A DNA stretch of 64,000 nt from a virus. The stretch lies in IMG/VR virus record IMGVR_UViG_3300023199_000204, positions 186,001 to 250,000 of that record. One strand, 5' to 3'. The notes under the pieces are model-generated. The model saw only the letters and a program-made list of their open reading frames with translations, did not search any database and was not told the DNA's origin. Both the position numbers and the translations under genes were made by a program. Shown one piece after another: positions 1-64,000 of this stretch (its first letter is position 1; every line of letters starts with the position of its first letter).

Positions 1-2
1 CA

Positions 3-149
3 AAACTTTACCAAAATATTTCTTGAGAAGATGCTGTTAAAATAATAAAAGAGCATATTCAAGAAGATTATAATTTTAATGATATTGCTCTTGGAAATCT
101 TGAAACTTTTATTGAGAGATTAATATCAAATAAATTTAATAATATATAA
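3..149 (+). pseudogene. C-terminal part of an unknown protein, with in-frame TGA
   Basis: The frame runs in from the left edge and ends at TAA (147-149). It reads as a plausible helical C-terminus (EDAVKIIKEHIQEDYNF and onward), but a TGA sits at 24-26. Replacing that TGA by Trp gives the natural-looking join NIS-W-EDAVK. The upstream part lies outside the window and no family is recognisable. The gene may be broken by a TGG-to-TGA change, or the real start may be downstream of the stop. Confidence 0.4.
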
Positions 150-159
150 AGGAGTTATA

Positions 160-324
160 ATGTTTTTCTTTGGTCTTTTAATTATTATTTGTATTTTAAT
201 TGCGATGGTTTATGATGCTAATTCAAATGGAATGAAAGTATTTTGAGGAGTTTGTTCATTTTTAACAACTTGTTTGACCGTATTTCTTTGGATGGTTAAA
301 TATCATTTAATTTATTTGAAATAA
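160..324 (+). pseudogene. Small two-helix membrane protein interrupted by TGA
   Basis: ATG at 160 follows the ribosome site AAAGGAG. Two hydrophobic segments, about residues 2-17 and 30-46 of the full frame, share one reading frame. A TGA at 244-246 lies between them. Trp there would give KVF-W-GVCSFL and an uninterrupted membrane protein of 54 residues. Function unknown. It is one of a series of genes here stopped at a likely Trp or Gln codon. Confidence 0.5.
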
Positions 325-331
325 AATAAAT

Positions 332-413
332 GCTGGGATGGCGTAAATGGTAGCCGCGACGGACTTAAAATCCGTTGTCTTCGGGCGTGGGGGTTCGAAT
401 CCCCCTCCCAGTA
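332..413 (+). tRNA. tRNA-Leu (anticodon UAA)
   Basis: All arms can be drawn. The acceptor stem is 332-338 with 406-412, the first pair being G-U. The anticodon stem ACGGA/TCCGT (359-363, 371-375) closes a seven-base loop with TAA at 366-368. A long variable arm typical of class II tRNAs follows. The T arm is GGGGG-TTCGAAT-CCCCC (389-405) and the discriminator base is A. It decodes UUA, a codon much used in these AT-rich genes. CCA is not encoded, so it must be added by a host or phage CCA enzyme. Confidence 0.93.
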
Positions 414-432
414 AAACTTATAAAGGATTATA

Positions 433-708
433 ATGATCAAAAAAAGAAAATTTATTCCAGCTTTAATTGACATCAAAACTAACAAGATTCACGATCGATC
501 TAGAGAAGCAAAGCTTATAGCAAAATTTAATACTATTAAAGACCCGTCAAATTTTAATAAATATGAAAAATTAAGTATTGACGCTATCAAAAGTAAATGT
601 AAGATAGTAGATAAAATTCCTGATGGAGCTATTTGTTGTGGAATTAGAAAGTCTTACACTGATAGACATTATGTTCTTTTCAAATCTCCTGATGGAATAC
701 ATTATTAA
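433..708 (+). CDS. Hypothetical protein, 91 aa
   Basis: Follows the tRNA directly; ATG is preceded by TAAAGGATT. The product is basic and soluble, with no signal peptide or membrane segment. A CC pair near residue 68 (AICCGIRKSYTD) is the only notable cysteine feature. I do not recognise the family. Supported as a gene by its complete frame, spacing and ribosome site. Confidence 0.6.
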   Translation: MIKKRKFIPALIDIKTNKIHDRSREAKLIAKFNTIKDPSNFNKYEKLSIDAIKSKCKIVDKIPDGAICCGIRKSYTDRHYVLFKSPDGIHY

Positions 709-744
709 TTCTCTATTAAAGAGTTCAATAAATTAATTACTGGA

Positions 745-963
745 ATGCTTTTATTTAACTCGCCAGGTTTTGTTAGTCTCGCGGGCAAAATATTAATTGC
801 TGTTGATGAGAGCACTGTATTTACAAAGCCAGTAGAAGAGAACCTTAAAGAACATTATAAAGTTCTATACGATGCTATTTCTGACAAAGATGAAAACACT
901 ATTGAAGAAGTAATTAATGCCATCTTAGGAGAGAATAAGGAACGAATTAATGGAAAAGATTAG
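745..963 (+). CDS. Hypothetical protein, 72 aa
   Basis: Short acidic protein with a hydrophobic N-terminal stretch (FNSPGFVSLAGKILIAV) and a helical, Glu-rich C-terminal half. The ribosome site before the ATG is weak. It ends at TAG and the next small gene has its own strong GAGGAGAG site, so this stop looks genuine. No family recognised. Confidence 0.5.
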   Translation: MLLFNSPGFVSLAGKILIAVDESTVFTKPVEENLKEHYKVLYDAISDKDENTIEEVINAILGENKERINGKD

Positions 964-999
964 AATGTTTGTAGTTTCTTGGATTGAGGAGAGTGGAAA

Positions 1000-1128
1000 A
1001 TGAGGATGGAATATAAAAATAAATATGATACTGAAAGTATTTTAACTAAATACGAATTATCTTCTGCGTATGAAGTAGAGGGTGCTGCGTGGAGAGCAGA
1101 CTTTCTTTATAAAATAGAAGTCGTATAA
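1000..1128 (+). CDS. Hypothetical small protein, 42 aa
   Basis: ATG at 1000 sits eight bases after GAGGAGAG, a strong ribosome site. The frame encodes 42 residues, charged and aromatic, ending KIEVV, and stops at TAA. Followed by a terminator-like structure, so it may close the first small operon. No known family. Confidence 0.5.
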   Translation: MRMEYKNKYDTESILTKYELSSAYEVEGAAWRADFLYKIEVV

Positions 1129-1170
1129 GATATATCTTTGGTTTATAAGGAGGGGGGGGTGTAGTATTTT

Positions 1171-1229
1171 CTCGGCGGCTGTCATTAATAACTTACCGAA
1201 GTTTTGCCGCGAGTCAAATTTTTTTTTTC
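1171..1229 (+). terminator. Terminator-like structured element
   Basis: CTCGGCGGC (1171-1179) can pair with GCCGCGAG (1206-1213) with one bulged G. An inner AACTT-ACCG-AAGTT hairpin lies between them, and a run of ten T (1219-1228) follows a few bases later. The gap from 1129 to 1257 holds no gene. A run of G near 1152 is also odd. Best read as an intrinsic terminator; a structured leader for the next gene is possible. Confidence 0.6.
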
Positions 1230-1257
1230 TTAGACAGATATTATAAAGGAAGGGAGT

Positions 1258-1583
1258 ATGTATAGAGATAATGAAATAGCAAATAATGAATTATGTGAAA
1301 CATTAAAGAAAGAAAATATTAAACTAATAAATGAAAATTCTGTTCTAAAAAGAAACATAAAGAAAAATTCAAAAAGAAAGAAATTTAAATTGAGCGATAA
1401 TCTTAAACACACGATTCTTGGCATTGTTGGAATTTTGGCGGCACTTGTTTTTTTTAGGGTTCCTTGTGATTAAAGGAACTAGTTGTGAATCTAAAAAAGA
1501 AAATAGTAATATTTGGGCAAAAATGTATAGAAGTTACTAAAAACCCGGAAGTTTGTCGCAAGCAACTGGAGAAGTTGAAGTAA
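1258..1583 (+). pseudogene. Coiled-coil/TM protein with two frameshifts
   Basis: The ATG frame gives a lysine-rich coiled coil (to about residue 48), then a membrane helix that leaves frame at an eight-T run (1448-1455). Removing one T restores the helix (AALVFLGFLVIKG) and adds a cysteine-containing tail. Removing one A at AAAAA near 1521 then gives IEVTKNPEVCRKQLEKLK, ending at TAA 1581. The restored product, about 108 residues, resembles an inner-membrane-anchored coiled-coil protein of the kind seen among phage lysis accessories; that assignment is inference. Two one-base insertions in homopolymers are the simplest explanation. Confidence 0.55.
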
Positions 1584-1584
1584 A

Positions 1585-1728
1585 ATGAAAATAATTTGGT
1601 ATATGAATAATGGTTGTTATTCTGAATACTGTGATGGAGAACTAATTATTTTTAATAAAAAGGGAGAAATAATTGATAGTATTATGACATCACTTGATGA
1701 TGTCCCAAATCATTTACTCTATTATTAA
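1585..1728 (+). CDS. Hypothetical small protein, 47 aa
   Basis: ATG one base after the preceding TAA. The product has a hydrophobic, aromatic N-terminus and an acidic C-terminal part with cysteines at 11 and 16. Complete frame, stop TAA. No family recognised. Confidence 0.45.
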   Translation: MKIIWYMNNGCYSEYCDGELIIFNKKGEIIDSIMTSLDDVPNHLLYY

Positions 1729-1754
1729 TCTTTACTTTAAAGAAAAATAAAAAA

Positions 1755-2009
1755 ATGACTAGAAGAAACTACAACAATAAGTCTAAACCGATTTCTTTTT
1801 CTTATGATGCTAAGATAAAATGGCTTACTTTTCTTATTAAAAATCCTGTTTCTTACGAAGCAGGATTAAGAGCATCGTTTTCTAAATATCATCCGATGTA
1901 TAAAGATCTAGTTAATCTGCTCTCAAATATTTATAAAAGAAATCGAGTAGAAGTTCTTAAAGAACAATTGAAAGTAGTTTTGCTTGAAAAACAACTAGAA
2001 GAAAAATGA
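1755..2009 (+). CDS. Hypothetical basic protein, 84 aa
   Basis: Lys/Arg-rich protein with a predicted helical C-terminus (EVLKEQLKVVLLEKQLEEK). No cysteines or membrane helix. Overlaps the following gene by ATGA, so the two are probably co-translated. No recognised family. Confidence 0.55.
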   Translation: MTRRNYNNKSKPISFSYDAKIKWLTFLIKNPVSYEAGLRASFSKYHPMYKDLVNLLSNIYKRNRVEVLKEQLKVVLLEKQLEEK

Positions 2010-2425
2010 AAATATATATTTTATATAAAACAGTATTTACGGGAGAAATAAACGATCTTATTTTAACAAAGGGTGTTTTTTCTTCAGAAAAATTAGCAGA
2101 AGAGGCGATTAATTCATTAAAAAATATATTTAATAAAAATCTCGAATTTTTATATGAAAAATATTATAAGGAATTAGATCCTGATAAACAACTCAATGGA
2201 TGGTTAAAAGGAATAAAATCCCTAAAAGATAGACTTAGAGTTAGAAAAGAAAAATCAGAACAAAAAAAGATAAACTCTATGATAGCGTTTCTTGAAAATA
2301 AAATTAGTAATAAGGGTTTTACCATACCGATAAAATATAATGAATGGAAAGAAATATATAATCCTGCTGATTTTAACGAAAAAGACTTCTTTATTGAAGA
2401 AGCCGAACTAAATACAATAATTTAA
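2006..2425 (+). CDS. Hypothetical protein, 139 aa
   Basis: Starts on the ATGA overlap with the gene before. The N-terminus (KIYILYKTVFTGEINDLILT) looks like the opening beta strands of a small alpha/beta domain, also seen at other genes here (for example 33908). The middle is Lys-rich and helical, the end acidic. Function unknown. Confidence 0.55.
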   Translation: MKIYILYKTVFTGEINDLILTKGVFSSEKLAEEAINSLKNIFNKNLEFLYEKYYKELDPDKQLNGWLKGIKSLKDRLRVRKEKSEQKKINSMIAFLENKISNKGFTIPIKYNEWKEIYNPADFNEKDFFIEEAELNTII

Positions 2426-2456
2426 TTTTAATACCCACTATAAAATGTAAAATAAA

Positions 2457-3596
2457 ATGAAAAATTATCTATTCCTTATTACAATTCTTATCACAGCTGG
2501 TTGTGCCTCTGGCGAAGAATTTAAATCAGATGTAATTAATAACAATAAAACTAATAATTTTATTTCGGATACTATTGTTGATAATAGTAAAATTAAAAGT
2601 GACTTCACTTCTGATTCTTACCTTCCACCGCCGAATTTTTCTAAAGGTGTTCAAACATTGGCTGGAAGTTCAAAAAGTGGGAATGATGACGGCAATAGAA
2701 ATTACGCCAAGTTCAATGATCCTGTAAATGTACTAATTCTTAATTCGGGAGAATTGCTTGTTGCGGACTATAACAATGGTCTTATCAGATTGATTGATAA
2801 TAATGGTAATGTAAGCACAGTCTCTCCTAAAGATGAATTTATCAGACCGTTTGGAATGGCAGTTATTGATAAAGATAATATTTATGTTCAGACAGATCAA
2901 AGTTTTAAAAAAGATGGAAATTTCGATGGAGCTTTATGGAAATTGAATATCAGAACAAAAACGGCAAGAATTGTTTTTGATCATATTAAACACGCTCGTG
3001 GAATTGCTGTTCTTCCAAACAATAATCTTGTTATGACGGTATATAATCAACACTGTATCCAACTATTTAATCCTAAAACTCTTCGCCTACAAATCATCGC
3101 AGGCTGGTGTAATAAACCAGGCTATGTGGATGGTGTTAGAATGAATGTTCGGTTTAATCAACCGTATGATATTGTTTGTGAAGATTATAAATGTTTTATT
3201 GCGGACAAAGATAATAATGTTTTGAGAATTTTAAGCGTAAATAGTGGAATTATTTCTACATTTGCTGGGGATGGAGTTAAAGATACTGTTGATGCTCCAC
3301 TAAAGCTTGCTTCGTTTAATAGACCACAAGCTCTTGCTATGGATAAAAATAAAAATATTTATGTAACGGAAATTGAAGGATACTTTATTAGAAAGATTGA
3401 TAGAGCAACGGGACTTGTATATACAGTAGCAGGCAATGGCAAGATGGGCTTTAAAGACTCTCCTAATCATCTTCAAGCAATGTTTTATGGACTAGAGGGA
3501 CTGGATGTATCGCCCGATGGAAATGTTCTTTATCTTTCTGATGGAGATAGAGGAGACGATTTAATCTATCACCGAATTAGAAGGATTCAATTTTAA
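2457..3596 (+). CDS. NHL-repeat beta-propeller lipoprotein
   Basis: The 379-residue product begins with a lipoprotein signal (hydrophobic stretch then TAGC, lipidated Cys about residue 16), so it should be exported and membrane anchored. The remainder shows repeating NHL blades: LVADYNNGLIRLID, FIADKDNNVLRILS and YVTEIEGYFIRKID, each followed by an AGxG turn. Such propellers bind proteins or glycans or act as scaffolds; the ligand here is unknown. In a phage it may remodel the host envelope. The start is fixed by the signal peptide. Confidence 0.85.
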   Translation: MKNYLFLITILITAGCASGEEFKSDVINNNKTNNFISDTIVDNSKIKSDFTSDSYLPPPNFSKGVQTLAGSSKSGNDDGNRNYAKFNDPVNVLILNSGELLVADYNNGLIRLIDNNGNVSTVSPKDEFIRPFGMAVIDKDNIYVQTDQSFKKDGNFDGALWKLNIRTKTARIVFDHIKHARGIAVLPNNNLVMTVYNQHCIQLFNPKTLRLQIIAGWCNKPGYVDGVRMNVRFNQPYDIVCEDYKCFIADKDNNVLRILSVNSGIISTFAGDGVKDTVDAPLKLASFNRPQALAMDKNKNIYVTEIEGYFIRKIDRATGLVYTVAGNGKMGFKDSPNHLQAMFYGLEGLDVSPDGNVLYLSDGDRGDDLIYHRIRRIQF

Positions 3597-3597
3597 G

Positions 3598-3912
3598 ATG
3601 ATAAATATTACACTCAATGTAGATAATCATTATTTCATTATTATCAATGATAATAAAGATATTGAGATTTTTGAGCTAGACATTCCTTGCCCGTTTATGA
3701 ATGAAGAAACACATGGTGAAAATTCTATTCATAAAGTAGCGGAAGTTAATCAAAAAAGCAAGGTAGGGTTTATTATCCCTTCCTTTAATAAAATAAAAAT
3801 TAAGGCAAGTTATAATGAATTGAAATTTAATGTTAAAAAGAACTCTTTGCTTTGCGGAGATGACTTTATCAAAATTATAATGTCAGCAACAGGGACCAAA
3901 TATAATGAATAA
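3598..3912 (+). CDS. Hypothetical protein, 104 aa
   Basis: ATG follows the lipoprotein stop by one base, so probably the same transcript. The product is beta-rich (NITLNVDNHYFIIINDNKDI) with no signal peptide or membrane helix. It overlaps the next gene by eight bases. No family recognised. Confidence 0.55.
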   Translation: MINITLNVDNHYFIIINDNKDIEIFELDIPCPFMNEETHGENSIHKVAEVNQKSKVGFIIPSFNKIKIKASYNELKFNVKKNSLLCGDDFIKIIMSATGTKYNE

Positions 3913-4180
3913 TGTATATAGAAATGAAAATTCTTCTTTAAGAGCAACAATTAGACGCCAACAAATTGAATTAGAATCATTACATAAAGAGAGATATTCC
4001 TTGAAAAAGGAATTGGAAAATAAGCCACAAGAAATTCACATTATTAATCCCAACAATCAAAAGCGATATCTTTTTGAAAAAAAAGAGAAGAGTGGATTAA
4101 TTTTTGGCATTGTAATTCTATTAACAATTGTAGAATATATAGCTTTCACTCTTGGTGGACTATATATATTTAAGATTTAA
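3905..4180 (+). CDS. Coiled-coil protein with C-terminal membrane helix, 91 aa
   Basis: Residues about 8-42 form a charged coiled coil. A hydrophobic helix near residues 66-88 (GIVILLTIVEYIAFTLGGLY) should anchor the C-terminus in the membrane. Overlaps the genes on both sides. The layout matches several other small anchored coiled coils in this window; partner unknown. Confidence 0.6.
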   Translation: MNNVYRNENSSLRATIRRQQIELESLHKERYSLKKELENKPQEIHIINPNNQKRYLFEKKEKSGLIFGIVILLTIVEYIAFTLGGLYIFKI

Positions 4181-4182
4181 AT

Positions 4183-4539
4183 ATGTATATTTATTATATA
4201 GAAATTGACGAAGCAAAAATATATAAAGATAAAACTTTAAACAAACAAATTATGACCGTCGTGGCTAATAATTCAGAAGATGCTATTAAATGTATGGGCT
4301 TAGATGCTTATTCAAAAAAAGAAAGAAAATATATAATTGTAGAGCCTCTTGGTGAGACTTTTAACAAAGTAGATCGTGGACTTATTTGTTTTGAAGAAAG
4401 AATACAAGATTATAAAAAAGTTCCTTACAGATGTGAAAATTGTGGAACTATTATAGAAGTTACAGAATCAAACTTAACTCCGTGTCCGAAGTGCGGAGCA
4501 AGTTTTGTTAGAAGGTTTAAAGAAGATGTTAATTTATAA
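4183..4539 (+). CDS. Protein with C-terminal zinc ribbon, 118 aa
   Basis: N-terminal half is an alpha/beta segment starting YIYYIEIDEAKIY. The C-terminal 35 residues hold two CxxC knuckles (CENCG and CPKCG) spaced like a rubredoxin-type zinc ribbon. Likely a nucleic-acid- or protein-binding adaptor; no specific family recognised. Overlaps the next gene. Confidence 0.6.
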   Translation: MYIYYIEIDEAKIYKDKTLNKQIMTVVANNSEDAIKCMGLDAYSKKERKYIIVEPLGETFNKVDRGLICFEERIQDYKKVPYRCENCGTIIEVTESNLTPCPKCGASFVRRFKEDVNL

Positions 4540-4738
4540 AATAATATCTATAATAATAGGACTTTGCTTATTAATTAGTATTCCAATATACCTTACTTTT
4601 ATTAAAGATTATAACAGAAGTTCCAATGCTTTAATGTTTGGTAAACAGGAAATTAGTACTAAGTTTATTGTTAAATTAATAATAAGTGCCGTTGTTATAG
4701 CTTCTTTGCCATTTATAATATCAATATGGATTTCTTAA
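4526..4738 (+). CDS. Small two-helix membrane protein, 70 aa
   Basis: I place the start at ATG 4526, preceded by AAAGAAG, rather than the upstream TTG. Two membrane helices, about residues 5-24 and 50-69, flank a charged loop (KDYNRSSNALMFGKQE). Function unknown. Confidence 0.5.
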   Translation: MLIYKIISIIIGLCLLISIPIYLTFIKDYNRSSNALMFGKQEISTKFIVKLIISAVVIASLPFIISIWIS

Positions 4739-4808
4739 ATGTAAGTAAGGTTAAGGGATATTTGTATATATAAAATTTAAGAATATTTGAAGAATAAAAT
4801 GGAATGTT

Positions 4809-5210
4809 ATGAGTTCAATAAGAAATAACAAAACGATAATTATTCACTATCCTTATGGACCTCCAAGGATTAAAACGATATATAGACAGCTCAATTCTTA
4901 TATATTAAGACCTTATAATTCTAAAGTTAAAAAATCTTTATGTCGACAAAAAGAATATGTCGCAAATTCCAATAGATTTTCAAAAGACAAGATGCAAATA
5001 ACTTGTAAAGACTGTTTGTATTTTTTATCAATTCTTCCAGAATTTGAAAAACTTAAAAAACAGTTTAAAAATATACATCTAAATATACTTAAAAAACAAA
5101 AAACATTTAGTTTAAAACCTCATTTACAATTCAAAGACTTTAATAACCTTAAAGCTTTTTTTTTTGACATTATGAGTGATTTTGGATTGTTAAAAGAGCG
5201 AGAAAAATAA
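4809..5210 (+). CDS. Hypothetical basic protein, 133 aa
   Basis: Basic protein with four cysteines; the pair in ITCKDCLYFL could form half of a metal site with the cysteine near residue 45. C-terminal half is Lys/Phe-rich. Preceded by about 70 bases with no gene. No family recognised. Confidence 0.5.
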   Translation: MSSIRNNKTIIIHYPYGPPRIKTIYRQLNSYILRPYNSKVKKSLCRQKEYVANSNRFSKDKMQITCKDCLYFLSILPEFEKLKKQFKNIHLNILKKQKTFSLKPHLQFKDFNNLKAFFFDIMSDFGLLKEREK

Positions 5211-5246
5211 ATATTCGAAAAGAAATTGTCCAATATTGGAACTTAA

Positions 5247-5518
5247 ATGAAACATAAAAATGATAATAAAAGAAAAATAGTAATAAAAGAGAATTTATAT
5301 TCTTTTACAAGATGTTATTTATGTAATAAAGAATATAAAATTGGAGATACTATATATCTTATTCAAACTGGAGGTTCATTCTAAGATGTTAATAAAAAAA
5401 AATGGGGGTTTCCTAATACAAACGTATGTAAAAATTGTGATTGTAAAAATATTCAAGATAAAATAAGAACAATAGTTAAAAAAGTATATATCAAATATTG
5501 GTGGATAGTTGAAAGATG
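5247..5518 (+). pseudogene. Zinc-finger protein interrupted by TAA
   Basis: One frame carries two CxxC knuckles, RCYLCNK near residue 23 and VCKNCDC near residue 58, as in a four-cysteine zinc finger. A TAA at 5392-5394 falls between them, so the finger cannot form unless the stop is read through. A Gln codon (CAA) one transition away is plausible. It ends in an ATGA overlap with the radical SAM gene, itself interrupted. Confidence 0.5.
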
Positions 5519-6385
5519 AAAATTCAAACATTTAGTATCGTTGCGGGAACATTAGCTTGTAATGCTCGTTGTCCATTTTGTATTTCAAAGATGACAGTAG
5601 AAAATGGAATGACTTTAAAAGAACCAAAAGTTAATTGGAGGAACTTTCATAAAGCTTGTATGCTCGCGGAAAGAAGTGCAGTTTCAACTGTAATGATTAC
5701 AGGAAAAGGAGAGCCCACGCTTTTTCCTTTTTAAATTGATAAGTATCTTGAAGAACTTAAAAAGTATAAGTTTCCATTTATTGAAATTCAAACAAATGGT
5801 ATGAAACTAACAGAGAGAAAGTATATAGACCATCTAAGATATTGATATATTATGGGCCTTAATACTATTTGTATTTCTGTTATGGGAACTAATGAACAGA
5901 AAAACAAAAATATTTATGCTCCTCACTTAAAAGAATATCCTAATCTAATTAGTACTATTAAGCACCTACATTCTTTTGGTTATTCTATTCGTCTTACGAT
6001 TACAATGGCAAAAGATTTTGTTTGTTCGCCAAAAGATATTAAGGAGCTTGTTGAATTTGCTAAAATTTATAAAGTTGAACAACTTTCAATCACTCCTGTT
6101 CGGTATCCAGAAAGTAGTGGAAATGATGAGGCAGATAAGTGGGCGAAAAAACACGGTTTGTCTAAAGAAGAAATTAATGTCATTAAAGAATGGATAGAAA
6201 AAAATGGAACTCCTATTTTGACACTTATGCACGGTGCTGTGGTGTATGATCTAGATGGTCAAAACATTTGTTTTAAAGACTGCCTAACTCTTGAGGGAAA
6301 TACTGATAATATTCGACAACTTATTTTCTTTCCTGATGGAAGTTTGAGATATGATTGGCAATACTCTGGAGCAATTTTGTTATGA
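5516..6385 (+). pseudogene. Radical SAM enzyme gene with two in-frame stops
   Basis: The N-terminus carries the radical SAM cluster motif CNARCPFC (CxxxCxxC) near residue 15, followed by a GKGEPTLF segment matching the SAM-binding GGE region. The rest continues in the same frame through LSITPVRYP to about residue 289. A TAA (5732-5734) and a TGA (5843-5845) split it into three pieces. Gln and Trp at these sites would restore a normal chain. The reaction cannot be told. Unless the stops are suppressed the enzyme is not made; the rest of the sequence shows little decay, so inactivation would be recent. Confidence 0.75.
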
Positions 6386-6654
6386 TTTGTAATTGTGGAA
6401 AAGAAGTAATTGAAGGAATGTGGTTATATTATACCTCTCCTTTAAAGGCCTCTAATTCTTTTTGGGGAAGGGCTTTAAAATATTATAAACCAAGCTTGGC
6501 ATTATATATTTTAGTGAAACCTCTTTTCTTTTCTCCAAGAAAGAAAAGAGGAGGAATAATTATTATAGATAAAAACAAAAATTTAAAACCTTATATTTAT
6601 TTTTCAGAGCAAGTAAATAATAATGGAATTCCTCAAGAGGCAATAGAGTGGTGA
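6382..6654 (+). CDS. Hypothetical protein, 90 aa
   Basis: Start chosen at ATG 6382 (ATGA overlap with the radical SAM stop). The N-terminal MICNCGKEVIEGMWLYY suggests a small cysteine site; the middle is hydrophobic (LALYILVKPLFF) but short for a membrane helix. Ends TGG-TGA. No family recognised. Confidence 0.45.
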   Translation: MICNCGKEVIEGMWLYYTSPLKASNSFWGRALKYYKPSLALYILVKPLFFSPRKKRGGIIIIDKNKNLKPYIYFSEQVNNNGIPQEAIEW

Positions 6655-6702
6655 AATAACTATAATAATAATGTTTTTAATTCAAATAAGAATGATAATA
6701 AA

Positions 6703-6834
6703 ATGAAACCATATAATTTATCTAGTCTTAATCAAGACGGCAGAACAAGTTGTGCCCATTGTGGAGCTGTTTTGGCAATTGTTCCTCCAATTTTTGTTAA
6801 AGAATTTAGATATTGTCTTAAATGCGAAGGATAA
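6703..6834 (+). CDS. Small zinc-ribbon protein, 43 aa
   Basis: Starts at ATG 6703. It carries two CxxC knuckles, SCAHCG and YCLKCEG, about 22 residues apart, forming a minimal zinc ribbon. Stops at TAA three bases before the next ATG. It is in the same frame as the gene at 6382, so a once-continuous gene split by TGA at 6652 cannot be excluded. Confidence 0.5.
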   Translation: MKPYNLSSLNQDGRTSCAHCGAVLAIVPPIFVKEFRYCLKCEG

Positions 6835-6837
6835 GTT

Positions 6838-7152
6838 ATGAATATTTATAGGACAAATTCTTCTTTAAAAGATTTTTCTCTACAAACTCAACTACTAGAA
6901 AGTTTTCTTTGGAGCGAATTTATAAAAAAAGAAAAATTTAAATTTCATATAAGAGATCTTGTTTCTCTTTGTGAAGATTCAAAAACACTCTTGGAGCTAA
7001 TTAAAATTATAGTCTTACTAAAAGAAGAGGGCATTCTAGATAAAGACAATGGCTTTTTTATTTTGAAAGATAAAAGGCAAGCAATGAGATTAGCGGGCTT
7101 TTATCCAGAAGAATATAAATATCTAATTTTGGAAGATTTAGTTCATATTTAA
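6838..7152 (+). CDS. Hypothetical protein, 104 aa
   Basis: Helical protein; residues 40-80 resemble a small winged-helix fold (RDLVSLCEDSKTLLELIKII followed by LKEEGILDKDNGFFIL), but this is only a shape-level impression. No cysteine or membrane features. Function unknown. Confidence 0.5.
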   Translation: MNIYRTNSSLKDFSLQTQLLESFLWSEFIKKEKFKFHIRDLVSLCEDSKTLLELIKIIVLLKEEGILDKDNGFFILKDKRQAMRLAGFYPEEYKYLILEDLVHI

Positions 7153-7177
7153 ACTTATTTGAATGGTATATTTTTAA

Positions 7178-7831
7178 ATGAAACTTAGTATAATTAGCGA
7201 TACTCACGGATTTCACGATAAAATTAAATTAAGAGACGCAGATATTTTCATTCATTGTGGTGATTTTACTGCTCCAGGAGTTGGTAAAGAAAAACACGTA
7301 AAAGTTTTTTTCTCGTGGCTGAATTCAATTGCTTCCAAATATAAAGCAATAATTTTTATATCTGGAAATCACGACTTTCCAATGGAAGGTGATCATAGAT
7401 TTAAGAGAAATGTATTGAGTTCCTTGAAACCTAATATTTATTATCTTGAAAATTCATCAGTTATTATTGATAATGTTAAGTTTTATGGAAGCCCATATAC
7501 TCCTGAGTTTAATAATTGGGCTTTTATGATGCCTGTAAATGGAAAGGGAATAAAAGAAAATTGGAAAAAAATTCCTAATGATGTAGATGTATTAATAACT
7601 CACGGACCATCAAAAAATATTTTGGATAAAAATATAAGTGGGCATCCCTGTGGATGTAAATATCTTGCACGAGAAGTAAAAAGAATACGACCGAAAATTC
7701 ATTGCCACGGACATATCCACGAGGGAAGAGGCAGCAATCCATATATCTATGCTCCTACGGTAGTTTATAATGTATCAAGTTTAGATTATTGGAGTAATAT
7801 AATCCACGATCCCATTGAGGTAGAAATATAA
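7178..7831 (+). CDS. Metallophosphoesterase
   Basis: All signature motifs of the calcineurin-like metallophosphoesterase family are present in order: SDTHG near residue 7, CGDF near 28, GNHD near 63, THGP near 146 and GHIHEGRG near 179. Length, 217 residues, fits a single-domain cytosolic phosphodiesterase. Substrate cannot be deduced; related proteins cleave cyclic nucleotides or other phosphodiesters. It overlaps the tilS-like gene by one base (TAATG), suggesting coupled translation. Confidence 0.88.
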   Translation: MKLSIISDTHGFHDKIKLRDADIFIHCGDFTAPGVGKEKHVKVFFSWLNSIASKYKAIIFISGNHDFPMEGDHRFKRNVLSSLKPNIYYLENSSVIIDNVKFYGSPYTPEFNNWAFMMPVNGKGIKENWKKIPNDVDVLITHGPSKNILDKNISGHPCGCKYLAREVKRIRPKIHCHGHIHEGRGSNPYIYAPTVVYNVSSLDYWSNIIHDPIEVEI

Positions 7832-8475
7832 TGACACGTTTAACACTGTTGTCAAGAATTCCTAAACGATTTAATATTGCTGTTTCTGGTGGGTCTGATA
7901 GTATGGCAGCACTTGATTTTGTTATGAGAAAAAGTGATAGAGAGTTTTGTGTATTACATTTTAATCACGGGACAGAGTTTGGAAAAAAGGGAGAAAAGCT
8001 AGTTAAACATTTTTGTAACAAAAATGGGCTTCAACTTATGCTTGGAAAAATTAAACAATCTATTCCTTCTAGTATAACTCTTAAACAAAGCCCACAAGAA
8101 AGGTGGAGGAATATAAGGTATGAATTCTTTGAGAAAAATTCATATTATCCTGAAACCATTATTTGTCATACGTTAGATGATGCGGTAGAACAATGGTTAT
8201 TCTCTTCTTTTAATGGAAATCCTAAAATAATTCCGCACAGAAGGTCATTTTATGTAAGACCTTTTCTTCTTACTAAAAGAAAAGAAATGAGAGAATGGTG
8301 TGAAAATCACGACATTCCTTTTCTTGATGACCCATCTAATAATGATGTTCATTATCCTAGAATTAGAATTAGAAAAGAAATTATTCCAGAAGTATTGAAA
8401 ATTAACCCTGGACTTTATAAAGTAATTTATAAAAAATATTTGGATATTAAATATGGACGCTCAAAATCATCTTAA
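7831..8475 (+). CDS. tilS: TilS-like tRNA(Ile) lysidine synthetase
   Basis: An ATP-pyrophosphatase of the TilS family. The PP-loop SGGSDS is at residues 19-24. The TilS signature region follows near residues 145-200: RPFLLTKRKEM, then DDPSNNDVHYPRIRIRKE and IIPEVLKINPG. TilS converts C34 of the CAU-anticodon tRNA-Ile to lysidine so that it reads AUA. At 214 residues only the catalytic N-terminal domain is present; bacterial enzymes usually have extra C-terminal domains. AUA is common in these genes, which would explain carrying the enzyme. Confidence 0.85.
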   Translation: MTRLTLLSRIPKRFNIAVSGGSDSMAALDFVMRKSDREFCVLHFNHGTEFGKKGEKLVKHFCNKNGLQLMLGKIKQSIPSSITLKQSPQERWRNIRYEFFEKNSYYPETIICHTLDDAVEQWLFSSFNGNPKIIPHRRSFYVRPFLLTKRKEMREWCENHDIPFLDDPSNNDVHYPRIRIRKEIIPEVLKINPGLYKVIYKKYLDIKYGRSKSS

Positions 8476-8632
8476 AGAAATAAGTGAAAATTCTAACAAA
8501 GAGTTAGAAATATGTTTAACAGGAATATCTATCTTAATTAAGGAATTAGAGGCAAAAGGATATAAAACTAATTATAATAAATTTGAAGAAGCGATAATGA
8601 ATGCCGTTTCTAAAGCACAAGAATATTTTTAA
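8453..8632 (+). CDS. Small helical protein, 59 aa
   Basis: ATG at 8453 lies inside the end of the tilS-like gene in another frame; the complete frame ends at TAA 8630-8632. The product is acidic and largely helical, probably coiled coil. No family recognised. Confidence 0.45.
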   Translation: MDAQNHLKEISENSNKELEICLTGISILIKELEAKGYKTNYNKFEEAIMNAVSKAQEYF

Positions 8633-8654
8633 ACTTAACTGCTTAGGAAAAAAA

Positions 8655-9029
8655 ATGAATTACGAAAAATATGAAGTAAGAATTTATTCCAATGGAGACA
8701 AATTTTGGTATAAAGAAGGAAAGCTTCATCGGACCAATGGTCCAGCAGTAGAATGTAGTAATGGAGATAAATTTTGGTATCAAGAGGGAAAGCTCCATCG
8801 GGCCGATGGTCCAGCAGTAGAATATGCTAATGGAGATAAATATTGGTATAAAGAAGGAAAGCGTTATCGGACCGATGGTCCAGCAGTAGAATATGCTAAT
8901 GGAGTTAAAGAGTGGTATATAGAAGGGAAAGCATATACTGAGAAAGAGTTCAACGAACTCTTGAAGAACGATTGTAATGGAAAGACCGTCGAAATCGACG
9001 GGAAAAAATATAAGTTGGTTCTACAATAA
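8655..9029 (+). CDS. HRTDGPA-repeat protein A (three repeats)
   Basis: First of three paralogues here. ATG 8655 follows TTAGGAAAA; an upstream ATG at 8601 lacks the family N-terminus MNYEKYEV. The body is a 23-residue MORN-like unit (NGDKxWYKEGKLHRTDGPAVEY), present as three full HR-DGPA copies. A C-terminal module follows (YTEKEFNELL, then GKTVEIDGKKYKL) that all three paralogues share. Such beta-hairpin repeats build extended scaffolds. This copy is the most diverged. Partner unknown. Confidence 0.75.
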   Translation: MNYEKYEVRIYSNGDKFWYKEGKLHRTNGPAVECSNGDKFWYQEGKLHRADGPAVEYANGDKYWYKEGKRYRTDGPAVEYANGVKEWYIEGKAYTEKEFNELLKNDCNGKTVEIDGKKYKLVLQ

Positions 9030-9046
9030 TATTCTTTGGAGAAAAA

Positions 9047-9472
9047 ATGAGCAGAAATATAACTCGTCCTTGGGGAAGCAAAAGAGCTAATCCTAAAAAG
9101 TTTGAATATCAAGAAAGAGCCTCAAATCGTTTAGTTTCACTCCTAGAAAATAATTCAAAGAGAGCTAAAAATAATATTTCTTCAAAAGAATTAGTAAAAA
9201 AACTATGGAAAAAAACCGATGATTTGTATCACGAACAATCATATTACGAAGCCAATTTGAAACTAGCGAGAATGAAAGTAAAGTCCGAACCTAATCGGAA
9301 AAATTACTGGTCTAATGAGATTCTAAAATCAAAAAATAGAATTCACGATGTAAATCTTAAAATAGGAGTTATTAAAAATAAAAGAGCAGAAGCAAGAAAT
9401 GAAATGCTTTTTACAAGAATGGAAGAAATAAAATTTCTAATCAATAGAGTTAAAAGTAATCTTTATCCTTAG
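9047..9472 (+). CDS. Basic helical protein, 141 aa
   Basis: Lys/Arg/Asn-rich, almost entirely helical, with coiled-coil tendency across residues 45-135 and no cysteines or membrane segment. ATG is preceded by TTTGGAGAA. Charge and shape suggest nucleic-acid binding or a structural role, but no family is recognised. Confidence 0.55.
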   Translation: MSRNITRPWGSKRANPKKFEYQERASNRLVSLLENNSKRAKNNISSKELVKKLWKKTDDLYHEQSYYEANLKLARMKVKSEPNRKNYWSNEILKSKNRIHDVNLKIGVIKNKRAEARNEMLFTRMEEIKFLINRVKSNLYP

Positions 9473-9481
9473 GAAATTAAA

Positions 9482-9865
9482 ATGAAATATATATTGATGG
9501 TAGTGAGTATTGTTTTGTTTTCTGGTTGTGGTGAATATCCAGAAAGATGTTTTAAGTGCTTTGCTGATCCGGGAATTTGGAAAATCACCCATAAACTAAA
9601 AGCCACATCTTGTGGTCCTGATTTTCGCGACCATCCTTTGAAAGAAGTAAATACTCTTGAAGGGATAAAATGCGGCGTGTCGTGGCTTCAATACTCAACA
9701 TTTAAAACTCACCCTTTTTCAAATTATACCACTTATTGTGGAGGTTGGATTAATTATGGTCACGAAAAAATAACAGGTGAGGGTGTGTGTGCGTTGTATG
9801 ATGATATAAATGAAAAATATAGATGTAATTATAGAACAAAAATGATTTTTGAAAGGGTAGATTAA
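9482..9865 (+). CDS. Cysteine-rich lipoprotein, 127 aa
   Basis: N-terminus is a lipoprotein signal: a hydrophobic stretch ending LFSGC, with lipidated Cys near residue 16. The mature part has about nine further cysteines (for example RCFKCF, TTYCGGW, GEGVCALY), consistent with disulfides outside the cytoplasm. No domain recognised. One of at least four lipoproteins in the window. Confidence 0.7.
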   Translation: MKYILMVVSIVLFSGCGEYPERCFKCFADPGIWKITHKLKATSCGPDFRDHPLKEVNTLEGIKCGVSWLQYSTFKTHPFSNYTTYCGGWINYGHEKITGEGVCALYDDINEKYRCNYRTKMIFERVD

Positions 9866-9866
9866 A

Positions 9867-10232
9867 ATGGATATTGAAATTGATGTTAGTGAATGGCAAC
9901 CAAGTGAAGCCGAATCAGTCTATAAAGTCCTTGCTTTAATTAACTTTTTTATTGATGCGGGTTATAAGGGAAAACTCCTTAAACTTGCTGAAATGGCGTC
10001 CGCTTGGAGTGAGGAATGGAGAGGAAAGATTGCCGAAAAGAGTGAGGATGAGCAAATCTTTGGTAAGCTAATGCTCAATGTTGCCAAAAATAAACTGCTT
10101 TTTATAAAATCTTTGGATGAACTTCTAACTGAAGTGAATAAGAGTATTATTCTTCTTACTAATAAAAATACGAGTAGTAAAGTTATTAATCCTTTTAGAG
10201 GTTCGGAAAAAATAACTAGAAGGATGAAATGA
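9867..10232 (+). CDS. Hypothetical protein, 121 aa
   Basis: Acidic N-terminal region, then a helical domain (ALINFFIDAGYKGKLLKLAE), then a basic tail. No membrane segment or cysteines. Overlaps the following gene by ATGA. No family recognised. Confidence 0.55.
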   Translation: MDIEIDVSEWQPSEAESVYKVLALINFFIDAGYKGKLLKLAEMASAWSEEWRGKIAEKSEDEQIFGKLMLNVAKNKLLFIKSLDELLTEVNKSIILLTNKNTSSKVINPFRGSEKITRRMK

Positions 10233-10495
10233 AATTAAAAATAAATGAATGGTTTTTTAAAAATGAAGAAATAATATTAGAAATTCCTGGTTTAAAACCA
10301 ATTAAACTTGATGAGATTTGCTTTAATTGTAATAGTGAGTGGCTTGAGGAACAAGTAGAAACAGAAAATTGTCCATTGTGTAATAAAGTTGGTTACCGAA
10401 TTACTGATGCTGGAAAGGCAATACTCGGATTAATTATTAGATATGGTGAAACCTATTATGAAAATAGATCATCTGACGAAACAACAGGTGATTGA
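10229..10495 (+). CDS. Zinc-finger protein, 88 aa
   Basis: Starts on an ATGA overlap. Contains CFNCNSEWLE and NCPLCNKVGY, two CxxC pairs about 20 residues apart, a likely single zinc site. Ends in an acidic tail and TGA-TAA tandem stops. Its last 50 bases overlap the next gene. Function unknown. Confidence 0.55.
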   Translation: MKLKINEWFFKNEEIILEIPGLKPIKLDEICFNCNSEWLEEQVETENCPLCNKVGYRITDAGKAILGLIIRYGETYYENRSSDETTGD

Positions 10496-10988
10496 TAAAT
10501 TAAAAGTAATACGAGCCCAGTTTGAAGTAGCTATATATTCTAGTGAAAACTATTTCAACACTGGCTCAATATTAAGAACAGGACACGGATATTTATGTTC
10601 TAAGTTTTGGATGATAGACTTTAATAAATTTTATAAAAAAGCAACAATGGGTTGTCATAAATATGAAAATATTTCTAAAGTTTCCCTAGAAGAGTTTATA
10701 ACATTTAATAAAAATAGAAACATTATTTCTTTTGAAAGAAGACCAGAGTTAAAAACGAAAGAAATATATGACTTCACATATCCAAATAGACCAATATTGT
10801 TTTTTGGTTCGGAAAAAACTGGCGTGCCGAATGAAATACTTGATGTTTCAAAAGAAATAATTACTATTCCTATGTATGGAGTTCATAATGACTTTAATGT
10901 TGCTGTGGCAGCCAGTGTAGTTATGTATGACTTCACATCTAAAAATAGAATAGTATCATTTAAAGATTGTTATGGAAAAACAACTTGA
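10443..10988 (+). CDS. SpoU/TrmH-type RNA 2'-O-methyltransferase
   Basis: SPOUT-fold methylase signatures are present: motif 1 (NYFNTGSILRTG near residue 37), motif 2 (ILFFGSEKTGVP near residue 120) and motif 3 (IPMYGVHNDFNVAVAASV near residue 143). These form the knotted SAM-binding site. Relatives methylate a ribose in tRNA or rRNA; the target cannot be read from sequence. The ATG at 10458 is an alternative start. It fits the window's tRNA-modifying theme. Confidence 0.82.
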   Translation: MVKPIMKIDHLTKQQVIDKLKVIRAQFEVAIYSSENYFNTGSILRTGHGYLCSKFWMIDFNKFYKKATMGCHKYENISKVSLEEFITFNKNRNIISFERRPELKTKEIYDFTYPNRPILFFGSEKTGVPNEILDVSKEIITIPMYGVHNDFNVAVAASVVMYDFTSKNRIVSFKDCYGKTT

Positions 10989-11664
10989 TAAAATAGCACA
11001 AAGAAAATCTAAAATTATGAATAAACTTAAGAAAGTTTGGAGAATGTTGCCAAGTGATATAAGTCTATATCATTTTTTAAAAATGATCTCAAATCATATT
11101 GAGGAATTTAGCAATAAAGATTTAGAGGCAATTTTAGATGAGAATAGAATTCTTAAAGAAATTTCTAATATAGCCTTTAAAGAAATGTGTCATTCTATCG
11201 AATGGTATGAAAATAATATTAACTATCATAGTGAAAAAATTGTTCTTATCGATGGAGAATATATTTCTTGTAATAAACACAGATTTTTTATATTCAAAAA
11301 AGATAATTATAGATGCAAATGTTGTGGTTTGAAAAGAACTTATTGTTATAAGGAGCTAACTCGTAATAATAAAAAAAATTATTATAACCTTCAACTTTAT
11401 GGAATTGATGTTGAAGAAAGAATTATGATGACAATAGATCACATAATTCCTATTTCTAAAGGAGGATTTAATAGTAAAACTAATCTTCAAACACTGTGTG
11501 AAAGATGTAATTCAAATAAAGGGGCAAGGTTAATTGACTTGTCAACACTAGCAACAGAAATATATAAAAACTATATAAAATTTGAGGGATACGATGACTC
11601 TAAGATATACAAGAATCGACCAAAACAAAGATGTAATTATGCGACGCAACAAGCAAGCGTATGA
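10972..11664 (+). CDS. HNH endonuclease
   Basis: The HNH core is DHIIPISKGG...NLQTLCERCNSNKG near residues 155-185, with zinc cysteines CKCCG upstream and CERC within. A helical N-terminal 100 residues may bind DNA. Free-standing HNH genes in large phages are usually homing endonucleases, which is the likely role. Overlaps the methylase gene before it and the small gene after it. Confidence 0.85.
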   Translation: MEKQLDKIAQRKSKIMNKLKKVWRMLPSDISLYHFLKMISNHIEEFSNKDLEAILDENRILKEISNIAFKEMCHSIEWYENNINYHSEKIVLIDGEYISCNKHRFFIFKKDNYRCKCCGLKRTYCYKELTRNNKKNYYNLQLYGIDVEERIMMTIDHIIPISKGGFNSKTNLQTLCERCNSNKGARLIDLSTLATEIYKNYIKFEGYDDSKIYKNRPKQRCNYATQQASV

Positions 11665-11782
11665 AGTGGAAGTGAGAGATAATCTTAAACTAATTAACCA
11701 GTGTGTCTTTAATAAAGAAAAGAAAGCAGATGAGTTTTTTGAGACACAACTTAAAAATCTAAACTATAAGGATGTGCTATAA
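11594..11782 (+). CDS. Hypothetical protein, 62 aa
   Basis: I use ATG 11594 rather than the TTG at 11582. The gene overlaps the HNH end by about 70 bases and shares an A with the next ATG (TAATG). Charged and helical; no recognised family. Confidence 0.45.
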   Translation: MTLRYTRIDQNKDVIMRRNKQAYEVEVRDNLKLINQCVFNKEKKADEFFETQLKNLNYKDVL

Positions 11783-12030
11783 TGTTGAACTCACATAAGT
11801 TTGAAGATGATAAGCTAATGGCTAACCTCAATAAATGGTCAGAAAATCTAGCAGTGAGGTGGATTGAAAAAACAGACAATACTGTTCCACTTACTGTTCT
11901 TATTAGGGCATCATACAAGCTTGTAGCAATCTGTGCTAGAAAGTCAAATCTATTTACAAAAGAAGTTCTTCATAAACTTCTCGATGTCGAACTGGAAAAT
12001 ATCCCTGAAGGAAAAGGAGTTCCAAGTTGA
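11782..12030 (+). CDS. Hypothetical protein, 82 aa
   Basis: Soluble helical protein with one central hydrophobic segment (LIRASYKLVAICARKS) too polar for a membrane helix. Ends with a TTGA overlap into the next gene. No family recognised. Confidence 0.55.
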   Translation: MLNSHKFEDDKLMANLNKWSENLAVRWIEKTDNTVPLTVLIRASYKLVAICARKSNLFTKEVLHKLLDVELENIPEGKGVPS

Positions 12031-12281
12031 GTCCATATAGAAAAAACGCAGATAATGCTCCAGGGCCACCCGTAAGAAAACCTTGGAGTGGTATTTCAAA
12101 AGCAATAATTAAGTCTAAAAATCAGATTAAAGATGCGATTCAAAATGATAAGTCAATTATTGACTCATTGGCATCGACTAAAGATATTGCTAGTGCTACA
12201 CCAGAGAACTGGTTGGCATTAATGGCTGGAATAATTGCTATAAGTATTGGATTTTGCTTGGTTTTGACAAATGTAATATAG
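12027..12281 (+). CDS. Tail-anchored small membrane protein, 84 aa
   Basis: TTG start overlapping the previous stop, with AAGGAAAAGGAG just upstream as ribosome site. Pro-rich, polar N-terminal 60 residues followed by one C-terminal membrane helix (LALMAGIIAISIGFCLVLT). Probably tail-anchored with the bulk in the cytoplasm. Function unknown. Confidence 0.55.
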   Translation: MSPYRKNADNAPGPPVRKPWSGISKAIIKSKNQIKDAIQNDKSIIDSLASTKDIASATPENWLALMAGIIAISIGFCLVLTNVI

Positions 12282-12315
12282 TATTATAGAATTTTAAAAA
12301 TAAGGATAAATAAAA

Positions 12316-12636
12316 ATGAGTAGGAAGAAAAAAGAAGAAGCTAAAAAGAGACGACGCGAAGCAAAGTTGGTGAGAAAATCTGCTAATTATTTGCGTCACG
12401 GTCCTAAAGTTGGGCACACTGGGCGCCGACAAAAGAAGGCAAAAGATAAGCAATTCAAGCCAGGTCCTGCCAAGTGGGATAAAACACCATATCCTCATTC
12501 CTTCACAAAAGGCTCTGATAAGCGTTTTCGTCCTCCGGGGTCCGCTGGTAGGAAAAAGTATCCGAAACTCCCTCTACGACCTCTGCGTAAGCGTAGGCAT
12601 CTAAGTTCTTCTCCGACAGACCACGGACACATCTAA
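12316..12636 (+). CDS. Very basic protein, 106 aa
   Basis: Over a third of residues are Lys or Arg, with many Pro and Gly and no hydrophobic core, so probably an unfolded nucleic-acid-binding protein. Codon use is richer in G and C than neighbouring genes (CGT, CGC, GGT, CTG), a pattern shared with genes at 22751, 28149 and 43846. It ends in front of a strong hairpin pair. High expression is inferred from the codon use. Confidence 0.6.
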   Translation: MSRKKKEEAKKRRREAKLVRKSANYLRHGPKVGHTGRRQKKAKDKQFKPGPAKWDKTPYPHSFTKGSDKRFRPPGSAGRKKYPKLPLRPLRKRRHLSSSPTDHGHI

Positions 12637-12654
12637 AACAAATAATTTTTTAAT

Positions 12655-12710
12655 CCCCCATTTATTTAGGGGCTTATAATTATGTAATAAAACTTACATA
12701 ATTATAAGCC
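12655..12710 (+). terminator. Strong hairpin (17-bp perfect stem)
   Basis: GGCTTATAATTATGTAA (12671-12687) and its exact complement (12694-12710) enclose the loop TAAAAC. A preceding CCCC (12656-12659) can pair with GGGG (12669-12672), whose last two G are also the base of the long stem, so the two hairpins compete. The following bases are not T-rich. It may end the transcript of the basic protein, protect its 3' end, or block readthrough. Confidence 0.6.
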
Positions 12711-12731
12711 TTCAAATAATAAGGAGAAAGA

Positions 12732-13304
12732 ATGCGTGAATTTGATAGAAAATTTTCTCTTCATCATTTAAGAACTTTTGATAAAGAGCTATTAAGATCC
12801 ATTACTTACATTAAAGGAATTTATATAGCAGGAGGAGCCGCTCTTGCTATGTTTGATAACAAACCAAAAAATATAGTTGATTGGGACATATATACTGAAA
12901 ATTGGAGTGGATTAATGGAAGTTCAAGAAACTCTCAATAGACTTGGGTTTAAAGCTCTTCCAAATAAAGTTGATGATATTATGAACTTTGATAAGAAAGG
13001 AACAAAGGTTCAAGTAATATCAAAATTTATGGCTCCGATGGAAGGTTTATTTAACTATTTTGATCTTTCTATTTGTTGTGTAGGATATAAAGAAGATAAA
13101 TTTTATGTTTCTAGAAATGTTCATAGAGATATAAGAAAAAAAAAATTTAATTTTATTTCAACAACTTCTCCTAAAACTGTAAAAAAAAGAGTTAAAAAAT
13201 ATATTAATAGAGGATACAAGCCAAGCAAAACCTTTTGGAAAGATTTTGAATGGTACTTGAATACTAGAAGGTTTAAAATAGAACAAAGAGGGGAGTTCTA
13301 CTAA
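12732..13304 (+). CDS. Nucleotidyltransferase-fold-like protein, 190 aa
   Basis: The segment IYIAGGAALAM followed about 12 residues later by VDWDIYT has the GG...DxD layout of the polymerase-beta-type nucleotidyltransferase fold. A basic C-terminal region follows (RVKKYINRGYKPSKTFWKDF). Could transfer a nucleotide to RNA or protein, but the classical GS motif is not exact. Preceded by AAGGAGAAAG. Confidence 0.5.
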   Translation: MREFDRKFSLHHLRTFDKELLRSITYIKGIYIAGGAALAMFDNKPKNIVDWDIYTENWSGLMEVQETLNRLGFKALPNKVDDIMNFDKKGTKVQVISKFMAPMEGLFNYFDLSICCVGYKEDKFYVSRNVHRDIRKKKFNFISTTSPKTVKKRVKKYINRGYKPSKTFWKDFEWYLNTRRFKIEQRGEFY

Positions 13305-13466
13305 ATGATTAAAAATATATATTCATTTATTTTTGGGTCAGCTATTGGCTCAACTATCTATTATATTTTAACAAAAAATATTTATGTATCTATAATAGGG
13401 TTTTCTATAGTATCTATAATTGGAATACTTATTTATTCTATGGAGAATAAAGATGAAGTTCCCTAA
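13305..13466 (+). CDS. Two-helix membrane protein, 53 aa
   Basis: ATG overlaps the previous TAA. Two membrane helices (about residues 5-22 and 27-46) and a short charged tail MENKDEVP. Its end overlaps the next gene by 14 bases. Function unknown; complete frame. Confidence 0.5.
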   Translation: MIKNIYSFIFGSAIGSTIYYILTKNIYVSIIGFSIVSIIGILIYSMENKDEVP

Positions 13467-13674
13467 TGCCGATATGGTCTGGAAGAATCATATACTAATT
13501 TCGAGCTTTGAGCAACTAAATAAAGAGCTAATGAGATTTAGTAAAAAATTATGTGAAGAAAACTTTAGAAAATTTCCAAGAGAGTATGGAAAAGCACAAG
13601 GTTATTCTTGTTCTGCTTTTGAAATAAAATCACTTTTAGAAAATATAGAGGAAATATTTAAAAATGATTCCTAA
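13453..13674 (+). CDS. Hypothetical protein, 73 aa
   Basis: Start at ATG 13453, preceded by GGAGAATAA; a longer in-frame start at 13420 would overlap the membrane protein more. Helical, with aromatic and charged residues. Overlaps the next gene by 11 bases. No family recognised. Confidence 0.5.
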   Translation: MKFPNADMVWKNHILISSFEQLNKELMRFSKKLCEENFRKFPREYGKAQGYSCSAFEIKSLLENIEEIFKNDS

Positions 13675-14101
13675 AATTGGTGATAAGGTAAAAATAACTC
13701 CTGATGGGTGGAGAGAAATTAAAAACTGGGTCCCATTTGACAGTATAAATAATATTGATAGAAGGGTAGTTTATACAATTATTAATATAAAAAAACATTA
13801 TTCAAGAATTAAGTTTAATATTAAAGATCTATCGGGAAAATTTGTTCACTTTGAACGGACCATACCTACTTCTCAATTTGGTGTGTTTATGAGTGGCAAA
13901 GTTCCAGTAATATTATTTAAGCCGGTAAACAAAATGAATAATAATTCAGAAGTAAAAAATTGTTTAATGTGTGGTTCTCCTGTACATCTTGGATTTAATC
14001 TTTTTCACTGTAGTAATATTGATTGTGTAAACTATGATGAAAATTTTTATGATAGTTCAGATTACGAAGGCGGTGAAAAACCACATGAGTTTGTATTTTA
14101 A
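13664..14101 (+). CDS. Protein with C-terminal zinc ribbon, 145 aa
   Basis: The N-terminal 85 residues are beta-rich (MIPKIGDKVKITPDGW, resembling an SH3-like barrel). The C-terminal part carries CLMCGSP and HCSNIDC, a four-cysteine zinc ribbon, and ends acidic. Probably a nucleic-acid-binding adaptor. Family not recognised. Confidence 0.55.
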   Translation: MIPKIGDKVKITPDGWREIKNWVPFDSINNIDRRVVYTIINIKKHYSRIKFNIKDLSGKFVHFERTIPTSQFGVFMSGKVPVILFKPVNKMNNNSEVKNCLMCGSPVHLGFNLFHCSNIDCVNYDENFYDSSDYEGGEKPHEFVF

Positions 14102-14103
14102 TT

Positions 14104-14280
14104 ATGAAGTATAATCAAAGACTTATATGGTTTATACTTGATAATTCGATTAAAAATGGAAAGATAAAAGGATATCTTGAAAAAATGTATCTTCGTGATC
14201 AGCTTGAATATAAATCAACCGAAGAACTCGAAGAAATGGCACAAGAATTTAATAGAGGGCAACAACACACGCGTGCGTGA
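14104..14280 (+). CDS. Hypothetical protein, 58 aa, ending inside a repeated element
   Basis: ATG at 14104, three bases after the previous TAA. Helical, acidic C-terminal half (STEELEEMAQEFNRGQQ). The last codons and the TGA stop (14278-14280) are supplied by the palindrome of the repeated boundary element, as if the element had been inserted in or near the gene's end. Function unknown. Confidence 0.5.
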   Translation: MKYNQRLIWFILDNSIKNGKIKGYLEKMYLRDQLEYKSTEELEEMAQEFNRGQQHTRA

Positions 14281-14310
14281 ATTTTGTTTTTTTTGTCTCG
14301 ACGATTTTAC
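14263..14310 (+). repeat. Boundary element, copy 1 of 3
   Basis: A 48-bp sequence found three times (also 22603-22650 and 41952-42000). Each copy has an ACGCGT-centred palindrome (ACACGCGTGCGTG here), then a T-rich stretch, then the invariant GTCTCGACGATTTTA. All three lie at the junction between genes and 50-100 bases ahead of an ATG. A promoter, terminator/antiterminator or protein-binding site is possible. Sequence shows conservation and position only. Confidence 0.75.
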
Positions 14311-14359
14311 ACTCCAAAAAATGAGGACGGACTTTTCACCTTTTTAAAAGGAGGTTATT

Positions 14360-14611
14360 ATGAATACCAAAAGTATTTTAATAGAAATTATTAATGAGAT
14401 TAATATTCAATTATCAAGTCTTTCTAATTTAAAAAATATATATGAAGCAACATCTCAAAAAGAAGAAGTTAAGAAAATTTCTTATACTATTCAAGAGTTA
14501 AATTTAACAAGGAATAATATATATAAAAAACTTCAATCTATTTATGATCTTGAAGATGTTCTTAACATAAAGATGTGGCAAAAACTAAATCCTAATAGAG
14601 CACAGGCATAA
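14360..14611 (+). CDS. Coiled-coil protein, 83 aa
   Basis: First gene after boundary element copy 1, with a strong ribosome site AAAAGGAGG. Fully helical with heptad-like spacing. No membrane segment or cysteines. No family recognised. Confidence 0.6.
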   Translation: MNTKSILIEIINEINIQLSSLSNLKNIYEATSQKEEVKKISYTIQELNLTRNNIYKKLQSIYDLEDVLNIKMWQKLNPNRAQA

Positions 14612-14622
14612 GGGAGAATAAA

Positions 14623-15060
14623 ATGAATAATGAATCAAAATCTTCATTTGAGGGAAGCACTTTTGCTAATAATAATGTTTTGGCAAAAACATTTCGCAAA
14701 ATGCTTAACACTCTTAACGATTACGAATTGAATCTAATTCTAAAAGAAGCTCACGATATAGAAAAAATAAGAATTCAAAGGAAGATTAATAAGGGAAGCT
14801 ACGAGCTTTTGAGCGGAGATGAACTAGAACTCCTTTCAAAAGGTAGGATTTGGGAATCGATAAGAAGATACAAAAATAGAACCAAATGTAATAAGAAATT
14901 CGCAAGAGAAGTAATTAATTTTCATAGTTCAATAGAACGAAAGATTGTTTCAGAATCAGTTTCTGAAGTTCTAAAAGAAGATTATGTAGCCAAGCCTTTG
15001 AAAAACTTCAAGAGAGTATATGATGTTGATCTTGAAGGTCCTCAGCTTCCAACAAGTTAA
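14623..15060 (+). CDS. Hypothetical protein, 145 aa
   Basis: Helical, charged protein; ATG follows AAGGGAGAATAAA. The middle segment KGSYELLSGDELELLSKGRI suggests a helix-turn-helix-like layout, not a firm call. Adjacent to the DUF1360-like gene with no gap. Function unknown. Confidence 0.6.
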   Translation: MNNESKSSFEGSTFANNNVLAKTFRKMLNTLNDYELNLILKEAHDIEKIRIQRKINKGSYELLSGDELELLSKGRIWESIRRYKNRTKCNKKFAREVINFHSSIERKIVSESVSEVLKEDYVAKPLKNFKRVYDVDLEGPQLPTS

Positions 15061-15372
15061 ATGGGAATATTTTTAATTGGCATTGCTGTAGCAGCAATAT
15101 CTTTAACAGTAACCAGATCAGATTTATTTCGTCCATTTAGAAATGATGTTCGTAATGTTAAATTTTTAGGCAAAGTTTTAACTTGTCCTTATTGTTTTTC
15201 ACATTGGATGGCGGCGATACTATCAATATTTTATCAGCCAGAACTTAAAACATATGTGATAATAGAATGGTTTATAGGATTGTTTTGTATAGTAGCAATA
15301 TCAGTTCCAATTATGGCTTTAATAAATTTTTCATTGAACTTTATTCCACCAGAAACTGAGGAAAATTTGTGA
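15061..15372 (+). CDS. DUF1360-like membrane protein
   Basis: The 103-residue product has three or so membrane helices and the marker TCPYCFSHWMAA, matching the CPxCxxxW motif of DUF1360 proteins, which also occur in Firmicutes and phages. N-terminal TRSDLFRPFR is also typical. Role unknown; the CxxC pair may bind metal or be redox active. Overlaps the next gene by four bases. Confidence 0.7.
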   Translation: MGIFLIGIAVAAISLTVTRSDLFRPFRNDVRNVKFLGKVLTCPYCFSHWMAAILSIFYQPELKTYVIIEWFIGLFCIVAISVPIMALINFSLNFIPPETEENL

Positions 15373-15674
15373 AACAATATATTTCTCAAATAAAAACGGT
15401 AATAGAAGATATATTTGAAAGTAATAATGAAAATTATATTAACAATACCCTTGGAACTGGTGCGTATTATTATCTGTCGGATGTATCTAACTTAGTTGAA
15501 GGTCTAGAAGAGGAAGCAGATATAGCTGAACTTAAAATAAAACTTTTCAATAATGAAAAAGAAATTTTTCTTCCTTAAAGAAAGTTAGATAAACGTTATA
15601 TATTAGAAGAGGCAATGAGGAATATTTATAGTATTGTAGAAGAGTGTTCTTATAGACTAATTAAAAGAGGGTGA
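15369..15674 (+). pseudogene. Helical protein interrupted by TAA
   Basis: GTG start overlapping the previous stop. The frame stops at TAA 15576-15578 but continues in the same frame (RKLDKRYILEEAMRNIYSI) to TGA 15672-15674. The continuation is protein-like and helical, so the TAA looks like a single-base lesion, for example CAA to TAA. Family unknown. Confidence 0.5.
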
Positions 15675-15677
15675 ATA

Positions 15678-15987
15678 GTGTCTTACTCGACATTTCCATA
15701 TTATATTTTTGGAACAGATAAATATTTAGATGAGTATAAGGTAGGAAAAGTACAATTATAAGGAAATATTGAGCACAAAGTTATAAGTCAGTTTTTGTAG
15801 AATTTATATTTAAACCAGAAGAATTTATTAATTACCTTTTCCTTGGTTTTAAAATAAATAAAAAAAGATATAATCATTATTTAAAAAAGGATTTGAAGAT
15901 GTAAATTCACTTTTAAACAAAAAGGATCTTTGCAAAAATTTAAAAAAGATTAGAAAGCTTTTTAAAAAGATAAAAATTATATATTAA
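15678..15987 (+). pseudogene. Frameshifted gene remnant
   Basis: No long frame exists, but three adjoining pieces join into one plausible protein after small indels. They are VSYSTFPYYIFGTDKYLDEY; then, after shifts near 15750 and 15780, YKSVFVEFIFKPEEFINYLF; then, after a shift in the six-A run near 15882, GFEDVNSLLNKKDLCKNLKK to TAA 15985. About 103 residues in total. At least three one- or two-base indels. Family unknown. Confidence 0.45.
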
Positions 15988-16002
15988 TTATTAGGAAAAA
16001 AA

Positions 16003-16653
16003 ATGAACTATGAAAGATATGAAGTAAAAGTATATTCTAATGGAACTAAATATTGGTATAAAGAGGGAAAGCTTCATCGGACCGATGGTCCAGCAATAGA
16101 ATATGCCAATGGAGAGAAACATTGGTATAAAGAGGGAAGTCTTCATCGGACCGATGGTCCAGCAGTAGAATATACTAATGGAAATAAAAAATGGTATCAA
16201 GATGGAAAGCTTCATCGGACCGATGGTCCAGCACTAGAGTATACTGATGGAAATAAAAAATGGTATCAAGATGGAAAGCTTCATCGGACCGATGGTCCAG
16301 CAGTAGAGTATACTGATGGAGAAAAACATTGGTATAAAGATGGAAAGCTTCATCGGACCGATGGTCCAGCAATAGAATATGCTAATGGAACTAAATATTG
16401 GTATCAAGAGGGAAAGCTTCATCGGACCGATGGTCCAGCAGTAGAATATACTAATGGAACTAAAAAATGGTATAAAGATGGAAAGCTTCATCGGACCGAT
16501 GGTCCAGCAAAAGAATATGTTAATGGAGATAAGTTTTGGTATATAAAAGGAAAAGAATATACTGAGAAAGAGTTCAATGAACTCTTGAAAAATGATTGTA
16601 ATGGAAAGACCGTCGAAATCGACGGAAAGAAATACAAACTAATACTTCAGTAA
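16003..16653 (+). CDS. HRTDGPA-repeat protein B (seven repeats)
   Basis: Longest of three paralogues, 216 residues. Seven GKLHRTDGPA units spaced 23 residues (69 bases) apart, then the shared C-terminal module ending GKTVEIDGKKYKL. The units are nearly identical in DNA, including GGACCGATGGTCC, itself an inverted repeat. This indicates recent tandem expansion or gene conversion with the copy at 25509. Probably a rigid MORN-like scaffold; partner unknown. Long antisense frames here are artefacts of the repeat. Confidence 0.78.
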   Translation: MNYERYEVKVYSNGTKYWYKEGKLHRTDGPAIEYANGEKHWYKEGSLHRTDGPAVEYTNGNKKWYQDGKLHRTDGPALEYTDGNKKWYQDGKLHRTDGPAVEYTDGEKHWYKDGKLHRTDGPAIEYANGTKYWYQEGKLHRTDGPAVEYTNGTKKWYKDGKLHRTDGPAKEYVNGDKFWYIKGKEYTEKEFNELLKNDCNGKTVEIDGKKYKLILQ

Positions 16654-16674
16654 AATAATAATTTGGATAAAATA

Positions 16675-16875
16675 ATGAATGAATATAACTTCTATGTAAA
16701 GATTACGGTTAGAGAACGAGATTTTAGATCAGCATACAGATATATTGCTGAAAGACTTAAGCATTCTAGATTTGAAACACAATCGACTTTCTCTGAAGAT
16801 AAGAAGATTGATGAAACGATTGTAGATGATGTTATTGACAATTGTATGATTTTCGGAGTACCGAATGAGACTTAA
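16675..16875 (+). CDS. Hypothetical protein, 66 aa
   Basis: I use ATG 16675 rather than the TTG twelve bases earlier. N-terminal MNEYNFYVKITVRERDF looks like a beta strand opening, then a helix. Acidic C-terminus. Overlaps the next gene. No family recognised. Confidence 0.5.
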   Translation: MNEYNFYVKITVRERDFRSAYRYIAERLKHSRFETQSTFSEDKKIDETIVDDVIDNCMIFGVPNET

Positions 16876-17023
16876 TTGTTGTGTCTGTGGTGGGCTCGAA
16901 ATAATTTTATTTTTAATTTTTGTCCCCATATATAAAAAGCTTAAAAATAGGCACAAAAAACACCACGAAAAGTGTGAAGACTGTTCTTGTTCTCGCAAAA
17001 TAGAGGAGATAAATAATGAATGA
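16865..17023 (+). CDS. Small cysteine-rich membrane protein, 52 aa
   Basis: N-terminal CCVCGG, then a membrane helix (LEIILFLIFVPIY), then a basic stretch and CEDCSCS. The cysteines flanking the helix could bind a metal. ATG overlaps the previous stop region and TGA overlaps the next gene. Function unknown. Confidence 0.45.
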   Translation: MRLNCCVCGGLEIILFLIFVPIYKKLKNRHKKHHEKCEDCSCSRKIEEINNE

Positions 17024-17439
17024 ATCTAAAAAAGAAGACATTGTTAAGTTTTTGACAATTTTTTCAGATCAAGAAATGATGAATGTTGCGAGGGGAACAA
17101 ACAAAAGAACAAATTAATATTATGTTCAGTTCTGAACCAAAGTTAGCGTTGCGACTCAATGAAGAAATTGAAAAAGAACTTTTGACTATAAATTAAAGAA
17201 CTCTTGAAAAAAGAGTTAAAATATATGACGAAGCATTTTCTCACGAAGAAATTAAATATATGATAGAATGTTATTCAAGTGAGCTTGGAAAAAGCTTGAA
17301 AGAAAAACTTCCGACAGTTCAAGCAAAATGTGCTAAAATTAATATGAATGCGGGGATGAATTTATTTGATGAAATATATCAAAAAGTTACAGAAGAATTA
17401 GAGCAAGAGAATAACGACGAGAATGTAATCTTAAATTAA
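17016..17439 (+). pseudogene. DUF2059-like protein gene, frameshift plus TAA
   Basis: The first frame reads MNESKKEDIVKFLTIFSDQE and is lost at GAGGGGAACA near 17093. Removing one base there continues into REQTKEQINIMFSSEPK. A TAA (17194-17196) is followed in frame by RTLEKRVKIYDEAFSHEEIK, then YSSELGKSLKEKLP, which matches the core of DUF2059. The restored chain is about 140 residues. DUF2059 proteins are usually periplasmic; no signal is seen here. Confidence 0.55.
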
Positions 17440-17449
17440 AGGATTTAAA

Positions 17450-17605
17450 ATGGATAAGTTTGAGTTGGCAGAGTCAATAAAAAAACTGTATGATAAAGAA
17501 GACTTTGATGTCCAAGAAGCATATGTTATTGCCGACTTGGCAGCAGATCTTGCCGATTTAATTCTTAAAGAAAAAAGTGAAAAAGATGATGACCAAACGA
17601 ACTAG
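17450..17605 (+). CDS. Small acidic helical protein, 51 aa
   Basis: ATG follows AAAGGATTT. Product is acidic and Ala/Leu-rich (EAYVIADLAADLADLIL), one amphipathic helix after another. Overlaps the next gene by 20 bases. No family recognised. Confidence 0.45.
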   Translation: MDKFELAESIKKLYDKEDFDVQEAYVIADLAADLADLILKEKSEKDDDQTN

Positions 17606-18110
17606 AACGATAAATGTTTCTGCTCATAAATTAGAAGATATTTTTGATATATGTGAAGAGCCTTCGTATCTTCTTGGAAGAATTTGCGGAAGTGAAGAGA
17701 AAAATATTCCTTTGTCCACTATTCTAAATTCATCAGGACTTAATAAAGAATATTTTAATTTATTTACAAATATTACTAATATAAACTTCTCTTTTAAAGA
17801 GATTTGTTTAAAAACGGACTGTATGTGGGACGAAGTATATTATAATCTTAAAAATGAACAAACAATTCTTGAGATTACAGAAGAGCATTTATTTAATATG
17901 TTTAAAAAACATTATTCAAAAAAAGTTGTTGTTGTGGAGTTAATTGATGTTTTAAACAACAATGAAATAGTAGAAGTTTGTAATTACGTTGGATGTAATA
18001 AGGAAAAAGAATACGAACTTGAAAAAAAAATAGAGAAAATGTCTTGGAAAAGAATAGCAAAATTTGCTATGGATGTGCTTCAACTTAAACTTGGAAAGAA
18101 GAATGAATAG
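17586..18110 (+). CDS. Hypothetical protein, 174 aa
   Basis: Start taken at ATG 17586. Mixed alpha/beta composition with repeated mention of a short motif-like helix (WDEVYYNLKNEQTILEITEE). Several cysteines (ICEEP, RICGS, ICLKTDCMW, VCNYVGCNK) but not in zinc-ribbon spacing. Overlaps the deaminase gene by eight bases. Function unknown. Confidence 0.55.
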   Translation: MMTKRTRTINVSAHKLEDIFDICEEPSYLLGRICGSEEKNIPLSTILNSSGLNKEYFNLFTNITNINFSFKEICLKTDCMWDEVYYNLKNEQTILEITEEHLFNMFKKHYSKKVVVVELIDVLNNNEIVEVCNYVGCNKEKEYELEKKIEKMSWKRIAKFAMDVLQLKLGKKNE

Positions 18111-18513
18111 AAATGAAAGGCTTCTTATGAGAGCCTTTAATAAAAGTATAGAATCAAATCATCCAATATTTCCTATGGGAGCAATTCTTGCTCAGGGAAA
18201 TAGAATAATCTCTTATGGAACCAACAAGCACGGCTGTACTCATCCAAAACAAAAGGTGAGAACAAATAGCCTTGGAATGGAATATGGAAGGCATTTTCCT
18301 CACGCAGAACTAATATGTTTACTCGCCGCTCCAAAGAATAAGAGAATAGGATCAACAATCTATGTTGCTCGCAGATTAAATAAGGGAGGAACTGGAATGG
18401 CAAAGCCTTGTCAACATTGTCATACCTACCTTCTTAACGAAGGTGTCAAAAAAGTAGTTTATACGGTTAAATCAGAAGACTTCACTAATTGGTATAATGA
18501 TTATTACCTCTGA
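18103..18513 (+). CDS. Cytidine/deoxycytidylate deaminase family protein
   Basis: Zinc-dependent deaminase signatures: PHAELICLL (HAE, with catalytic Glu) near residue 65 and KPCQHCHTYL (PCxxC) near residue 101. A 136-residue single domain. Substrate could be a free nucleotide (dCMP or cytidine) or RNA/DNA cytosine. A free dCMP deaminase would feed dTTP synthesis for AT-rich DNA. Start at ATG 18103. The next gene overlaps its end. Confidence 0.8.
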   Translation: MNRNERLLMRAFNKSIESNHPIFPMGAILAQGNRIISYGTNKHGCTHPKQKVRTNSLGMEYGRHFPHAELICLLAAPKNKRIGSTIYVARRLNKGGTGMAKPCQHCHTYLLNEGVKKVVYTVKSEDFTNWYNDYYL

Positions 18514-18520
18514 GGAAAAA

Positions 18521-19651
18521 ATGTGGGAATTAAAAAACGGTAGAACTAAGCTTAATATATCTAAAATAAGAAAAACTTTTAAAGTAATAGAAGACGATGA
18601 CTTAAAATTAATTATTCCACAAAAAAATATGTGGGATTGGGAAGACGAAGAGAAATTTCTTCGCTCAATTATAGTGGATAAGAATGGTTATGTAGTTTCT
18701 TCTGGTTGGCCCAAATTTGGAAACTATGGTGAATTTATTCAAGATACAGAGGTTTTAAATAATGCTCTTCAAAATGATGATAAAATAAATTTTACTATGA
18801 AAGAGGACGGAAGTCTTTGTATTAGATCAGTAATTAATGACAAAGTAGTTCTTAGAACTCGTGGTACAATGTATGGGGGAGACTATGACGAGGAAGGAAA
18901 TCCCCCTTTTAGGGTAAAGTTTACTCAAGTTGCCGAGACGAAGTATCCTAAAATATTAGATCCAAATTGGATGAAAGACAGGTCTTTATTATTTGAATAT
19001 GTCTCTCCAGAAAATAGAATAGTTGTAGGATATTCAAAAGAAGATTTAGTTTTTATTGGATCGATTAGACACTCTGACTTAAAAATAGGTTCTTGGAATG
19101 AGCTTCAAAAAATAGCGGAAGAGGGAAAGCTTAACCTAGTTAAACTTCATAACCTTCCGCTAGAAGTGTCTGAGCTTCTTGAAAAAATTAAAAATTGGGA
19201 AGATGAAGGAATTGTCGCCAGAGTTAATAATGGAGAAGTTCTTGTTAAAATTAAAAGTGCTTCCTATTTGGCAAGGCATAGGTTAAAATCAAATCTTAAT
19301 TATAAATTTATATGTGAGTTTATTGAAATGTCTTTACCAAAAAACAAAGATGATTTAGAAAATCAGCTTTGTCAAATGGGAATGGATTTTGAAACAGTTT
19401 CAGAAGCAATTAAAATATATGATTTATATTGTCAAGCAGAAAATGAAACCCAAGAGGCTTTAAATGAAGCAATAAAACTATATGAATCGTTTTCATCTAA
19501 AGAAACAGATCCAAGATTGATTAGAAAAGACTACGCTATGATTGCTACCAAAGCTCCGTTTCCAACAAGAACATTTATGTTTTTACTTTATGATAATAAA
19601 CAACAGAAACTTAAAGATTTTTACAAAAAAGTCGTTTGGACTAAGCATTAG
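18521..19651 (+). CDS. RNA ligase (Rnl1-like)
   Basis: The covalent nucleotidyltransferase motif I, MKEDGSLCIRS, lies near residue 94 with the lysine that takes AMP. RTRGT (motif Ia-like), LLFEYVSP (motif III) and EGIVARV plus VKIKSASYLARHR (motifs IV/V) follow. A helical C-terminal domain of about 130 residues is like that of T4 RNA ligase 1. It would seal RNA breaks such as cleaved tRNA anticodon loops. Start at ATG 18521 after GAGGAAAA; an ATG at 18497 is possible. Confidence 0.82.
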   Translation: MWELKNGRTKLNISKIRKTFKVIEDDDLKLIIPQKNMWDWEDEEKFLRSIIVDKNGYVVSSGWPKFGNYGEFIQDTEVLNNALQNDDKINFTMKEDGSLCIRSVINDKVVLRTRGTMYGGDYDEEGNPPFRVKFTQVAETKYPKILDPNWMKDRSLLFEYVSPENRIVVGYSKEDLVFIGSIRHSDLKIGSWNELQKIAEEGKLNLVKLHNLPLEVSELLEKIKNWEDEGIVARVNNGEVLVKIKSASYLARHRLKSNLNYKFICEFIEMSLPKNKDDLENQLCQMGMDFETVSEAIKIYDLYCQAENETQEALNEAIKLYESFSSKETDPRLIRKDYAMIATKAPFPTRTFMFLLYDNKQQKLKDFYKKVVWTKH

Positions 19652-19657
19652 TGAATT

Positions 19658-19795
19658 ATGTATAGCAAATATAATAAAATAAAAAAGAAATTAAATAGAC
19701 TAGAAACTAGGCAAAAGAAATTAATTAAACTTTTGTTTATTAAAAACTCTATGACAAGAGACCAGTTGAGAAGCAAAATGAATGAGTTGATGTGA
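19658..19795 (+). CDS. Small basic coiled-coil protein, 45 aa
   Basis: ATG 19658 to TGA 19793-19795. Entirely helical and Lys-rich (KIKKKLNRLETRQKKLIKLL). No family recognised. Short, so called mainly on position between genes and its complete frame. Confidence 0.4.
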   Translation: MYSKYNKIKKKLNRLETRQKKLIKLLFIKNSMTRDQLRSKMNELM

Positions 19796-19797
19796 CA

Positions 19798-20102
19798 ATG
19801 TCTAATATAAAAAAACACAACATAAACTTAATATAAATAATATTATTAATGAGTTTAGAGACCCAGAAAGTAGACTTATTATAAGAAAATTTCTTAAATT
19901 AATAAGCTAGCCAGAAATTAGGTTTAAGTTAGTAGAAGAAGCTAAAAACATAACAGATAAATTATTCAATTCTCCTTCAAATAAGGAAAGGCTTGATGGT
20001 AATAAAGCTAAAGAGTTAGAAGAGGTGATAGAAGGACTTTGTTTATTTTATCAAAGATATATAGAAAACATTAATATTCCAAACCCGATGATAGGAAGAT
20101 GA
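19798..20102 (+). pseudogene. Frameshifted gene with in-frame TAG
   Basis: From ATG 19798 the frame fails at a seven-A run (19808-19814). Adding one A continues into TQHKLNINNIINEFRDPE. A TAG at 19908-19910 interrupts KFLKLIS-PEIRFKLVEEA, where Gln (CAG) fits. The remainder runs through KELEEVIEGLCLFYQRYIE to TGA 20100-20102. About 100 residues restored, helical, family unknown. Confidence 0.5.
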
Positions 20103-20164
20103 GATACATTCATTATAAAATATTAGGAAGCCCTTATCATCTAAGAAAAGTAATAAAGAAATAG
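20099..20164 (+). CDS. Possible 21-aa peptide
   Basis: ATG overlaps the stop of the preceding remnant and the frame ends at TAG 20162-20164. The basic peptide MRYIHYKILGSPYHLRKVIK has no known relative. It may be chance; listed because the start overlap follows the pattern of true genes here. Confidence 0.2.
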   Translation: MRYIHYKILGSPYHLRKVIKK

Positions 20165-20200
20165 AAAAAAAATCTTTGTTTTTTTTAAAGGATATGAAAT

Positions 20201-20623
20201 ATGGATTGTAGAGATTTTGCTAATCTTTCCAACAAATGGTATGAAAGAATTACTGATGATGAGAAATATGTAATCATTAATCTTTATTGGGAAGATGAAG
20301 AAGATTCTTACGAAGAAGAAGTAAAAGTTCCGATTAAATATGAAGTTTGTAATACCTGTAATGGAAAGGGAACGCACGTTAATCCATCAATAGATGCCCA
20401 CGGAATATCTTCAGAAGAATTTAATGATGATCCAGGCTTCGCTGAAGATTATTTTAGTGGAGTTTATAATGTTTCGTGTTATGAGTGTAAAGGTAAAAGA
20501 GTAGTTCCTGAAATAAATGAGGAATTTTGTAATGATGAGCTACTTGATAGAGTTAGAGAGCATCAAAAAGTCATTTATGAAATGAATTATGAAAGAGCAA
20601 GAGAAATTAAATACGGATACTAA
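20201..20623 (+). CDS. DnaJ-type zinc-finger protein, 140 aa
   Basis: Contains CNTCNGKGTH and CYECKGKRVV, two CxxCxGxG-like repeats as in the DnaJ cysteine-rich domain, about 45 residues apart, enough for one zinc centre. There is no J domain. The rest is acidic. Likely a small redox or client-binding accessory; the exact role is open. ATG follows AAAGGATATGAAAT. Confidence 0.65.
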   Translation: MDCRDFANLSNKWYERITDDEKYVIINLYWEDEEDSYEEEVKVPIKYEVCNTCNGKGTHVNPSIDAHGISSEEFNDDPGFAEDYFSGVYNVSCYECKGKRVVPEINEEFCNDELLDRVREHQKVIYEMNYERAREIKYGY

Positions 20624-20640
20624 ATAAGTAGGAGCTTAAA

Positions 20641-20952
20641 ATGAATAAACCCTTTGAAAATTTTTGTAAAAAACATTTTGTCAGCAGTAATGGTAGTGTC
20701 CAGAAACTTAGTTCTAATAATAAAGAAGCAAAAGAAAGAAAAAAAAAGATCGCTATTAAAAAGGTTAGAAGTTCTGAAAGAAAACTAATTGCCGCTCTTA
20801 AAAGAAAAGAATTAGAGCTACTTAAAATAAACAAAAAAGAAAGTAAAGAAGAATATGAATCTATCTTTAATAATATTAAAGAAATAAATCAAAAACTAAA
20901 TAATGTAAGAAAACAACTAACAACGATGTATTTAAATAAAAATAAAGTATGA
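20641..20952 (+). CDS. Basic coiled-coil protein, 103 aa
   Basis: Lys-rich coiled coil over residues 30-100, no cysteine core or membrane helix. ATG follows TAGGAGCTTAAA. Overlaps the next gene by ATGA-type contact. No family recognised. Confidence 0.55.
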   Translation: MNKPFENFCKKHFVSSNGSVQKLSSNNKEAKERKKKIAIKKVRSSERKLIAALKRKELELLKINKKESKEEYESIFNNIKEINQKLNNVRKQLTTMYLNKNKV

Positions 20953-21200
20953 AATATTATACAGACATTGATATAATAAGAGGTGAGTTTGAATATTCAG
21001 TAGATGTAGAAATTAATCTTTATAAAGACTATGCCAAAATAGTTAATTCAAAAATTTCTTGTTATTTATATGATGGAGAAGAAATAACTGATTTTATTGG
21101 ACCACCAGAAAGGGAACAAGTTCCTATAAATGCTTGGATAAAGCTTAATAATTATGAAGAAGAAAGAGTGATTGAAGAGGCATTAAATGAATTATGTTAA
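20949..21200 (+). CDS. Hypothetical acidic protein, 83 aa
   Basis: Acidic, beta-rich (EFEYSVDVEINLYKDYAKI) with a helical C-terminus. Overlaps the genes before and after. No family recognised. Confidence 0.55.
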   Translation: MKYYTDIDIIRGEFEYSVDVEINLYKDYAKIVNSKISCYLYDGEEITDFIGPPEREQVPINAWIKLNNYEEERVIEEALNELC

Positions 21201-21414
21201 GTTATTGTTGTTAAGTTTATTTATATTTTCTTGTGGAGGCATAAGAACTCCAATGGATAAATATTGTAAGAGAGAGTGTTTATCTATTTATGATGAAGTT
21301 GAAACAGCTTATTGGTTAGGTAATGATAACATTTTAAATAAAACTAGATGTGGATGTGTTGTAAATGGCAAAGAAGAAACAGAGTTCTTACCCCAAAGAA
21401 AACCTAATAACTGA
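21187..21414 (+). CDS. Small lipoprotein, 75 aa
   Basis: N-terminal signal KLLLLSLFIFSCGG with lipobox Cys near residue 16, so exported and lipidated. Mature part has four more cysteines (KYCKREC, RCGC). Overlaps the next gene by 50 bases in another frame. Function unknown. Confidence 0.6.
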   Translation: MNYVKLLLLSLFIFSCGGIRTPMDKYCKRECLSIYDEVETAYWLGNDNILNKTRCGCVVNGKEETEFLPQRKPNN

Positions 21415-21823
21415 AAGCTGGTTATTAAATGAACTTACTTCATATGAAGCTGAGATAATAAATCTTTTAGAGCCTCCAAGGAATCATATAGATTCCAAGG
21501 ATCCGTATGACAAAGCAAAGTCTCAAAGACTTCTTGCTATGAGAAGCATACATTTAAAGGCTAGATTTCCCAATGGCAGAGTATTTTGGGCACAGGCTGG
21601 GACAGTATGTAACTCAACACCTAAAGATAGTGTAGAAGAGTTTGAGTCAATTGAAGTGGCTTATATGGAAGAAGGAGAGCCCAAACCATTAAAAAAACTA
21701 ATTGATGTCGGCTTAGGAGAGAAAAAGAAATCATTAATTAAAAACTGTAATAAAAAAAACTTAGAAGCAATGTTAATGATAATCGCTTCCTTAAAAAAGA
21801 AAAAGAAAAAAGAGAAATGGTGA
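21365..21823 (+). CDS. Hypothetical protein, 152 aa
   Basis: Soluble protein; the middle has a beta-rich stretch (IHLKARFPNGRVFWAQAG) and the C-terminus a poly-Lys tail (SLKKKKKKEKW). Its start lies inside the lipoprotein gene. Stop TGA overlaps the next ATG. No family recognised. Confidence 0.6.
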   Translation: MAKKKQSSYPKENLITESWLLNELTSYEAEIINLLEPPRNHIDSKDPYDKAKSQRLLAMRSIHLKARFPNGRVFWAQAGTVCNSTPKDSVEEFESIEVAYMEEGEPKPLKKLIDVGLGEKKKSLIKNCNKKNLEAMLMIIASLKKKKKKEKW

Positions 21824-21984
21824 TGTTTTTTGTTCTATCAGAAAACAAAAATATAATTATTGTGGAAGCTCTTTTTAAGAAAAAAGAAAAAGCAGAAGAG
21901 TATAGAAATTTAATGAATAATATGTATCCATCAATTAATCATTGGGTAGAAGATTTTAAAGGAGATGAGAATGAACAATCGTAA
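21823..21984 (+). CDS. Hypothetical protein, 53 aa
   Basis: ATG overlaps the previous TGA (TGATG). N-terminus FFVLSENKNIIIVEALFKKK followed by a helix and an acidic end. Similar opening to several small alpha/beta proteins here. Complete frame; family unknown. Confidence 0.45.
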   Translation: MFFVLSENKNIIIVEALFKKKEKAEEYRNLMNNMYPSINHWVEDFKGDENEQS

Positions 21985-22162
21985 TGAAGCTAATCAGGCA
22001 TTAAAAGAAATGGAAGAAAGCACTAAGAAAGGAAATAGTGCTTCAGGTCGCTTAAATAAAATTGGTGATAAAAGTTTAGCAGAAAAGGTAAAAAAAGTTT
22101 CAAACGATATGGATGAGTGTGTTAAAGAAATTAAAAGGAAACTTAATAAAGACAATAATTAA
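21965..22162 (+). CDS. Small charged helical protein, 65 aa
   Basis: Strong ribosome site (AAAGGAGATGAG). Glu/Lys-rich, helical, no cysteine core. ATG 21971 is an alternative start. No family recognised. Confidence 0.5.
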   Translation: MRMNNRNEANQALKEMEESTKKGNSASGRLNKIGDKSLAEKVKKVSNDMDECVKEIKRKLNKDNN

Positions 22163-22164
22163 AT

Positions 22165-22428
22165 ATGACAAAAGAAGAAATTGAAATTATAATAAAAAAC
22201 TTCATTAAAGATGAAGATCTACAAAAAATAATTTTAAAATACATATCAAATTGCAAAAACAAAGAAAAAATTAAAGATTGTGTATCTAGTAATATTAACA
22301 ATCTTATTTCAACATTAATCAGTTTAACACTTGCTATTATTATGGAGAATGAAGAATGTCTAGAGGAAATCACAGAACAAGAGCAAGATTTAAAGAAAGA
22401 AAAGAACAAAGAAGGAAGGAAGCTTTAA
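22165..22428 (+). CDS. Hypothetical protein, 87 aa
   Basis: Helical protein with a moderately hydrophobic segment (NLISTLISLTLAIIMENE) that might be membrane associated. Its end overlaps the next gene by 73 bases. Family unknown. Confidence 0.45.
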   Translation: MTKEEIEIIIKNFIKDEDLQKIILKYISNCKNKEKIKDCVSSNINNLISTLISLTLAIIMENEECLEEITEQEQDLKKEKNKEGRKL

Positions 22429-22562
22429 AGAGACAAGAATGTAGAGATAAATTAACTCCAGAGCAACAACTAGATAGGCTTAATTCTTTGCTTGGCGAAG
22501 GAATTGGTGCTCAAAAAGAAAGGGACAAGTTGCGTAGAAAGATAGAAGAAAACAAAGAATAA
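22356..22562 (+). CDS. Basic helical protein, 68 aa
   Basis: Arg/Lys/Glu-rich single helix (RTRARFKERKEQRRKEALKR), probably coiled coil or RNA-binding. ATG is preceded by TATGGAGAATGA. Last gene before boundary element copy 2. No family recognised. Confidence 0.5.
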   Translation: MSRGNHRTRARFKERKEQRRKEALKRQECRDKLTPEQQLDRLNSLLGEGIGAQKERDKLRRKIEENKE

Positions 22563-22602
22563 CATTCGTTTTATATAAGGTGTTGAGATTTAAGGAAGTA
22601 TC

Positions 22603-22650
22603 CAACGTACGCGTGCGTGAGTTTTGATTTTTTTGTCTCGACGATTTTAC
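22603..22650 (+). repeat. Boundary element, copy 2 of 3
   Basis: Same element as at 14263 and 41952: CGTACGCGTGCG palindrome (22606-22617), GAGTTTTGATTTTTTT, then GTCTCGACGATTTTA. It sits 40 bases after the previous gene and about 100 bases before the ATG of the GC-richer gene at 22751. Matches copy 3 better than copy 1. Regulatory role inferred. Confidence 0.75.
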
Positions 22651-22750
22651 TTTTCGATGAAAATTAGGGAGGTGAACTAGATTATTAAATAATGGGATTA
22701 AAAGGGAGAAATAGTTCTAAGTTTTATTAATTAATTTAAAGGAGAAAGAA

Positions 22751-23254
22751 ATGGAAGAAACTCAAACTAATACTAATACCGATACTGAAAACAAAAAGAA
22801 AACGGACCCCGCTGTCCAGCGACTTCGTAAGATCTCTCGTTGCGTTCAGACTTTGCTTCAGGTTGAAGGTGAAGAAATTACCTCAAAACAAGTAATGGAG
22901 CTTCTAGCTGATAAAGATCTAAGCGATAATGTAGACCCTGTTGCTTTGAAGGAAGAGGTTAAGGCTCAGATTCCTAATCTACCTCAACCGGCTCAGATCT
23001 CAACTAGTAGCGAGCGTCGTGAAGCCCTTGAAACCTATATGTCATCTCATTGGGACGATGTAAAGGATAACGAGGTTGTTAGATCAGCTCTATTTAATGC
23101 TTATTGTCAGGGTCGCTACTCGAAGGAGCATCGGGAAGGAATGAAATCTGAGCTGCTTGCTCGCCTCAATGGTGATGCTCCTGACAGCTCAACAGTTAGT
23201 TCAGGTGATGACACATCTGATGCCCCTAGTGATGGAAAAGATCTAGACTTTTAA
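22751..23254 (+). CDS. Acidic protein with GC-richer codons, 167 aa
   Basis: Strong ribosome site (AAAGGAGAAAG). Thr/Asn-rich head, a helical core (VQRLRKISRCVQTLLQVE, then SSERREALETYMSS), and an acidic Ser/Asp tail ending GKDLDF, like the tails of phage single-strand-binding proteins. No OB fold is apparent, so that link is only analogy. Codons are richer in C and G than in neighbours, suggesting high expression. Flanked by boundary element 2 and a hairpin, it looks like its own transcription unit. Confidence 0.6.
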   Translation: MEETQTNTNTDTENKKKTDPAVQRLRKISRCVQTLLQVEGEEITSKQVMELLADKDLSDNVDPVALKEEVKAQIPNLPQPAQISTSSERREALETYMSSHWDDVKDNEVVRSALFNAYCQGRYSKEHREGMKSELLARLNGDAPDSSTVSSGDDTSDAPSDGKDLDF

Positions 23255-23264
23255 TCCTAATTTA

Positions 23265-23300
23265 GACATACAGTGATTGCCCTCCCTTCCACTGTATGTC
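23265..23300 (+). terminator. 11-bp hairpin with CCTCCC in the loop
   Basis: GACATACAGTG (23265-23275) and its exact complement CACTGTATGTC (23290-23300) enclose ATTGCCCTCCCTTC. No T-run follows, so a simple intrinsic terminator is less likely. It lies directly between the acidic gene and a tRNA-like fold, so it may be a processing or 3'-end-protecting structure. The loop sequence could pair with a Shine-Dalgarno. Confidence 0.5.
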
Positions 23301-23302
23301 GG

Positions 23303-23370
23303 ACCTCAGAAGCTTTTTTGGTGAAGCCCAGTCTCTGGAGCAAGAGGGGTTCAAATCCCCTCCTGAGGCT
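23303..23370 (+). ncRNA. tRNA-like element with stunted anticodon arm
   Basis: CCTCAG (23304-23309) pairs with CTGAGG (23363-23368). GCTT/AAGC forms a D-like arm, and AGGGG-TTCAAAT-CCCCT (23345-23361) is a perfect T arm. Only 17 bases lie between the D and T arms; they fold as CCAG-TCT-CTGG instead of a normal seven-base anticodon loop. It is therefore not a standard tRNA. A decayed tRNA, a processing signal or a tRNA mimic are possible. Confidence 0.5.
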
Positions 23371-23390
23371 TATAGAAGAAAGGAATATAA

Positions 23391-23906
23391 ATGAATAGGT
23401 ACTTTATTGATACGGAGTTTATTGAAAGTGGAAAATGTATTGAACCACTAAGTATTTGCCTTATTAAAGAAAATAAAAAAACAGGGAAGGTTGAAGATAA
23501 ATATTACGCAATAAATATTGATTGCGATATATCTATCACAAACGACTGGGTAAAAGAAAATGTTTTAAAACATCTTCCAAAAGTATCTTCTCCATTATAT
23601 AAAAGTAAAGAAAAAATAGCTGGAGATTTAATTAGCTTTACAAAAGAAGATAATTTATTTGAGATGTGGGGATGGTTTCCTACATATGACTGGGTAGTTA
23701 TAAAAAATATATTCGGTAGCATATATTCTTTACCTAATAATTTTCCAAATAAAATATATTGTTTAAGACAGTGGCTATATCATTTAGGATTAAGATTTAA
23801 TATTCTTCCAAAAAAAGATAAATCAAAAGTTCATAGTGCTGAGTATGATGCTGAATGGGCACGAAGAACATTTAGAATTCTTAATAAAATAGAAGGAACT
23901 AAATGA
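23391..23906 (+). CDS. 3'-5' exoribonuclease, DEDDh type
   Basis: Opens with YFIDTEFIES (motif I, D and E), has a mid-protein YDWVVIKN (motif II Asp) and ends with HSAEYDAEWARR (motif III, His and Asp). This is the pattern of the Rv2179c-like 3'-5' exoribonuclease family found widely in phages. 171 residues, complete. Likely degrades RNA or trims tRNA ends. ATG follows AAAGGAATATAA after the tRNA-like element. Confidence 0.8.
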   Translation: MNRYFIDTEFIESGKCIEPLSICLIKENKKTGKVEDKYYAINIDCDISITNDWVKENVLKHLPKVSSPLYKSKEKIAGDLISFTKEDNLFEMWGWFPTYDWVVIKNIFGSIYSLPNNFPNKIYCLRQWLYHLGLRFNILPKKDKSKVHSAEYDAEWARRTFRILNKIEGTK

Positions 23907-24055
23907 TAGTATTATTTATAATATTAGGCATAATCTTTGGATTTATTTTAAAAAAACTTCTAATTTATTTTGAATTTAAAGAAGATATATCTTTTTATGT
24001 TTCTGTCTTTGGTTCTATAATATTAACTTATTTTCTTTTAAGGAGATTGATGTGA
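23903..24055 (+). CDS. Two-helix membrane protein, 50 aa
   Basis: ATG overlaps the exonuclease stop. Two membrane helices (MIVLFIILGIIFGFIL and YVSVFGSIILTYFLL) joined by a short acidic loop. TGA overlaps the next GTG start. Function unknown. Confidence 0.45.
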   Translation: MIVLFIILGIIFGFILKKLLIYFEFKEDISFYVSVFGSIILTYFLLRRLM

Positions 24056-24438
24056 AAAAATTAGGATGGACATTACTTGTTCTAGTAATGCTTGTAGGGT
24101 TTGGTTTTAGTGTGTATCTTTACAATGTTGAAAAAGAATATGTTGGTACTGTTGTTGATAAAGCAATTAAAAGAGTAGGTAATAAAGATCAATATATGAT
24201 ATATGTTAAACTTAAAAATGGAAAATCAATAGTGTTCAAAAATGTAGATTCATCTGTCTTAAGGGTATGGGATTGGAAATTTAATTCTTCAGATCTATAC
24301 GCTTTAATCTTAAAAGGTAGAACCTATAAGTTTAGAGTTTATGGTCTCAGATCAACTGCCTGTTCTTGTTATGAAAATATAGTAGATGTTAAAAAAGGTC
24401 CAATATATGTCAAAAATTTTAAGATTAGAGGATTATAA
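24052..24438 (+). CDS. Membrane-anchored protein, 128 aa
   Basis: GTG start overlapping the previous stop, preceded by AAGGAGATTGAT. One N-terminal membrane helix (LLVLVMLVGFGFSVYLY), then a beta-rich domain likely outside the cytoplasm, with a CSCY pair. Similar layout to phage immunity or envelope proteins, but no family is recognised. Confidence 0.55.
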   Translation: MKKLGWTLLVLVMLVGFGFSVYLYNVEKEYVGTVVDKAIKRVGNKDQYMIYVKLKNGKSIVFKNVDSSVLRVWDWKFNSSDLYALILKGRTYKFRVYGLRSTACSCYENIVDVKKGPIYVKNFKIRGL

Positions 24439-24655
24439 TTCTTCTATGAGATATGTAGATTTTGTTAGAGAATCAGGACTGGCGGTTTGGAGAATTCACT
24501 CAACTTTATGGTTGTGTTTAGTAATCTCCCAAGGGAAGCCTGTTTGGTTTACATCTAATCTTAAAGTATCAACTATTATTGATAGGAAAAATGCTACCAA
24601 GTATTTTAAATTAAGAAATGTCTATAAGAACAAAGCCAATAAAGAACTTAATTGA
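24407..24655 (+). CDS. Hypothetical protein, 82 aa
   Basis: I use ATG 24407; an upstream in-frame ATG (24386) overlaps the previous gene further. Central hydrophobic segment (LAVWRIHSTLWLCLVIS). Its end overlaps the next gene. No family recognised. Confidence 0.45.
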   Translation: MSKILRLEDYNSSMRYVDFVRESGLAVWRIHSTLWLCLVISQGKPVWFTSNLKVSTIIDRKNATKYFKLRNVYKNKANKELN

Positions 24656-25481
24656 TCCAAGCACAGCAAATAGAATTGTTAATCAAATTATATATGAAGA
24701 AGTTGTAAGATATAATTTAGAATATAAAAAATATCTTTCTGGGAAAAGAAAGAAACCATTGAGTTGGGCATCTAATGCGTCCAATAGATTAAAAGATTAT
24801 AATATTGAACTATCTCATACAACTTTAAATAGTTATAAGAAAGCAATTTCTAATGGAAAAAGAGATGCTACTTCTGCTGCCAGTTTTGGTGGGAAAACTA
24901 TTTCGTCTCGATATGGAAAAGATAGAATGTATGGTCAGTTTGATATGTTAATAAATTTAAATCTAAAAAATACGCGATTAAAATATGTTGGGTTGCCTGC
25001 TAATCAGATAATATCTGTTGTTAATAAATATAAAAATGTAATTGCTTGTGATAAAGATGCTAGCATGTATGCTTTTATGCAAAACCAATTAGATGTATTT
25101 AAACCCAATGGAAAAGTAATAGTATATTTAGATGATGTTTTAGAATTTTTAGAAGAAACAAATAACAAGTTTTCTATTTTTGATTTAGATTTAATGTGCT
25201 TTTTGGATGACGAAAACTTTATTAGAAGGATAGCTAGAGCCGTTGCTAGGTCTTCATTAAAAAGCTCAGTAGTTTGTATAGCGAGCTGTATAGGCAGGAA
25301 GGCGAATTTTACAGAATTTTCTTATAGGAAGTTAATGCCAAAGGTTTTTTTAAAAGAACTGGCTAAGAGTAATTTTATAGTATCGACACAATACTCTGGT
25401 GGATATACAGATAAAATTATACCTATGAGATATGAATTATTTGTTTTAAATAAAATATCGGACGCCGTTCTTTGTTCATAA
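24618..25481 (+). CDS. Methyltransferase-like protein, 287 aa
   Basis: N-terminal third is helical and basic. The middle has strand-loop patterns resembling a Rossmann methylase: VGLPANQIISVV, then VIACDKDASMYAFM (acidic residue for the adenosyl ribose), VIVYLDDVLEFL and FSIFDLDLMCFL. The C-terminal part is beta-rich. The catalytic motif is not conserved enough to name a substrate; a SAM-dependent enzyme or an inactive relative are both possible. Confidence 0.45.
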   Translation: MSIRTKPIKNLIDPSTANRIVNQIIYEEVVRYNLEYKKYLSGKRKKPLSWASNASNRLKDYNIELSHTTLNSYKKAISNGKRDATSAASFGGKTISSRYGKDRMYGQFDMLINLNLKNTRLKYVGLPANQIISVVNKYKNVIACDKDASMYAFMQNQLDVFKPNGKVIVYLDDVLEFLEETNNKFSIFDLDLMCFLDDENFIRRIARAVARSSLKSSVVCIASCIGRKANFTEFSYRKLMPKVFLKELAKSNFIVSTQYSGGYTDKIIPMRYELFVLNKISDAVLCS

Positions 25482-25508
25482 TATTTAATTTTAAATGGTA
25501 GGCTAAAA

Positions 25509-25958
25509 ATGAATTACGAAAAATATGAAGTAAGAGTATATACTGATGGAGATAAATATTGGTATAAAGAGGGAAAGCTTCATCGGACCGATGGTCCAGC
25601 AATAGAATATGCCAATGGAGAGAAACATTGGTATAAAGAGGGAAGTCTTCATCGGACCGATGGTCCAGCAGTAGAATATATTAATGGAAATAAAAAATGG
25701 TATAAAGAGGGAAGGCTTCATCGGACCGATGGTCCAGCAATAGAATATGCTGATGGAACTAAAGAGTGGTATAAAGAGGGAAAGCTTCATCGGACCGATG
25801 GTCCAGCAATAGAATATTCTGATGGAGATAAAGAATGGTATATAAAAGGGAAAATATATACTGAGAAAGATTTCAACGACCTCTTGAAAGATAATTGTAA
25901 TGGAAAGACCGTCGAAATTGACGGAAAGAAGTACAAGCTTATTCTTATGGAAGATTAA
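25509..25958 (+). CDS. HRTDGPA-repeat protein C (four repeats)
   Basis: Third paralogue, 149 residues with four HRTDGPA units and the common ends MNYEKYEV and GKTVEIDGKKYKL. Its first two repeats are almost identical in DNA to those of the 16003 gene, pointing to gene conversion or recent duplication. ATG follows a GGTAGGC-like site. Function as for its paralogues unknown; an extended beta scaffold is expected. Confidence 0.77.
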   Translation: MNYEKYEVRVYTDGDKYWYKEGKLHRTDGPAIEYANGEKHWYKEGSLHRTDGPAVEYINGNKKWYKEGRLHRTDGPAIEYADGTKEWYKEGKLHRTDGPAIEYSDGDKEWYIKGKIYTEKDFNDLLKDNCNGKTVEIDGKKYKLILMED

Positions 25959-25959
25959 A

Positions 25960-26487
25960 ATGAATATAGATGTGGAATTTTTAGAAAGAGCTAAATGGTT
26001 TGCTACTATAATTCATCACGGCCAGCAATATGGTAATAAACCATATATTCATCATCTTGAACAGGTAGAATGTGTAATTTCAAGGTTTAATTTTGATGAC
26101 TTAGAATTAAGAGTAGCGGCTTGGCTTCACGATAGTATTGAAGATGTTGAAGGCATTGATTATAAAAAAATAAAACTAGGATTTGGAACAGAAATTGCTG
26201 ATATAGTTTTTTGCGTTACTAATCAGATAGGTAGAGATAGAAAAGAAAAATTTAAATATACTTATCCTAAAATAAAAGAAAATAGAAAGGCATTAATTGT
26301 TAAATTAGCAGACAGAATTGCTAATATTGAAAATGGAATGGGATATAGGACAGGGTATGTTAATATGTATAAAAAAGAATGGCCTGAATTCTATGAAGCT
26401 CTTTATGATAAAGAAGAAACTGATGAGCGTGTAATTAAAATGTGGAACTATCTTAAATCTTTATTTGAAGAATTTAAAAATGGATAA
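25960..26487 (+). CDS. SpoT/MESH1-like HD hydrolase
   Basis: HD-domain signatures of the (p)ppGpp hydrolase family: HHGQQYGNKPYIHH near residue 19, AWLHDSIEDVEG (HD and ED) near residue 53, and VKLADRIANIENG near residue 120. Single domain, 175 residues, no synthetase or TGS domain, like MESH1-type enzymes. It probably clears (p)ppGpp or a related nucleotide, which would blunt the stringent response in the infected cell. Start at ATG 25960; it overlaps the Thg1-like gene. Confidence 0.8.
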   Translation: MNIDVEFLERAKWFATIIHHGQQYGNKPYIHHLEQVECVISRFNFDDLELRVAAWLHDSIEDVEGIDYKKIKLGFGTEIADIVFCVTNQIGRDRKEKFKYTYPKIKENRKALIVKLADRIANIENGMGYRTGYVNMYKKEWPEFYEALYDKEETDERVIKMWNYLKSLFEEFKNG

Positions 26488-27412
26488 AACATCACTCAGC
26501 GATAGAATGAAGAGTTATGAAAGCCTTTATAACTTAAAGATTATGAATAGGCTTCCAGTTATAATTAGATTAGATGGAAAGAACTTTTCTTCACTCACTA
26601 AAAAACATAAATTTACTAAACCATTTTCTAATATATTCGCAAATATGATAATTAATACTATGATTAATGTTGCTAGAAATATTCAAGGTTGTTTAGTAGG
26701 TTATACTCAATCGGATGAAATCACATTAGTCTTAAGAAATGATCAGTCGTTGGAATCAACTCCTTGGTTTGGTAATCGCATACAAAAAATGTGTAGCATT
26801 TTAGCAAGTTTAGCAGCCGCAAGTTTTAACTCACTATTAATTTCACAAGGTTTTATAGAAGGATTTAATCTTGAGAAAAATAAACTTGTTTGTTTTGACT
26901 CACGAGTGTTTGCTGTTCCATCTATAACTGAAGCTTTGAATAATTTAATATGGCGACAGAATGATTGTGTAAAGAATTCAATAAGCTCAGTAACTTATTA
27001 TGAAATTGCTAAATTAGATGACTATGAAAAGGGAAAAACAAGAAAGATGATGTTCGGTCTTAATCAAAAGCAACAACAAGATTTATCGTTTAAGACAGCG
27101 GGAATTAATTGGAATAATTATGAAGCAAAATATAAGAGAGGAACCGTTACCTTTAAAGAAAATTTTAAAAGTAAAGTTATACCAAAGTTTAAGAATGGTA
27201 TTCCTGAAGATAAAAGGTGCCCTGACTGTTTAAATATTAATCCTGATATTCTATGTTTTACTTGTGGAGGAACTGATATAAAACCAATAGAGGTTGTTAG
27301 AACAAGATGGAAAACAGAACCAGCTCCTATCTTTACTTCAGAAGAGGGCAAGAGTTGGCTTTCTAATGTTATTTCTTTAGAGAAAAAAAAATGGCGAAGA
27401 ATAAAAAAATAG
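26480..27412 (+). CDS. Thg1-like tRNA 5' nucleotidyltransferase
   Basis: Matches the tRNA-His guanylyltransferase family: RLDGKNFSSLTKKHKFTKPF near residue 29 with metal-binding Asp, then GYTQSDEITLVL near residue 77 with the second catalytic Asp/Glu pair. It extends tRNA 5' ends in the 3'-to-5' direction; bacterial/phage Thg1-like proteins repair truncated tRNAs. A CPDCLN...CFTCGG zinc pair near residues 245-265 is an addition beyond the core. Start at ATG 26480. Confidence 0.85.
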   Translation: MDKTSLSDRMKSYESLYNLKIMNRLPVIIRLDGKNFSSLTKKHKFTKPFSNIFANMIINTMINVARNIQGCLVGYTQSDEITLVLRNDQSLESTPWFGNRIQKMCSILASLAAASFNSLLISQGFIEGFNLEKNKLVCFDSRVFAVPSITEALNNLIWRQNDCVKNSISSVTYYEIAKLDDYEKGKTRKMMFGLNQKQQQDLSFKTAGINWNNYEAKYKRGTVTFKENFKSKVIPKFKNGIPEDKRCPDCLNINPDILCFTCGGTDIKPIEVVRTRWKTEPAPIFTSEEGKSWLSNVISLEKKKWRRIKK

Positions 27413-27564
27413 ACAAAGTTAAGCTTATGAAAAAGTTAAGTAGGAAATAAAACAAAGTATCAAGAAAGGGCGGACCTCATAAAAATAAATCTGAAAAAAG
27501 AAAAAATAAGAAAACGGTTCAAGATTATCTAAATGAAATTAATGAAGAAAAGGAGGATGAATGA
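27391..27564 (+). pseudogene. Small basic protein interrupted by TAA
   Basis: The ATG lies inside the end of the Thg1 gene. The frame gives a Lys-rich peptide, a TAA at 27448-27450, then continues in frame (NKVSRKGGPHKNKSEKRKNK) to TGA 27562-27564, which overlaps the groES ATG. Gln at the TAA would restore a 57-residue basic protein. Family unknown. Confidence 0.45.
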
Positions 27565-27827
27565 AATTTAAAGTTAATCCAAAGTATCTGTTAGTGAAAC
27601 CTCTTAAAGAGGAGTCTAATTCATCATCAGGAAATTTTATTGTTCTTAAAGAAGAAAGCTGTTTAAGAGGAGAGGTAGTATCTTCACGCACTGATGACTT
27701 TCCAGAAGGTTCAGTTATTAGATATAATGAAGAGAAGGCGGTTCTTTTTGATTCTAAGCTTTCGCTTACTTACCTTGATGTAGAAGATGTAATTGCGGTA
27801 GAATTAACTGACGAGGAAAGTTCTTAA
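27561..27827 (+). CDS. groES: GroES-like co-chaperonin
   Basis: 88-residue product with the GroES layout: start FKVNPKYLLVKPLKEE, mobile loop NSSSGNFIVLKEES, then GEVVSSRTDDFPEGSVIRYN and a final DVEDVIAVE. It caps the GroEL ring. ATG follows AAGGAGGATGA. It is about 30 kb from the groEL gene at 57937, unlike the adjacent pair in bacteria. Slightly short compared with the usual 95-97 residues. Confidence 0.8.
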   Translation: MKFKVNPKYLLVKPLKEESNSSSGNFIVLKEESCLRGEVVSSRTDDFPEGSVIRYNEEKAVLFDSKLSLTYLDVEDVIAVELTDEESS

Positions 27828-27828
27828 C

Positions 27829-28152
27829 TTGAGGGACACTCTTGTAAAAAGAACCAATATGCAGGCAGAAACTCTAGATGAAGTTAATGCGAATTATTCT
27901 TTTCTAGGGGTTCAATTAAGAGAACAAATCGATAAGAAGATAATTAAACAAAGTAATATATTAGCTACGGTAAGATTTATTTTTAAAGATATGAAAGATG
28001 ACTTAATAAAAGTAATGTTTGCTTTGTTTAAAAGATCACAAGGTTATTGGATAAGAAACAACTATATTATAATTGAAGAGAATGATTATGAAGAGTTTAT
28101 AAAGGCAGTAAATGATGTGCCTGAACTCATAAAAACAAGGAGGAAAAAATGA
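27829..28152 (+). CDS. Hypothetical protein, 107 aa
   Basis: TTG start directly after groES; ATG 27859 is an alternative. Helical, charged, with a Lys/Arg tail. Overlaps the next gene by ATGA. No family recognised. Confidence 0.5.
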   Translation: MRDTLVKRTNMQAETLDEVNANYSFLGVQLREQIDKKIIKQSNILATVRFIFKDMKDDLIKVMFALFKRSQGYWIRNNYIIIEENDYEEFIKAVNDVPELIKTRRKK

Positions 28153-28334
28153 GTACAAGAAGTAAAAGTGAAGCAGCCAAACTTGGTTGGGAGACTCGCA
28201 GGAAAAATGAGAAAGCTCGTAAGCGTAGTGAAGCAGCCCGCAAAGCAGTAGAGACTCGTCGTCGTAATGCCGAGGCTCGTAAACGCAGTGAGGCTGCTCG
28301 AAAAGCTTGGCGAACTCGTCAAGCCAATACCTAA
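28149..28334 (+). CDS. Three-repeat basic protein (SEAARKA repeats), 61 aa
   Basis: Three repeats of about 20 residues with the core RSEAARKAxxTRR; the first variant is SEAAKLGWETRR. Lys/Arg/Ala-rich and helical, suggesting DNA or RNA binding through repeated basic helices. Codons are richer in C and G than in neighbours, and a terminator follows, a pattern shared with other likely high-expression small genes here. Strong site AAGGAGGAAAAA upstream. Confidence 0.6.
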   Translation: MSTRSKSEAAKLGWETRRKNEKARKRSEAARKAVETRRRNAEARKRSEAARKAWRTRQANT

Positions 28335-28343
28335 TTAAGTTAA

Positions 28344-28361
28344 AGCCCCTATACAGGGGCT
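28344..28361 (+). terminator. Intrinsic terminator
   Basis: AGCCCCT-ATAC-AGGGGCT makes a 7-bp stem (28344-28350, 28355-28361), followed by AAGGTTTTTA. It closes the groES operon and the SEAARKA gene, just ahead of the CCA-enzyme gene. Confidence 0.8.
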
Positions 28362-28395
28362 AAGGTTTTTATCTCTAAAATCTTAGGATATATAA

Positions 28396-29754
28396 ATGAA
28401 CATACAAAAGTTATTTAATTTATTTAAAGAAAATAATAAAGAACTATATCAAGTTGGAGGCTCAGTAAGAGATTTTTTAATGAAAACGCCTACTAAAGAT
28501 TTAGATTTTGCCACAAATTCCTTACCTGAAGAAATTGAAAGGATATTGGAACTTAGCAATTTAAAACATTAGCCAATAGGTAAAAAGTTTGGGACGATCG
28601 CAACAAAAATAGAAGGCGAGCAGGTAGAGATTACAACTTATCGTAAAGATAAAACTTCTGGAAGGCATCCAGAAGTTCAGTTTTCTTTATCTTTAAAGGA
28701 AGATTTAGAACGGAGAGATTTTACTATTAATTCAATCGCTATGGATTTTGATGGGAACATAGTTGATCCCTTTAACGGAAAACAAGATATTAAAAGCAAA
28801 ATAATTCGGGCAACTGGTGATCCTAAAATTAGATTTTCTGAGGATCCATTAAGAATGCTTAGAGCAGTAAGATTTGTATCAAAGCTTGGTTTTAACATAG
28901 AAGGTAAGACTAAAGAGTCCATCTATAACAATGCTCACTCAATACTTTCTGTAAGCAGAGAGCGTTGGTGCGAGGAATTTAATAAGTTATTAATGGGGTC
29001 TCACGTAGAAAAAGGATTAGAAGTCCTAAAACAAACTAGGTTGCTTTCTTTAATGATTCCAGAGTTTCAGCCAGTTTTAATGACGGACCCAAATGCTTTT
29101 CTACCAAGCAAAAACTTGTGGTTTCATACAAAAAAAGTTGTATCACAGTGTAGTAAAAAATTACCAGTATTGTGGGCAGGGTTGCTACACGATATAGCTA
29201 AACCATAGACCCGATATGAGATTGGAAAGAATGTAAGATTTTTTGAACACGAAACTATTGGAGCAGAGCTTACCAATAATATCTGTAGAAGATTGAAGAT
29301 GAGTAATGAATCTAGAAAAACTATAGTTTCTTTAGTAGCTCTTCATCAAAGAGTTAGCGATGTTGTTTCAAGAAAATACAATCCGCCAGTTCGCAAATGT
29401 GGATTAAGAAGGCTTCTTAAGGAGTGTAGAGAAGGAAGATGTGCTCTTAATGATTTAATTGATTTGTTTGAAGCAGACTGTTCTTCTTCAATTGATGAGG
29501 TGAAGAAAAGACAAAAAGCTCACGCCTTTTTACTTAGGGAGGCAACTAAAGATCTTCTTGAGAAAGAACAAGAGCCCAGGCTTCCAACGGGAACTGGAAA
29601 TGCTATTATAGAAATATTGGGTTTGTCTGGATTAGAAGTTGGCAAAGTAATGCTTGAATTAGAAAACCTTCTTTTGAGTGGAGAAATAAATGGAAAGATG
29701 GAGCCAAAGGAAATTGTTGAGTTCTACAATCGTGAACACTACAAAAAAAATTGA
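28396..29754 (+). pseudogene. cca: CCA-adding enzyme gene with two in-frame TAG codons
   Basis: One frame of 453 codons carries all class II tRNA nucleotidyltransferase motifs: VGGSVRDFL, then DLDFATN (catalytic DxD), RRDFTINSIAMD, EDPLRMLRAVRF, then an HD domain (LLHDIAKP). TAG codons at 28570-28572 and 29206-29208 break it. Both positions suit Gln, and KPQTR after the HD motif is common in this family. The enzyme would add CCA to tRNAs such as the phage tRNA-Leu, which lacks it. Otherwise intact, so inactivation is recent or the stops are suppressed. Confidence 0.82.
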
Positions 29755-29908
29755 TGAGTTTCTAATTGGAAACTTTCCAAAAACCTATATGATTGGACTA
29801 CAATTAGCACAAATTTCATATGAATTATTCGAAAGGATTGGGAATGAAAGAAGTCGTATATACAAAAAATATCATCCTCGAAAAATTAAAGGAAGCGATA
29901 GAGAATAA
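29690..29908 (+). CDS. Possible small protein overlapping cca and HNH genes, 72 aa
   Basis: Open frame overlapping the end of the CCA gene and the start of the HNH gene. The part after 29731 (a possible GTG start) is protein-like (IDEFLIGNFPKTYMIGLQL). No family recognised. The heavy overlap with two recognised genes keeps confidence low. Confidence 0.3.
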   Translation: MERWSQRKLLSSTIVNTTKKIDEFLIGNFPKTYMIGLQLAQISYELFERIGNERSRIYKKYHPRKIKGSDRE

Positions 29909-30497
29909 AGATACTCATTTTATACTGCCAAGTGGAAACTCTGTTAAAGTTTCTAGAGCACACAAAACGTTCTATTTTAGTGGCACAGAATGTGTCGGTT
30001 GTGGTTTAGATGCCCAGGTGTTTATAGAGTATCCAATAGAAGAGTTTGAAGGAAGGGCAAGGCTTAATTTATTTGCTTATAAAAACAAGCAAATGGTCCT
30101 AATGACTTCAGATCATATAATTCCAGCATCAAAAGGAGGAGCTAGCAGAATATCTAATCTTCAAACTATGTGTATTAAATGTAATGGAATGAAGAAAAAC
30201 AATATTAAAGAGCAAATCATTGAAAAAGCTTTATATCCTTTCAAGAGTGTTAAAGATTTCATTCTCTCTAACAATGAAGACAATGACAATTCCATTAAAT
30301 TAATAAAAGAAATAGATATTTTGGTTTTTTCTCATCAAGAAAAATTAAATACAACGGGACCAATTTACTCTTCATATAAAAATATGAAATATTATTTAAA
30401 ATATCTTGAGAAAAAATATGGAGTTTCAGTTCCAATAGAAGAGTTAAAAATTGTTCCCTCAAATAAAGAGAGGGAAGCATACAAAATAAAAGTGTAG
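29844..30497 (+). CDS. HNH endonuclease
   Basis: Start at ATG 29844. Core SDHIIPASKGGASRISNLQT followed by MCIKCNG is an HNH motif with zinc cysteines; an upstream CVGCGL supplies the other pair. Different N-terminus and C-terminus from the HNH gene at 10972, so an independent acquisition. Likely a free-standing homing nuclease, sited next to the cca gene. Confidence 0.82.
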   Translation: MKEVVYTKNIILEKLKEAIENKDTHFILPSGNSVKVSRAHKTFYFSGTECVGCGLDAQVFIEYPIEEFEGRARLNLFAYKNKQMVLMTSDHIIPASKGGASRISNLQTMCIKCNGMKKNNIKEQIIEKALYPFKSVKDFILSNNEDNDNSIKLIKEIDILVFSHQEKLNTTGPIYSSYKNMKYYLKYLEKKYGVSVPIEELKIVPSNKEREAYKIKV

Positions 30498-30505
30498 GTA
30501 ATATA

Positions 30506-31272
30506 ATGAACTATGACATCATTGGAGACCAACACGGTTGTTTTAACGAATTAATACTCCTCCTTAATAAACTTGGATATAAAAAAAAAAGAAAAACATA
30601 TATAAACCACCCAAAGATAGAATGTTAGTTTCAGTGGGTGATATGTGTGATAGGGGACCCAATTCTACTAAAGTATATAATTTTACTAAAGAAATGGTAG
30701 AAGCAGGATATATGCTCGCTGTAAAGGGAAATCATTGTGATAAACTTCAAAGATATTGTATGGGAAGAAACGTCAAGACGAATCACGGACTTCATCTTAC
30801 AATTGAAGAAATTCACAGAAATAATATTCCTAAGCCTCAAATAGAAAAATTCATAGGAAATCTACCTTATTATCTAGTATTGGATGATGGTAAGCTCATT
30901 ATAGCTCATGCCGCGTTTAAAGAAAGTCTATTAAACTTGAGTCCATTTGACAAAAAATGTAGAACTTGGTGTTTATATGGACCTACCACTGGCAAAACAT
31001 TACCAAACGGTCTTCCAGATAGAATTGATTGGGCAGCAGATAGGGAAACTAATGAGAATTCTCCTATAATAATTCACGGGCATCAACCATATAAAGAAGT
31101 AAGAATTATTAATAAGGTATATTCTATAGATACTGGTTGCGTTTTTGGTGGAAAATTAACTTGTCTAAAATATCCAGAAATGAAAATAATTCAAGTAGAT
31201 GCTTTAAAAGAATACGCTAAAAGCAATGGATGGGGAGATAATAATAGTGTCAAAAAACATAAAGAGAGATGA
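30506..31272 (+). pseudogene. PPP-type phosphatase gene with frameshift
   Basis: Frame one gives MNYDIIGDQHGCFNELI, the GDxHG motif of PPP serine/threonine phosphatases and diadenosine tetraphosphatases. After a ten-A run (near 30581-30590) the frame is lost. One extra A rejoins it to SVGDMCDRGPNS, VKGNHCDKL, IIHGHQPYKEV and SIDTGCVFGGKL, the remaining motifs. The A-run could be a slippage site allowing some full-length product, or a simple lesion. A shorter start at 30622 would lack the first metal ligands. Confidence 0.75.
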
Positions 31273-31714
31273 AAAAGGAAATCCTATTCTTCCCGGAGCG
31301 AAAACTTTTGGTTCAACGACTAGACCGATTGGTGGCAGGAGAGCTTCGAGAGCAACAGATTTAAAAAACGCGGCGGCAGATAGGATAATAAATCTTCTTA
31401 CTTATGGAGCTTCGACAGATAGATTGGCCAGGGACCCAGGTCCAATAAGAGATAAAAAACATAAAAAATATGTAGATGAACATAACAGAATAGCTGCGGC
31501 GCCATCCTTAGTACGACTTGCTTTTTATTATCAGCAACTTAAAGATTACGAGAAAGAACTTAAGGAGCTTGAAGATAGTGGAAATCAAAGGAAAATTGAT
31601 CTTTGTTCGCCAATAATTAAAAAACAGGTAGAGGAAACCAGAGAACTTGTTATAGAAATCTATCACGAAGTTAAAGACCAAGACAAAATAATTAAAAGGG
31701 AGAGGAAAGAATGA
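31226..31714 (+). CDS. Hypothetical protein, 162 aa
   Basis: Overlaps the end of the phosphatase gene. Basic, Gly/Arg-rich N-terminus (TFGSTTRPIGGRRASRATDL), then a helical, charged region with coiled-coil tendency. No family recognised. Confidence 0.5.
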   Translation: MDGEIIIVSKNIKRDEKGNPILPGAKTFGSTTRPIGGRRASRATDLKNAAADRIINLLTYGASTDRLARDPGPIRDKKHKKYVDEHNRIAAAPSLVRLAFYYQQLKDYEKELKELEDSGNQRKIDLCSPIIKKQVEETRELVIEIYHEVKDQDKIIKRERKE

Positions 31715-32097
31715 GTACTTTATTAATTAGTTTTCATTACATATTAGGTATTGTTGGATATACTATTATTGGAGGAATTGTTAGTGGGTTCTCAGCGAAC
31801 AAAGGATTTAATGGAAATGAATTGCCACCGCACTATGTAATGGGAATATTGTGGCCATTAAGCATCCCAATATTTATGATAGCTTGGCTTGGAACTTGTT
31901 TTCATAAAATTGCTAAACAACCTTTTTCAAAAATAATAAAACCATTTCAAAAGTTTGGCAAGAGAATTTCTACGAAAAAACCCAAAGCAATTAAAATTCC
32001 AAGAGGAGCTAAAATAGAAACATCAAAACAATACAGAGAATTAACACACATCGTTCGCGAGTATGAAGAGACCCTCCCAATTTTAGAGAGAGAGTAA
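31711..32097 (+). CDS. Two-helix membrane protein, 128 aa
   Basis: Two hydrophobic segments at about residues 4-26 and 44-66, then a basic cytoplasmic tail of about 60 residues. ATGA overlap with the previous gene and TAATG overlap with the macrodomain gene. Function unknown. Confidence 0.55.
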   Translation: MSTLLISFHYILGIVGYTIIGGIVSGFSANKGFNGNELPPHYVMGILWPLSIPIFMIAWLGTCFHKIAKQPFSKIIKPFQKFGKRISTKKPKAIKIPRGAKIETSKQYRELTHIVREYEETLPILERE

Positions 32098-32672
32098 TGA
32101 TTAATTATATTATTGGTGATGCCACAACTCCTATTAAAACTAGTGGTTTAAGAATTATAGCACATGTATGTAATAATAAATTCGGATGGGGATCTGGATT
32201 TGTAGTTGCCCTATCTAAAAAATGGAATAAACCTGAACAATGGTATAGGGAATGGGGAAAAGAATTAAATAAAAAACATAAAGAAGGTTGCTTTGGTAAT
32301 GAAATAATATTAGATCGATATATACTTGGTCGTATTCAAATGGTTCCAGTAAAAGATGAGCACGGTATAATTTATGTTGCTAATATGATTGCGCAAGATG
32401 GTTTCTCATCACAGAAAAATCCTGTAGCACTTAATTATTCTGCGTTAAAAATTTGCTTAATAAAGTTAAGGGATTGGATAGAAAATTACAAAGAGCTTAC
32501 AAAATATGTATCTAAATATTCGGTTCCTTTAGAGAATAAACTGGAAGTCTCTGTTAATATGCCGAGAATAGGTTGTGGTTTGGGAGGCGGAGATTGGAAA
32601 TTAGTGTCTGAAATTATAGAAGAATATATTTGTAATAATACTTTTGTTTATGATTTACCGGAGAAAAAATAG
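32097..32672 (+). CDS. Macrodomain protein (ADP-ribose hydrolase-like)
   Basis: The full 191-residue chain fits the macrodomain fold of the OARD1/Poa1 type: GDATTP at residues 7-12, IIAHVCNNKFGWGSGF for the ADP-ribose loop, VANMIAQDGF, and MPRIGCGLGGGDW for the phosphate loop. Such proteins remove ADP-ribose from acidic residues or dephosphorylate ADP-ribose-1''-phosphate. The window also encodes a PARP (54459), so this is a candidate eraser or detoxifier for the same chemistry. Which reaction it performs cannot be read from sequence. Confidence 0.85.
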   Translation: MINYIIGDATTPIKTSGLRIIAHVCNNKFGWGSGFVVALSKKWNKPEQWYREWGKELNKKHKEGCFGNEIILDRYILGRIQMVPVKDEHGIIYVANMIAQDGFSSQKNPVALNYSALKICLIKLRDWIENYKELTKYVSKYSVPLENKLEVSVNMPRIGCGLGGGDWKLVSEIIEEYICNNTFVYDLPEKK

Positions 32673-33130
32673 TGAATTCATTTTCTGATTTTGATAAAGT
32701 AAAAATGGTAGCAACTGCTGTTAGAAAGGGACTCGTAGATCTTGTTAAGAGTGGAGAGGTCAGATATTATGGTCTTGATTTAGGAGGTCTTTGCGGACAA
32801 GCAAGTGTTCAAATTTACGAAATATGTAAAAAGTTGGGAATAGATGATATTGAATTACATATGGCTCCAGGACATATGTTTAATGTATTTCGTGGCAAGA
32901 TTGTTGATGTAATGGCTACTCAATTTAATAAAAGAAGAAAAGGAGTTTACATCATAAAGTATTCTTATGGTAGGAAAAAATATTTTCATTATAGAACAGA
33001 TAAAATAAGTAGAGATTACAAAGATACTTGGGGATTTTATAATGGAGTGGATTTTAATCGTAATAGAAAGTATATAAGGAAGCATCTAAATGAACAAATT
33101 CTTAGAATTATTGACAAGAAAAACTTTTAA
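32672..33130 (+). CDS. Papain/transglutaminase-like cysteine protein, 152 aa
   Basis: GTG start overlapping the macrodomain stop. GGLCGQASVQIYEICKK places a Cys at a helix start, and APGHMFNVFRGKIVDVMATQ supplies a His on a strand followed by Asp. This Cys-His-Asp order matches transglutaminase-like and NlpC-type folds. It could cleave or cross-link proteins. The substrate is unknown; adjacency to the macrodomain may be coincidental. Confidence 0.55.
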   Translation: MNSFSDFDKVKMVATAVRKGLVDLVKSGEVRYYGLDLGGLCGQASVQIYEICKKLGIDDIELHMAPGHMFNVFRGKIVDVMATQFNKRRKGVYIIKYSYGRKKYFHYRTDKISRDYKDTWGFYNGVDFNRNRKYIRKHLNEQILRIIDKKNF

Positions 33131-33341
33131 AATAATATTAATAGTAGTTTCAGCACTATTTATTACACTCAATTTAATATCAGCATTTAACTGTCCAGAG
33201 AACACAGAGTGCTCTTCAGGTTTTCATCTAGTGTTCGCCGCTGCCTGGACGGGTATACTAGTAATAAGTATAATTTCACTTCGCAGGGAATCAAATGAAA
33301 ACATATCCGAGCATAATAAGGACGGTGAGCCACCCTCCTAA
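33090..33341 (+). CDS. Small membrane protein, 83 aa
   Basis: Two hydrophobic segments (IILIVVSALFITLNLISAF and LVFAAAWTGILVISII) separated by a polar loop with two cysteines (NCPENTECSS). Overlaps both neighbours. Function unknown. Confidence 0.5.
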   Translation: MNKFLELLTRKTFKIILIVVSALFITLNLISAFNCPENTECSSGFHLVFAAAWTGILVISIISLRRESNENISEHNKDGEPPS

Positions 33342-33906
33342 TCTTAAACTTTATACATTTGATAAACTTGACGGAAGTAATTTACGTTTTGAATGTAGTA
33401 AGAAAGCGGGATGGTATAAGTTCGGAACAAGAAATAGATTGTTCGATAAGACAGATGATATATTTGGACCAGCAACTCCACTGTTTAAAGACACATTGGC
33501 TGATGAATTAGAAAAAATATTAATTAAAAGTAGATGGAAAAGTGCTGTAATCTTTTGTGAATTTTATGGAGAGTCAAGTTTTGCTGGAAAGCACAATCTT
33601 AATGAACTAAAGAAATTAACTGTGATAGATGTAGCTCCATATAAAAAAGGCATATTGCCTCCTAAGCAATTCATTGATTTATTTGGAGAATATGGTCCAA
33701 AATATTTTGGAATTATAAATTGGGGAAAAGAATTTATAACTGAAGTTTGGAATAATAAGATAGAAGGAATGACTTTTGAGGGCGTAGTTGGTAAAACTGA
33801 AAAGAAAAGAAAGCTTTTAATGTATAAAGCTAAAACTCAACAGTGGATTGATAAAGTTAGAGCATTGTATTCTGCCAATGAAGCTACTAAATTAATAGAG
33901 AGCTGA
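33295..33906 (+). CDS. RNA ligase (Rnl2/T4-like adenylation domain)
   Basis: Motif I FDKLDGSNLRFE with the AMP-accepting Lys near residue 24, GTRNRLFDK, motif III-like IFCEFYGESSFAG, motif IV EGMTFEGVVGK and motif V LLMYKAKTQQW are all present. 203 residues, just the nucleotidyltransferase domain, without the extra C-terminal domain of the other ligase (18521). Probably seals nicked RNA. Overlaps the gene before it by about 47 bases. Confidence 0.82.
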   Translation: MKTYPSIIRTVSHPPNLKLYTFDKLDGSNLRFECSKKAGWYKFGTRNRLFDKTDDIFGPATPLFKDTLADELEKILIKSRWKSAVIFCEFYGESSFAGKHNLNELKKLTVIDVAPYKKGILPPKQFIDLFGEYGPKYFGIINWGKEFITEVWNNKIEGMTFEGVVGKTEKKRKLLMYKAKTQQWIDKVRALYSANEATKLIES

Positions 33907-33907
33907 T

Positions 33908-34504
33908 ATGAAAATTTATACACTTATAATTCATAACGGATATGTAGAAGATAGTTCAGTTTATGCTATGATTCTTCACAATGAGATCGGATTTCCTACC
34001 CTAGAATCTGCTTTAAAAAATCTATCAAAGTCAATAATAGAGGGATTTGAATATAATATAAATATAGGATATGATAAAGATGGTTTTAAAACACGCGTTA
34101 AAAATCCTTGTTGTAAACTTTTATTAAAGAAAAGAAACAAAGAAAAAGTATATTGTTCAAAGTGTGGTAGTAAGATCTATAAAAATGATACTTCGCTTGA
34201 ATATTATGTGGTTGAAGATTATATGTTAAGATTTTTATGTTCAAATCTCAATGATTTAGCCAATTGTTATGAAACGTTAGAGTATAATGGATGGAGCTTT
34301 GGAGCAACTTTGTTTAGTAATAATTACCCAAAACATAATTTATTTAATAAAGGGGCGACAGTTCTGATTCACGAAAGAGGAGAGGAATTATTAGCGAAAG
34401 CTTATCTAGATGAACTTAATATGTATGTGGCAGAAGACAGCCCGTGGAATTTACAAACTCAATCAACTATTTTAGGAAATAAGAAAATTAAATATTATGA
34501 TTAA
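33908..34504 (+). CDS. Hypothetical protein with zinc knuckles, 198 aa
   Basis: N-terminus KIYTLIIHNGYVEDSSVYAM is alpha/beta. The middle carries NPCCKLL and YCSKCGSKIYK, a likely zinc site. The remainder is mixed. ATG one base after the ligase stop, so co-transcribed. No family recognised. Confidence 0.55.
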   Translation: MKIYTLIIHNGYVEDSSVYAMILHNEIGFPTLESALKNLSKSIIEGFEYNINIGYDKDGFKTRVKNPCCKLLLKKRNKEKVYCSKCGSKIYKNDTSLEYYVVEDYMLRFLCSNLNDLANCYETLEYNGWSFGATLFSNNYPKHNLFNKGATVLIHERGEELLAKAYLDELNMYVAEDSPWNLQTQSTILGNKKIKYYD

Positions 34505-34559
34505 ACCAAGGTATGTAGCAACAATTATAGCCACGATAGTATATTTATTGGTGTATTAA
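34497..34559 (+). CDS. Possible 20-aa membrane micropeptide
   Basis: ATG overlaps the end of the previous gene and the TAA overlaps the PP2C ATG. The peptide MIKPRYVATIIATIVYLLVY would be one membrane helix. Tight overlaps suggest it is translated, but so short a frame may be chance. Confidence 0.3.
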   Translation: MIKPRYVATIIATIVYLLVY

Positions 34560-35476
34560 TGGAAGATTTTAAAGTATCTGCGGGCTCTGTAATAGGAAAA
34601 TATCATTTAAAAACTAATAAAAATAATCAAGATAGCTACCAATACTATTCTGACAATGATAAAATTATAGCTGTTGTTTGTGATGGCTGTGGAAGTGCCC
34701 CCTATAGTGAAGTAGGTGCTAACTTGGGAGCTAAATTACTTCTAAATAGATTAAAAGAAAGAAACTTTTGGTCGTGTTCAGGAAACCAGTTAAAAGTTCT
34801 TAAACAAATTAGAAAAGTAAGAAATGATGTGATAAAAGATATATTATCATTTGTAGATATAATGATATATGATGAAGAGTTAGCATCTATCATTCAAGAT
34901 TATTTTTTATTTACCTCTGTATGTGCTGTTGTGTGTAAAAACTACTCTTATATATTTTCTATAGGGGATGGCTACTATGGTATTAATGGTGAGACAACAT
35001 CTCTTGGTCCATTTGAAAATAACGCCCCACCATATATCTCATACTATTTAATTAGAGATAAACTTATAGAAGACGATCCAAGTTTTTATTCATTTAAGCT
35101 TAATAAAATAATTAAAACTGAGGGAGTTGATTCAATTCTTCTTGGAACAGATGGTGTAGAAGATATTATATCTAATGAAGATAGAAATATTCCTGGAAAG
35201 AAAGATAAAATTGGTGGTATAGAACAATTTTATGACTTCAAATATGTCAAAAATAGTCAGGCAATAACAAGAAGACTTAATATAATTAATAAAAATTCCT
35301 ATAAGGTTGGGGGAGACCCCGCAATTCTCCTTTTAGAAAACGGTCCATTAGGAGATGATACAACCATTCTTGTTATTCATAGATATAACTCTGCTTTTAA
35401 AATAAAAAGGACAAGTGATGAAAGTTTATCTGAAGGGTCGGGGAATAAATCTGAAACCGACTCAATCAGTAGGTAA
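34559..35476 (+). CDS. PP2C-type serine/threonine phosphatase
   Basis: PP2C_2 signatures: NNQDSYQYYS near residue 22, VVCDGCGSAPYSEVGANLGA near residue 38 with metal-binding Asp, LLGTDGVED near residue 199 and GPLGDDTTILVI near residue 265. 305 residues, full length. In bacteria and phages this subfamily is linked with a vWA protein and a kinase (TerY-P triad), and remains of both follow directly here. It would reverse the kinase's phosphorylation. Confidence 0.85.
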   Translation: MEDFKVSAGSVIGKYHLKTNKNNQDSYQYYSDNDKIIAVVCDGCGSAPYSEVGANLGAKLLLNRLKERNFWSCSGNQLKVLKQIRKVRNDVIKDILSFVDIMIYDEELASIIQDYFLFTSVCAVVCKNYSYIFSIGDGYYGINGETTSLGPFENNAPPYISYYLIRDKLIEDDPSFYSFKLNKIIKTEGVDSILLGTDGVEDIISNEDRNIPGKKDKIGGIEQFYDFKYVKNSQAITRRLNIINKNSYKVGGDPAILLLENGPLGDDTTILVIHRYNSAFKIKRTSDESLSEGSGNKSETDSISR

Positions 35477-36062
35477 GGGAGGCGAGGTAGAGGTTTTTGA
35501 TATAGGAAAAGGTTTAGTTGCGAAGGTTTTTAAAAATAAAAATCACAAAGATTTTTTAGGTTTGCCATAAGAACAAGCCGCCGCCGAAGCAAGAATTGAT
35601 GAACATCAGAAGAAACTTCCTGACTTTCCCAAACCTTTGCCTCAAAATATCATATCCCCAGTAGATTTTTTGACAACAAGGTCGGGAAAAATCTGTGGAT
35701 ATACTATGAAGTTCATAAAAAATACAGAAGTTATATTAAGATACGCAGACAAAGGGTTTAGAAATTCAGGAGTATCTGATCAAGTAGTGGTTGATGCTTT
35801 TAAAAACATACATTCTACTTTAAAAAACCTTCACGATAAAGATGTAATAGTTGGTGATTTTAATGATCTTAATATTTTAGTAGACGGGTCTCAAGCATAT
35901 TTTATTGACACTGATAGTTATCAGTATAAGAATTATCTTTGTAGAGTATTTACTGAGAAATTTGTAGATCCATTACTATGTGATCCTACGCAAAGCAGAC
36001 CAGTTTTGATCAAATATCATAATAAAGATGGCGATTGGTATTCATTTAACTGTTCTTGCTAA
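35418..36062 (+). pseudogene. Protein-kinase gene, TAA-interrupted and truncated
   Basis: ATG 35418 overlaps the PP2C end. Kinase features are clear: GKGGEVEVF loop, LVAKVFK (ATP Lys), NLHDKDVIVGDFNDLNILV (catalytic loop) and YFIDTDSYQ (metal Asp). A TAA at 35569-35571 breaks GLP-EQAAAEARIDEH. At GDWYSFNCSC (36020s-36060s) the kinase chain stops abruptly and the sequence switches to a vWA frame. Two lesions, so a non-functional kinase in this genome unless rescued. Confidence 0.72.
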
Positions 36063-36447
36063 AACAAAAGAGTTTGCGGACAATGGAGTTCCTGTAAGAA
36101 CTGTTACTCTTATTTTAACTGATGGAGCGGACTGTGCTTCAATTAAATCTCGCGAGAAAGACGTAGCGTCAGTAGTCAAAGATATGCTTCGAACGGAGAA
36201 TCATATTGTTGCTGCTATGGGTCTTGACGGAGGTGGGGTTAATTTTGAGAATGTCTTTTCAGATATGGGAATCCCAAAGGAATGGGTATTAACTCCAAAA
36301 AATAATGAAAGTGATATTCGTAGAGCCTTTGCTGTGTTTTCACAATCTGCCGTTCAGGCAAGCCAGAGTGCTTTGACTTTCTCAAAGACGGCTATTGGTG
36401 GTTTTTGGCTCATAGATGGTTATCATTCTAAAGTACTAAATGGTTAA
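36028..36447 (+). pseudogene. C-terminal part of a vWA (TerY-like) protein
   Basis: From about 36050 the frame reads LAKTKEFADNGVPVRTVTL, then ILTDGADCASIKS, the second half of a von Willebrand A domain (the TDG motif), followed by a Ser/Ala-rich C-terminus. The N-terminal half with DxSxS is missing. Joined out of frame to the kinase remnant, as expected from a deletion between two neighbouring genes; AACTGTTCT at the join may be a short homology. The nominal start at 36028 is in kinase-derived DNA. Confidence 0.65.
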
Positions 36448-36456
36448 TGTTTTTAG

Positions 36457-36493
36457 GTTCCATCTAGATGCCCAATTATAATTTAGGTGGAAC
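36457..36493 (+). terminator. Hairpin after the vWA remnant
   Basis: GTTCCATCTA (36457-36466) pairs with TAGGTGGAAC (36484-36493), including one T-G pair. No T-run follows. Likely an mRNA 3' structure at the end of the PP2C/kinase/vWA unit, ahead of the nucleotidyltransferase gene. Confidence 0.45.
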
Positions 36494-36517
36494 TTATAAA
36501 AGATTAAATGTGTAATT

Positions 36518-37693
36518 ATGGAATTTGAAATAAACGACAGACTATTATTTCTGACGATTCACGGAAGTCACGCTTATGGAATGGCTAGACCTGAAAGTGA
36601 TATTGATATTAAAGGCTTAGGTGTTGCCCCTAGAAATTATTATTATTCTTTCTTTAAAAATTTTGAACAATATGAAGGAGAACTTTCTTTAAGGGATGAG
36701 TGTAAGCAACGACTTGAAGCGACAATTGGTCGTAGTATTAAATCAAATGAAAAGTTAGACTCGGTTATATACAATATTACTAAGTTTTTTAAATTAGCAT
36801 CTCAATGTAATCCAAACATTATTGAGGTATTGTTTGTTGATGATGAATCAATTCTATATTCTCATAAGATTATGGAAATGATTATAAATAATAGAGATTT
36901 ATTTCTATCTATGAAGGCGAACTTTAGGTTTCGTGGGTATGCTTTTTCTCAACTTAAAAGGATAAAACGTCATAGGCGTTGGTTATTAAATCCTATAGAA
37001 AGCAACCCAACTAGAGAAGATTATGGATTGCCACAAAGAACTGTTATGCCTGCGGACCAACTACAAGCAGCAGAATCTCTCATTCAAAAGAAAGTAGATG
37101 AATGGATTTTTGAACAGGAAGATATGACTCCAGAGCTTCTTAGTCTTGTAAGAAAAAGAACTATTAAATCTTTTAAAGAAGCTTTTACAGGTCTTGGTAT
37201 AAATAATATTACTGATGAATATGAAGATCTCAATAAGGCAAAACTTTCAAGAGGTGCGGGGAAGCTCCTAGGATATAGTGATAATTTTCTCGATCTTTTA
37301 GATAGCGAGCGAAGATATAAAGCACCAAAAACTGAATATAAACAATATAAAAGCTGGCAAAAGAATAGAAATCCTGTTAGAGCAGAGATGGAAGCTGAGT
37401 CAGGATTTGATCGAAAGCACGCTAGCCACCTTGTAAGGCTTATGAAAATGGCTAAAGAGATTTTATCAGAGGGAAAGGTAATAGTTAAAAGACCAGATGC
37501 TGAGGAGCTTCTTGGAATTAGAAATGGTTCAATGTCTTATGAAGAAGTTGTTAAGTGGGCAGAATTTCAAGACGGAGCAATTCAGGAAATATATGATAGT
37601 GGCTCTTCTCCTCTACCAAAAAAGCCAGATCTAAATAAGATAGATAAATTACACAAAGAAGTATTAGAAGCTGTATTTAAAGAATTTGACTAA
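36518..37693 (+). CDS. Predicted nucleotidyltransferase (COG3541-like)
   Basis: The start carries IHGSHAYGMARPESDIDIKG, the GS...SDxD motif of this polymerase-beta-superfamily group. 391 residues with a long helical remainder rich in Arg/Lys, typical of COG3541 proteins in phages and bacteria. Substrate unknown; AMP or other nucleotide transfer to RNA or protein is possible. Next to PP2C/kinase remains it may take part in a signalling or defence-related set, but this is inference. Confidence 0.75.
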   Translation: MEFEINDRLLFLTIHGSHAYGMARPESDIDIKGLGVAPRNYYYSFFKNFEQYEGELSLRDECKQRLEATIGRSIKSNEKLDSVIYNITKFFKLASQCNPNIIEVLFVDDESILYSHKIMEMIINNRDLFLSMKANFRFRGYAFSQLKRIKRHRRWLLNPIESNPTREDYGLPQRTVMPADQLQAAESLIQKKVDEWIFEQEDMTPELLSLVRKRTIKSFKEAFTGLGINNITDEYEDLNKAKLSRGAGKLLGYSDNFLDLLDSERRYKAPKTEYKQYKSWQKNRNPVRAEMEAESGFDRKHASHLVRLMKMAKEILSEGKVIVKRPDAEELLGIRNGSMSYEEVVKWAEFQDGAIQEIYDSGSSPLPKKPDLNKIDKLHKEVLEAVFKEFD

Positions 37694-37981
37694 ATGTTTG
37701 AAATAACAAAGAAAGCTGTTAAAAAAGCTTTTCAAATAGGACAAATTTTATTTTCAATGGGTCCTGGAGATTTTAATAATCTAGTAGAACTAACTAGTAA
37801 TATAAAATTTCCTAGTGAAAGGCAAATTAAAATGGCTATGAAATCAGGTGCTGATAGGCAAGTTGCGATAGCAGGACTGATAGAAGATCAATACATTAAT
37901 ATCGCGACTAGAAATGGATATTCTAGCGAACAAGGAAAAGCTATGTTTGAATATGTTGCTATGCTTGAGGATATGAAGTAA
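37694..37981 (+). CDS. Hypothetical protein, 95 aa
   Basis: Follows directly on the nucleotidyltransferase stop and overlaps the next ATG (TAATG). Mixed helical protein. No cysteines, no membrane segment. Likely co-translated. Function unknown. Confidence 0.55.
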   Translation: MFEITKKAVKKAFQIGQILFSMGPGDFNNLVELTSNIKFPSERQIKMAMKSGADRQVAIAGLIEDQYINIATRNGYSSEQGKAMFEYVAMLEDMK

Positions 37982-38286
37982 TGGCAATTATTACTTCAGC
38001 TATTTTAATTATATTAAATATCTTTGATGTAGTATGTACTTTATATATGAGGTTATCTAAAGGTTTAGAAGAAATGAATCCCATTGTAGATTTTTTTCTC
38101 CAGAATTTTGGATGGGCTGGGCTAGTTTTATTGAAAGTTTTAGCAGTAGCTCCATTTGTATATTTAATGATTAAGTACTGGAAAACATTTAGAATAATTA
38201 GAGTTAGCTCATACTTCGTGACTCTAGTATATTTTTTACTTGCTATTTACCACATTATAGGTATGTATATGATTAGTAATATCTGA
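37981..38286 (+). CDS. DUF5658-like membrane protein, 101 aa
   Basis: Three membrane helices. The N-terminal one holds an Asp (LNIFDVVCTLYMRLSKGLEEMNPI) followed by the E-x-NP motif typical of DUF5658. The family is widespread but uncharacterised. TAATG overlap upstream. Role unknown. Confidence 0.65.
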   Translation: MAIITSAILIILNIFDVVCTLYMRLSKGLEEMNPIVDFFLQNFGWAGLVLLKVLAVAPFVYLMIKYWKTFRIIRVSSYFVTLVYFLLAIYHIIGMYMISNI

Positions 38287-38310
38287 AAAACAAGGAATCT
38301 TTATTTATAA

Positions 38311-39627
38311 ATGAAAAAGAATGACTTTAATTTTTCAGCCTATGTTGAAGAAAAAGAAGCATATTCTGAAAAACAAAAAAAATATCTTAGAAGAAAAAAA
38401 GCAGTAGGTGTTATCAAAAAAATAACATCTGTTGCCAGAGAGGCATTAGACATATATAGTTCTATTAAAAGAAAAGATTATATTTCTATAGGATTGGGAA
38501 CACTTTCTGCTACTGGCTCTATATTAGAGCACTTTTCTACGAATCAAGTTAGTGATGATGTTTATTTGGTTACCAAGGAAATGGGATTAGAAAAGGGTCC
38601 TCAAAATTCTAAAATGCTAATATATTCTTTCCTAAAGGATATGAATGTTCCATACAAAGTTATATGGAAAGAAATCACTAAAGATGATGGGGGCGAACCT
38701 TGTAGCATAGAAGAGTGGGATTTAGGAGATAGTTCTGTATATTTTCTAAAATTTACATCATATCTTGATGGGCCTTTCTTAAAGGATAGAAAGCAATTTA
38801 ATGTAGATATGGGAAAGGTTATTAGAGCTAATCTAGGAAGACATATTTGTATTGAGTCTGGAATTAATATAGCTGACTATGCGAATAAGGTTTCATTTTC
38901 AAAGATTTCACTGTCTTTTTTAGGTGATCCATATGTAAGTCATTTAGATCAAAAGCAATTAATAGACGATATTAAACTTTTTTTCGATAAGTCATACAAT
39001 AGGTCATTATTATTCTATGGTCCTCCTGGTTCTGGGAAGACCACATTAGCTTTAAGAATATCTAATACCTTAAATGAAAGTATTTTATCTATTAAAGGAG
39101 GGATCCTTATTTCCAGGAGTGCTGGTGAATTAATTGAAATAATAGATATGATAGATCCAACAATAATATTATTTGATGACATGGATAAAATTCCAAGGCT
39201 TGAGCAAATACTGGGAACTATTGAGGAATTTAATAATTATCGTGGCGATAGAAGCAGGTTATTTATTGCTACTATAAATGATTTAAGTAAAGTTCCTATG
39301 GCTATGAGAAGACCTGGTAGATTTGATCAGATAATTTCTTTTGGTTGCCCTGAAATAGAAACTAGATTAAAAATGGTTGAAGAGTATGCTAAATCTAAAA
39401 ATCTTATTCTTTCGGCAGAACAAATTTTAGAAACGGCTACATTGCTTGAAGGAATGACGGGAGCCTTTATTAAAGATATTATTACAAGGATCTCTGTATT
39501 AGGATATGAGAAGGTCGTACCTAATCATATTAATGAAATAAAAAATATTGTGTTTGAAGAAGAAGATTTATACGAAGAAGAGGAAGACCTTATTGTTACT
39601 GATAGTCCTAAATCTTCTTTATATTAA
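38311..39627 (+). CDS. AAA ATPase (BCS1-like)
   Basis: Walker A GPPGSGKT near residue 237, Walker B IILFDDMD near residue 289, a sensor region LFIATIND, and RRPGRFDQII (arginine finger) near 336. The N-terminal 200 residues are a distinct helical/beta domain, not a membrane anchor. Resembles BCS1/FtsH-type AAA modules that unfold or translocate proteins. It directly precedes lon and may deliver clients, which is inference. PRTRC regions often include an AAA ATPase; the class here differs from MoxR. Confidence 0.72.
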   Translation: MKKNDFNFSAYVEEKEAYSEKQKKYLRRKKAVGVIKKITSVAREALDIYSSIKRKDYISIGLGTLSATGSILEHFSTNQVSDDVYLVTKEMGLEKGPQNSKMLIYSFLKDMNVPYKVIWKEITKDDGGEPCSIEEWDLGDSSVYFLKFTSYLDGPFLKDRKQFNVDMGKVIRANLGRHICIESGINIADYANKVSFSKISLSFLGDPYVSHLDQKQLIDDIKLFFDKSYNRSLLFYGPPGSGKTTLALRISNTLNESILSIKGGILISRSAGELIEIIDMIDPTIILFDDMDKIPRLEQILGTIEEFNNYRGDRSRLFIATINDLSKVPMAMRRPGRFDQIISFGCPEIETRLKMVEEYAKSKNLILSAEQILETATLLEGMTGAFIKDIITRISVLGYEKVVPNHINEIKNIVFEEEDLYEEEEDLIVTDSPKSSLY

Positions 39628-39641
39628 TAAGAGAGGTGCTG

Positions 39642-41954
39642 ATGGAAAAAATACAACTTCCGGTTCTTCCAATTAGAAGTCCCGATTTTCTTTTATTCCC
39701 TTGTTCTTTTGGGGATATTTATGTAGGAAGAGAATTTTCAATAGAAGCTCTAGCGTCTGCTAGAGCTAATAAAATTAATTTACTACTTGCTTTTCAAAAA
39801 GACCCTATAATTGACGAGCCAGAAATTGATGATTTACATAACATATGTGTTGAAGCAGAAATAAAAGACATTGTTAAAAACTCAACTGGTCCCGCCAGAG
39901 TTGTTTTAAGTGGTATAAAAAGAGCAGTACTTAAAGATTATTATCTTAGTGAAGGTAATTTTTATGTAGCCGATATAAAATATGTAAAGGAACCAAACTT
40001 TGAGCTAACTGATGATGATAAAGAAAAAATAAAAGTGCTTAGAGAAATTATAAGTACTTATTTTAAATCAGTAGTCATTAAAGTTAATGAAGTAAACTCT
40101 TCTGAAGATTTATCAAACTATGTAGATAATATATGTGGTCAATTATATAAGATATTTAGAACTAATAAAATACTTTTAAAACTTTTAAAAACTAAGCATC
40201 CTAGAAAAAGATTAGAAGGTTTGTTCGACATAATATCAAAAGAATCAAAATATAAAGAAGTTTCTTTTGATATGGAAAATGATTCTGAAATGGACGATGA
40301 CCATCCAGCAATAACAGATATTAAAAAGTTACATGACCAAGCGGCAGCAACCGAATTTCCTGAAGAAGTAGCAAAAGTTGTTGGGAGAGAACTTAAAAGA
40401 ATAAGAATGCTTCCACCAGGGAATGCTGAATTCCAAGTTACATATTCTTACTTAGATACTTTAATTGCTCTTCCTTGGAACAAATATACTGAAGATAAAC
40501 TAGATATAGAAGTTGCTAAAGATATATTAAATAGAGATCATTATGGAATGATAAAAGCCAAGGAAAGAATTTTAGAATTTTTGGCAGTTAAAAAATTAGT
40601 TTCTGAAAAGAAAGGTTCTATTCTCTGTTTCTGTGGTCCTCCCGGCGTAGGTAAAACTAGTATTGCCAGAAGTATAGCAGAAGCCGTTGGTAGAAAGTTT
40701 ATTAGGATGTCACTTGGTGGAATTAGTGACGAGGCAGAAATAAGAGGTCATAGAAAAACTTATATAGGGTCTATGGTTGGTAAGATAATGCAGCAGATTA
40801 AGAGAGTAGGAGTTAAGAACCCTGTATTTTTATTGGATGAGATTGATAAGATAAGCAAGAATTTTAAAGGAGACCCTGCGGCAGCATTATTAGAAGTATT
40901 AGATCCGGAACAGAATTCTACATTCGTAGATAATTATTTAGGCGTGCCTTTTGATTTATCACGAGTGATGTTCCTAGCAACTGCTAATGACATAAGTATG
41001 TTAGTCCCTGCTTTAAGAGATAGGTTGGAGATAATTGAAATATCTGGTTATTCAATTTTTGATAAAATAAAAATCGCTCAAAACTATTTACTTCCAAAAC
41101 AGCAAAAAGAAAATGGGCTTAAAGATTATGACATAACTGTTTCAGCAAAAGCGATAGAAAAAGTAATAGAAGAGTATACAAGAGAATCTGGGGTTCGTTC
41201 TTTAGAGAGAACTTGTGGAGCAATTATGAGAAAAATTGCTGTGATGGTTGCTTCAGGTAAAGATCCATATTCAATGATTAAAGCGGATATGATTCCTAAT
41301 CTACTAGGACCTCCAAAGGAATATTCAGAAAAGGCTGCCGAAAGACCAGAGATTGGGTTGTCAACTGGGCTAGCTTGGTCTGAAACAGGTGGTTCCATTT
41401 TATTTGTAGAGTGTTCTCTTAGTAATGGGAAAGGAAAAGTAATCTTAACAGGAAATTTAGGAAAAGTTATACAAGAATCAGCACAAGCTGCTTATACTTA
41501 TATAAAATCAAATTCAGAATCTCTTGGGATTGACACATCTTTAGTTGAAAACAGAGATGTTCATATTCACTTTCCAGCGGGAGCGATTCCAAAAGACGGT
41601 CCTAGTGCGGGAGTTGCTTTAGTTTCAGCAATGCTTTCTTGTTTCTTATTAAAGCCTGTTAGAAATGATATAGCAATGACTGGAGAGATAAGTTTAAGAG
41701 GAAGAGTTATGCCAATAGGTGGTTTAAGAGAGAAGGTTTTGGCAGCAGACCGAGCAGGAATAAGCACTGTATTATATCCCAAATTAAATAAATATGATTT
41801 GGAGGAAATTCCTGAAGATGTAAGGAAAAAGATGAAATTAATACAGATTTATCATATATCAGAAGCTATTGATTTGCTGTTAGTAGATGGGCAGGGGAAT
41901 GATAATAATGAATTGTCTTTACCAAGTACCCCAGTTGTTAATAGAAGTATCTAA
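39642..41954 (+). CDS. lon: Lon protease
   Basis: Full-length, 770 residues. N-terminal Lon substrate domain (PVLPIRSPDFLLFP), a helical linker, AAA module with Walker A GPPGVGKT (332-339), Walker B VFLLDEIDK, and the protease domain with catalytic Ser655 (KDGPSAGVAL) and Lys698 (GGLREKVLAA). It unfolds and degrades proteins with ATP. ATG 39642 follows GAGAGG; the GTG six bases upstream is less likely. Phage-encoded Lon is rare; intact here, so presumably selected. Its TAA is the left edge of boundary element 3. Confidence 0.93.
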   Translation: MEKIQLPVLPIRSPDFLLFPCSFGDIYVGREFSIEALASARANKINLLLAFQKDPIIDEPEIDDLHNICVEAEIKDIVKNSTGPARVVLSGIKRAVLKDYYLSEGNFYVADIKYVKEPNFELTDDDKEKIKVLREIISTYFKSVVIKVNEVNSSEDLSNYVDNICGQLYKIFRTNKILLKLLKTKHPRKRLEGLFDIISKESKYKEVSFDMENDSEMDDDHPAITDIKKLHDQAAATEFPEEVAKVVGRELKRIRMLPPGNAEFQVTYSYLDTLIALPWNKYTEDKLDIEVAKDILNRDHYGMIKAKERILEFLAVKKLVSEKKGSILCFCGPPGVGKTSIARSIAEAVGRKFIRMSLGGISDEAEIRGHRKTYIGSMVGKIMQQIKRVGVKNPVFLLDEIDKISKNFKGDPAAALLEVLDPEQNSTFVDNYLGVPFDLSRVMFLATANDISMLVPALRDRLEIIEISGYSIFDKIKIAQNYLLPKQQKENGLKDYDITVSAKAIEKVIEEYTRESGVRSLERTCGAIMRKIAVMVASGKDPYSMIKADMIPNLLGPPKEYSEKAAERPEIGLSTGLAWSETGGSILFVECSLSNGKGKVILTGNLGKVIQESAQAAYTYIKSNSESLGIDTSLVENRDVHIHFPAGAIPKDGPSAGVALVSAMLSCFLLKPVRNDIAMTGEISLRGRVMPIGGLREKVLAADRAGISTVLYPKLNKYDLEEIPEDVRKKMKLIQIYHISEAIDLLLVDGQGNDNNELSLPSTPVVNRSI

Positions 41955-42000
41955 CGCACGCGTGCGTGAGTTTTGATTTTTTTTGTCTCGACGATTTTAT
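41952..42000 (+). repeat. Boundary element, copy 3 of 3
   Basis: Begins at the lon stop codon. CGCACGCGTGCG (41955-41966) is a perfect palindrome, followed by TGAGTTTTGATTTTTTTT and GTCTCGACGATTTTA. CGTGAG can pair with CTC-ACG of CTCGACG, leaving the T-rich part as loop. About 65 bases before the next ATG. Best-formed of three copies; terminator for lon or promoter for what follows, or both. Confidence 0.78.
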
Positions 42001-42064
42001 TCATCGAGGCGAGGTTTAACTAATATAATTAATATGAAAAAGAAAAAGAAAAAAGGGTAAATAT

Positions 42065-42256
42065 ATGAGGCACGTTAAAAAGTGTGACGAATGTAGTAGT
42101 GAAATGAAACCTCGTGGAGCATCAGATGCTTCTGGGAGTCTGTCTTTCAAATGTAAAAATACTCAGTGTGGAAGAACCTCTTGGGTTAGAAGAGTGCTGT
42201 TGAAACCACCAGTGCCTTTAACTGTAAGAAAAACTAAAGTTTTTAAATGGAAATAA
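42065..42256 (+). CDS. Small zinc-ribbon protein, 63 aa
   Basis: First gene after boundary element 3. CDECSSEM and FKCKNTQCGRTSW supply four cysteines in a zinc-ribbon arrangement, followed by a basic tail. Likely nucleic-acid binding. Overlaps the next gene. ATG follows a weak site. Confidence 0.6.
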   Translation: MRHVKKCDECSSEMKPRGASDASGSLSFKCKNTQCGRTSWVRRVLLKPPVPLTVRKTKVFKWK

Positions 42257-42456
42257 GCATTGATGAATATTTAAAACCATTGTGTAATTTCTACTTAACA
42301 TTAGCAATAGTGCTATTATTAACAACTATAATAACATATTTTACATTACCTGTAGAAATTTCACAAATATCTTGTTTAGGATTATTGTGGTCAATGTTTG
42401 GTTATATATTTAATAAAAAATTATTAACCTCGCGTGGAAATAATAACGAGAAATAA
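42247..42456 (+). CDS. Two-helix membrane protein, 69 aa
   Basis: Two membrane helices (about residues 11-32 and 38-56). Overlaps the zinc-ribbon gene by ten bases; stop two bases before the next ATG. Function unknown. Confidence 0.5.
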   Translation: MEISIDEYLKPLCNFYLTLAIVLLLTTIITYFTLPVEISQISCLGLLWSMFGYIFNKKLLTSRGNNNEK

Positions 42457-42457
42457 A

Positions 42458-43822
42458 ATGGATGTAATTAAAGGAACAGTCTCTATTCCTAGTGGCTATT
42501 TTAACAGAATAGTTAAACAGGAATACTCAAGGTGGGGGAGGGCTTTAATTCGGGAGTTCCTTCAGAACTCAATTGACGCAGGGGCTTCGGAAGTAAAATT
42601 TAGATTTAAAGAAGATAATCTTACACTTACGATTACTGATGATGGTTGTGGAATGAATAAGGACACAATCATTAACAAGTTATTAGTATTGGGTGGAACA
42701 AAAAAGAGAATAGGCTCGGTTGGTGGGTTTGGAAAGGCAAAAGAAATATTGTTTTTCTCTTGGAGAAACTATTCAATAAAAACACAAAACTATTTAGTAG
42801 AAGGTTCAGAAGCCGATTTTTCTATAAGAGAAATAGATACATATCACTTTGGGACAAAGTGTATTATTCAATTTAATACTATGAGTGAATATAAATATGC
42901 TATGTCTTCTGCTACAAACTACCTTCCAGAAAATGAAGTAGAGGCTGACATATATTTAAATACTATCAAAGTTAAATGCTCACATTCTAACAAAGAAAAA
43001 TTAAAAGATTTAGGCTGGGGCATCTTATACAAGTCTAACAGAAGTAAGTTTGATATTCTGATTAGAAAAAATGGAATAAACATGTATAATTTACACTCCT
43101 CTTCAATTAAAGGATTAATTATTGAACTAACTGAAGAATCAATTGATGTGCTTAAAGCCAATAGAGATAGTTTAGTATTTGAAAAAGAACAGGAGTTAAT
43201 TAAAGTCATTAGGAATTTGGATACAAATAAAGCAATAGTGCTTTATAATTTAGAAGAAGATGTCCAAGAAGTGATAGAAGGAAAAAAAGGAGTATTTTAT
43301 AATCCACTTTGTAATAAAGTATCACTAGAAATAAATAATAGTATTGTAAAGCCACTTGTTAAATCAAAGTTTATCTTAGATGTAAATAATGATTTTATTA
43401 TTAGGAAAACTAAAAGTTTTTCATATGAAAAGATTAACGTATTTTTAACACAAAATAAAAAAGTTGCTGAAGCAGTGGCAAATGAGTGGGCTAAATTAAT
43501 ATCTAATATTATTGTTGCTAATAATATCAAGGTTCCATTTATAAGACCTGGGTTTTATTTCAGTGAAAATATAAATGGATTGTGTGAGGGTGAGATTACA
43601 TGCCCTTCAATTCTAATTAACCCCTTGAGCAATGATTTACAAGAAGAAATTAAAAAAGGAGGTGTGTTTTTATTAAAAGCATATATAGAAGATATTGCTT
43701 ATCACGAGTTATCTCACATAAGCAACAGATCTCATAATGAGAGTTTTGTATTCTCTTTGGAAGGGCTTAGGAGAAATCATAGGCAATGGAAGAAGAGAAA
43801 TTTTGTTAGTGTAGTTCTTTAA
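42458..43822 (+). CDS. GHKL ATPase fused to a HExxH metallopeptidase-like tail
   Basis: Start at ATG 42458. N-terminal Bergerat ATP site: IREFLQNSIDAGAS (N box), ITDDGCGMNKD (G1) and GSVGGFGKAKEILFF (G2), as in Hsp90/MutL-type ATPases. Near the C-terminus, AYHELSHISNRSHNESF is an HExxH zinc motif with a third His six residues on, as in SprT/ImmA-like peptidases. 454 residues. The pairing suggests ATP-gated peptide handling. Lies just upstream of the PRTRC-like cassette. Confidence 0.72.
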   Translation: MDVIKGTVSIPSGYFNRIVKQEYSRWGRALIREFLQNSIDAGASEVKFRFKEDNLTLTITDDGCGMNKDTIINKLLVLGGTKKRIGSVGGFGKAKEILFFSWRNYSIKTQNYLVEGSEADFSIREIDTYHFGTKCIIQFNTMSEYKYAMSSATNYLPENEVEADIYLNTIKVKCSHSNKEKLKDLGWGILYKSNRSKFDILIRKNGINMYNLHSSSIKGLIIELTEESIDVLKANRDSLVFEKEQELIKVIRNLDTNKAIVLYNLEEDVQEVIEGKKGVFYNPLCNKVSLEINNSIVKPLVKSKFILDVNNDFIIRKTKSFSYEKINVFLTQNKKVAEAVANEWAKLISNIIVANNIKVPFIRPGFYFSENINGLCEGEITCPSILINPLSNDLQEEIKKGGVFLLKAYIEDIAYHELSHISNRSHNESFVFSLEGLRRNHRQWKKRNFVSVVL

Positions 43823-43845
43823 TTAATAACGAAGGAGAAAAAGAC

Positions 43846-44037
43846 ATGTCTAATGAAGGAACACCGAAAATCTATCGCTATGGTAATGAGGAAATCGTGA
43901 ATAACGAAGGTCTCTCTCATGACCAAATTCGCCAGGCTTGGGCGACCGTTCACGCGGGTATCGCTAATGCCGAGCTAGTTTGTCTTGGAGACAATGTTTA
44001 CGAGTTTCGTACTGCTGGTGGCGATAAAGGTTGCTAA
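43846..44037 (+). CDS. PRTRC protein C-like small modifier (ubiquitin-like)
   Basis: 63 residues resembling PRTRC protein C, a beta-grasp protein: IYRYGNEEI at the start, SHDQIRQAWATVHAGIANAE in the middle and VYEFRTAGGDKGC at the end. PRTRC C is thought to be handled by the ThiF/E1 protein encoded downstream. Strong ribosome site GAAGGAGAAAAAGAC, GC-richer codons and its own terminator suggest abundant product, as expected for a modifier. The tail after GG is unusual and would need trimming for a Gly-Gly end, perhaps by the JAB peptidase. Confidence 0.65.
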   Translation: MSNEGTPKIYRYGNEEIVNNEGLSHDQIRQAWATVHAGIANAELVCLGDNVYEFRTAGGDKGC

Positions 44038-44045
44038 AGGAGCTT

Positions 44046-44078
44046 TGCCCCCGTCCATAAGTTATTTGGACGGGGGCA
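44046..44078 (+). terminator. Strong intrinsic terminator
   Basis: TGCCCCCGTCCA (44046-44057) and its exact complement (44067-44078) form a 12-bp stem with a nine-base loop, followed by TTGTTTTA. Ends the transcript of the small modifier, so downstream PRTRC genes depend on readthrough or another promoter. Confidence 0.85.
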
Positions 44079-44088
44079 TTGTTTTATT

Positions 44089-44346
44089 ATGAATGACATA
44101 ATTATTAAAAGTTTATTTAACACTAACGGCAATTCAGAAAAGTCTATATTAAATAATATAAAATTATTAATGTCTTTAAAGGATCCACAAAGCTGTGATT
44201 TGTCAGTTGAAGATCTAGACGCAATTTTAGAATACTCTAACACTTCAAACACTTCAAACTTAAGCAAAAAGAAAGTTTTTATTTTTAAAAGATTGATTAA
44301 TAATCTTAGATTTGTAGAAGTAAAGGATGATAAATTTTTCATATGA
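44089..44346 (+). CDS. Hypothetical protein, 85 aa
   Basis: ATG 44089 right after the terminator. Helical, with a Ser/Thr-rich middle (AILEYSNTSNTSNLSKKK). Overlaps the next gene by four bases. Lies inside the PRTRC-like cassette but matches no PRTRC protein I know. Confidence 0.5.
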   Translation: MNDIIIKSLFNTNGNSEKSILNNIKLLMSLKDPQSCDLSVEDLDAILEYSNTSNTSNLSKKKVFIFKRLINNLRFVEVKDDKFFI

Positions 44347-45140
44347 ACTTAAAAAAATTAAATAAAGATGAATTTATGTCCTTAGTTTATTGTCAAGCAG
44401 ATTTTCTTAAAATATATAAAGAATGCGACAAATTAGGAATTGATGTTGAAAATGTTATTATGCCAATTCAAAAAAGGAATTTATATTCTGCCAATGGTAA
44501 CAGAATAACTTTGTTTAATAAATTTATTAAAGCATTATTTCCTAGTTATAATTCTCCTGTAATTAATGGAGTGGAAAATATCAGCCTTAGTGCGAACAAG
44601 GAACTAAATAAATTATATTCTTATGCTTGGAATAATAGATATAGCTTTACCAGTCTAGGAGTTCCAAATTATTTAGTCTCAGCAAACAGTGAGTTTAATA
44701 ATCTTAAAAGACAGTTTAATAATCTTTATCTTTATAAAGTTAGCATTTCCACTCTAGGTCAGATAGACATAGACTTATCACAATTTAAAACCAATAATAA
44801 TTTAATAGATAATTCTATAAAATTATATAGAGACTATGGTCTTAATATTGATTATTATAATGCTAGTGATAGATACTGTTACTCAAATATAATACCAGTT
44901 ATTAAAAAATTAGCAGTTCTTTCTGAAAAAATTAAAGTAGCTTTAATAAAACTAGAAGAATTACATAAGTTTTATATATCGGAATTAAAAGAGAGGAAGA
45001 AAAAAGTTTTAGATGGTGTTATAAAAAATGCCGCACAGCAACCGAGAAGCTATAGTCCTGAACTTGATAATAGAATTAAAAACATAAAAGAGAGCGATGC
45101 TCAAAGAGCATTTGAAGAAGCACTAAGGAATACACCGTAA
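44343..45140 (+). CDS. Hypothetical protein in PRTRC cassette, 265 aa
   Basis: Starts on ATGA overlap and ends on TAATG overlap with the B-like gene, so clearly part of the operon. Tyr/Asn-rich, mostly helical, with a Lys-rich coiled coil near residues 195-225. No recognised domain. It could take the place of PRTRC E or F, or be a target or partner; that is speculation. Confidence 0.55.
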   Translation: MNLKKLNKDEFMSLVYCQADFLKIYKECDKLGIDVENVIMPIQKRNLYSANGNRITLFNKFIKALFPSYNSPVINGVENISLSANKELNKLYSYAWNNRYSFTSLGVPNYLVSANSEFNNLKRQFNNLYLYKVSISTLGQIDIDLSQFKTNNNLIDNSIKLYRDYGLNIDYYNASDRYCYSNIIPVIKKLAVLSEKIKVALIKLEELHKFYISELKERKKKVLDGVIKNAAQQPRSYSPELDNRIKNIKESDAQRAFEEALRNTP

Positions 45141-45871
45141 TGAAATTAAGTACTTTAAATAATTCAGAAGTTTTAATCAAATTAACAGCAGACTCTTCCT
45201 CTGTGGAGGTAGATTTTATAGATAAAAAAAGTGAAATAGTTACTTCGAAATCAATATCAATTGACGAATTAATTCATAGTTTAGCCTCTGGATATTCTTT
45301 CAACACTGGTCTTCTTCCCAAAGGTATAAGATCATTTTCAGGAACAAAAGACTATTATACAGTAATAGTAGAAATGCCTGCCCGCAAAAGAAAAGTTTTG
45401 GTTATGGATTATAATTCTGAATTCTCAGAAGAAGAGGACAAGTTGCTTCCATTTCCTGATATGGTTTTTCTAATCAGAGTAAATAATTCTATTGTCGAGA
45501 TGGAAAGCTGTAGGCTCTTTGCCCTTAAAAGACCTATAGCTACATATAATGATCGTTTATATAGGTTTCCTTTAGGAAATGTATATGGAAAAGAAGAATA
45601 TAACTATAAAATATGTTGGAACTCGGTTAGAATGGATCCAGTTAATGAAATAGTTGAGATTAATCAAGTAATTGACAAGTTTTTTAACAGCACTTTTAAT
45701 GGTGACTTGATAAACGATGGAGGGATTTGTTTTAACTCAATGGTAGCACAAGATTTTAGTGAATTTCATTATCATTTAGCAGAATTAGATACGTTTCCAA
45801 TAAATACTTTAGTAGAGACAGATTTAACAATAAGAGATTTAATAGAAAAAGATTTGAATGGAGATTATTAA
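45140..45871 (+). CDS. PRTRC protein B-like
   Basis: 243 residues. The central and C-terminal segments fit PRTRC protein B: FLIRVNNSIVEMESCRLFAL, KRPIATYNDRLYRFPLGNVY, KICWNS and a late DKFFNSTFNGDL. PRTRC B is always found beside PRTRC A, C and ThiF proteins; its biochemical job is unknown. Its position directly before the JAB-type gene supports the call. N-terminal third is beta-rich. Confidence 0.65.
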   Translation: MKLSTLNNSEVLIKLTADSSSVEVDFIDKKSEIVTSKSISIDELIHSLASGYSFNTGLLPKGIRSFSGTKDYYTVIVEMPARKRKVLVMDYNSEFSEEEDKLLPFPDMVFLIRVNNSIVEMESCRLFALKRPIATYNDRLYRFPLGNVYGKEEYNYKICWNSVRMDPVNEIVEINQVIDKFFNSTFNGDLINDGGICFNSMVAQDFSEFHYHLAELDTFPINTLVETDLTIRDLIEKDLNGDY

Positions 45872-45873
45872 AA

Positions 45874-46980
45874 ATGGGAAAAAGAAAAAAGAATAAAAGG
45901 ACACGAAGTCATTCTTCAAATGATGTTACTCAAGGTAACAAAAGAGCTATTATAGTAAAAAATGGCAAAAGCTGCTACGGGCAAAATACTAATCATAGTA
46001 AGAAGCTTTCTGAAGAGGATAAAAAGAAAATGGTTTCTCTACAAAAAATGATGGTTGGTCATTATGTAGAAAATATACCCGAAGATGCTCCAAAAAAAAT
46101 TAATTATGTTCTACAGGGCAATGGTGTTTATGAGAAAAGAGAAAACGATATTGGAGTTTTTATAAGAAAGGTGTCCGCGACACAAGTTCCTGGACTATAC
46201 TCTCCTATTACAGAGGGCTGGAGTCTTAAAGTTCCATTAATACCAGCAGAACTTCTTTGTAAAGCAATTTCTTTTTTCAGAAAAATTTGTAAAACTATGA
46301 ATGAGAGTGAAGTGTTTCTTCAGTTCTTTTTTGATAAGACGAAAGAGGAGTATTTCATACATTGTCCTAAACAAAAAGTTGGAAAAGGTTCTGTAGAGTA
46401 TGAAAATGATGATGTGTATAGAGACTCAAATAATATTTTAGTATTTGAAATCCATAGCCATAATACTATGGACGCGTTCTTTTCAACTACCGATGACGGT
46501 GATGAAAAAGAGGATAGGTTTTATGGGGTTGTTGGAAAACTTAATGAGCATATGCCAACAATTAAATTACGCGGAGTCTTTGCTGGCAAAGAGACTGAAA
46601 TAAAAGTAGAAGATATTTTCGATCTAAGTGGAGACCAATATCATAGTCTAGAATTCCCTAAAGAATGGGAAAATAATGTTACTGTTGCGAATTATTCCGA
46701 GTCTTATAGAGGTTTCTTTTCGTCAGAAAGTAGGAATAGATGGTTTGATAAGGATGATGATGAAACTAAAAAGGAAAGTAAAGAATCTAATTTTGATTTG
46801 GTTGTTTATAATGGGGGACAAGGAAGTGTTCCAGGAAACACTGATAAACCTAAACCTAAATCTAAACTAGATGAAGAAATTCAAGCCATTATGAGTAAAT
46901 ATTATCGTGAGCCATCACAAGATAATGACGACGATAATGATGTAAATGAACTATATAGAAGAGGATATTTCTGGGAGTAA
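45874..46980 (+). CDS. JAB/MPN+ metallopeptidase, PRTRC A-like
   Basis: 368 residues. VFEIHSHNTMDAFFSTTDD contains a perfect HxH-x10-D JAMM motif (His194, His196, Asp207) and the AFFSxxD run seen in PRTRC protein A. JAMM enzymes cleave ubiquitin-like proteins from targets or mature them. N-terminal 60 residues are basic and probably disordered; C-terminal 80 are acidic and Pro/Lys-rich. It sits between the B-like and E1-like genes, so likely processes the small modifier. Confidence 0.8.
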   Translation: MGKRKKNKRTRSHSSNDVTQGNKRAIIVKNGKSCYGQNTNHSKKLSEEDKKKMVSLQKMMVGHYVENIPEDAPKKINYVLQGNGVYEKRENDIGVFIRKVSATQVPGLYSPITEGWSLKVPLIPAELLCKAISFFRKICKTMNESEVFLQFFFDKTKEEYFIHCPKQKVGKGSVEYENDDVYRDSNNILVFEIHSHNTMDAFFSTTDDGDEKEDRFYGVVGKLNEHMPTIKLRGVFAGKETEIKVEDIFDLSGDQYHSLEFPKEWENNVTVANYSESYRGFFSSESRNRWFDKDDDETKKESKESNFDLVVYNGGQGSVPGNTDKPKPKSKLDEEIQAIMSKYYREPSQDNDDDNDVNELYRRGYFWE

Positions 46981-46981
46981 A

Positions 46982-47830
46982 ATGAATTCATTACCAAAAG
47001 TATATTATCTTAGTGGTTATAGAGCAATAACTGATATATTTTTAGTTGGTTGTGGTGGAACTGGAAGTTATGTAGCACCTCAGTTGGCAAGATTAAATTA
47101 TTTGATGGGACTGGTAGGAGTTTCCAGGAAAAGAATAATTTTTATTGATGGTGATTCAGTTGAAGAAAAGAATATATCAAGACAGAATTTTATTAAATCT
47201 GATGTAGGAAAAAATAAGGCTCAGGTTTTAGCTAAAAGATATTCATTTGCTTTTCAAAATGAAATACATTCATATTTAAAATATTTAGAATCAGAGGAAG
47301 ATTTTCTAAGAATAATTAAATCTTCTGGAAGGCCAAGCTATCCATTAATAATTGGTTGTGTAGATAATAATAAGACTCGTCACGTGATTAATAGATTTAT
47401 TCAATCTTATAATAAGTCTGTTTTTTGGGTAGACTCTGGAAATGAAGAAACTAATGGACAAGTTATTTGTAGCTTTAAACCTATTTATAATGATTCTAGA
47501 GGAATTAATCCTAGAGAGGCTGCGCCTGGATCAAAAGGAGTATTTACAACCCCTACAGTTGTTGAAGTATTTGATAATATGACAGACACTGGTAAATTTA
47601 ATTCTGAATTAAGTTGCGCAGAAGCCTCTATTAGCAATCCCCAAAATATTATGACCAATGTATCTGCTGCTAATTTGGTAGTAAATTATATAAATAAAAT
47701 CTATAAAAGGGATGATATATCTTCTCACGGAGTTATATTTACCATAAATAATACATTTCAAACAATAATTAATACTGTAGAAACTCTAGCTAAAGTTAAT
47801 CCTGAAAGACTTTGTTCCTGGGAGACCTAA
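46982..47830 (+). CDS. E1/ThiF-like activating enzyme, PRTRC type
   Basis: Nucleotide loop FLVGCGGTGSYVAPQLARL near residue 20, then IIFIDGDSVEEKNISRQNF near residue 55 (the D-x-N-R-Q adenylation site), GKNKAQVLAKR, and LIIGCVDNNKTRH. The segment ELSCAEASISNPQN resembles the SCAE region of PRTRC ThiF proteins. 282 residues. It should adenylate the C-terminus of a small modifier, here most likely the product at 43846. Start at ATG 46982, one base after the JAB stop. Confidence 0.85.
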   Translation: MNSLPKVYYLSGYRAITDIFLVGCGGTGSYVAPQLARLNYLMGLVGVSRKRIIFIDGDSVEEKNISRQNFIKSDVGKNKAQVLAKRYSFAFQNEIHSYLKYLESEEDFLRIIKSSGRPSYPLIIGCVDNNKTRHVINRFIQSYNKSVFWVDSGNEETNGQVICSFKPIYNDSRGINPREAAPGSKGVFTTPTVVEVFDNMTDTGKFNSELSCAEASISNPQNIMTNVSAANLVVNYINKIYKRDDISSHGVIFTINNTFQTIINTVETLAKVNPERLCSWET

Positions 47831-47833
47831 AAA

Positions 47834-48247
47834 ATGAATAATGAAATTAAATCAAATGATTTGCCCTTTGCGACTGATACAGAATGTGAAAGAATTCGTT
47901 ATAATCTCATTAGTAAGGGAATGATAATTGAAAATTTAAATCATACTGTAACTAAAAAAAATGGGAATGAAGCAGTTTCAACTAATGAAAATTGTAAATC
48001 ACTTAGGAATTACCTAATTAAAAAAGGGATTTTATCTAATAATTTATGCGAAGTTAATACTAGAAAAAATCTTCCAACTTCCTTAGAAGAAGGAAAATAT
48101 GAAACTAGACCTATTCAGTCTGATGCGGACTATTATAGTAGAAGACAAGCTTATTGGAGAGTTCTTCAGGAAGTTTTAATTTCTAGAATTAATTTGAATC
48201 TCATTTTAGGAAGTATAAAGCAATCAGATCCTGATTGGATATTTTAA
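47834..48247 (+). CDS. Hypothetical two-repeat protein, 137 aa
   Basis: Two related segments: TECERIRYNLISKGMIIENL and, about 35 residues later, ENCKSLRNYLIKKGILSNNL. Each could be a small helical unit with a Cys. The C-terminus is helical (YYSRRQAYWRVLQEVLI). Last gene of the PRTRC-like operon. No family recognised. Confidence 0.5.
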   Translation: MNNEIKSNDLPFATDTECERIRYNLISKGMIIENLNHTVTKKNGNEAVSTNENCKSLRNYLIKKGILSNNLCEVNTRKNLPTSLEEGKYETRPIQSDADYYSRRQAYWRVLQEVLISRINLNLILGSIKQSDPDWIF

Positions 48248-48591
48248 TGAATGTTATATGGGGTAATAGTGGAGGGATGGGTTTATTCGACTATTACTCT
48301 TTACAACATATTGTTTGGTTTATAGCAATAACTTTATTATGTTACTTATTTTTTTAACAGAGGATAGTGTTTTTAACTCTTATAGTAATAACTATTACTT
48401 GGGAAGTTATAGAATTCTATTTAGCAAGTCATTTTCCATCGTTTCCATTTGTTGGTAAAGAGGAGTTTATTAATAAGGTTATTGGAGATCCAATATCTAA
48501 CATTGCAGGTTATTATTTAGCGAAGACATCTATAAATAGGATAAGAAATGAACAAAAACAAAACTCCTGCTTGGAAAAGACAGGGAAATAA
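48247..48591 (+). pseudogene. Membrane protein (DUF2585-like) interrupted by TAA
   Basis: ATG overlaps the previous TAA. Helix one (HIVWFIAITLLCYLFF) is followed by TAA 48355-48357, then in the same frame by QRIVFLTLIVITITWEVIEF and NKVIGDPISNIAGYYLA, the signature portion of DUF2585-like proteins. Gln or Lys at the TAA would restore a 114-residue membrane protein. Without readthrough only one helix is made. Confidence 0.6.
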
Positions 48592-48850
48592 AAGAGAATT
48601 TACTATTGGTCACTTGGAAGTTTATGTTAGGAATAATGATATTGATAAAGCAATAAGGGATCTTAAAAACAAAATGAACAAAGAGGGCATTTTGGCTGAG
48701 CTTAAAAAGCGTAGACACTATGAGAAACCTTCAGATGTTAAGAGAAAAAAGAAAAGAGAAGCAATTAAAAAAGCAAAGATAAAACTTGGAAATTTAAACA
48801 CAAGAAGAAAAAAGAAAAGTTCAAAAAAGAAGAGAGGCAATGCCAGTTAA
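48548..48850 (+). CDS. rpsU: Ribosomal protein bS21 homologue
   Basis: Residues 20-75 carry the bS21 pattern: EVYVRNNDIDKAIRDLKNKM, then NKEGILAELKKRRHYEKPSD and a Lys/Arg-rich helix. 100 residues, longer than bacterial bS21 (about 70) owing to N- and C-terminal extensions. bS21 sits on the 30S subunit next to the anti-Shine-Dalgarno. Phage copies are known and thought to steer host ribosomes to phage mRNA. The ATG overlaps the DUF2585-like frame by 44 bases. Confidence 0.85.
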   Translation: MNKNKTPAWKRQGNKREFTIGHLEVYVRNNDIDKAIRDLKNKMNKEGILAELKKRRHYEKPSDVKRKKKREAIKKAKIKLGNLNTRRKKKSSKKKRGNAS

Positions 48851-48892
48851 AGTATCCAAATCTGCCGAAAGATAAATTAAAGGAAGGAAGGA

Positions 48893-49333
48893 ATGAATAA
48901 TAAGGAAATATCATATGCTTATATGGCTGGTTTTGTTGATGCTAATGGCTCAATATCAATTGTCTCATTAGCAAAAACAAAGCAATATATAATTAAGATA
49001 TCAGTTTGTAATAGAGACAAAACAGTAATTGATCTTTTTAAAAAAGAGTTTTCCGGAGAAAAAGTTAGGAAAAGAATTCCAAAGAATGTAAATTGGAGAC
49101 CAATTTATGTTTGGTCACGCACCTCTTTAAAAGCTAAAGAGATAATTGAAAAATTATTGCCTTATTTAAGAATAAAAAAGAAACAAGCAAAATTAACTAT
49201 TAAGGCCCAGAAGATAAAATCTTCTGGATTACCAAATGATACGAGATGGAAGTTAGAGAAATTTGCAAAAAGGCAAGAAAAATTAAGAGTTTTAAAAGAA
49301 GAATGTAATCTTTTAAATAAAAGAGGAACATAA
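48893..49333 (+). CDS. LAGLIDADG homing endonuclease (single motif)
   Basis: YAYMAGFVDANGSISI near residue 8 is a LAGLIDADG motif with its catalytic Asp, followed by the usual alpha/beta core and a basic helix. 146 residues and one motif, so it would act as a dimer. Free-standing, placed between bS21 and the Fe-S carrier. Ends with TAATG overlap. Mobile by nature. Confidence 0.75.
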   Translation: MNNKEISYAYMAGFVDANGSISIVSLAKTKQYIIKISVCNRDKTVIDLFKKEFSGEKVRKRIPKNVNWRPIYVWSRTSLKAKEIIEKLLPYLRIKKKQAKLTIKAQKIKSSGLPNDTRWKLEKFAKRQEKLRVLKEECNLLNKRGT

Positions 49334-49719
49334 TGGGAATAACTATTACTAATAGTGCTCAAAATCAACTGAAATTATTAGTAAAAAATACAAATGAGTC
49401 TATTTTTTACTTTGGGGTAATTAGTGGAGGCTGTGTAGCATTTACATATATTTTTAGATTTATATCTTTAAAAGAAAAAGAAAAATATACTAAAACTCCT
49501 AAAAACTTTAAAGTTTTTAATTATGATGACTTTAAAATAGTTGTCGATAAAAAAAGTTATTTATATGTAAATGGAACGGAAATAGATTGGGTCGATAAAC
49601 TGATGGGCAAACATTTTGAGTTTCATAACCCCAATGTAAATTCAAGTTGTGGGTGCGGAGAATCAATAAGTTTTGAAATAAAAGAAGAAGGATTAGGAGA
49701 ACCTGATGAAGGAAAATGA
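49333..49719 (+). CDS. A-type Fe-S carrier (IscA/HesB-like)
   Basis: The three conserved cysteines of A-type carriers are present: SGGCVAFTY near residue 34 and NSSCGCGES near residue 99. Length 128 is slightly over the usual 107-120. It could deliver clusters, for example to a radical SAM enzyme such as the broken one at 5516, or help host enzymes used in infection. Overlaps the previous gene by one base. Confidence 0.78.
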   Translation: MGITITNSAQNQLKLLVKNTNESIFYFGVISGGCVAFTYIFRFISLKEKEKYTKTPKNFKVFNYDDFKIVVDKKSYLYVNGTEIDWVDKLMGKHFEFHNPNVNSSCGCGESISFEIKEEGLGEPDEGK

Positions 49720-49900
49720 TGAAAGTCATATACTTGACAATGAATCAAGGAAGGCAATAGAGGACTGGAACTCTTATATAAAGAATCATAATATTAGGTC
49801 AGGAATATTATCAATCTTAATAAGTCTGTTAGCAATAGGAACTATGCTTGGTGCTATATTTTTATCTTCATTTTTTGTAAACATTACATTTGGAAATTAA
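49706..49900 (+). CDS. Small membrane protein, 64 aa
   Basis: Polar N-terminal half, then one long hydrophobic segment (ILSILISLLAIGTMLGAIFL). Overlaps the Fe-S carrier gene by 14 bases. Function unknown. Confidence 0.5.
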   Translation: MKENDESHILDNESRKAIEDWNSYIKNHNIRSGILSILISLLAIGTMLGAIFLSSFFVNITFGN

Positions 49901-49901
49901 A

Positions 49902-50090
49902 ATGGTTACTTCTGAATTACAAGATCTATTTAATATTAGAGTTGAACAGCTGTTTCTTTTAGAAAGTTTATATAGAAATCTAATTTTATCGGGTGATTTT
50001 ATACCAGATGATCTTATAGAAATTGAAGATGTCTGTAGTAAGGTTAAAGAAGAACTTGAAATTATAGATGGTGTTTTGCTTAAAAGATAA
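49902..50090 (+). CDS. Acidic helical protein, 62 aa
   Basis: Start at ATG 49902. Acidic amphipathic helices (DDLIEIEDVCSKVKEELEII). No membrane helix. Family unknown. Confidence 0.45.
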   Translation: MVTSELQDLFNIRVEQLFLLESLYRNLILSGDFIPDDLIEIEDVCSKVKEELEIIDGVLLKR

Positions 50091-50122
50091 AAATTTACTT
50101 TTATATAAATTAGGATTTTAAT

Positions 50123-51178
50123 ATGAATGGAGATGGACAATTGGTTGTAGTAGAGAAAAGTAAACTAGGATCTATATTAACATTTGTAGGTTTTATGGTG
50201 GTAATTGGTCTTGGAATAACCTTGTTCTTTTATATAAGAGATCTAAAATCTAATAATGATAATCTTCGCGAACAAGTTATATCTCAAAAGAAACTTACGG
50301 AATCTCTAATTAGAGCCAGTAATAAATGGGTCTCAAAAGATGAGCTTAAGAAAGACTTGTCCTCTCTATTAACAAAAAAAGATCTTGACTCATTAAAAGA
50401 TGACTTAAAAACTCAGGGCGCAGCTATATCTGCGGTAGGAAAAACAATAGGTGTTTTGAGTGGCAAAATATCTCAATTAGAAACAAGTGATGAGGTTGGA
50501 CCAGTAAACAATGAAGTTGTTAAATGTGAAGATGGAAGGCTGATTGATGTTCACGGCTATACAAAAAACGTACAAAAGAAAATAGTTAAGGATTCTAACA
50601 AGGCTCCAGTTGCTAAGGTAGAGTTTAACGCAGCAAATAAAAAACCGTGGATGTATAAAGTTTATAGTAAAGAATATTATTTAACAACTGTCGTTGGAAA
50701 GAATAATAACGGACAAAATGTATATTATCATACATTGAAATATTCTGTGCCATCCGAGACTGGTAATAAATTTTATGACATTAAAATTAAATCTTCTGAG
50801 TACAAACAATCTATAATTAAAAACAAAATGTTCTGGCTCAATCTAAGATTAGATGTAGTATCTTTTGTTGGAGGAAGAGCTTGGGCTTTCTCACAAGGAT
50901 GGGGAGGAAGGTCTGGTAGTTTATTATCTTTGGGCGGTGATTTAGGAATATCATTATCTTCATATGGTCCAACAAAAGTGGAAAGTATTTGGCGATTTTT
51001 TAGATTTGGACTAGGATATAATGCTGAAAGACAGGCGGCACACTTATCTTTTGCTCCAGTTTCTTTAAACTTTGGGTATTACATACCACTTATTACAAAC
51101 ATATATTTATCCCCTCAGGTTGCCATTGATACTGCTGGAGGGCTGACTATAAACGCAGGAATAGGATTTCAATTATGA
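50123..51178 (+). CDS. Membrane-anchored coiled coil with beta-rich C-terminus, 351 aa
   Basis: One membrane helix near residues 15-38 (LTFVGFMVVIGLGITLFFYI), a coiled coil to about residue 125, then a mixed domain. The last 130 residues alternate aromatic and small residues (SLLSLGGDLGISLSSYG, LNFGYYIPLITNIYLSPQVA), suggesting beta hairpins as in an outer-membrane or surface domain. It may span the envelope. No family recognised. Confidence 0.55.
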   Translation: MNGDGQLVVVEKSKLGSILTFVGFMVVIGLGITLFFYIRDLKSNNDNLREQVISQKKLTESLIRASNKWVSKDELKKDLSSLLTKKDLDSLKDDLKTQGAAISAVGKTIGVLSGKISQLETSDEVGPVNNEVVKCEDGRLIDVHGYTKNVQKKIVKDSNKAPVAKVEFNAANKKPWMYKVYSKEYYLTTVVGKNNNGQNVYYHTLKYSVPSETGNKFYDIKIKSSEYKQSIIKNKMFWLNLRLDVVSFVGGRAWAFSQGWGGRSGSLLSLGGDLGISLSSYGPTKVESIWRFFRFGLGYNAERQAAHLSFAPVSLNFGYYIPLITNIYLSPQVAIDTAGGLTINAGIGFQL

Positions 51179-51423
51179 TAATGATTTCTAAAGAAGCATA
51201 TAAGTTTCTCATAGAATCATATGAATATATGACAGAAATATTTTTAAATGATCCTTATGAGTTTTGTGCATCTGATAAAGAAGAAATGTTCTTAACTTAT
51301 AAAGAATTAGAGAACTTAGGTAGGAAACTGAATATTAGATTTTGGAGTCATATTAATAAAAATTGTAGTCAGTATGAAGTTGAAAGATTGGAAAGATTTA
51401 TAGAGGAATATAAAAACAATTAA
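51175..51423 (+). CDS. Hypothetical protein, 82 aa
   Basis: ATGA overlap with the previous gene. Helical, acidic, two cysteines. No membrane segment. Function unknown. Confidence 0.5.
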   Translation: MIMISKEAYKFLIESYEYMTEIFLNDPYEFCASDKEEMFLTYKELENLGRKLNIRFWSHINKNCSQYEVERLERFIEEYKNN

Positions 51424-51429
51424 GGAGAG

Positions 51430-51967
51430 AGATGGCATTTGATATTGAGGCCCTTAAAGTATTAAGGGAAAAGCAAAAAAATCTTATTAAGGAAATAAAA
51501 AAAAGAAACTAAAGTTTTATTTTTACAAGGAATAAAAGAACTTTTTAAATCTAATACGTGGATTAAAAGTATAGGTTGGACACAAGAATATTACAATTCG
51601 TTTCATTCTACAGCTGTTGATGGTGATGATATATATAAATGATATTTATACTCAGTCTAATCCATTATATGAGGAAGAGAAGGAGATTAAAAAATCTATC
51701 AATGAAATAGTTAAAGCATCTAAAACTCTTGGCAAAACACCTGAAGAATCTGAATTATATTTAGAACTTAACAAGACATTAAAATCCTTTAAAAATAGAA
51801 AAGTTTATGATGGACTTAATTAAAGGGAGTTTTGTTTAGTTTGGAACAATATATCTTCTTTCTTAAGAATATTTTCTCACGATGAGTACGAGAGTATGTT
51901 TGGAAATGGAGTAAAAATAACCTTAACTATGAAGAATAATGAAAAAATTGTAGTTTCTAAAGAATAA
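51430..51967 (+). pseudogene. Gene broken by two frameshifts and a TAA
   Basis: ATG 51430 after TAAGGAGAG. The first frame (MAFDIEALKVLREKQKNLIK) ends after an eight-A run; removing one A continues into KVLFLQGIKELFKSNTWIKS. A second shift near 51637 rejoins NDIYTQSNPLYEEEKEIKKS. TAA 51821-51823 is followed in frame by REFCLVWNNISSFLRIFSHD to TAA 51965. About 177 residues restored, soluble, family unknown. One of the most damaged genes here. Confidence 0.55.
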
Positions 51968-51990
51968 TTGTATTAAAAATAGGAGTAAAT

Positions 51991-52431
51991 ATGGCACAAC
52001 AAACAGCTAACAGACTTAATCAATATGCTCAAAAAGTTTCGGCTTTACCGAAAGCATATGGATTATACGAACCGAATGGAACAACATTGAGAAACGTTCA
52101 TAGTACTAGAGCTTCAGCCGATGCCGAAGCACAGCACTTACTTAACATTAATGGAGTGACTCATCCAGTTATCGAGATTCCATTAATGGATCTAAATACA
52201 GTTAATTGGTGGTATGGAGGAGCATCAGGGAGTAATACCCAACCTTTAACTCCTAATAATGGATCAGGAAGTTCTGTTCCAATATCTATGCCATCTCCAA
52301 ATGCTTCTTCTGGAAGTACTCGGCAAAATAATGATGGGAGAAGTAGTTGCTATGCTTGTGGAAGCACGAGTTTAAAACAAGTAAGTTCTGGTTTTAGTTT
52401 TATGACCATTTGTGATGATTGCGGAGCCTAA
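51991..52431 (+). CDS. Protein with linker and C-terminal zinc ribbon, 146 aa
   Basis: Residues 1-75 form a compact domain (SALPKAYGLYEPNGTTLRNV), followed by a Ser/Gly/Asn/Pro linker and a four-cysteine ribbon (SCYACGST and ICDDCGA). Probably an adaptor. ATG follows AATAGGAGTAAAT. No family recognised. Confidence 0.6.
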   Translation: MAQQTANRLNQYAQKVSALPKAYGLYEPNGTTLRNVHSTRASADAEAQHLLNINGVTHPVIEIPLMDLNTVNWWYGGASGSNTQPLTPNNGSGSSVPISMPSPNASSGSTRQNNDGRSSCYACGSTSLKQVSSGFSFMTICDDCGA

Positions 52432-52446
52432 GGGAAGGAATTAATA

Positions 52447-53049
52447 ATGAAACAAGCTCAACTTAGAAAAAAAGTTTCTTTTATTGAAGATGGAAAAGCA
52501 AAAGAAAATAGTGAATTTAATTTTAGTATGCCTGAATGGAGGGCAGAATTAACTAGGCACTTTGAGTTTAATCACTTCAATGTGTTAGATTTCAATTATG
52601 ATGTCTCTGGGCTAATTACAATAGGAGCTACGCTAGTAGATAATATTTTATATTATGCTTTAGCAATGTGTTCTCCAAATGATAATTTCTCAAGAAAAGT
52701 TGGTAGAAACTTTGTTTTAAAACATATGATTGGACCTGACAGTACAAAGAGAGGCTTATTTAAAGTAAAAGAAGAACATCTTGATGATGATGTTGGAGAG
52801 CTAATGCAGGATGCGATTCAAGACTGGCTAGATAGAACTCAAAGAGTTCCTACTTGGATCAAGAAAACTCTTGGTGATTTTGGATATATAACTCTAGAAT
52901 ATAGAAGAAAGAGAAAAGAAACTAAAGTAGAAGTAATTGAACCTTCAGAAAAAGAGTCTATAGTTTCAGTTGCGGAGCAGATTTCAAATTCAGAGCAATC
53001 TACTAAAATAGATGATTTTAAATATGTTTGCGGTATTCCTTATTTTTAG
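52447..53049 (+). CDS. Hypothetical protein, 200 aa
   Basis: Mixed alpha/beta protein; central segment NYDVSGLITIGATLVDNILY and a basic patch (YRRKRKETKVEV). C-terminal 40 residues look disordered. Last gene before the hsp20 promoter. ATG follows AAGGGAAGGAATTAAT. Function unknown. Confidence 0.55.
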   Translation: MKQAQLRKKVSFIEDGKAKENSEFNFSMPEWRAELTRHFEFNHFNVLDFNYDVSGLITIGATLVDNILYYALAMCSPNDNFSRKVGRNFVLKHMIGPDSTKRGLFKVKEEHLDDDVGELMQDAIQDWLDRTQRVPTWIKKTLGDFGYITLEYRRKRKETKVEVIEPSEKESIVSVAEQISNSEQSTKIDDFKYVCGIPYF

Positions 53050-53052
53050 GGC

Positions 53053-53080
53053 TTGACACGATTGAAATCGTGCTTATATT
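53053..53080 (+). promoter_or_regulatory. Promoter with overlapping palindrome upstream of hsp20
   Basis: TTGACA (53053-53058), 16 bases, then TATATT (53075-53080): a near-consensus sigma-70 promoter. The spacer holds CACGAT-TGAA-ATCGTG (53057-53072), a perfect palindrome able to bind a repressor, overlapping the -35 end. Positioned about 45 bases before the hsp20 ATG. It differs from the CIRCE heat-shock operator. Confidence 0.65.
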
Positions 53081-53125
53081 TGTATTATTATCCAAATATT
53101 CAATTATTAACAAGGAGGTGTAATT

Positions 53126-53554
53126 ATGTTAATTAGGAGACCTAATTTGTTTTTGAATTATTTTGAGGATTTTATGAGTGATTTCAGTACGTTTGAAAGG
53201 AAAGCTTCTTTACGAAGTCCAACCACTGATATATATGAAAAAGACAATAAGACATATATAGAAATGGAAGTTCCGGGATTTGATGTGGATGATATATCCA
53301 TAACCATAGATAATGGAGTTTTGAATATTAAAGCACATCAGGAAAATTCTAAAGAAGATGAAAGCAAACAATATCAAAGGCTTGAGAGAAAATCAAAATC
53401 TTTCAGCCAGTCTCTTGTTTTAAGCTCTGATATAGATCAAGAGAATATAGAGGCAAATTGTGATAATGGAATTTTAACTGTAGTTCTTACGAAAAAAGAA
53501 GTTCCTGAGCCAAAAAAAATACCAATAGCGAAGAGCCTTAAGTTAATAGAATGA
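53126..53554 (+). CDS. Small heat-shock protein (Hsp20)
   Basis: 142 residues with the alpha-crystallin domain: DIYEKDNKTYIEMEVPGFDV, DISITIDNGVLNIKA, and CDNGILTVVLTKK near the end. C-terminal IPI motif-like (KKIPIAK) helps oligomerise. Holds unfolded proteins for GroEL/ES, also phage-encoded here. Strong site AAGGAGGTG and its own promoter suggest separate control. Similar small Hsps occur in some cyanophages and jumbo phages. Confidence 0.88.
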   Translation: MLIRRPNLFLNYFEDFMSDFSTFERKASLRSPTTDIYEKDNKTYIEMEVPGFDVDDISITIDNGVLNIKAHQENSKEDESKQYQRLERKSKSFSQSLVLSSDIDQENIEANCDNGILTVVLTKKEVPEPKKIPIAKSLKLIE

Positions 53555-53563
53555 TTAAATAAA

Positions 53564-53600
53564 GCCCTACTTAGGATAAAAAATTAATTCTAAGTAGGGC
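53564..53600 (+). terminator. Hairpin after hsp20
   Basis: GCCCTACTTAG (53564-53574) and CTAAGTAGGGC (53590-53600) form a perfect 11-bp stem with an AT-rich 15-base loop. It separates hsp20 from the next gene, making hsp20 a single-gene unit. No T-run follows closely, so termination efficiency is uncertain. Confidence 0.65.
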
Positions 53601-53678
53601 ACATTACCTATTAATTTAAAATCATTTTAAATTATGGAGGTTTGGATTGTTAGTGCCTCCTCGGAATAGGAGGTATTA

Positions 53679-54395
53679 ATGAAAAAATTGCTATTAACTT
53701 TTTTATTACTATTGCTATCTGCTTGTAGTGGGTGCTCTCATAATAAATTTGGGTCGGCAGAAATAGATAATAATTATTCAAAAGGATATTATTCTACTGT
53801 TTATTTTTCCAAAAAAGATGGGAAAATATTTGGTAGTGGAGCTATTATTTTAAATAGAAAAAACGAAAAAATGGTAATAATAACTGTGGGACATATTTCC
53901 AACGTCTTTTTATCTAGAGGTTGGAAGATGTATGTATCTACATCTTATGATCACAATGTTTATGAGGCAGAAACTCTAAAAGTAGATTATGGTAAAGATT
54001 TGGCGTTAGTTGTCACAAAAAAAATAATGAAAAGATCTGGACCTTATGTTAAATTAGCCAATGAACCGCCGAAGATAGGACAAAAAGCTTATATAGTTGG
54101 CGCTCCAAGCGGAACTAAAGGAATAGTAACTACTGGTATAGTTAGTGGTTATTTATTTTGTAATAGTCCATTAAAAAATTCGTGTCTTAAAAATAAACAC
54201 GATATAAATTTATATTATAGATTTAGTGGACCAGCGTTTTTTGGAAACTCTGGTGGTGGAATGTTTAATGAAAATAATGATTTACTAGGAGTTATAAGTT
54301 TTATAAAAAGCAAGAAGCTTTCTATATTTTCAACTATTCTTGAACCTGGTTCAGCTCACGCAGTGTCTTATCAACTAATTAAACAATTTATGTAA
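53679..54395 (+). CDS. Trypsin-like serine protease lipoprotein
   Basis: Lipoprotein signal ending LLSAC, so anchored outside the cytoplasm. The chymotrypsin-fold triad is visible: TVGHISNVF (His) near residue 70, DYGKDLALVV (Asp) near residue 106, and GPAFFGNSGGGMF (Ser) near residue 190. 238 residues with no PDZ domain, unlike DegP. Might degrade surface or periplasmic proteins, or exclude competing phages; inference. Flanked by hairpins on both sides. Confidence 0.82.
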   Translation: MKKLLLTFLLLLLSACSGCSHNKFGSAEIDNNYSKGYYSTVYFSKKDGKIFGSGAIILNRKNEKMVIITVGHISNVFLSRGWKMYVSTSYDHNVYEAETLKVDYGKDLALVVTKKIMKRSGPYVKLANEPPKIGQKAYIVGAPSGTKGIVTTGIVSGYLFCNSPLKNSCLKNKHDINLYYRFSGPAFFGNSGGGMFNENNDLLGVISFIKSKKLSIFSTILEPGSAHAVSYQLIKQFM

Positions 54396-54415
54396 ATTAA
54401 AATAATTTTATTTTT

Positions 54416-54444
54416 AAGGGGAGCTAATTTAGCTCCCCTTTTTA
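54416..54444 (+). terminator. Intrinsic terminator
   Basis: AAGGGGAGCT (54416-54425) pairs exactly with AGCTCCCCTT (54431-54440), loop AATTT, followed by TTTT. Ends the protease transcript 15 bases before the PARP gene; the A-rich and T-rich flanks may let it work on both strands. Confidence 0.88.
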
Positions 54445-54458
54445 ATTTTGGAGAATAA

Positions 54459-55946
54459 ATGGCAAAGGCAAGATCTTCTTCTAAAAAGAAAAAAGTTTGG
54501 AAAGCGAAAGATTTAAATCAACCTGCTTTCACATCCAAATATGATGTTACAAAAAGATGGGCAGGTAATTGTACTGACGTAATAAAAAATAGTAATAAAT
54601 TTTATCACGCAGAAATACAAGTTGCCAGTTCAGGAAAAGCAAGAATTTTAACAACTTACGGTAGAGTTGGAGCAAAAAATCCAACTATTGAATATAGATA
54701 TTATTCTTCAGAACAAGCTTGTATGAATGATTTCAACTCTTTAGTTAAAAAGAAAAGAGATAGGAAGAAAAATCCATATAGAGAAGTTGATCTAGCTATA
54801 ACTAGTGTGGGATCCAAAGGTGCTAAAGAAATTAAAAAGCCAATGACGGGACTGAACGTTTCTTCAGGAGTTATATCAAATCTTCATAGTGAAGTTCAAA
54901 GACTGGTTTCTGGATGGTTTGGAGCTACAGGCTCATTTATTGAAATGAACTTAAAATGTCCACTAGGTCAATTAACTACTGAGCATATAGATAAGGGTAG
55001 GAAAGTATTAGATGATTGTCTTACAAGAACTAAAAGTAAAAAAAGAACAGGTCAATTAGAATACGATAATTTAACTAATCAATACTATAGTTTAATTCCT
55101 CAAATCTTACCAAATAAGATTCAAGCGTCAGAGCTACGATTAAACGATGTTAATAAAATTATGGCTCAACATTCAATCCTTGATACGTTTACAGATGCTA
55201 AAAATGTTTCATCTGTCCTTGGAAAAGGTGCTGCTATTGATCAGCAGTATCTTAAACTAAAGGCAGACTTAGATTATGTTGAGCCTAATGATCCAATTTA
55301 TAAATGGATTGCTAATCTAATTTTAGAAACCAGAGCTAAGAATCATAGTCATTTAGGAAAAATAAAAATCTTTAATATATTTAAACTATCTAGAAACGGC
55401 GCAACAGATCATTTTAATAAATCACTTGAGAAGATAGCTAAAGAAGTTTCTGGAAAAGGAACTAAACCAAAATATACCAATTTAAATAGATTTGATCTTA
55501 ATAAAGAAGAGGACGTAGAGTTTAAACAAGCTAATGTCTGGCCTCTTTGGCACGGAACTCGACCGGAAAATATGGTTGGTATTATTTCCAAAGGTCTTTT
55601 AATTAGACCATCAGGTGCTGTTTATACGGGAAGCATGTTTGGAGATTCTCTCTATTTCGCAGAGAATAGTTCAAAATCTATGAACTATACTGGTTGTAAA
55701 GGAGCAGGATGGTCCGGAAGTAGTGGAAAAAGTAGAGCTTTTTTGTTTCTTGGAGATGTAATTGTTGGGAATCCTTATGTTGTTAAAAGATCTCAATTCT
55801 TTAGGAAACCTCCTGCTGGGCATCATAGCGTATATGCGGTTCCTGGATATGCCTTATATAACTCAGAAAATATGATTTATAATGCTTCTGGAAAAGGACA
55901 GCAACATAAATTTAGATATATAGTAGAATTTCAAACAAGAGCATAA
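54459..55946 (+). CDS. WGR-domain poly(ADP-ribose) polymerase
   Basis: 495 residues with eukaryote-like PARP architecture. A WGR domain covers about residues 35-115 (TYGRVGAKNPTIEYR, with Tyr for Trp), a helical regulatory region 145-300, and the ADP-ribosyltransferase domain after about 350. The H-Y-E triad is intact: WHGT (His365), SLYFAE (Tyr399) and Glu470 in NSENMIYN. It should transfer ADP-ribose from NAD to protein or DNA, possibly forming chains. Basic N-terminus could bind DNA. A candidate eraser is at 32097. Intact, so likely functional. Confidence 0.9.
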   Translation: MAKARSSSKKKKVWKAKDLNQPAFTSKYDVTKRWAGNCTDVIKNSNKFYHAEIQVASSGKARILTTYGRVGAKNPTIEYRYYSSEQACMNDFNSLVKKKRDRKKNPYREVDLAITSVGSKGAKEIKKPMTGLNVSSGVISNLHSEVQRLVSGWFGATGSFIEMNLKCPLGQLTTEHIDKGRKVLDDCLTRTKSKKRTGQLEYDNLTNQYYSLIPQILPNKIQASELRLNDVNKIMAQHSILDTFTDAKNVSSVLGKGAAIDQQYLKLKADLDYVEPNDPIYKWIANLILETRAKNHSHLGKIKIFNIFKLSRNGATDHFNKSLEKIAKEVSGKGTKPKYTNLNRFDLNKEEDVEFKQANVWPLWHGTRPENMVGIISKGLLIRPSGAVYTGSMFGDSLYFAENSSKSMNYTGCKGAGWSGSSGKSRAFLFLGDVIVGNPYVVKRSQFFRKPPAGHHSVYAVPGYALYNSENMIYNASGKGQQHKFRYIVEFQTRA

Positions 55947-56816
55947 ATGTTAATTAATTTATTAAAGAAAATTTTTAGAAAAATATTCTTCTTTATGTTT
56001 ATGAAAGAAGAAAAGATAAAAAAGAATGATATAGTTAGTTCAACTTCAATTGAAGATTTTGAAAAAGAAGAGGGAAAGATGGATTTAGAAACAACTGTTA
56101 AAAATACTGTAGCGTCATTATGTAATGATAAAGTATCATTTACGTCATTAGATATAAGCAACACCTTAAAGCAAGAGGGAATTCCAACGAGGCATAGAAA
56201 AGTAAGAGATGTAGTTAGAGAATTATATAGAGACGGAACGCTGTCTTCATATGATTATATTACTACTAACATTATAGTCACACTTAAAAATGGAGACTCA
56301 GTATATGCTACTTTATATCATCATTGCTTAACAGATAATTCCGAGTATGTTACAAGAGATTTAATTGCTTTGCCAGTTCCCTCATCTGATAATGATAATA
56401 CAACATCTTCATTATCATCTTCATCATCATCTAGCACGAAGTCAGTGCCAAACCTAATTAATACTTCATCTGTTAATGCTCCTAATAATACTACTGCTCC
56501 TACATTACAAGATAAAACTAGATCAGTTAGAAGTGATGGTAGGCTTGAAGTTCCAAGCTCCTGGGTGAGATTTCTTGGATGGGAAGATGGAGATGATGTT
56601 TATATTGTTGAAATTAACGATACACTAAAGCTTAGCAAAGTATCTGATATAGACATTAATGACAATGTAGAGGCAGTTGTTAAAGTATTTAATAATGGTA
56701 GAGTTATTGTTCCTGAGAAAGCTATGAAGAAGATAGATAAAATCAGTCGCTCTTCTGGTGTTTATAGGACCAACGTTAAAGTAAAATTGGAGGGACCAAA
56801 GTTGGTCGTTAGTTAA
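55947..56816 (+). CDS. AbrB-like DNA-binding protein with N-terminal winged helix
   Basis: 289 residues. A first region (LCNDKVSFTSLDISNTLKQE, RHRKVRDVVRELYRDG) resembles a winged-helix domain. A Ser/Asn-rich linker follows, then two swapped-hairpin AbrB-like units: SDGRLEVPSSWVRFLGW and NNGRVIVPEKAMKKI. AbrB folds bind DNA as dimers. Likely a transcription regulator. The gene at 59531 shares the AbrB-like start. ATG follows the PARP stop directly. Confidence 0.55.
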   Translation: MLINLLKKIFRKIFFFMFMKEEKIKKNDIVSSTSIEDFEKEEGKMDLETTVKNTVASLCNDKVSFTSLDISNTLKQEGIPTRHRKVRDVVRELYRDGTLSSYDYITTNIIVTLKNGDSVYATLYHHCLTDNSEYVTRDLIALPVPSSDNDNTTSSLSSSSSSSTKSVPNLINTSSVNAPNNTTAPTLQDKTRSVRSDGRLEVPSSWVRFLGWEDGDDVYIVEINDTLKLSKVSDIDINDNVEAVVKVFNNGRVIVPEKAMKKIDKISRSSGVYRTNVKVKLEGPKLVVS

Positions 56817-57049
56817 TGAAAGTTTATTTAGTAGTAGGACACACAGATAATAATTATTCAGAAGTAATTCATATCTTTTCAAATAAAAACGATGCTTTAG
56901 AAGATATTATGATTAATAAAAAAGAAAAAATATTTGATGCTATTTCGATTGAAGAGATGATATTGGATGGGAACTATAAACCCAAAATGATTTATTGGAG
57001 TTTAAGAAAAGAAGGTTTTAAAGTTCATAAAGGTTTCAAGAAAAAGTAA
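56816..57049 (+). CDS. Hypothetical protein, 77 aa
   Basis: Overlaps both neighbours by one base (TAATG). Opens KVYLVVGHTDNNYSEVIHIF, an alpha/beta start similar to several other small genes here. Basic tail. Function unknown. Confidence 0.55.
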   Translation: MKVYLVVGHTDNNYSEVIHIFSNKNDALEDIMINKKEKIFDAISIEEMILDGNYKPKMIYWSLRKEGFKVHKGFKKK

Positions 57050-57402
57050 TGGGAGACGAAAAGGTAAAAATAAATGATAAGTGGCAGCGATGGCTTAAAA
57101 GAATTTCTTTAATATTTACTATAATTTCTGTTGGCACAGCAACGATTCTTAGTTTAATTAATTACTTTAGTGAATCAAAAGATAATAAAGCTCGTGTTGA
57201 GGCAAAAAGAGCAGAAGCTGCTTACGATAGTACTAAAAAAGAAATAAAAAGATTGTATCATAATATGAGAATAAATAGAAGATTTATTTTAAGATTACGT
57301 CGTCATATTATGAATCGAGACAATAATAATGTCCCTCCACCTCCTTCTTTACCAAGACAAAAAAAGTGGAAAGACTTATATAAAAGGAAACTTAAAAAGT
57401 GA
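57049..57402 (+). CDS. Single-helix membrane protein, 117 aa
   Basis: One membrane helix near residues 18-38 (ISLIFTIISVGTATILSLIN), then a coiled coil and a basic, Pro-containing tail. ATGA-type overlap with the kinase gene. Type I or II orientation unclear. Function unknown. Confidence 0.55.
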   Translation: MGDEKVKINDKWQRWLKRISLIFTIISVGTATILSLINYFSESKDNKARVEAKRAEAAYDSTKKEIKRLYHNMRINRRFILRLRRHIMNRDNNNVPPPPSLPRQKKWKDLYKRKLKK

Positions 57403-57881
57403 AAATATTTATATTGTTAATAGGAATGCCTGCTTCTGGAAAAACTACGATGAGAGCATCCTTATTTAAAGAAGCAAGTGTAATATGTCCAGATGATTTA
57501 ATAGATTATGAAGGCTCTGGCTGGACTCCAAGGCAGGCAAGAAATGCGTGGAAAAAGTCTGATAAGGATTTAAAAAACTTATTGACGGAAGGAGAGCCGC
57601 TCGTTATATTAGATTCGACTATGGTAGCTCGCAAGAAGAGGACTAAGTATATAAAATTAGCAAAAAGCAAAGATTATAAATGTATAGCGTTATATTGTAA
57701 TACTAATTACTTTATTTGTAAAAAAAGAAACAATGATAGACCTGACTGGAGACGAGTTCCAAATCATACTATCGACTCAATGGCAAAGAGATTAGAAGAG
57801 CCAGTTATGAAAGAAGGATTCGATAAGGTAATTACTTATAATTTTATATTTGGAGAAATTTTGGAATTAAAAAACGATTAA
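57399..57881 (+). CDS. Polynucleotide 5'-kinase (T4 Pnk kinase domain-like)
   Basis: 160 residues with P-loop LLIGMPASGKTTMRAS, then SVICPDDLIDYEG, LVILDSTMVARKKR and a lid region NNDRPDWRRVPNH. This matches the kinase half of T4 polynucleotide kinase; the 3'-phosphatase domain is absent. It would put 5'-phosphates on RNA ends before sealing by the RNA ligases at 18521 or 33295. GTG start overlapping the previous stop. Confidence 0.8.
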   Translation: MKIFILLIGMPASGKTTMRASLFKEASVICPDDLIDYEGSGWTPRQARNAWKKSDKDLKNLLTEGEPLVILDSTMVARKKRTKYIKLAKSKDYKCIALYCNTNYFICKKRNNDRPDWRRVPNHTIDSMAKRLEEPVMKEGFDKVITYNFIFGEILELKND

Positions 57882-57921
57882 CTTTTAAAGATAAGTCAGG
57901 AGAATTTTACAGCATTATTAA

Positions 57922-60445
<2,524 letters not shown>

Positions 60446-60463
60446 GGAGGTATTTAAAATATA

Positions 60464-60970
60464 ATGAGAAATTCGGCTAGAGTTAATAATTCTATTAAAT
60501 CAAGAAAAGTTTTTGTAATTGACCAAAATGATAATAATTTAGGTTTAATGGATACTAGAAAAGCCATCGGCATAGCTAAAAATGCTGGACTTGATTTGGT
60601 TGAAGTAAATTCAAAAAGTAAGACGCCAGTATGTAAGGTGTTAGATTACGGCAAATGGAAATACGATCAATCAAAGAAAGAAAAAAAGAACAAACAAAGC
60701 AAAAAAGAAACAAAGGAAATAAAGTTTAGACCCAATACAAGTGATAATGATTTATCTTACAGGGCAAAGCAGGTAGATAAGTTTCTTAATGCTGGAAAGA
60801 ATGTTAAATTATTAGTAAGATTTAAGGGTAGAGAGCAAGAGCATATGTTTGATACTGGTAGGTCTTTACTGGAAAGATTTTTAGCAATGCTTGAAAGTGA
60901 TTATATTTTTGAAAAAAATCCTACTGCTGAAGGTAGTTCTATATCAGCAATTTTAGGAACTCGAAAGTGA
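60464..60970 (+). CDS. infC: Translation initiation factor IF-3 homologue
   Basis: 168 residues aligned over the whole IF3 length: N-domain NSIKSRKVFVIDQNDNNLGL, TRKAIGIAKNAGLDLVEVNS, PVCKVLDYGKWKYDQSKKEK, and C-domain IKFRPNTSDNDLSYRAKQVD, LVRFKGREQEH. IF3 keeps 30S free and checks the start codon. A phage copy could bias initiation towards phage messages; rare. The site AAGGAGG lies unusually far (about 13 bases) from the ATG. Overlaps the deformylase gene. Confidence 0.92.
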   Translation: MRNSARVNNSIKSRKVFVIDQNDNNLGLMDTRKAIGIAKNAGLDLVEVNSKSKTPVCKVLDYGKWKYDQSKKEKKNKQSKKETKEIKFRPNTSDNDLSYRAKQVDKFLNAGKNVKLLVRFKGREQEHMFDTGRSLLERFLAMLESDYIFEKNPTAEGSSISAILGTRK

Positions 60971-61476
60971 TTATAACAAATGTTGAAGAACTTAGAAAGC
61001 CTAATGACAAAGTTAATTCTTTAGAAGAAGCTCTTAAAATAATTAAGTTATTAGAGAAAGAGCTTTCAAATTCTAAAATAAAAGGGGTTGGCTTAGCTGC
61101 TCCTCAAATAGGAATACATAAGAAAGTAGCAATAGTTAGAATAAATGATTTTAAACTAGATTTAATTAACCCAATAGTAGTTGACAAATTACAACCCATT
61201 ATTAGTAAAGATGAAGGTTGTTTAAGTTTACCAGGAGTAAGATTAGATACGCAAAGATTCAATGAAATTTTTATTAAGACGTTAAATTATCCTGAGGGTT
61301 TAATTTTAACAGAGTTTCCTGCTATTGTTGCTTTACACGAAATTGATCATACTGAGGGAATTCTAATAATAGATAGGGCTATAGGTAAGGGAAAGGTAGG
61401 AAGAAATGACCCTTGCCCCTGTGGTCGTATAGTTAATAATAAACCTGTAAAATTTAAAAAATGTCACGGTAGATAA
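60967..61476 (+). CDS. def: Peptide deformylase with SEC-C tail
   Basis: All three deformylase motifs are present: GVGLAAPQIG (I), EGCLSLPG (II, metal Cys), and HEIDHTEG (III, HExxH). The enzyme removes formyl groups from new proteins. The last 25 residues (GRNDPCPCGR...FKKCHGR) form a SEC-C zinc module, known from SecA, where it binds the ribosome or SecB. That suggests recruitment to ribosomes. Overlaps infC by ATGA, so the two are probably made together. Confidence 0.93.
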   Translation: MIITNVEELRKPNDKVNSLEEALKIIKLLEKELSNSKIKGVGLAAPQIGIHKKVAIVRINDFKLDLINPIVVDKLQPIISKDEGCLSLPGVRLDTQRFNEIFIKTLNYPEGLILTEFPAIVALHEIDHTEGILIIDRAIGKGKVGRNDPCPCGRIVNNKPVKFKKCHGR

Positions 61477-61481
61477 TAATA

Positions 61482-62141
61482 ATGAGAATTTATTTAGTAA
61501 GACACGGAGAGTCTTTGGCAAATGTTGATAGAGAAATACACAAGACTATGCCAGATCACGCGATTTCTCTTTCTGAAAAAAGAATAAAGGAAGCAAAAAC
61601 TGCTGGCATTGTATTAAAGGATTATTTTGCCAAAGAATATGATTATGTTGGACACGTTAGGTTATGGACCAGTCCTTATAAAAGGACTAGAGAGACGGCT
61701 AAATATTTTTCTAAAACTTGTTCTCCTATAATCTCGTCTTATAAAGAACATATATTGCTTTGTGAGCAACAGTTCGGATTATTTGATGGTATTCAAGAAG
61801 AGGAGTTGCCCAATTTATTTCCTAATGAACACGCACATTATAAAAAATGTGAAGATTTTGAAGGAAGGTTTTGGGCACGGATGCCATTAGGAGAGTCTAG
61901 ATTTGATGTAGCTACGAGAGTTCATCAAGCATTTGGAACATTTATTAGGGATAGAGAGCATCATAATATTAAGGATATTATTATTATATGTCACGGAGTT
62001 ACTCTTAGAGCATTTGTAATGATGTGGTGTCATTTAACTCCTGAATGGTTTGATGAGGAACCTAATCCAAAAAATGGTTCTATCAGACTCATTGAAAATG
62101 GAATTGATAAAGAATATATCTGGAATAGAGGAGTAAAATAA
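61482..62141 (+). CDS. Histidine phosphatase family protein
   Basis: 219 residues of the phosphoglycerate mutase-like fold: YLVRHGESLANV (catalytic His with RHG), SPYKRTRETAK, and IICHGVTLRAFVMMW (second His). Possible substrates range from phosphosugars to nucleotides or proteins. The fold is clear, the substrate is not. TAATG overlap with the next gene. Confidence 0.85.
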   Translation: MRIYLVRHGESLANVDREIHKTMPDHAISLSEKRIKEAKTAGIVLKDYFAKEYDYVGHVRLWTSPYKRTRETAKYFSKTCSPIISSYKEHILLCEQQFGLFDGIQEEELPNLFPNEHAHYKKCEDFEGRFWARMPLGESRFDVATRVHQAFGTFIRDREHHNIKDIIIICHGVTLRAFVMMWCHLTPEWFDEEPNPKNGSIRLIENGIDKEYIWNRGVK

Positions 62142-62446
62142 TGGTAAAATTTAAACCACCTGGTTATTTAAATGGTGCCCCAAATTATGTAGTTAATAAG
62201 CCTAAATTCACTTGCCCATTAAGTTCAGGTATTGCTTGGCACTGGGGTTTAACATATCTTTCTTGTCCAGTTAATTCTGATCAAAGGGATATGATGGCTT
62301 GTAAAACCTGTCCTTTAAAAAGTGATAATAAAGAGCCTAAAGATGAATACAAGGTAGTTCCAAAGAAAAGAAAAAATAAAGAAGTAGAAGTTATTCCAGT
62401 TATTAAAAGAACTTACCATTCACATAAGGAGAAAGGAAATGAATAA
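62141..62446 (+). CDS. Cysteine-containing protein, 101 aa
   Basis: Four cysteines in FTCPLSSGIAW, LSCPVNSD and ACKTCPLKS could bind zinc or an Fe-S cluster. The C-terminal third is Lys/Glu-rich. Short overlaps with both neighbours. No family recognised. Confidence 0.55.
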   Translation: MVKFKPPGYLNGAPNYVVNKPKFTCPLSSGIAWHWGLTYLSCPVNSDQRDMMACKTCPLKSDNKEPKDEYKVVPKKRKNKEVEVIPVIKRTYHSHKEKGNE

Positions 62447-62687
62447 TAATTTAGATAATGTTAGTAGCGGTGATGTAGTTAAATTTATTACTAAAGTAAA
62501 TAAATCTGGTCACGATGAGAACACTCAAGAAGTTATCTTGAAAGTGACTGAAGTTGATCACGATAAAGATTTAGTTAAAGGTATCAATGCTATGAGGGCA
62601 TTAGATTTGAATGAAGATAGAAAACCATTTAGATCATATAAAATATCAAATATAGTTAAACATTCTATTTGGAAACTAATAGGATAA
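62439..62687 (+). CDS. Hypothetical protein, 82 aa
   Basis: Beta-rich first half (GDVVKFITKVNKSGHDENTQ), then mixed. ATG preceded by AAGGAGAAAGGA. No cysteines or membrane helix. Function unknown. Confidence 0.55.
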   Translation: MNNNLDNVSSGDVVKFITKVNKSGHDENTQEVILKVTEVDHDKDLVKGINAMRALDLNEDRKPFRSYKISNIVKHSIWKLIG

Positions 62688-62736
62688 ATCTATCAATTAA
62701 TCTATATTAATTAATATTTCGCGTTGAGGAGAGCTG

Positions 62737-63009
62737 ATGAGTGAAAAAAACCTAGTATTATTAAAGTTTTATGCGGACTGGTGCGGACCTTGTAAGGCAA
62801 TGACACCAGTAGTTAAAGCAGTATTAGAAGGATTTCCTAATATAAAATTAGTAGAAGTTGATATTGAGAAGAAAAATGATATGGTTTCACAGTATTCTAT
62901 AAGATCAATTCCTACTTTAGTTTTATTAAGTGATGATAACGAAAAAGAAAGAGTGATTGGTGCATTATCAGCCGAAGAATTAAAGGAATTTCTATCTGCA
63001 AACTCATAA
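62737..63009 (+). CDS. Thioredoxin
   Basis: 90 residues with FYADWCGPCKAMTPV near residue 12 (redox-active CGPC), VDIEKKNDMVSQYSIRSIPT with the cis-Pro, and a final helix. Could reduce ribonucleotide reductase or other proteins; also a processivity factor for some phage polymerases (T7), not shown here. ATG follows GAGGAGAGCTG. Confidence 0.9.
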   Translation: MSEKNLVLLKFYADWCGPCKAMTPVVKAVLEGFPNIKLVEVDIEKKNDMVSQYSIRSIPTLVLLSDDNEKERVIGALSAEELKEFLSANS

Positions 63010-63027
63010 ACTTAGGGAGTTTAAATA

Positions 63028-64000
63028 ATGATAAAAATGTCAAAAGACGAGGTTTTGTCTTCAATAAAATTAGAAGATAAATCTAGTCTTTATTCTTCTT
63101 ATGTTAAGAAGAATAATCCAAAATTATTTAATTCGGCAATAAAGCATTTTAAATCTTGGAGAAATGCTATTACGGCAGCAGGAATTAATTATACAGATGT
63201 AAGTAAAAGAGTTTCTTGGAACAAAGACAATGTAATTAAAAAATTACAAAGCCTTCCTAAAGAGGAACTTGTAGATAAAATTTTAAGAAAAGAGAATTCT
63301 GGTTTATACACAGCGTGTATTAGACTTTTTGGTTCAAGGAAAGCTGCTTTAATGGCAGCAGGAATAGATTATGAAGAAACACTATTAAGTATTCCGTGGA
63401 CAAAAGAAAGAGTTATAAGTGATATACAAATGTATCATATTAATGGAGTTCCATTAAAATATAAATTTATTAATACTTATAATAAAAAGTTTAGACAACA
63501 AGCTGAAAAGTTTTTTGGTTCTTGGGGCGATGCCGTAAAGGCAGCGGGAATAGATTATGATTCTATTAAGAACAATAAAGATTGGAATAAACCTTTTCTT
63601 TCAGATGATGGAAAGCTTTATAATTCAAAAATAGAAGGACTTATTGCTAATGAATTACATTCTTTAAAGACATTAGATAAAATTACAGAGTATTCTTCTA
63701 GCGAAAATTTAACTCAAGATAAAACCTTATGTTGCGATTTTTTGGTTGTGTTAAATAATTCTGCCAAACTTTATTTGGAACTTGACACTCCTTCTAAAAA
63801 TCAAGATCTTATAAATGACAAAATTAAATTTTATGAAAAGACTAATTATTTATTTCATAAAATTTCAACACATAGGAACCTATCAAATATTATAGATAGA
63901 TATACAACTTGGTTTAGCATTCCTCTCGTCAACACTTTAATAACGTCTCACAAAAATCCAGATGGAGATGCTCTAGCATCTATAAAAGCAGTTTATAATC
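63028..64000 (+). CDS. Homing-nuclease-type protein fused to a DHH phosphoesterase (partial)
   Basis: Open from ATG 63028 to the window end. Three repeats with the core FGSxxxAxxAAGIxY (near residues 48, 105 and 170) resemble the repeats found with HNH-type homing nucleases. A segment LCCDFLVVLNNSAKLYLELD, then KIKFYEKTNYLF, looks like a PD-(D/E)xK nuclease core. Without any start codon, the frame then enters LITSHKNPDGDALASIKAVY, the first motif of DHH phosphoesterases (NrnA/RecJ type). An in-frame fusion or an intein-like insertion. Confidence 0.6.
   Translation, partial: MIKMSKDEVLSSIKLEDKSSLYSSYVKKNNPKLFNSAIKHFKSWRNAITAAGINYTDVSKRVSWNKDNVIKKLQSLPKEELVDKILRKENSGLYTACIRLFGSRKAALMAAGIDYEETLLSIPWTKERVISDIQMYHINGVPLKYKFINTYNKKFRQQAEKFFGSWGDAVKAAGIDYDSIKNNKDWNKPFLSDDGKLYNSKIEGLIANELHSLKTLDKITEYSSSENLTQDKTLCCDFLVVLNNSAKLYLELDTPSKNQDLINDKIKFYEKTNYLFHKISTHRNLSNIIDRYTTWFSIPLVNTLITSHKNPDGDALASIKAVYN

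Follow-up and report, generated by a model that had tools for sequence, protein, structure and literature searches.

A ubiquitin-like cassette of the bacterial 6d/PRTRC type in a contractile-tailed phage, with polyubiquitin-style modifier precursors in its viral relatives

What might a large tailed phage do with a ubiquitin-like modifier (Ubl) and the enzymes that attach and remove such modifiers? The question is raised by six genes in a 64,000-nucleotide stretch of viral DNA (the window; bases 186001-250000 of the 316,473-base IMG/VR record IMGVR_UViG_3300023199_000204). These genes, C, X, Y, B, JAB and ThiF, all lie on the plus strand at window positions 43846-47830, and X through ThiF are closely packed, with ATGA and TAATG overlaps. 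Each was found where a first-pass annotation, made from the sequence, had placed it. That annotation took the group for a PRTRC-like ubiquitin-type cassette in a phage, a reading borne out by profile matches of B, JAB and E1 and by tail genes in the same record. Beyond the window, the record has genes for a contractile tail sheath (PHROG sheath model, 1.1e-21) and a baseplate wedge protein (9e-42), and for endolysin, DnaB helicase and ribonucleotide reductase, an ensemble that identifies it as a contractile-tailed phage; the sheath model PF04984 and the large-terminase (TerL) models phrog_2 and PF03237 had no match in the record. The cassette is the core of the bacterial 6d/PRTRC ubiquitin-like operon, without the PRTRC ParB.

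The arrangement recurs in other large phages, where the first-pass annotation had proposed that it be sought. IMG/VR scans with a ThiF alignment yielded 32 loci and those with a JAB alignment 96, of which 80 were kept. C, B, JAB and ThiF occur in this order on one strand in 84 viral loci, or 58 non-redundant loci once redundancy at 90% ThiF identity or more is taken out; "viral" here denotes the IMG/VR classification, and most of the sampled large records have a terminase match. Because loci were picked with the patterns HSH[NH]xMxAF and D[VL]xxNKA, conservation of the patterned residues is partly due to selection. The residues independent of these patterns, namely the Glu, Ser and Asp of JAB, the Cys of E1, and the Cys and Asn of B, are each present in 58/58 loci.

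The modifier C (43846..44037, plus strand; 63 aa, tail GGDKG/C) is assigned to the PRTRC-C/Prok_Ub family as a Ubl precursor from profiles built without it and from a beta-grasp-like model. On its own it matched no library model, and a search for close viral relatives found none; among 27 members of the C family, eight match Prok_Ub and eight match PRTRC_C. Window C escaped a first leave-one-out profile built on ten divergent seeds; an iterated sparse profile and a three-sequence profile reached it only at E=0.18 and 0.09, respectively. When a nine-sequence profile that left it out and took in the nearest loci was run on 20,740 ORFs, window C was recovered at E=1.5e-5; with an 80-sequence profile of all loci, again without window C, the value was E=0.0017, the more conservative figure since close sequences were added after the weaker attempts. 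In the reverse direction, a phmmer search from window C matched almost exclusively C proteins. The beta-grasp fold, for which the first-pass annotation had named an AlphaFold model as the check, is supported rather than shown: the model has the order beta-beta-alpha-beta-beta with a disordered tail (pLDDT 81), Foldseek placed ubiquitin-like domains and SUMO among its matches at E values of at least 0.15, which are not significant, and a search against solved structures gave no meaningful match.

The end of C is where the relatives are most informative. Their conserved C-terminus reads [A/T]-G-T-K-G, and what follows KG varies: the next Ubl unit, a short tail, a fused protein or domain, a single Cys, or a stop. 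The mature end is thus xGxKG, and only Cys63 would be removed from window C. The first-pass annotation, in which four residues were trimmed to expose GG, was out of register on this point, although its assignment of Ubl processing to JAB is judged right from the unit boundaries in relatives, cleavage itself being predicted. The predicted JAB site, Gly62/Cys63 (44029..44034, plus strand), is placed by those boundaries and by other KG-Cys ends, which occur in four C proteins (the window and loci L001, L061 and L072).

In 13 of the 58 viral loci, C is a tandem array of two to six units; window C is a single unit, and arrays are confined to its relatives. Gly occupies position -4 in 79/82 array units and Thr position -3 in 65/82, and since the terminal KG served to place the unit boundaries, its presence in 82/82 is by construction. 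Three arrays (L010, L019 and L071) consist of units that are 100% identical in protein and carry 20-36 synonymous codon differences, and several unit pairs in L002 and L057 show the same combination; in L004, L087 and L092 the units have diverged from one another. Protein identity combined with synonymous divergence points to selection for interchangeable products, since units duplicated recently would still match one another in DNA. Judged by their codons, the array units are under purifying selection, and the release of interchangeable C monomers from tandem precursors is strongly implied. Eukaryotic polyubiquitin genes likewise comprise head-to-tail units that are identical in protein and synonymously diverged, the last one bearing an additional residue or a short tail as a cap. 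The phage arrays share the head-to-tail identical units, the synonymous divergence and the end cap; they end in GxKG, in contrast to the GG of polyubiquitin, and no sequence relationship is claimed. In 11 loci beyond those with a separate small X-position ORF, the C unit continues into a fused extension with GF at its end, and a possible C-JAB fusion in Clostridia elements (P=7e-5, probability 62%) is suggestive only.

Immediately behind C, and ahead of X, lies a GC-rich stem-loop with a 12-bp stem (44046..44078, plus strand; -31.2 kcal/mol, z -6.9), a candidate terminator or attenuator. A terminator scan did not call it, its loop being longer than 8 nt. Of 55 loci, 22 have a stable structure (z below -3) behind C and one has such a structure behind B; the one after C in the window is the strongest. 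This recurrence after C and rarity after B supports excess Ubl, and reading the hairpin as attenuation that would keep the modifier in excess fits the pattern. The earlier view that the Ubl is set up for excess expression is upheld both by this recurrence across phages and by the GC content of C, which is 0.464 versus 0.307 for the window.

JAB (45874..46980, plus strand; 368 aa), a JAB/JAMM metalloprotease of the PRTRC-A type, matches TIGR03735 PRTRC_A at 1.1e-15, and its JAMM motif, read directly from the sequence as HSH-x7-S-x2-D (46453..46494, plus strand), is exactly the HxH-x10-D that had been noticed at the outset. Residues E146, H194, S195, H196, S204 and D207 are each found in 58/58 loci; a search with JAB against solved structures gave only weak AMSH matches. 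The E1-like adenylyltransferase (PRTRC-ThiF; 46982..47830, plus strand), supported by profiles and the 58-locus alignment, probably starts at ATG 46982, just past the JAB stop, rather than at 46946. As the first-pass annotation had it, the nucleotide loop is intact (GxGGxG), and the protein matches TIGR03736 PRTRC_ThiF at 1.6e-35 and many E1s among solved structures. A candidate thioester Cys (codon 47615..47617, plus strand, in ELSCAE) is invariant in 58/58 loci. The proposal that this protein activates the Ubl is likewise judged right, motifs and homology both predicting it.

B (45140..45871, plus strand; 243 aa) had been described as a PRTRC B-like protein. The match to TIGR03737 PRTRC_B (2.7e-9) bears this out; what had been missed is that B belongs to the E2 family, with an invariant Cys. 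It matches Pfam Prok-E2_D at 8.7e-9, above the gathering score, and its candidate catalytic Cys159 (codon 45614..45616, plus strand) belongs to a PxxN...C signature whose Cys and Asn are both found in 58/58 loci, neither having been part of the search patterns. The His downstream of the Cys is absolutely conserved in 6d E2-like proteins (Iyer 2006, PMC1779556); most sampled plasmid B proteins keep it (FTH, NTH, KTH), while 55/58 viral loci, the window included, have Asn there. The AlphaFold model of B (pLDDT 86) had no significant Foldseek match among solved structures, the E2/UBC fold included, and no close viral relatives of window B were found. An hhalign comparison with yeast Ubc4 aligned the active-site Cys at P=0.0015 (decoys 0.54 and 0.64) and is a lead only. 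The E2 assignment thus draws on Pfam and Iyer et al., and the cycle is least certain at the E2 step, given the lack of a significant fold match and the His-to-Asn change in phages.

Between C and B lie the two genes at 44089 and 44343 that had been listed as unknown; they are indeed present, and are better read as positional parts of the cassette. Across relatives the position of these genes is constant while their sequences are too diverged to align, and neither window X nor window Y has detectable homology to its positional counterparts. X (44089..44346, plus strand; 85 aa) ends in DDKFFI. Where there is a separate small ORF, its counterparts, otherwise unalignable, end in [DEN][FY][IVLF] in 23/43 loci, against a background of 0.8%; the binomial value of 5e-36 ignores relatedness and concerns a motif chosen post hoc, and the tail of window X meets only a looser form of it. 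Y (44343..45140, plus strand; 265 aa) has no profile match and is placed by position only, in the slot of the 6d helical protein/PRTRC-F. Both are probably target-selecting or adaptor parts, a weak inference; X might be an adaptor or a preferred substrate, perhaps acting through its C-terminal tail.

How far, then, does the cassette resemble systems already described? The bacterial 6d operon has Ubl, E2-like, JAB and E1 activities (Iyer, Burroughs, Aravind 2006, PMC1779556), and the likeness extends to a stand-alone Ubl with a conserved C-terminal Gly, an E2-like protein with a Cys, and separate, intact JAB and E1. Where 6d has an alpha-helical protein between Ubl and E2, the window has the 265-aa Y, without detectable homology; where the 6d JAB carries an N-terminal alpha+beta domain in which an Arg and a Trp are conserved, the window JAB has an N-terminal region. 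Unlike 6d, the cassette is phage-borne rather than bacterial, its Ubl is often tandem rather than single, its E2 has Asn in place of His, and it has the extra protein X. With PRTRC (TIGR03735-TIGR03738) it shares the C-F-B-A-ThiF order, homologous A, B and ThiF, and the C family. The PRTRC-like label stands for gene order and homology, although this is not PRTRC proper: PRTRC_ParB and ParB_N had no match in the record while controls were positive, and none of A, B and ThiF reaches its curated equivalog cut-off (57.7 against 101.8 bits, 36.7 against 131.45 and 122.6 against 144.75, respectively). Its E1 also falls outside the clade of ParB-linked plasmids. PRTRC protein E had no match in the record either, yet the controls were equally silent. 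The 6e polyUbl operon (Iyer 2006) resembles the phage arrays in that two to three Ubl domains stand in tandem, accompanied by JAB and E1, but its JAB is fused to E1 and its E2/RWD is inactive, whereas the phage cassette has separate enzymes, the Prok_Ub/PRTRC-C family and up to six units. The lambda tail-assembly I/K proteins also pair a phage Ubl with a JAB domain (Iyer 2006), but with no E1 or E2 and in another gene context. A literature search that reached few subscription papers or preprints found no paper on the cassette or on tandem C in phages.

Bacillus phage KLEB27-3, Vibrio phage D69 and Salmonella phage Arash are among the isolates that carry the cassette, and its relatives are found in genomes of Myxococcota, Clostridia, Paenibacillus and others. 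In the E1 tree, ParB-linked plasmids form their own clade (100/100), a second clade (100/100) unites 16 phages, Arash among them, and the "plasmid" pAD3 falls inside a phage clade; the window phage sits on a long branch of unresolved placement. The true C gene of Arash (L213:107-307) is unannotated, and a wrong-frame gene call overlaps it. Virion mass spectrometry of Arash listed Gp246-Gp249 and Gp251, with 2-5 unique peptides each (PMC10585845). The numbering in the paper and in GenBank seems to be off by one. The E1, JAB and B of the Arash cassette are among the listed proteins under either gene numbering.

The reading we consider probable is that the phage expresses, in the infected cell, a complete and reversible ubiquitin-like conjugation cycle. 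C would be made in excess over its enzymes by virtue of the hairpin between C and the enzyme genes. JAB would cut after the conserved GxKG, taking Cys63 off window C and freeing monomers from the tandem precursors of relatives. ThiF would adenylate the new Gly carboxylate and then hold C in thioester linkage at its invariant Cys, from which C would pass to the invariant Cys of the E2-like B and on to an amine on target proteins. JAB may also strip C from targets, as suggested by its occurrence in loci whose C has no residue beyond KG. What the sequences themselves show is the set of components, the invariant catalytic residues, the unit boundaries, the purifying selection on array units and the hairpin behind C; the steps of the cycle are read from these. 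The tagged proteins could be those of host or phage, with host proteins or host defences somewhat more likely than phage virion or packaging proteins.

Other roles deserve weighing. C might instead help process, or tag, structural or packaging proteins as a virion assembly factor: in one phage clade (eight contigs) TerL is no more than about 5 kb from the cassette, and cassette proteins occur in purified Arash particles (PMC10585845). The Arash authors, however, allow for carry-over of abundant enzymes into virion preparations (PMC10585845), and the window cassette is not beside structural genes, its sheath and baseplate genes lying >150 kb off; we regard this role as possible, if somewhat unlikely. 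Slightly more doubtful is counter-defence, in which JAB strips the tags of host Ubl defences of the Bil, Bub or CBASS Cap2 type, or C serves as a decoy substrate. That bacteria turn Ubl conjugation against phage is established (PMC10097602; Hor et al. 2024, cited in PMC12660748), and a deconjugase would benefit phages; yet a deconjugase alone would be enough, and the cassette retains E1, E2 and Ubl with intact catalytic residues, which is what a need for conjugation itself would predict.

That ThiF might make a C thiocarboxylate for cofactor or tRNA/nucleotide thiolation, JAB only maturing C, is suggested by the membership of the E1 in the ThiF superfamily, and Ubl sulfur carriers are known elsewhere. 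We nevertheless think this distinctly improbable: every locus has an E2-family protein whose Cys is invariant, no sulfurtransferase was seen adjoining the cassette, the tail is GxKG as opposed to the GG of ThiS/MoaD, and a multi-copy tandem precursor together with attenuation suggests stoichiometric use. There is very little, finally, to recommend a recently captured plasmid-type PRTRC passenger that does nothing for the phage. Plasmids often carry PRTRC cassettes (ThiF matches in 408 plasmid records), but the classical PRTRC plasmids are a separate clade from the well-supported group of 16 phages, the catalytic residues are invariant, and the C units are under purifying selection.

What 6d/PRTRC cassettes do has been a question ever since their description in 2006. 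The tandem precursor pins the processing site, and Arash, a cultured phage with three cassette proteins listed by mass spectrometry, makes the question directly testable. We give about an even chance to the broader proposition that large tailed phages covalently remodel host or virion proteins in the course of infection through a pathway not previously described, with their own E1, E2, deconjugase, polyubiquitin-style precursor and adaptors X and Y. If conjugation by the cassette is shown, phages would count among those that employ Ubl conjugation as well as among its targets.

The small protein X (window 44089-44346), encoded between the modifier precursor C and the E2-family protein B, has counterparts in comparison loci including L001, L002, L005, L012, L040, L057, L070, L111, L119 and L120. 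Apart from a recurrent [DEN][FY][IVLF] ending, the remainder of their sequence is unalignable. This short pattern occupies the extreme C-terminus of X in 23 of 43 loci, versus a background of 0.8%.

Elsewhere, the C unit itself carries a fused C-terminal extension of ~65-115 residues that ends in GF (L081, L082, L084, L091, L096 and L099, and likewise L105, L109, L112, L113 and L115). By analogy with ubiquitin-ribosomal protein fusions, this extension may represent X fused to C. Long N-terminal regions are also present on the JAB metalloproteases of L126, L146, L160 and other Clostridia loci, as well as on those of L221 and L003. Within these regions lie a C-like segment and an ..AQSKG/KKKG site, an arrangement that suggests a C-JAB fusion.

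The cassette is situated no more than ~5 kb from the large terminase gene in the phages L001, L025, L047, L054, L068, L071, L090 and L092. In the 220-kb Bacillus velezensis "plasmid" pAD3 (L005), the E1 is placed within a Bacillus-phage clade and the TerL matches are weak; pAD3 is probably a phage or phage-plasmid. In Salmonella phage Arash, the true C gene (L213:107-307; 66 residues, ending in RTGTKG) lacks annotation, and the annotated gp251 is a wrong-frame ORF that overlaps it. In Acinetobacter phage ME3 (L214:2730-5840), an insertion splits the JAB gene at its catalytic HSH. This insertion, which carries small ORFs as well as a tRNA-Met, may be an intron or homing element.

In the window phage, a GHKL-type ATPase bearing a C-terminal HExxH (YHELSH) motif (window 42434-43822) lies 24 bp upstream of C. 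The same phage encodes a weak match to the PhuZ tubulin (2.5e-5; L204:17452-18885, record 117452-118885). The window further includes a phage-encoded Lon protease (window 39636-41954) and, both recognized by eye, an Hsp20-like protein (window 53126-53554) and a GroEL-like protein (window 57937-59538). Homologues of the latter also occur in L027, L028 and L030-L033, loci that harbor ThiF-like genes (~185 residues) without the remaining cassette genes. Together, the Lon, Hsp20-like and GroEL-like proteins near the cassette could constitute a protein quality-control set.
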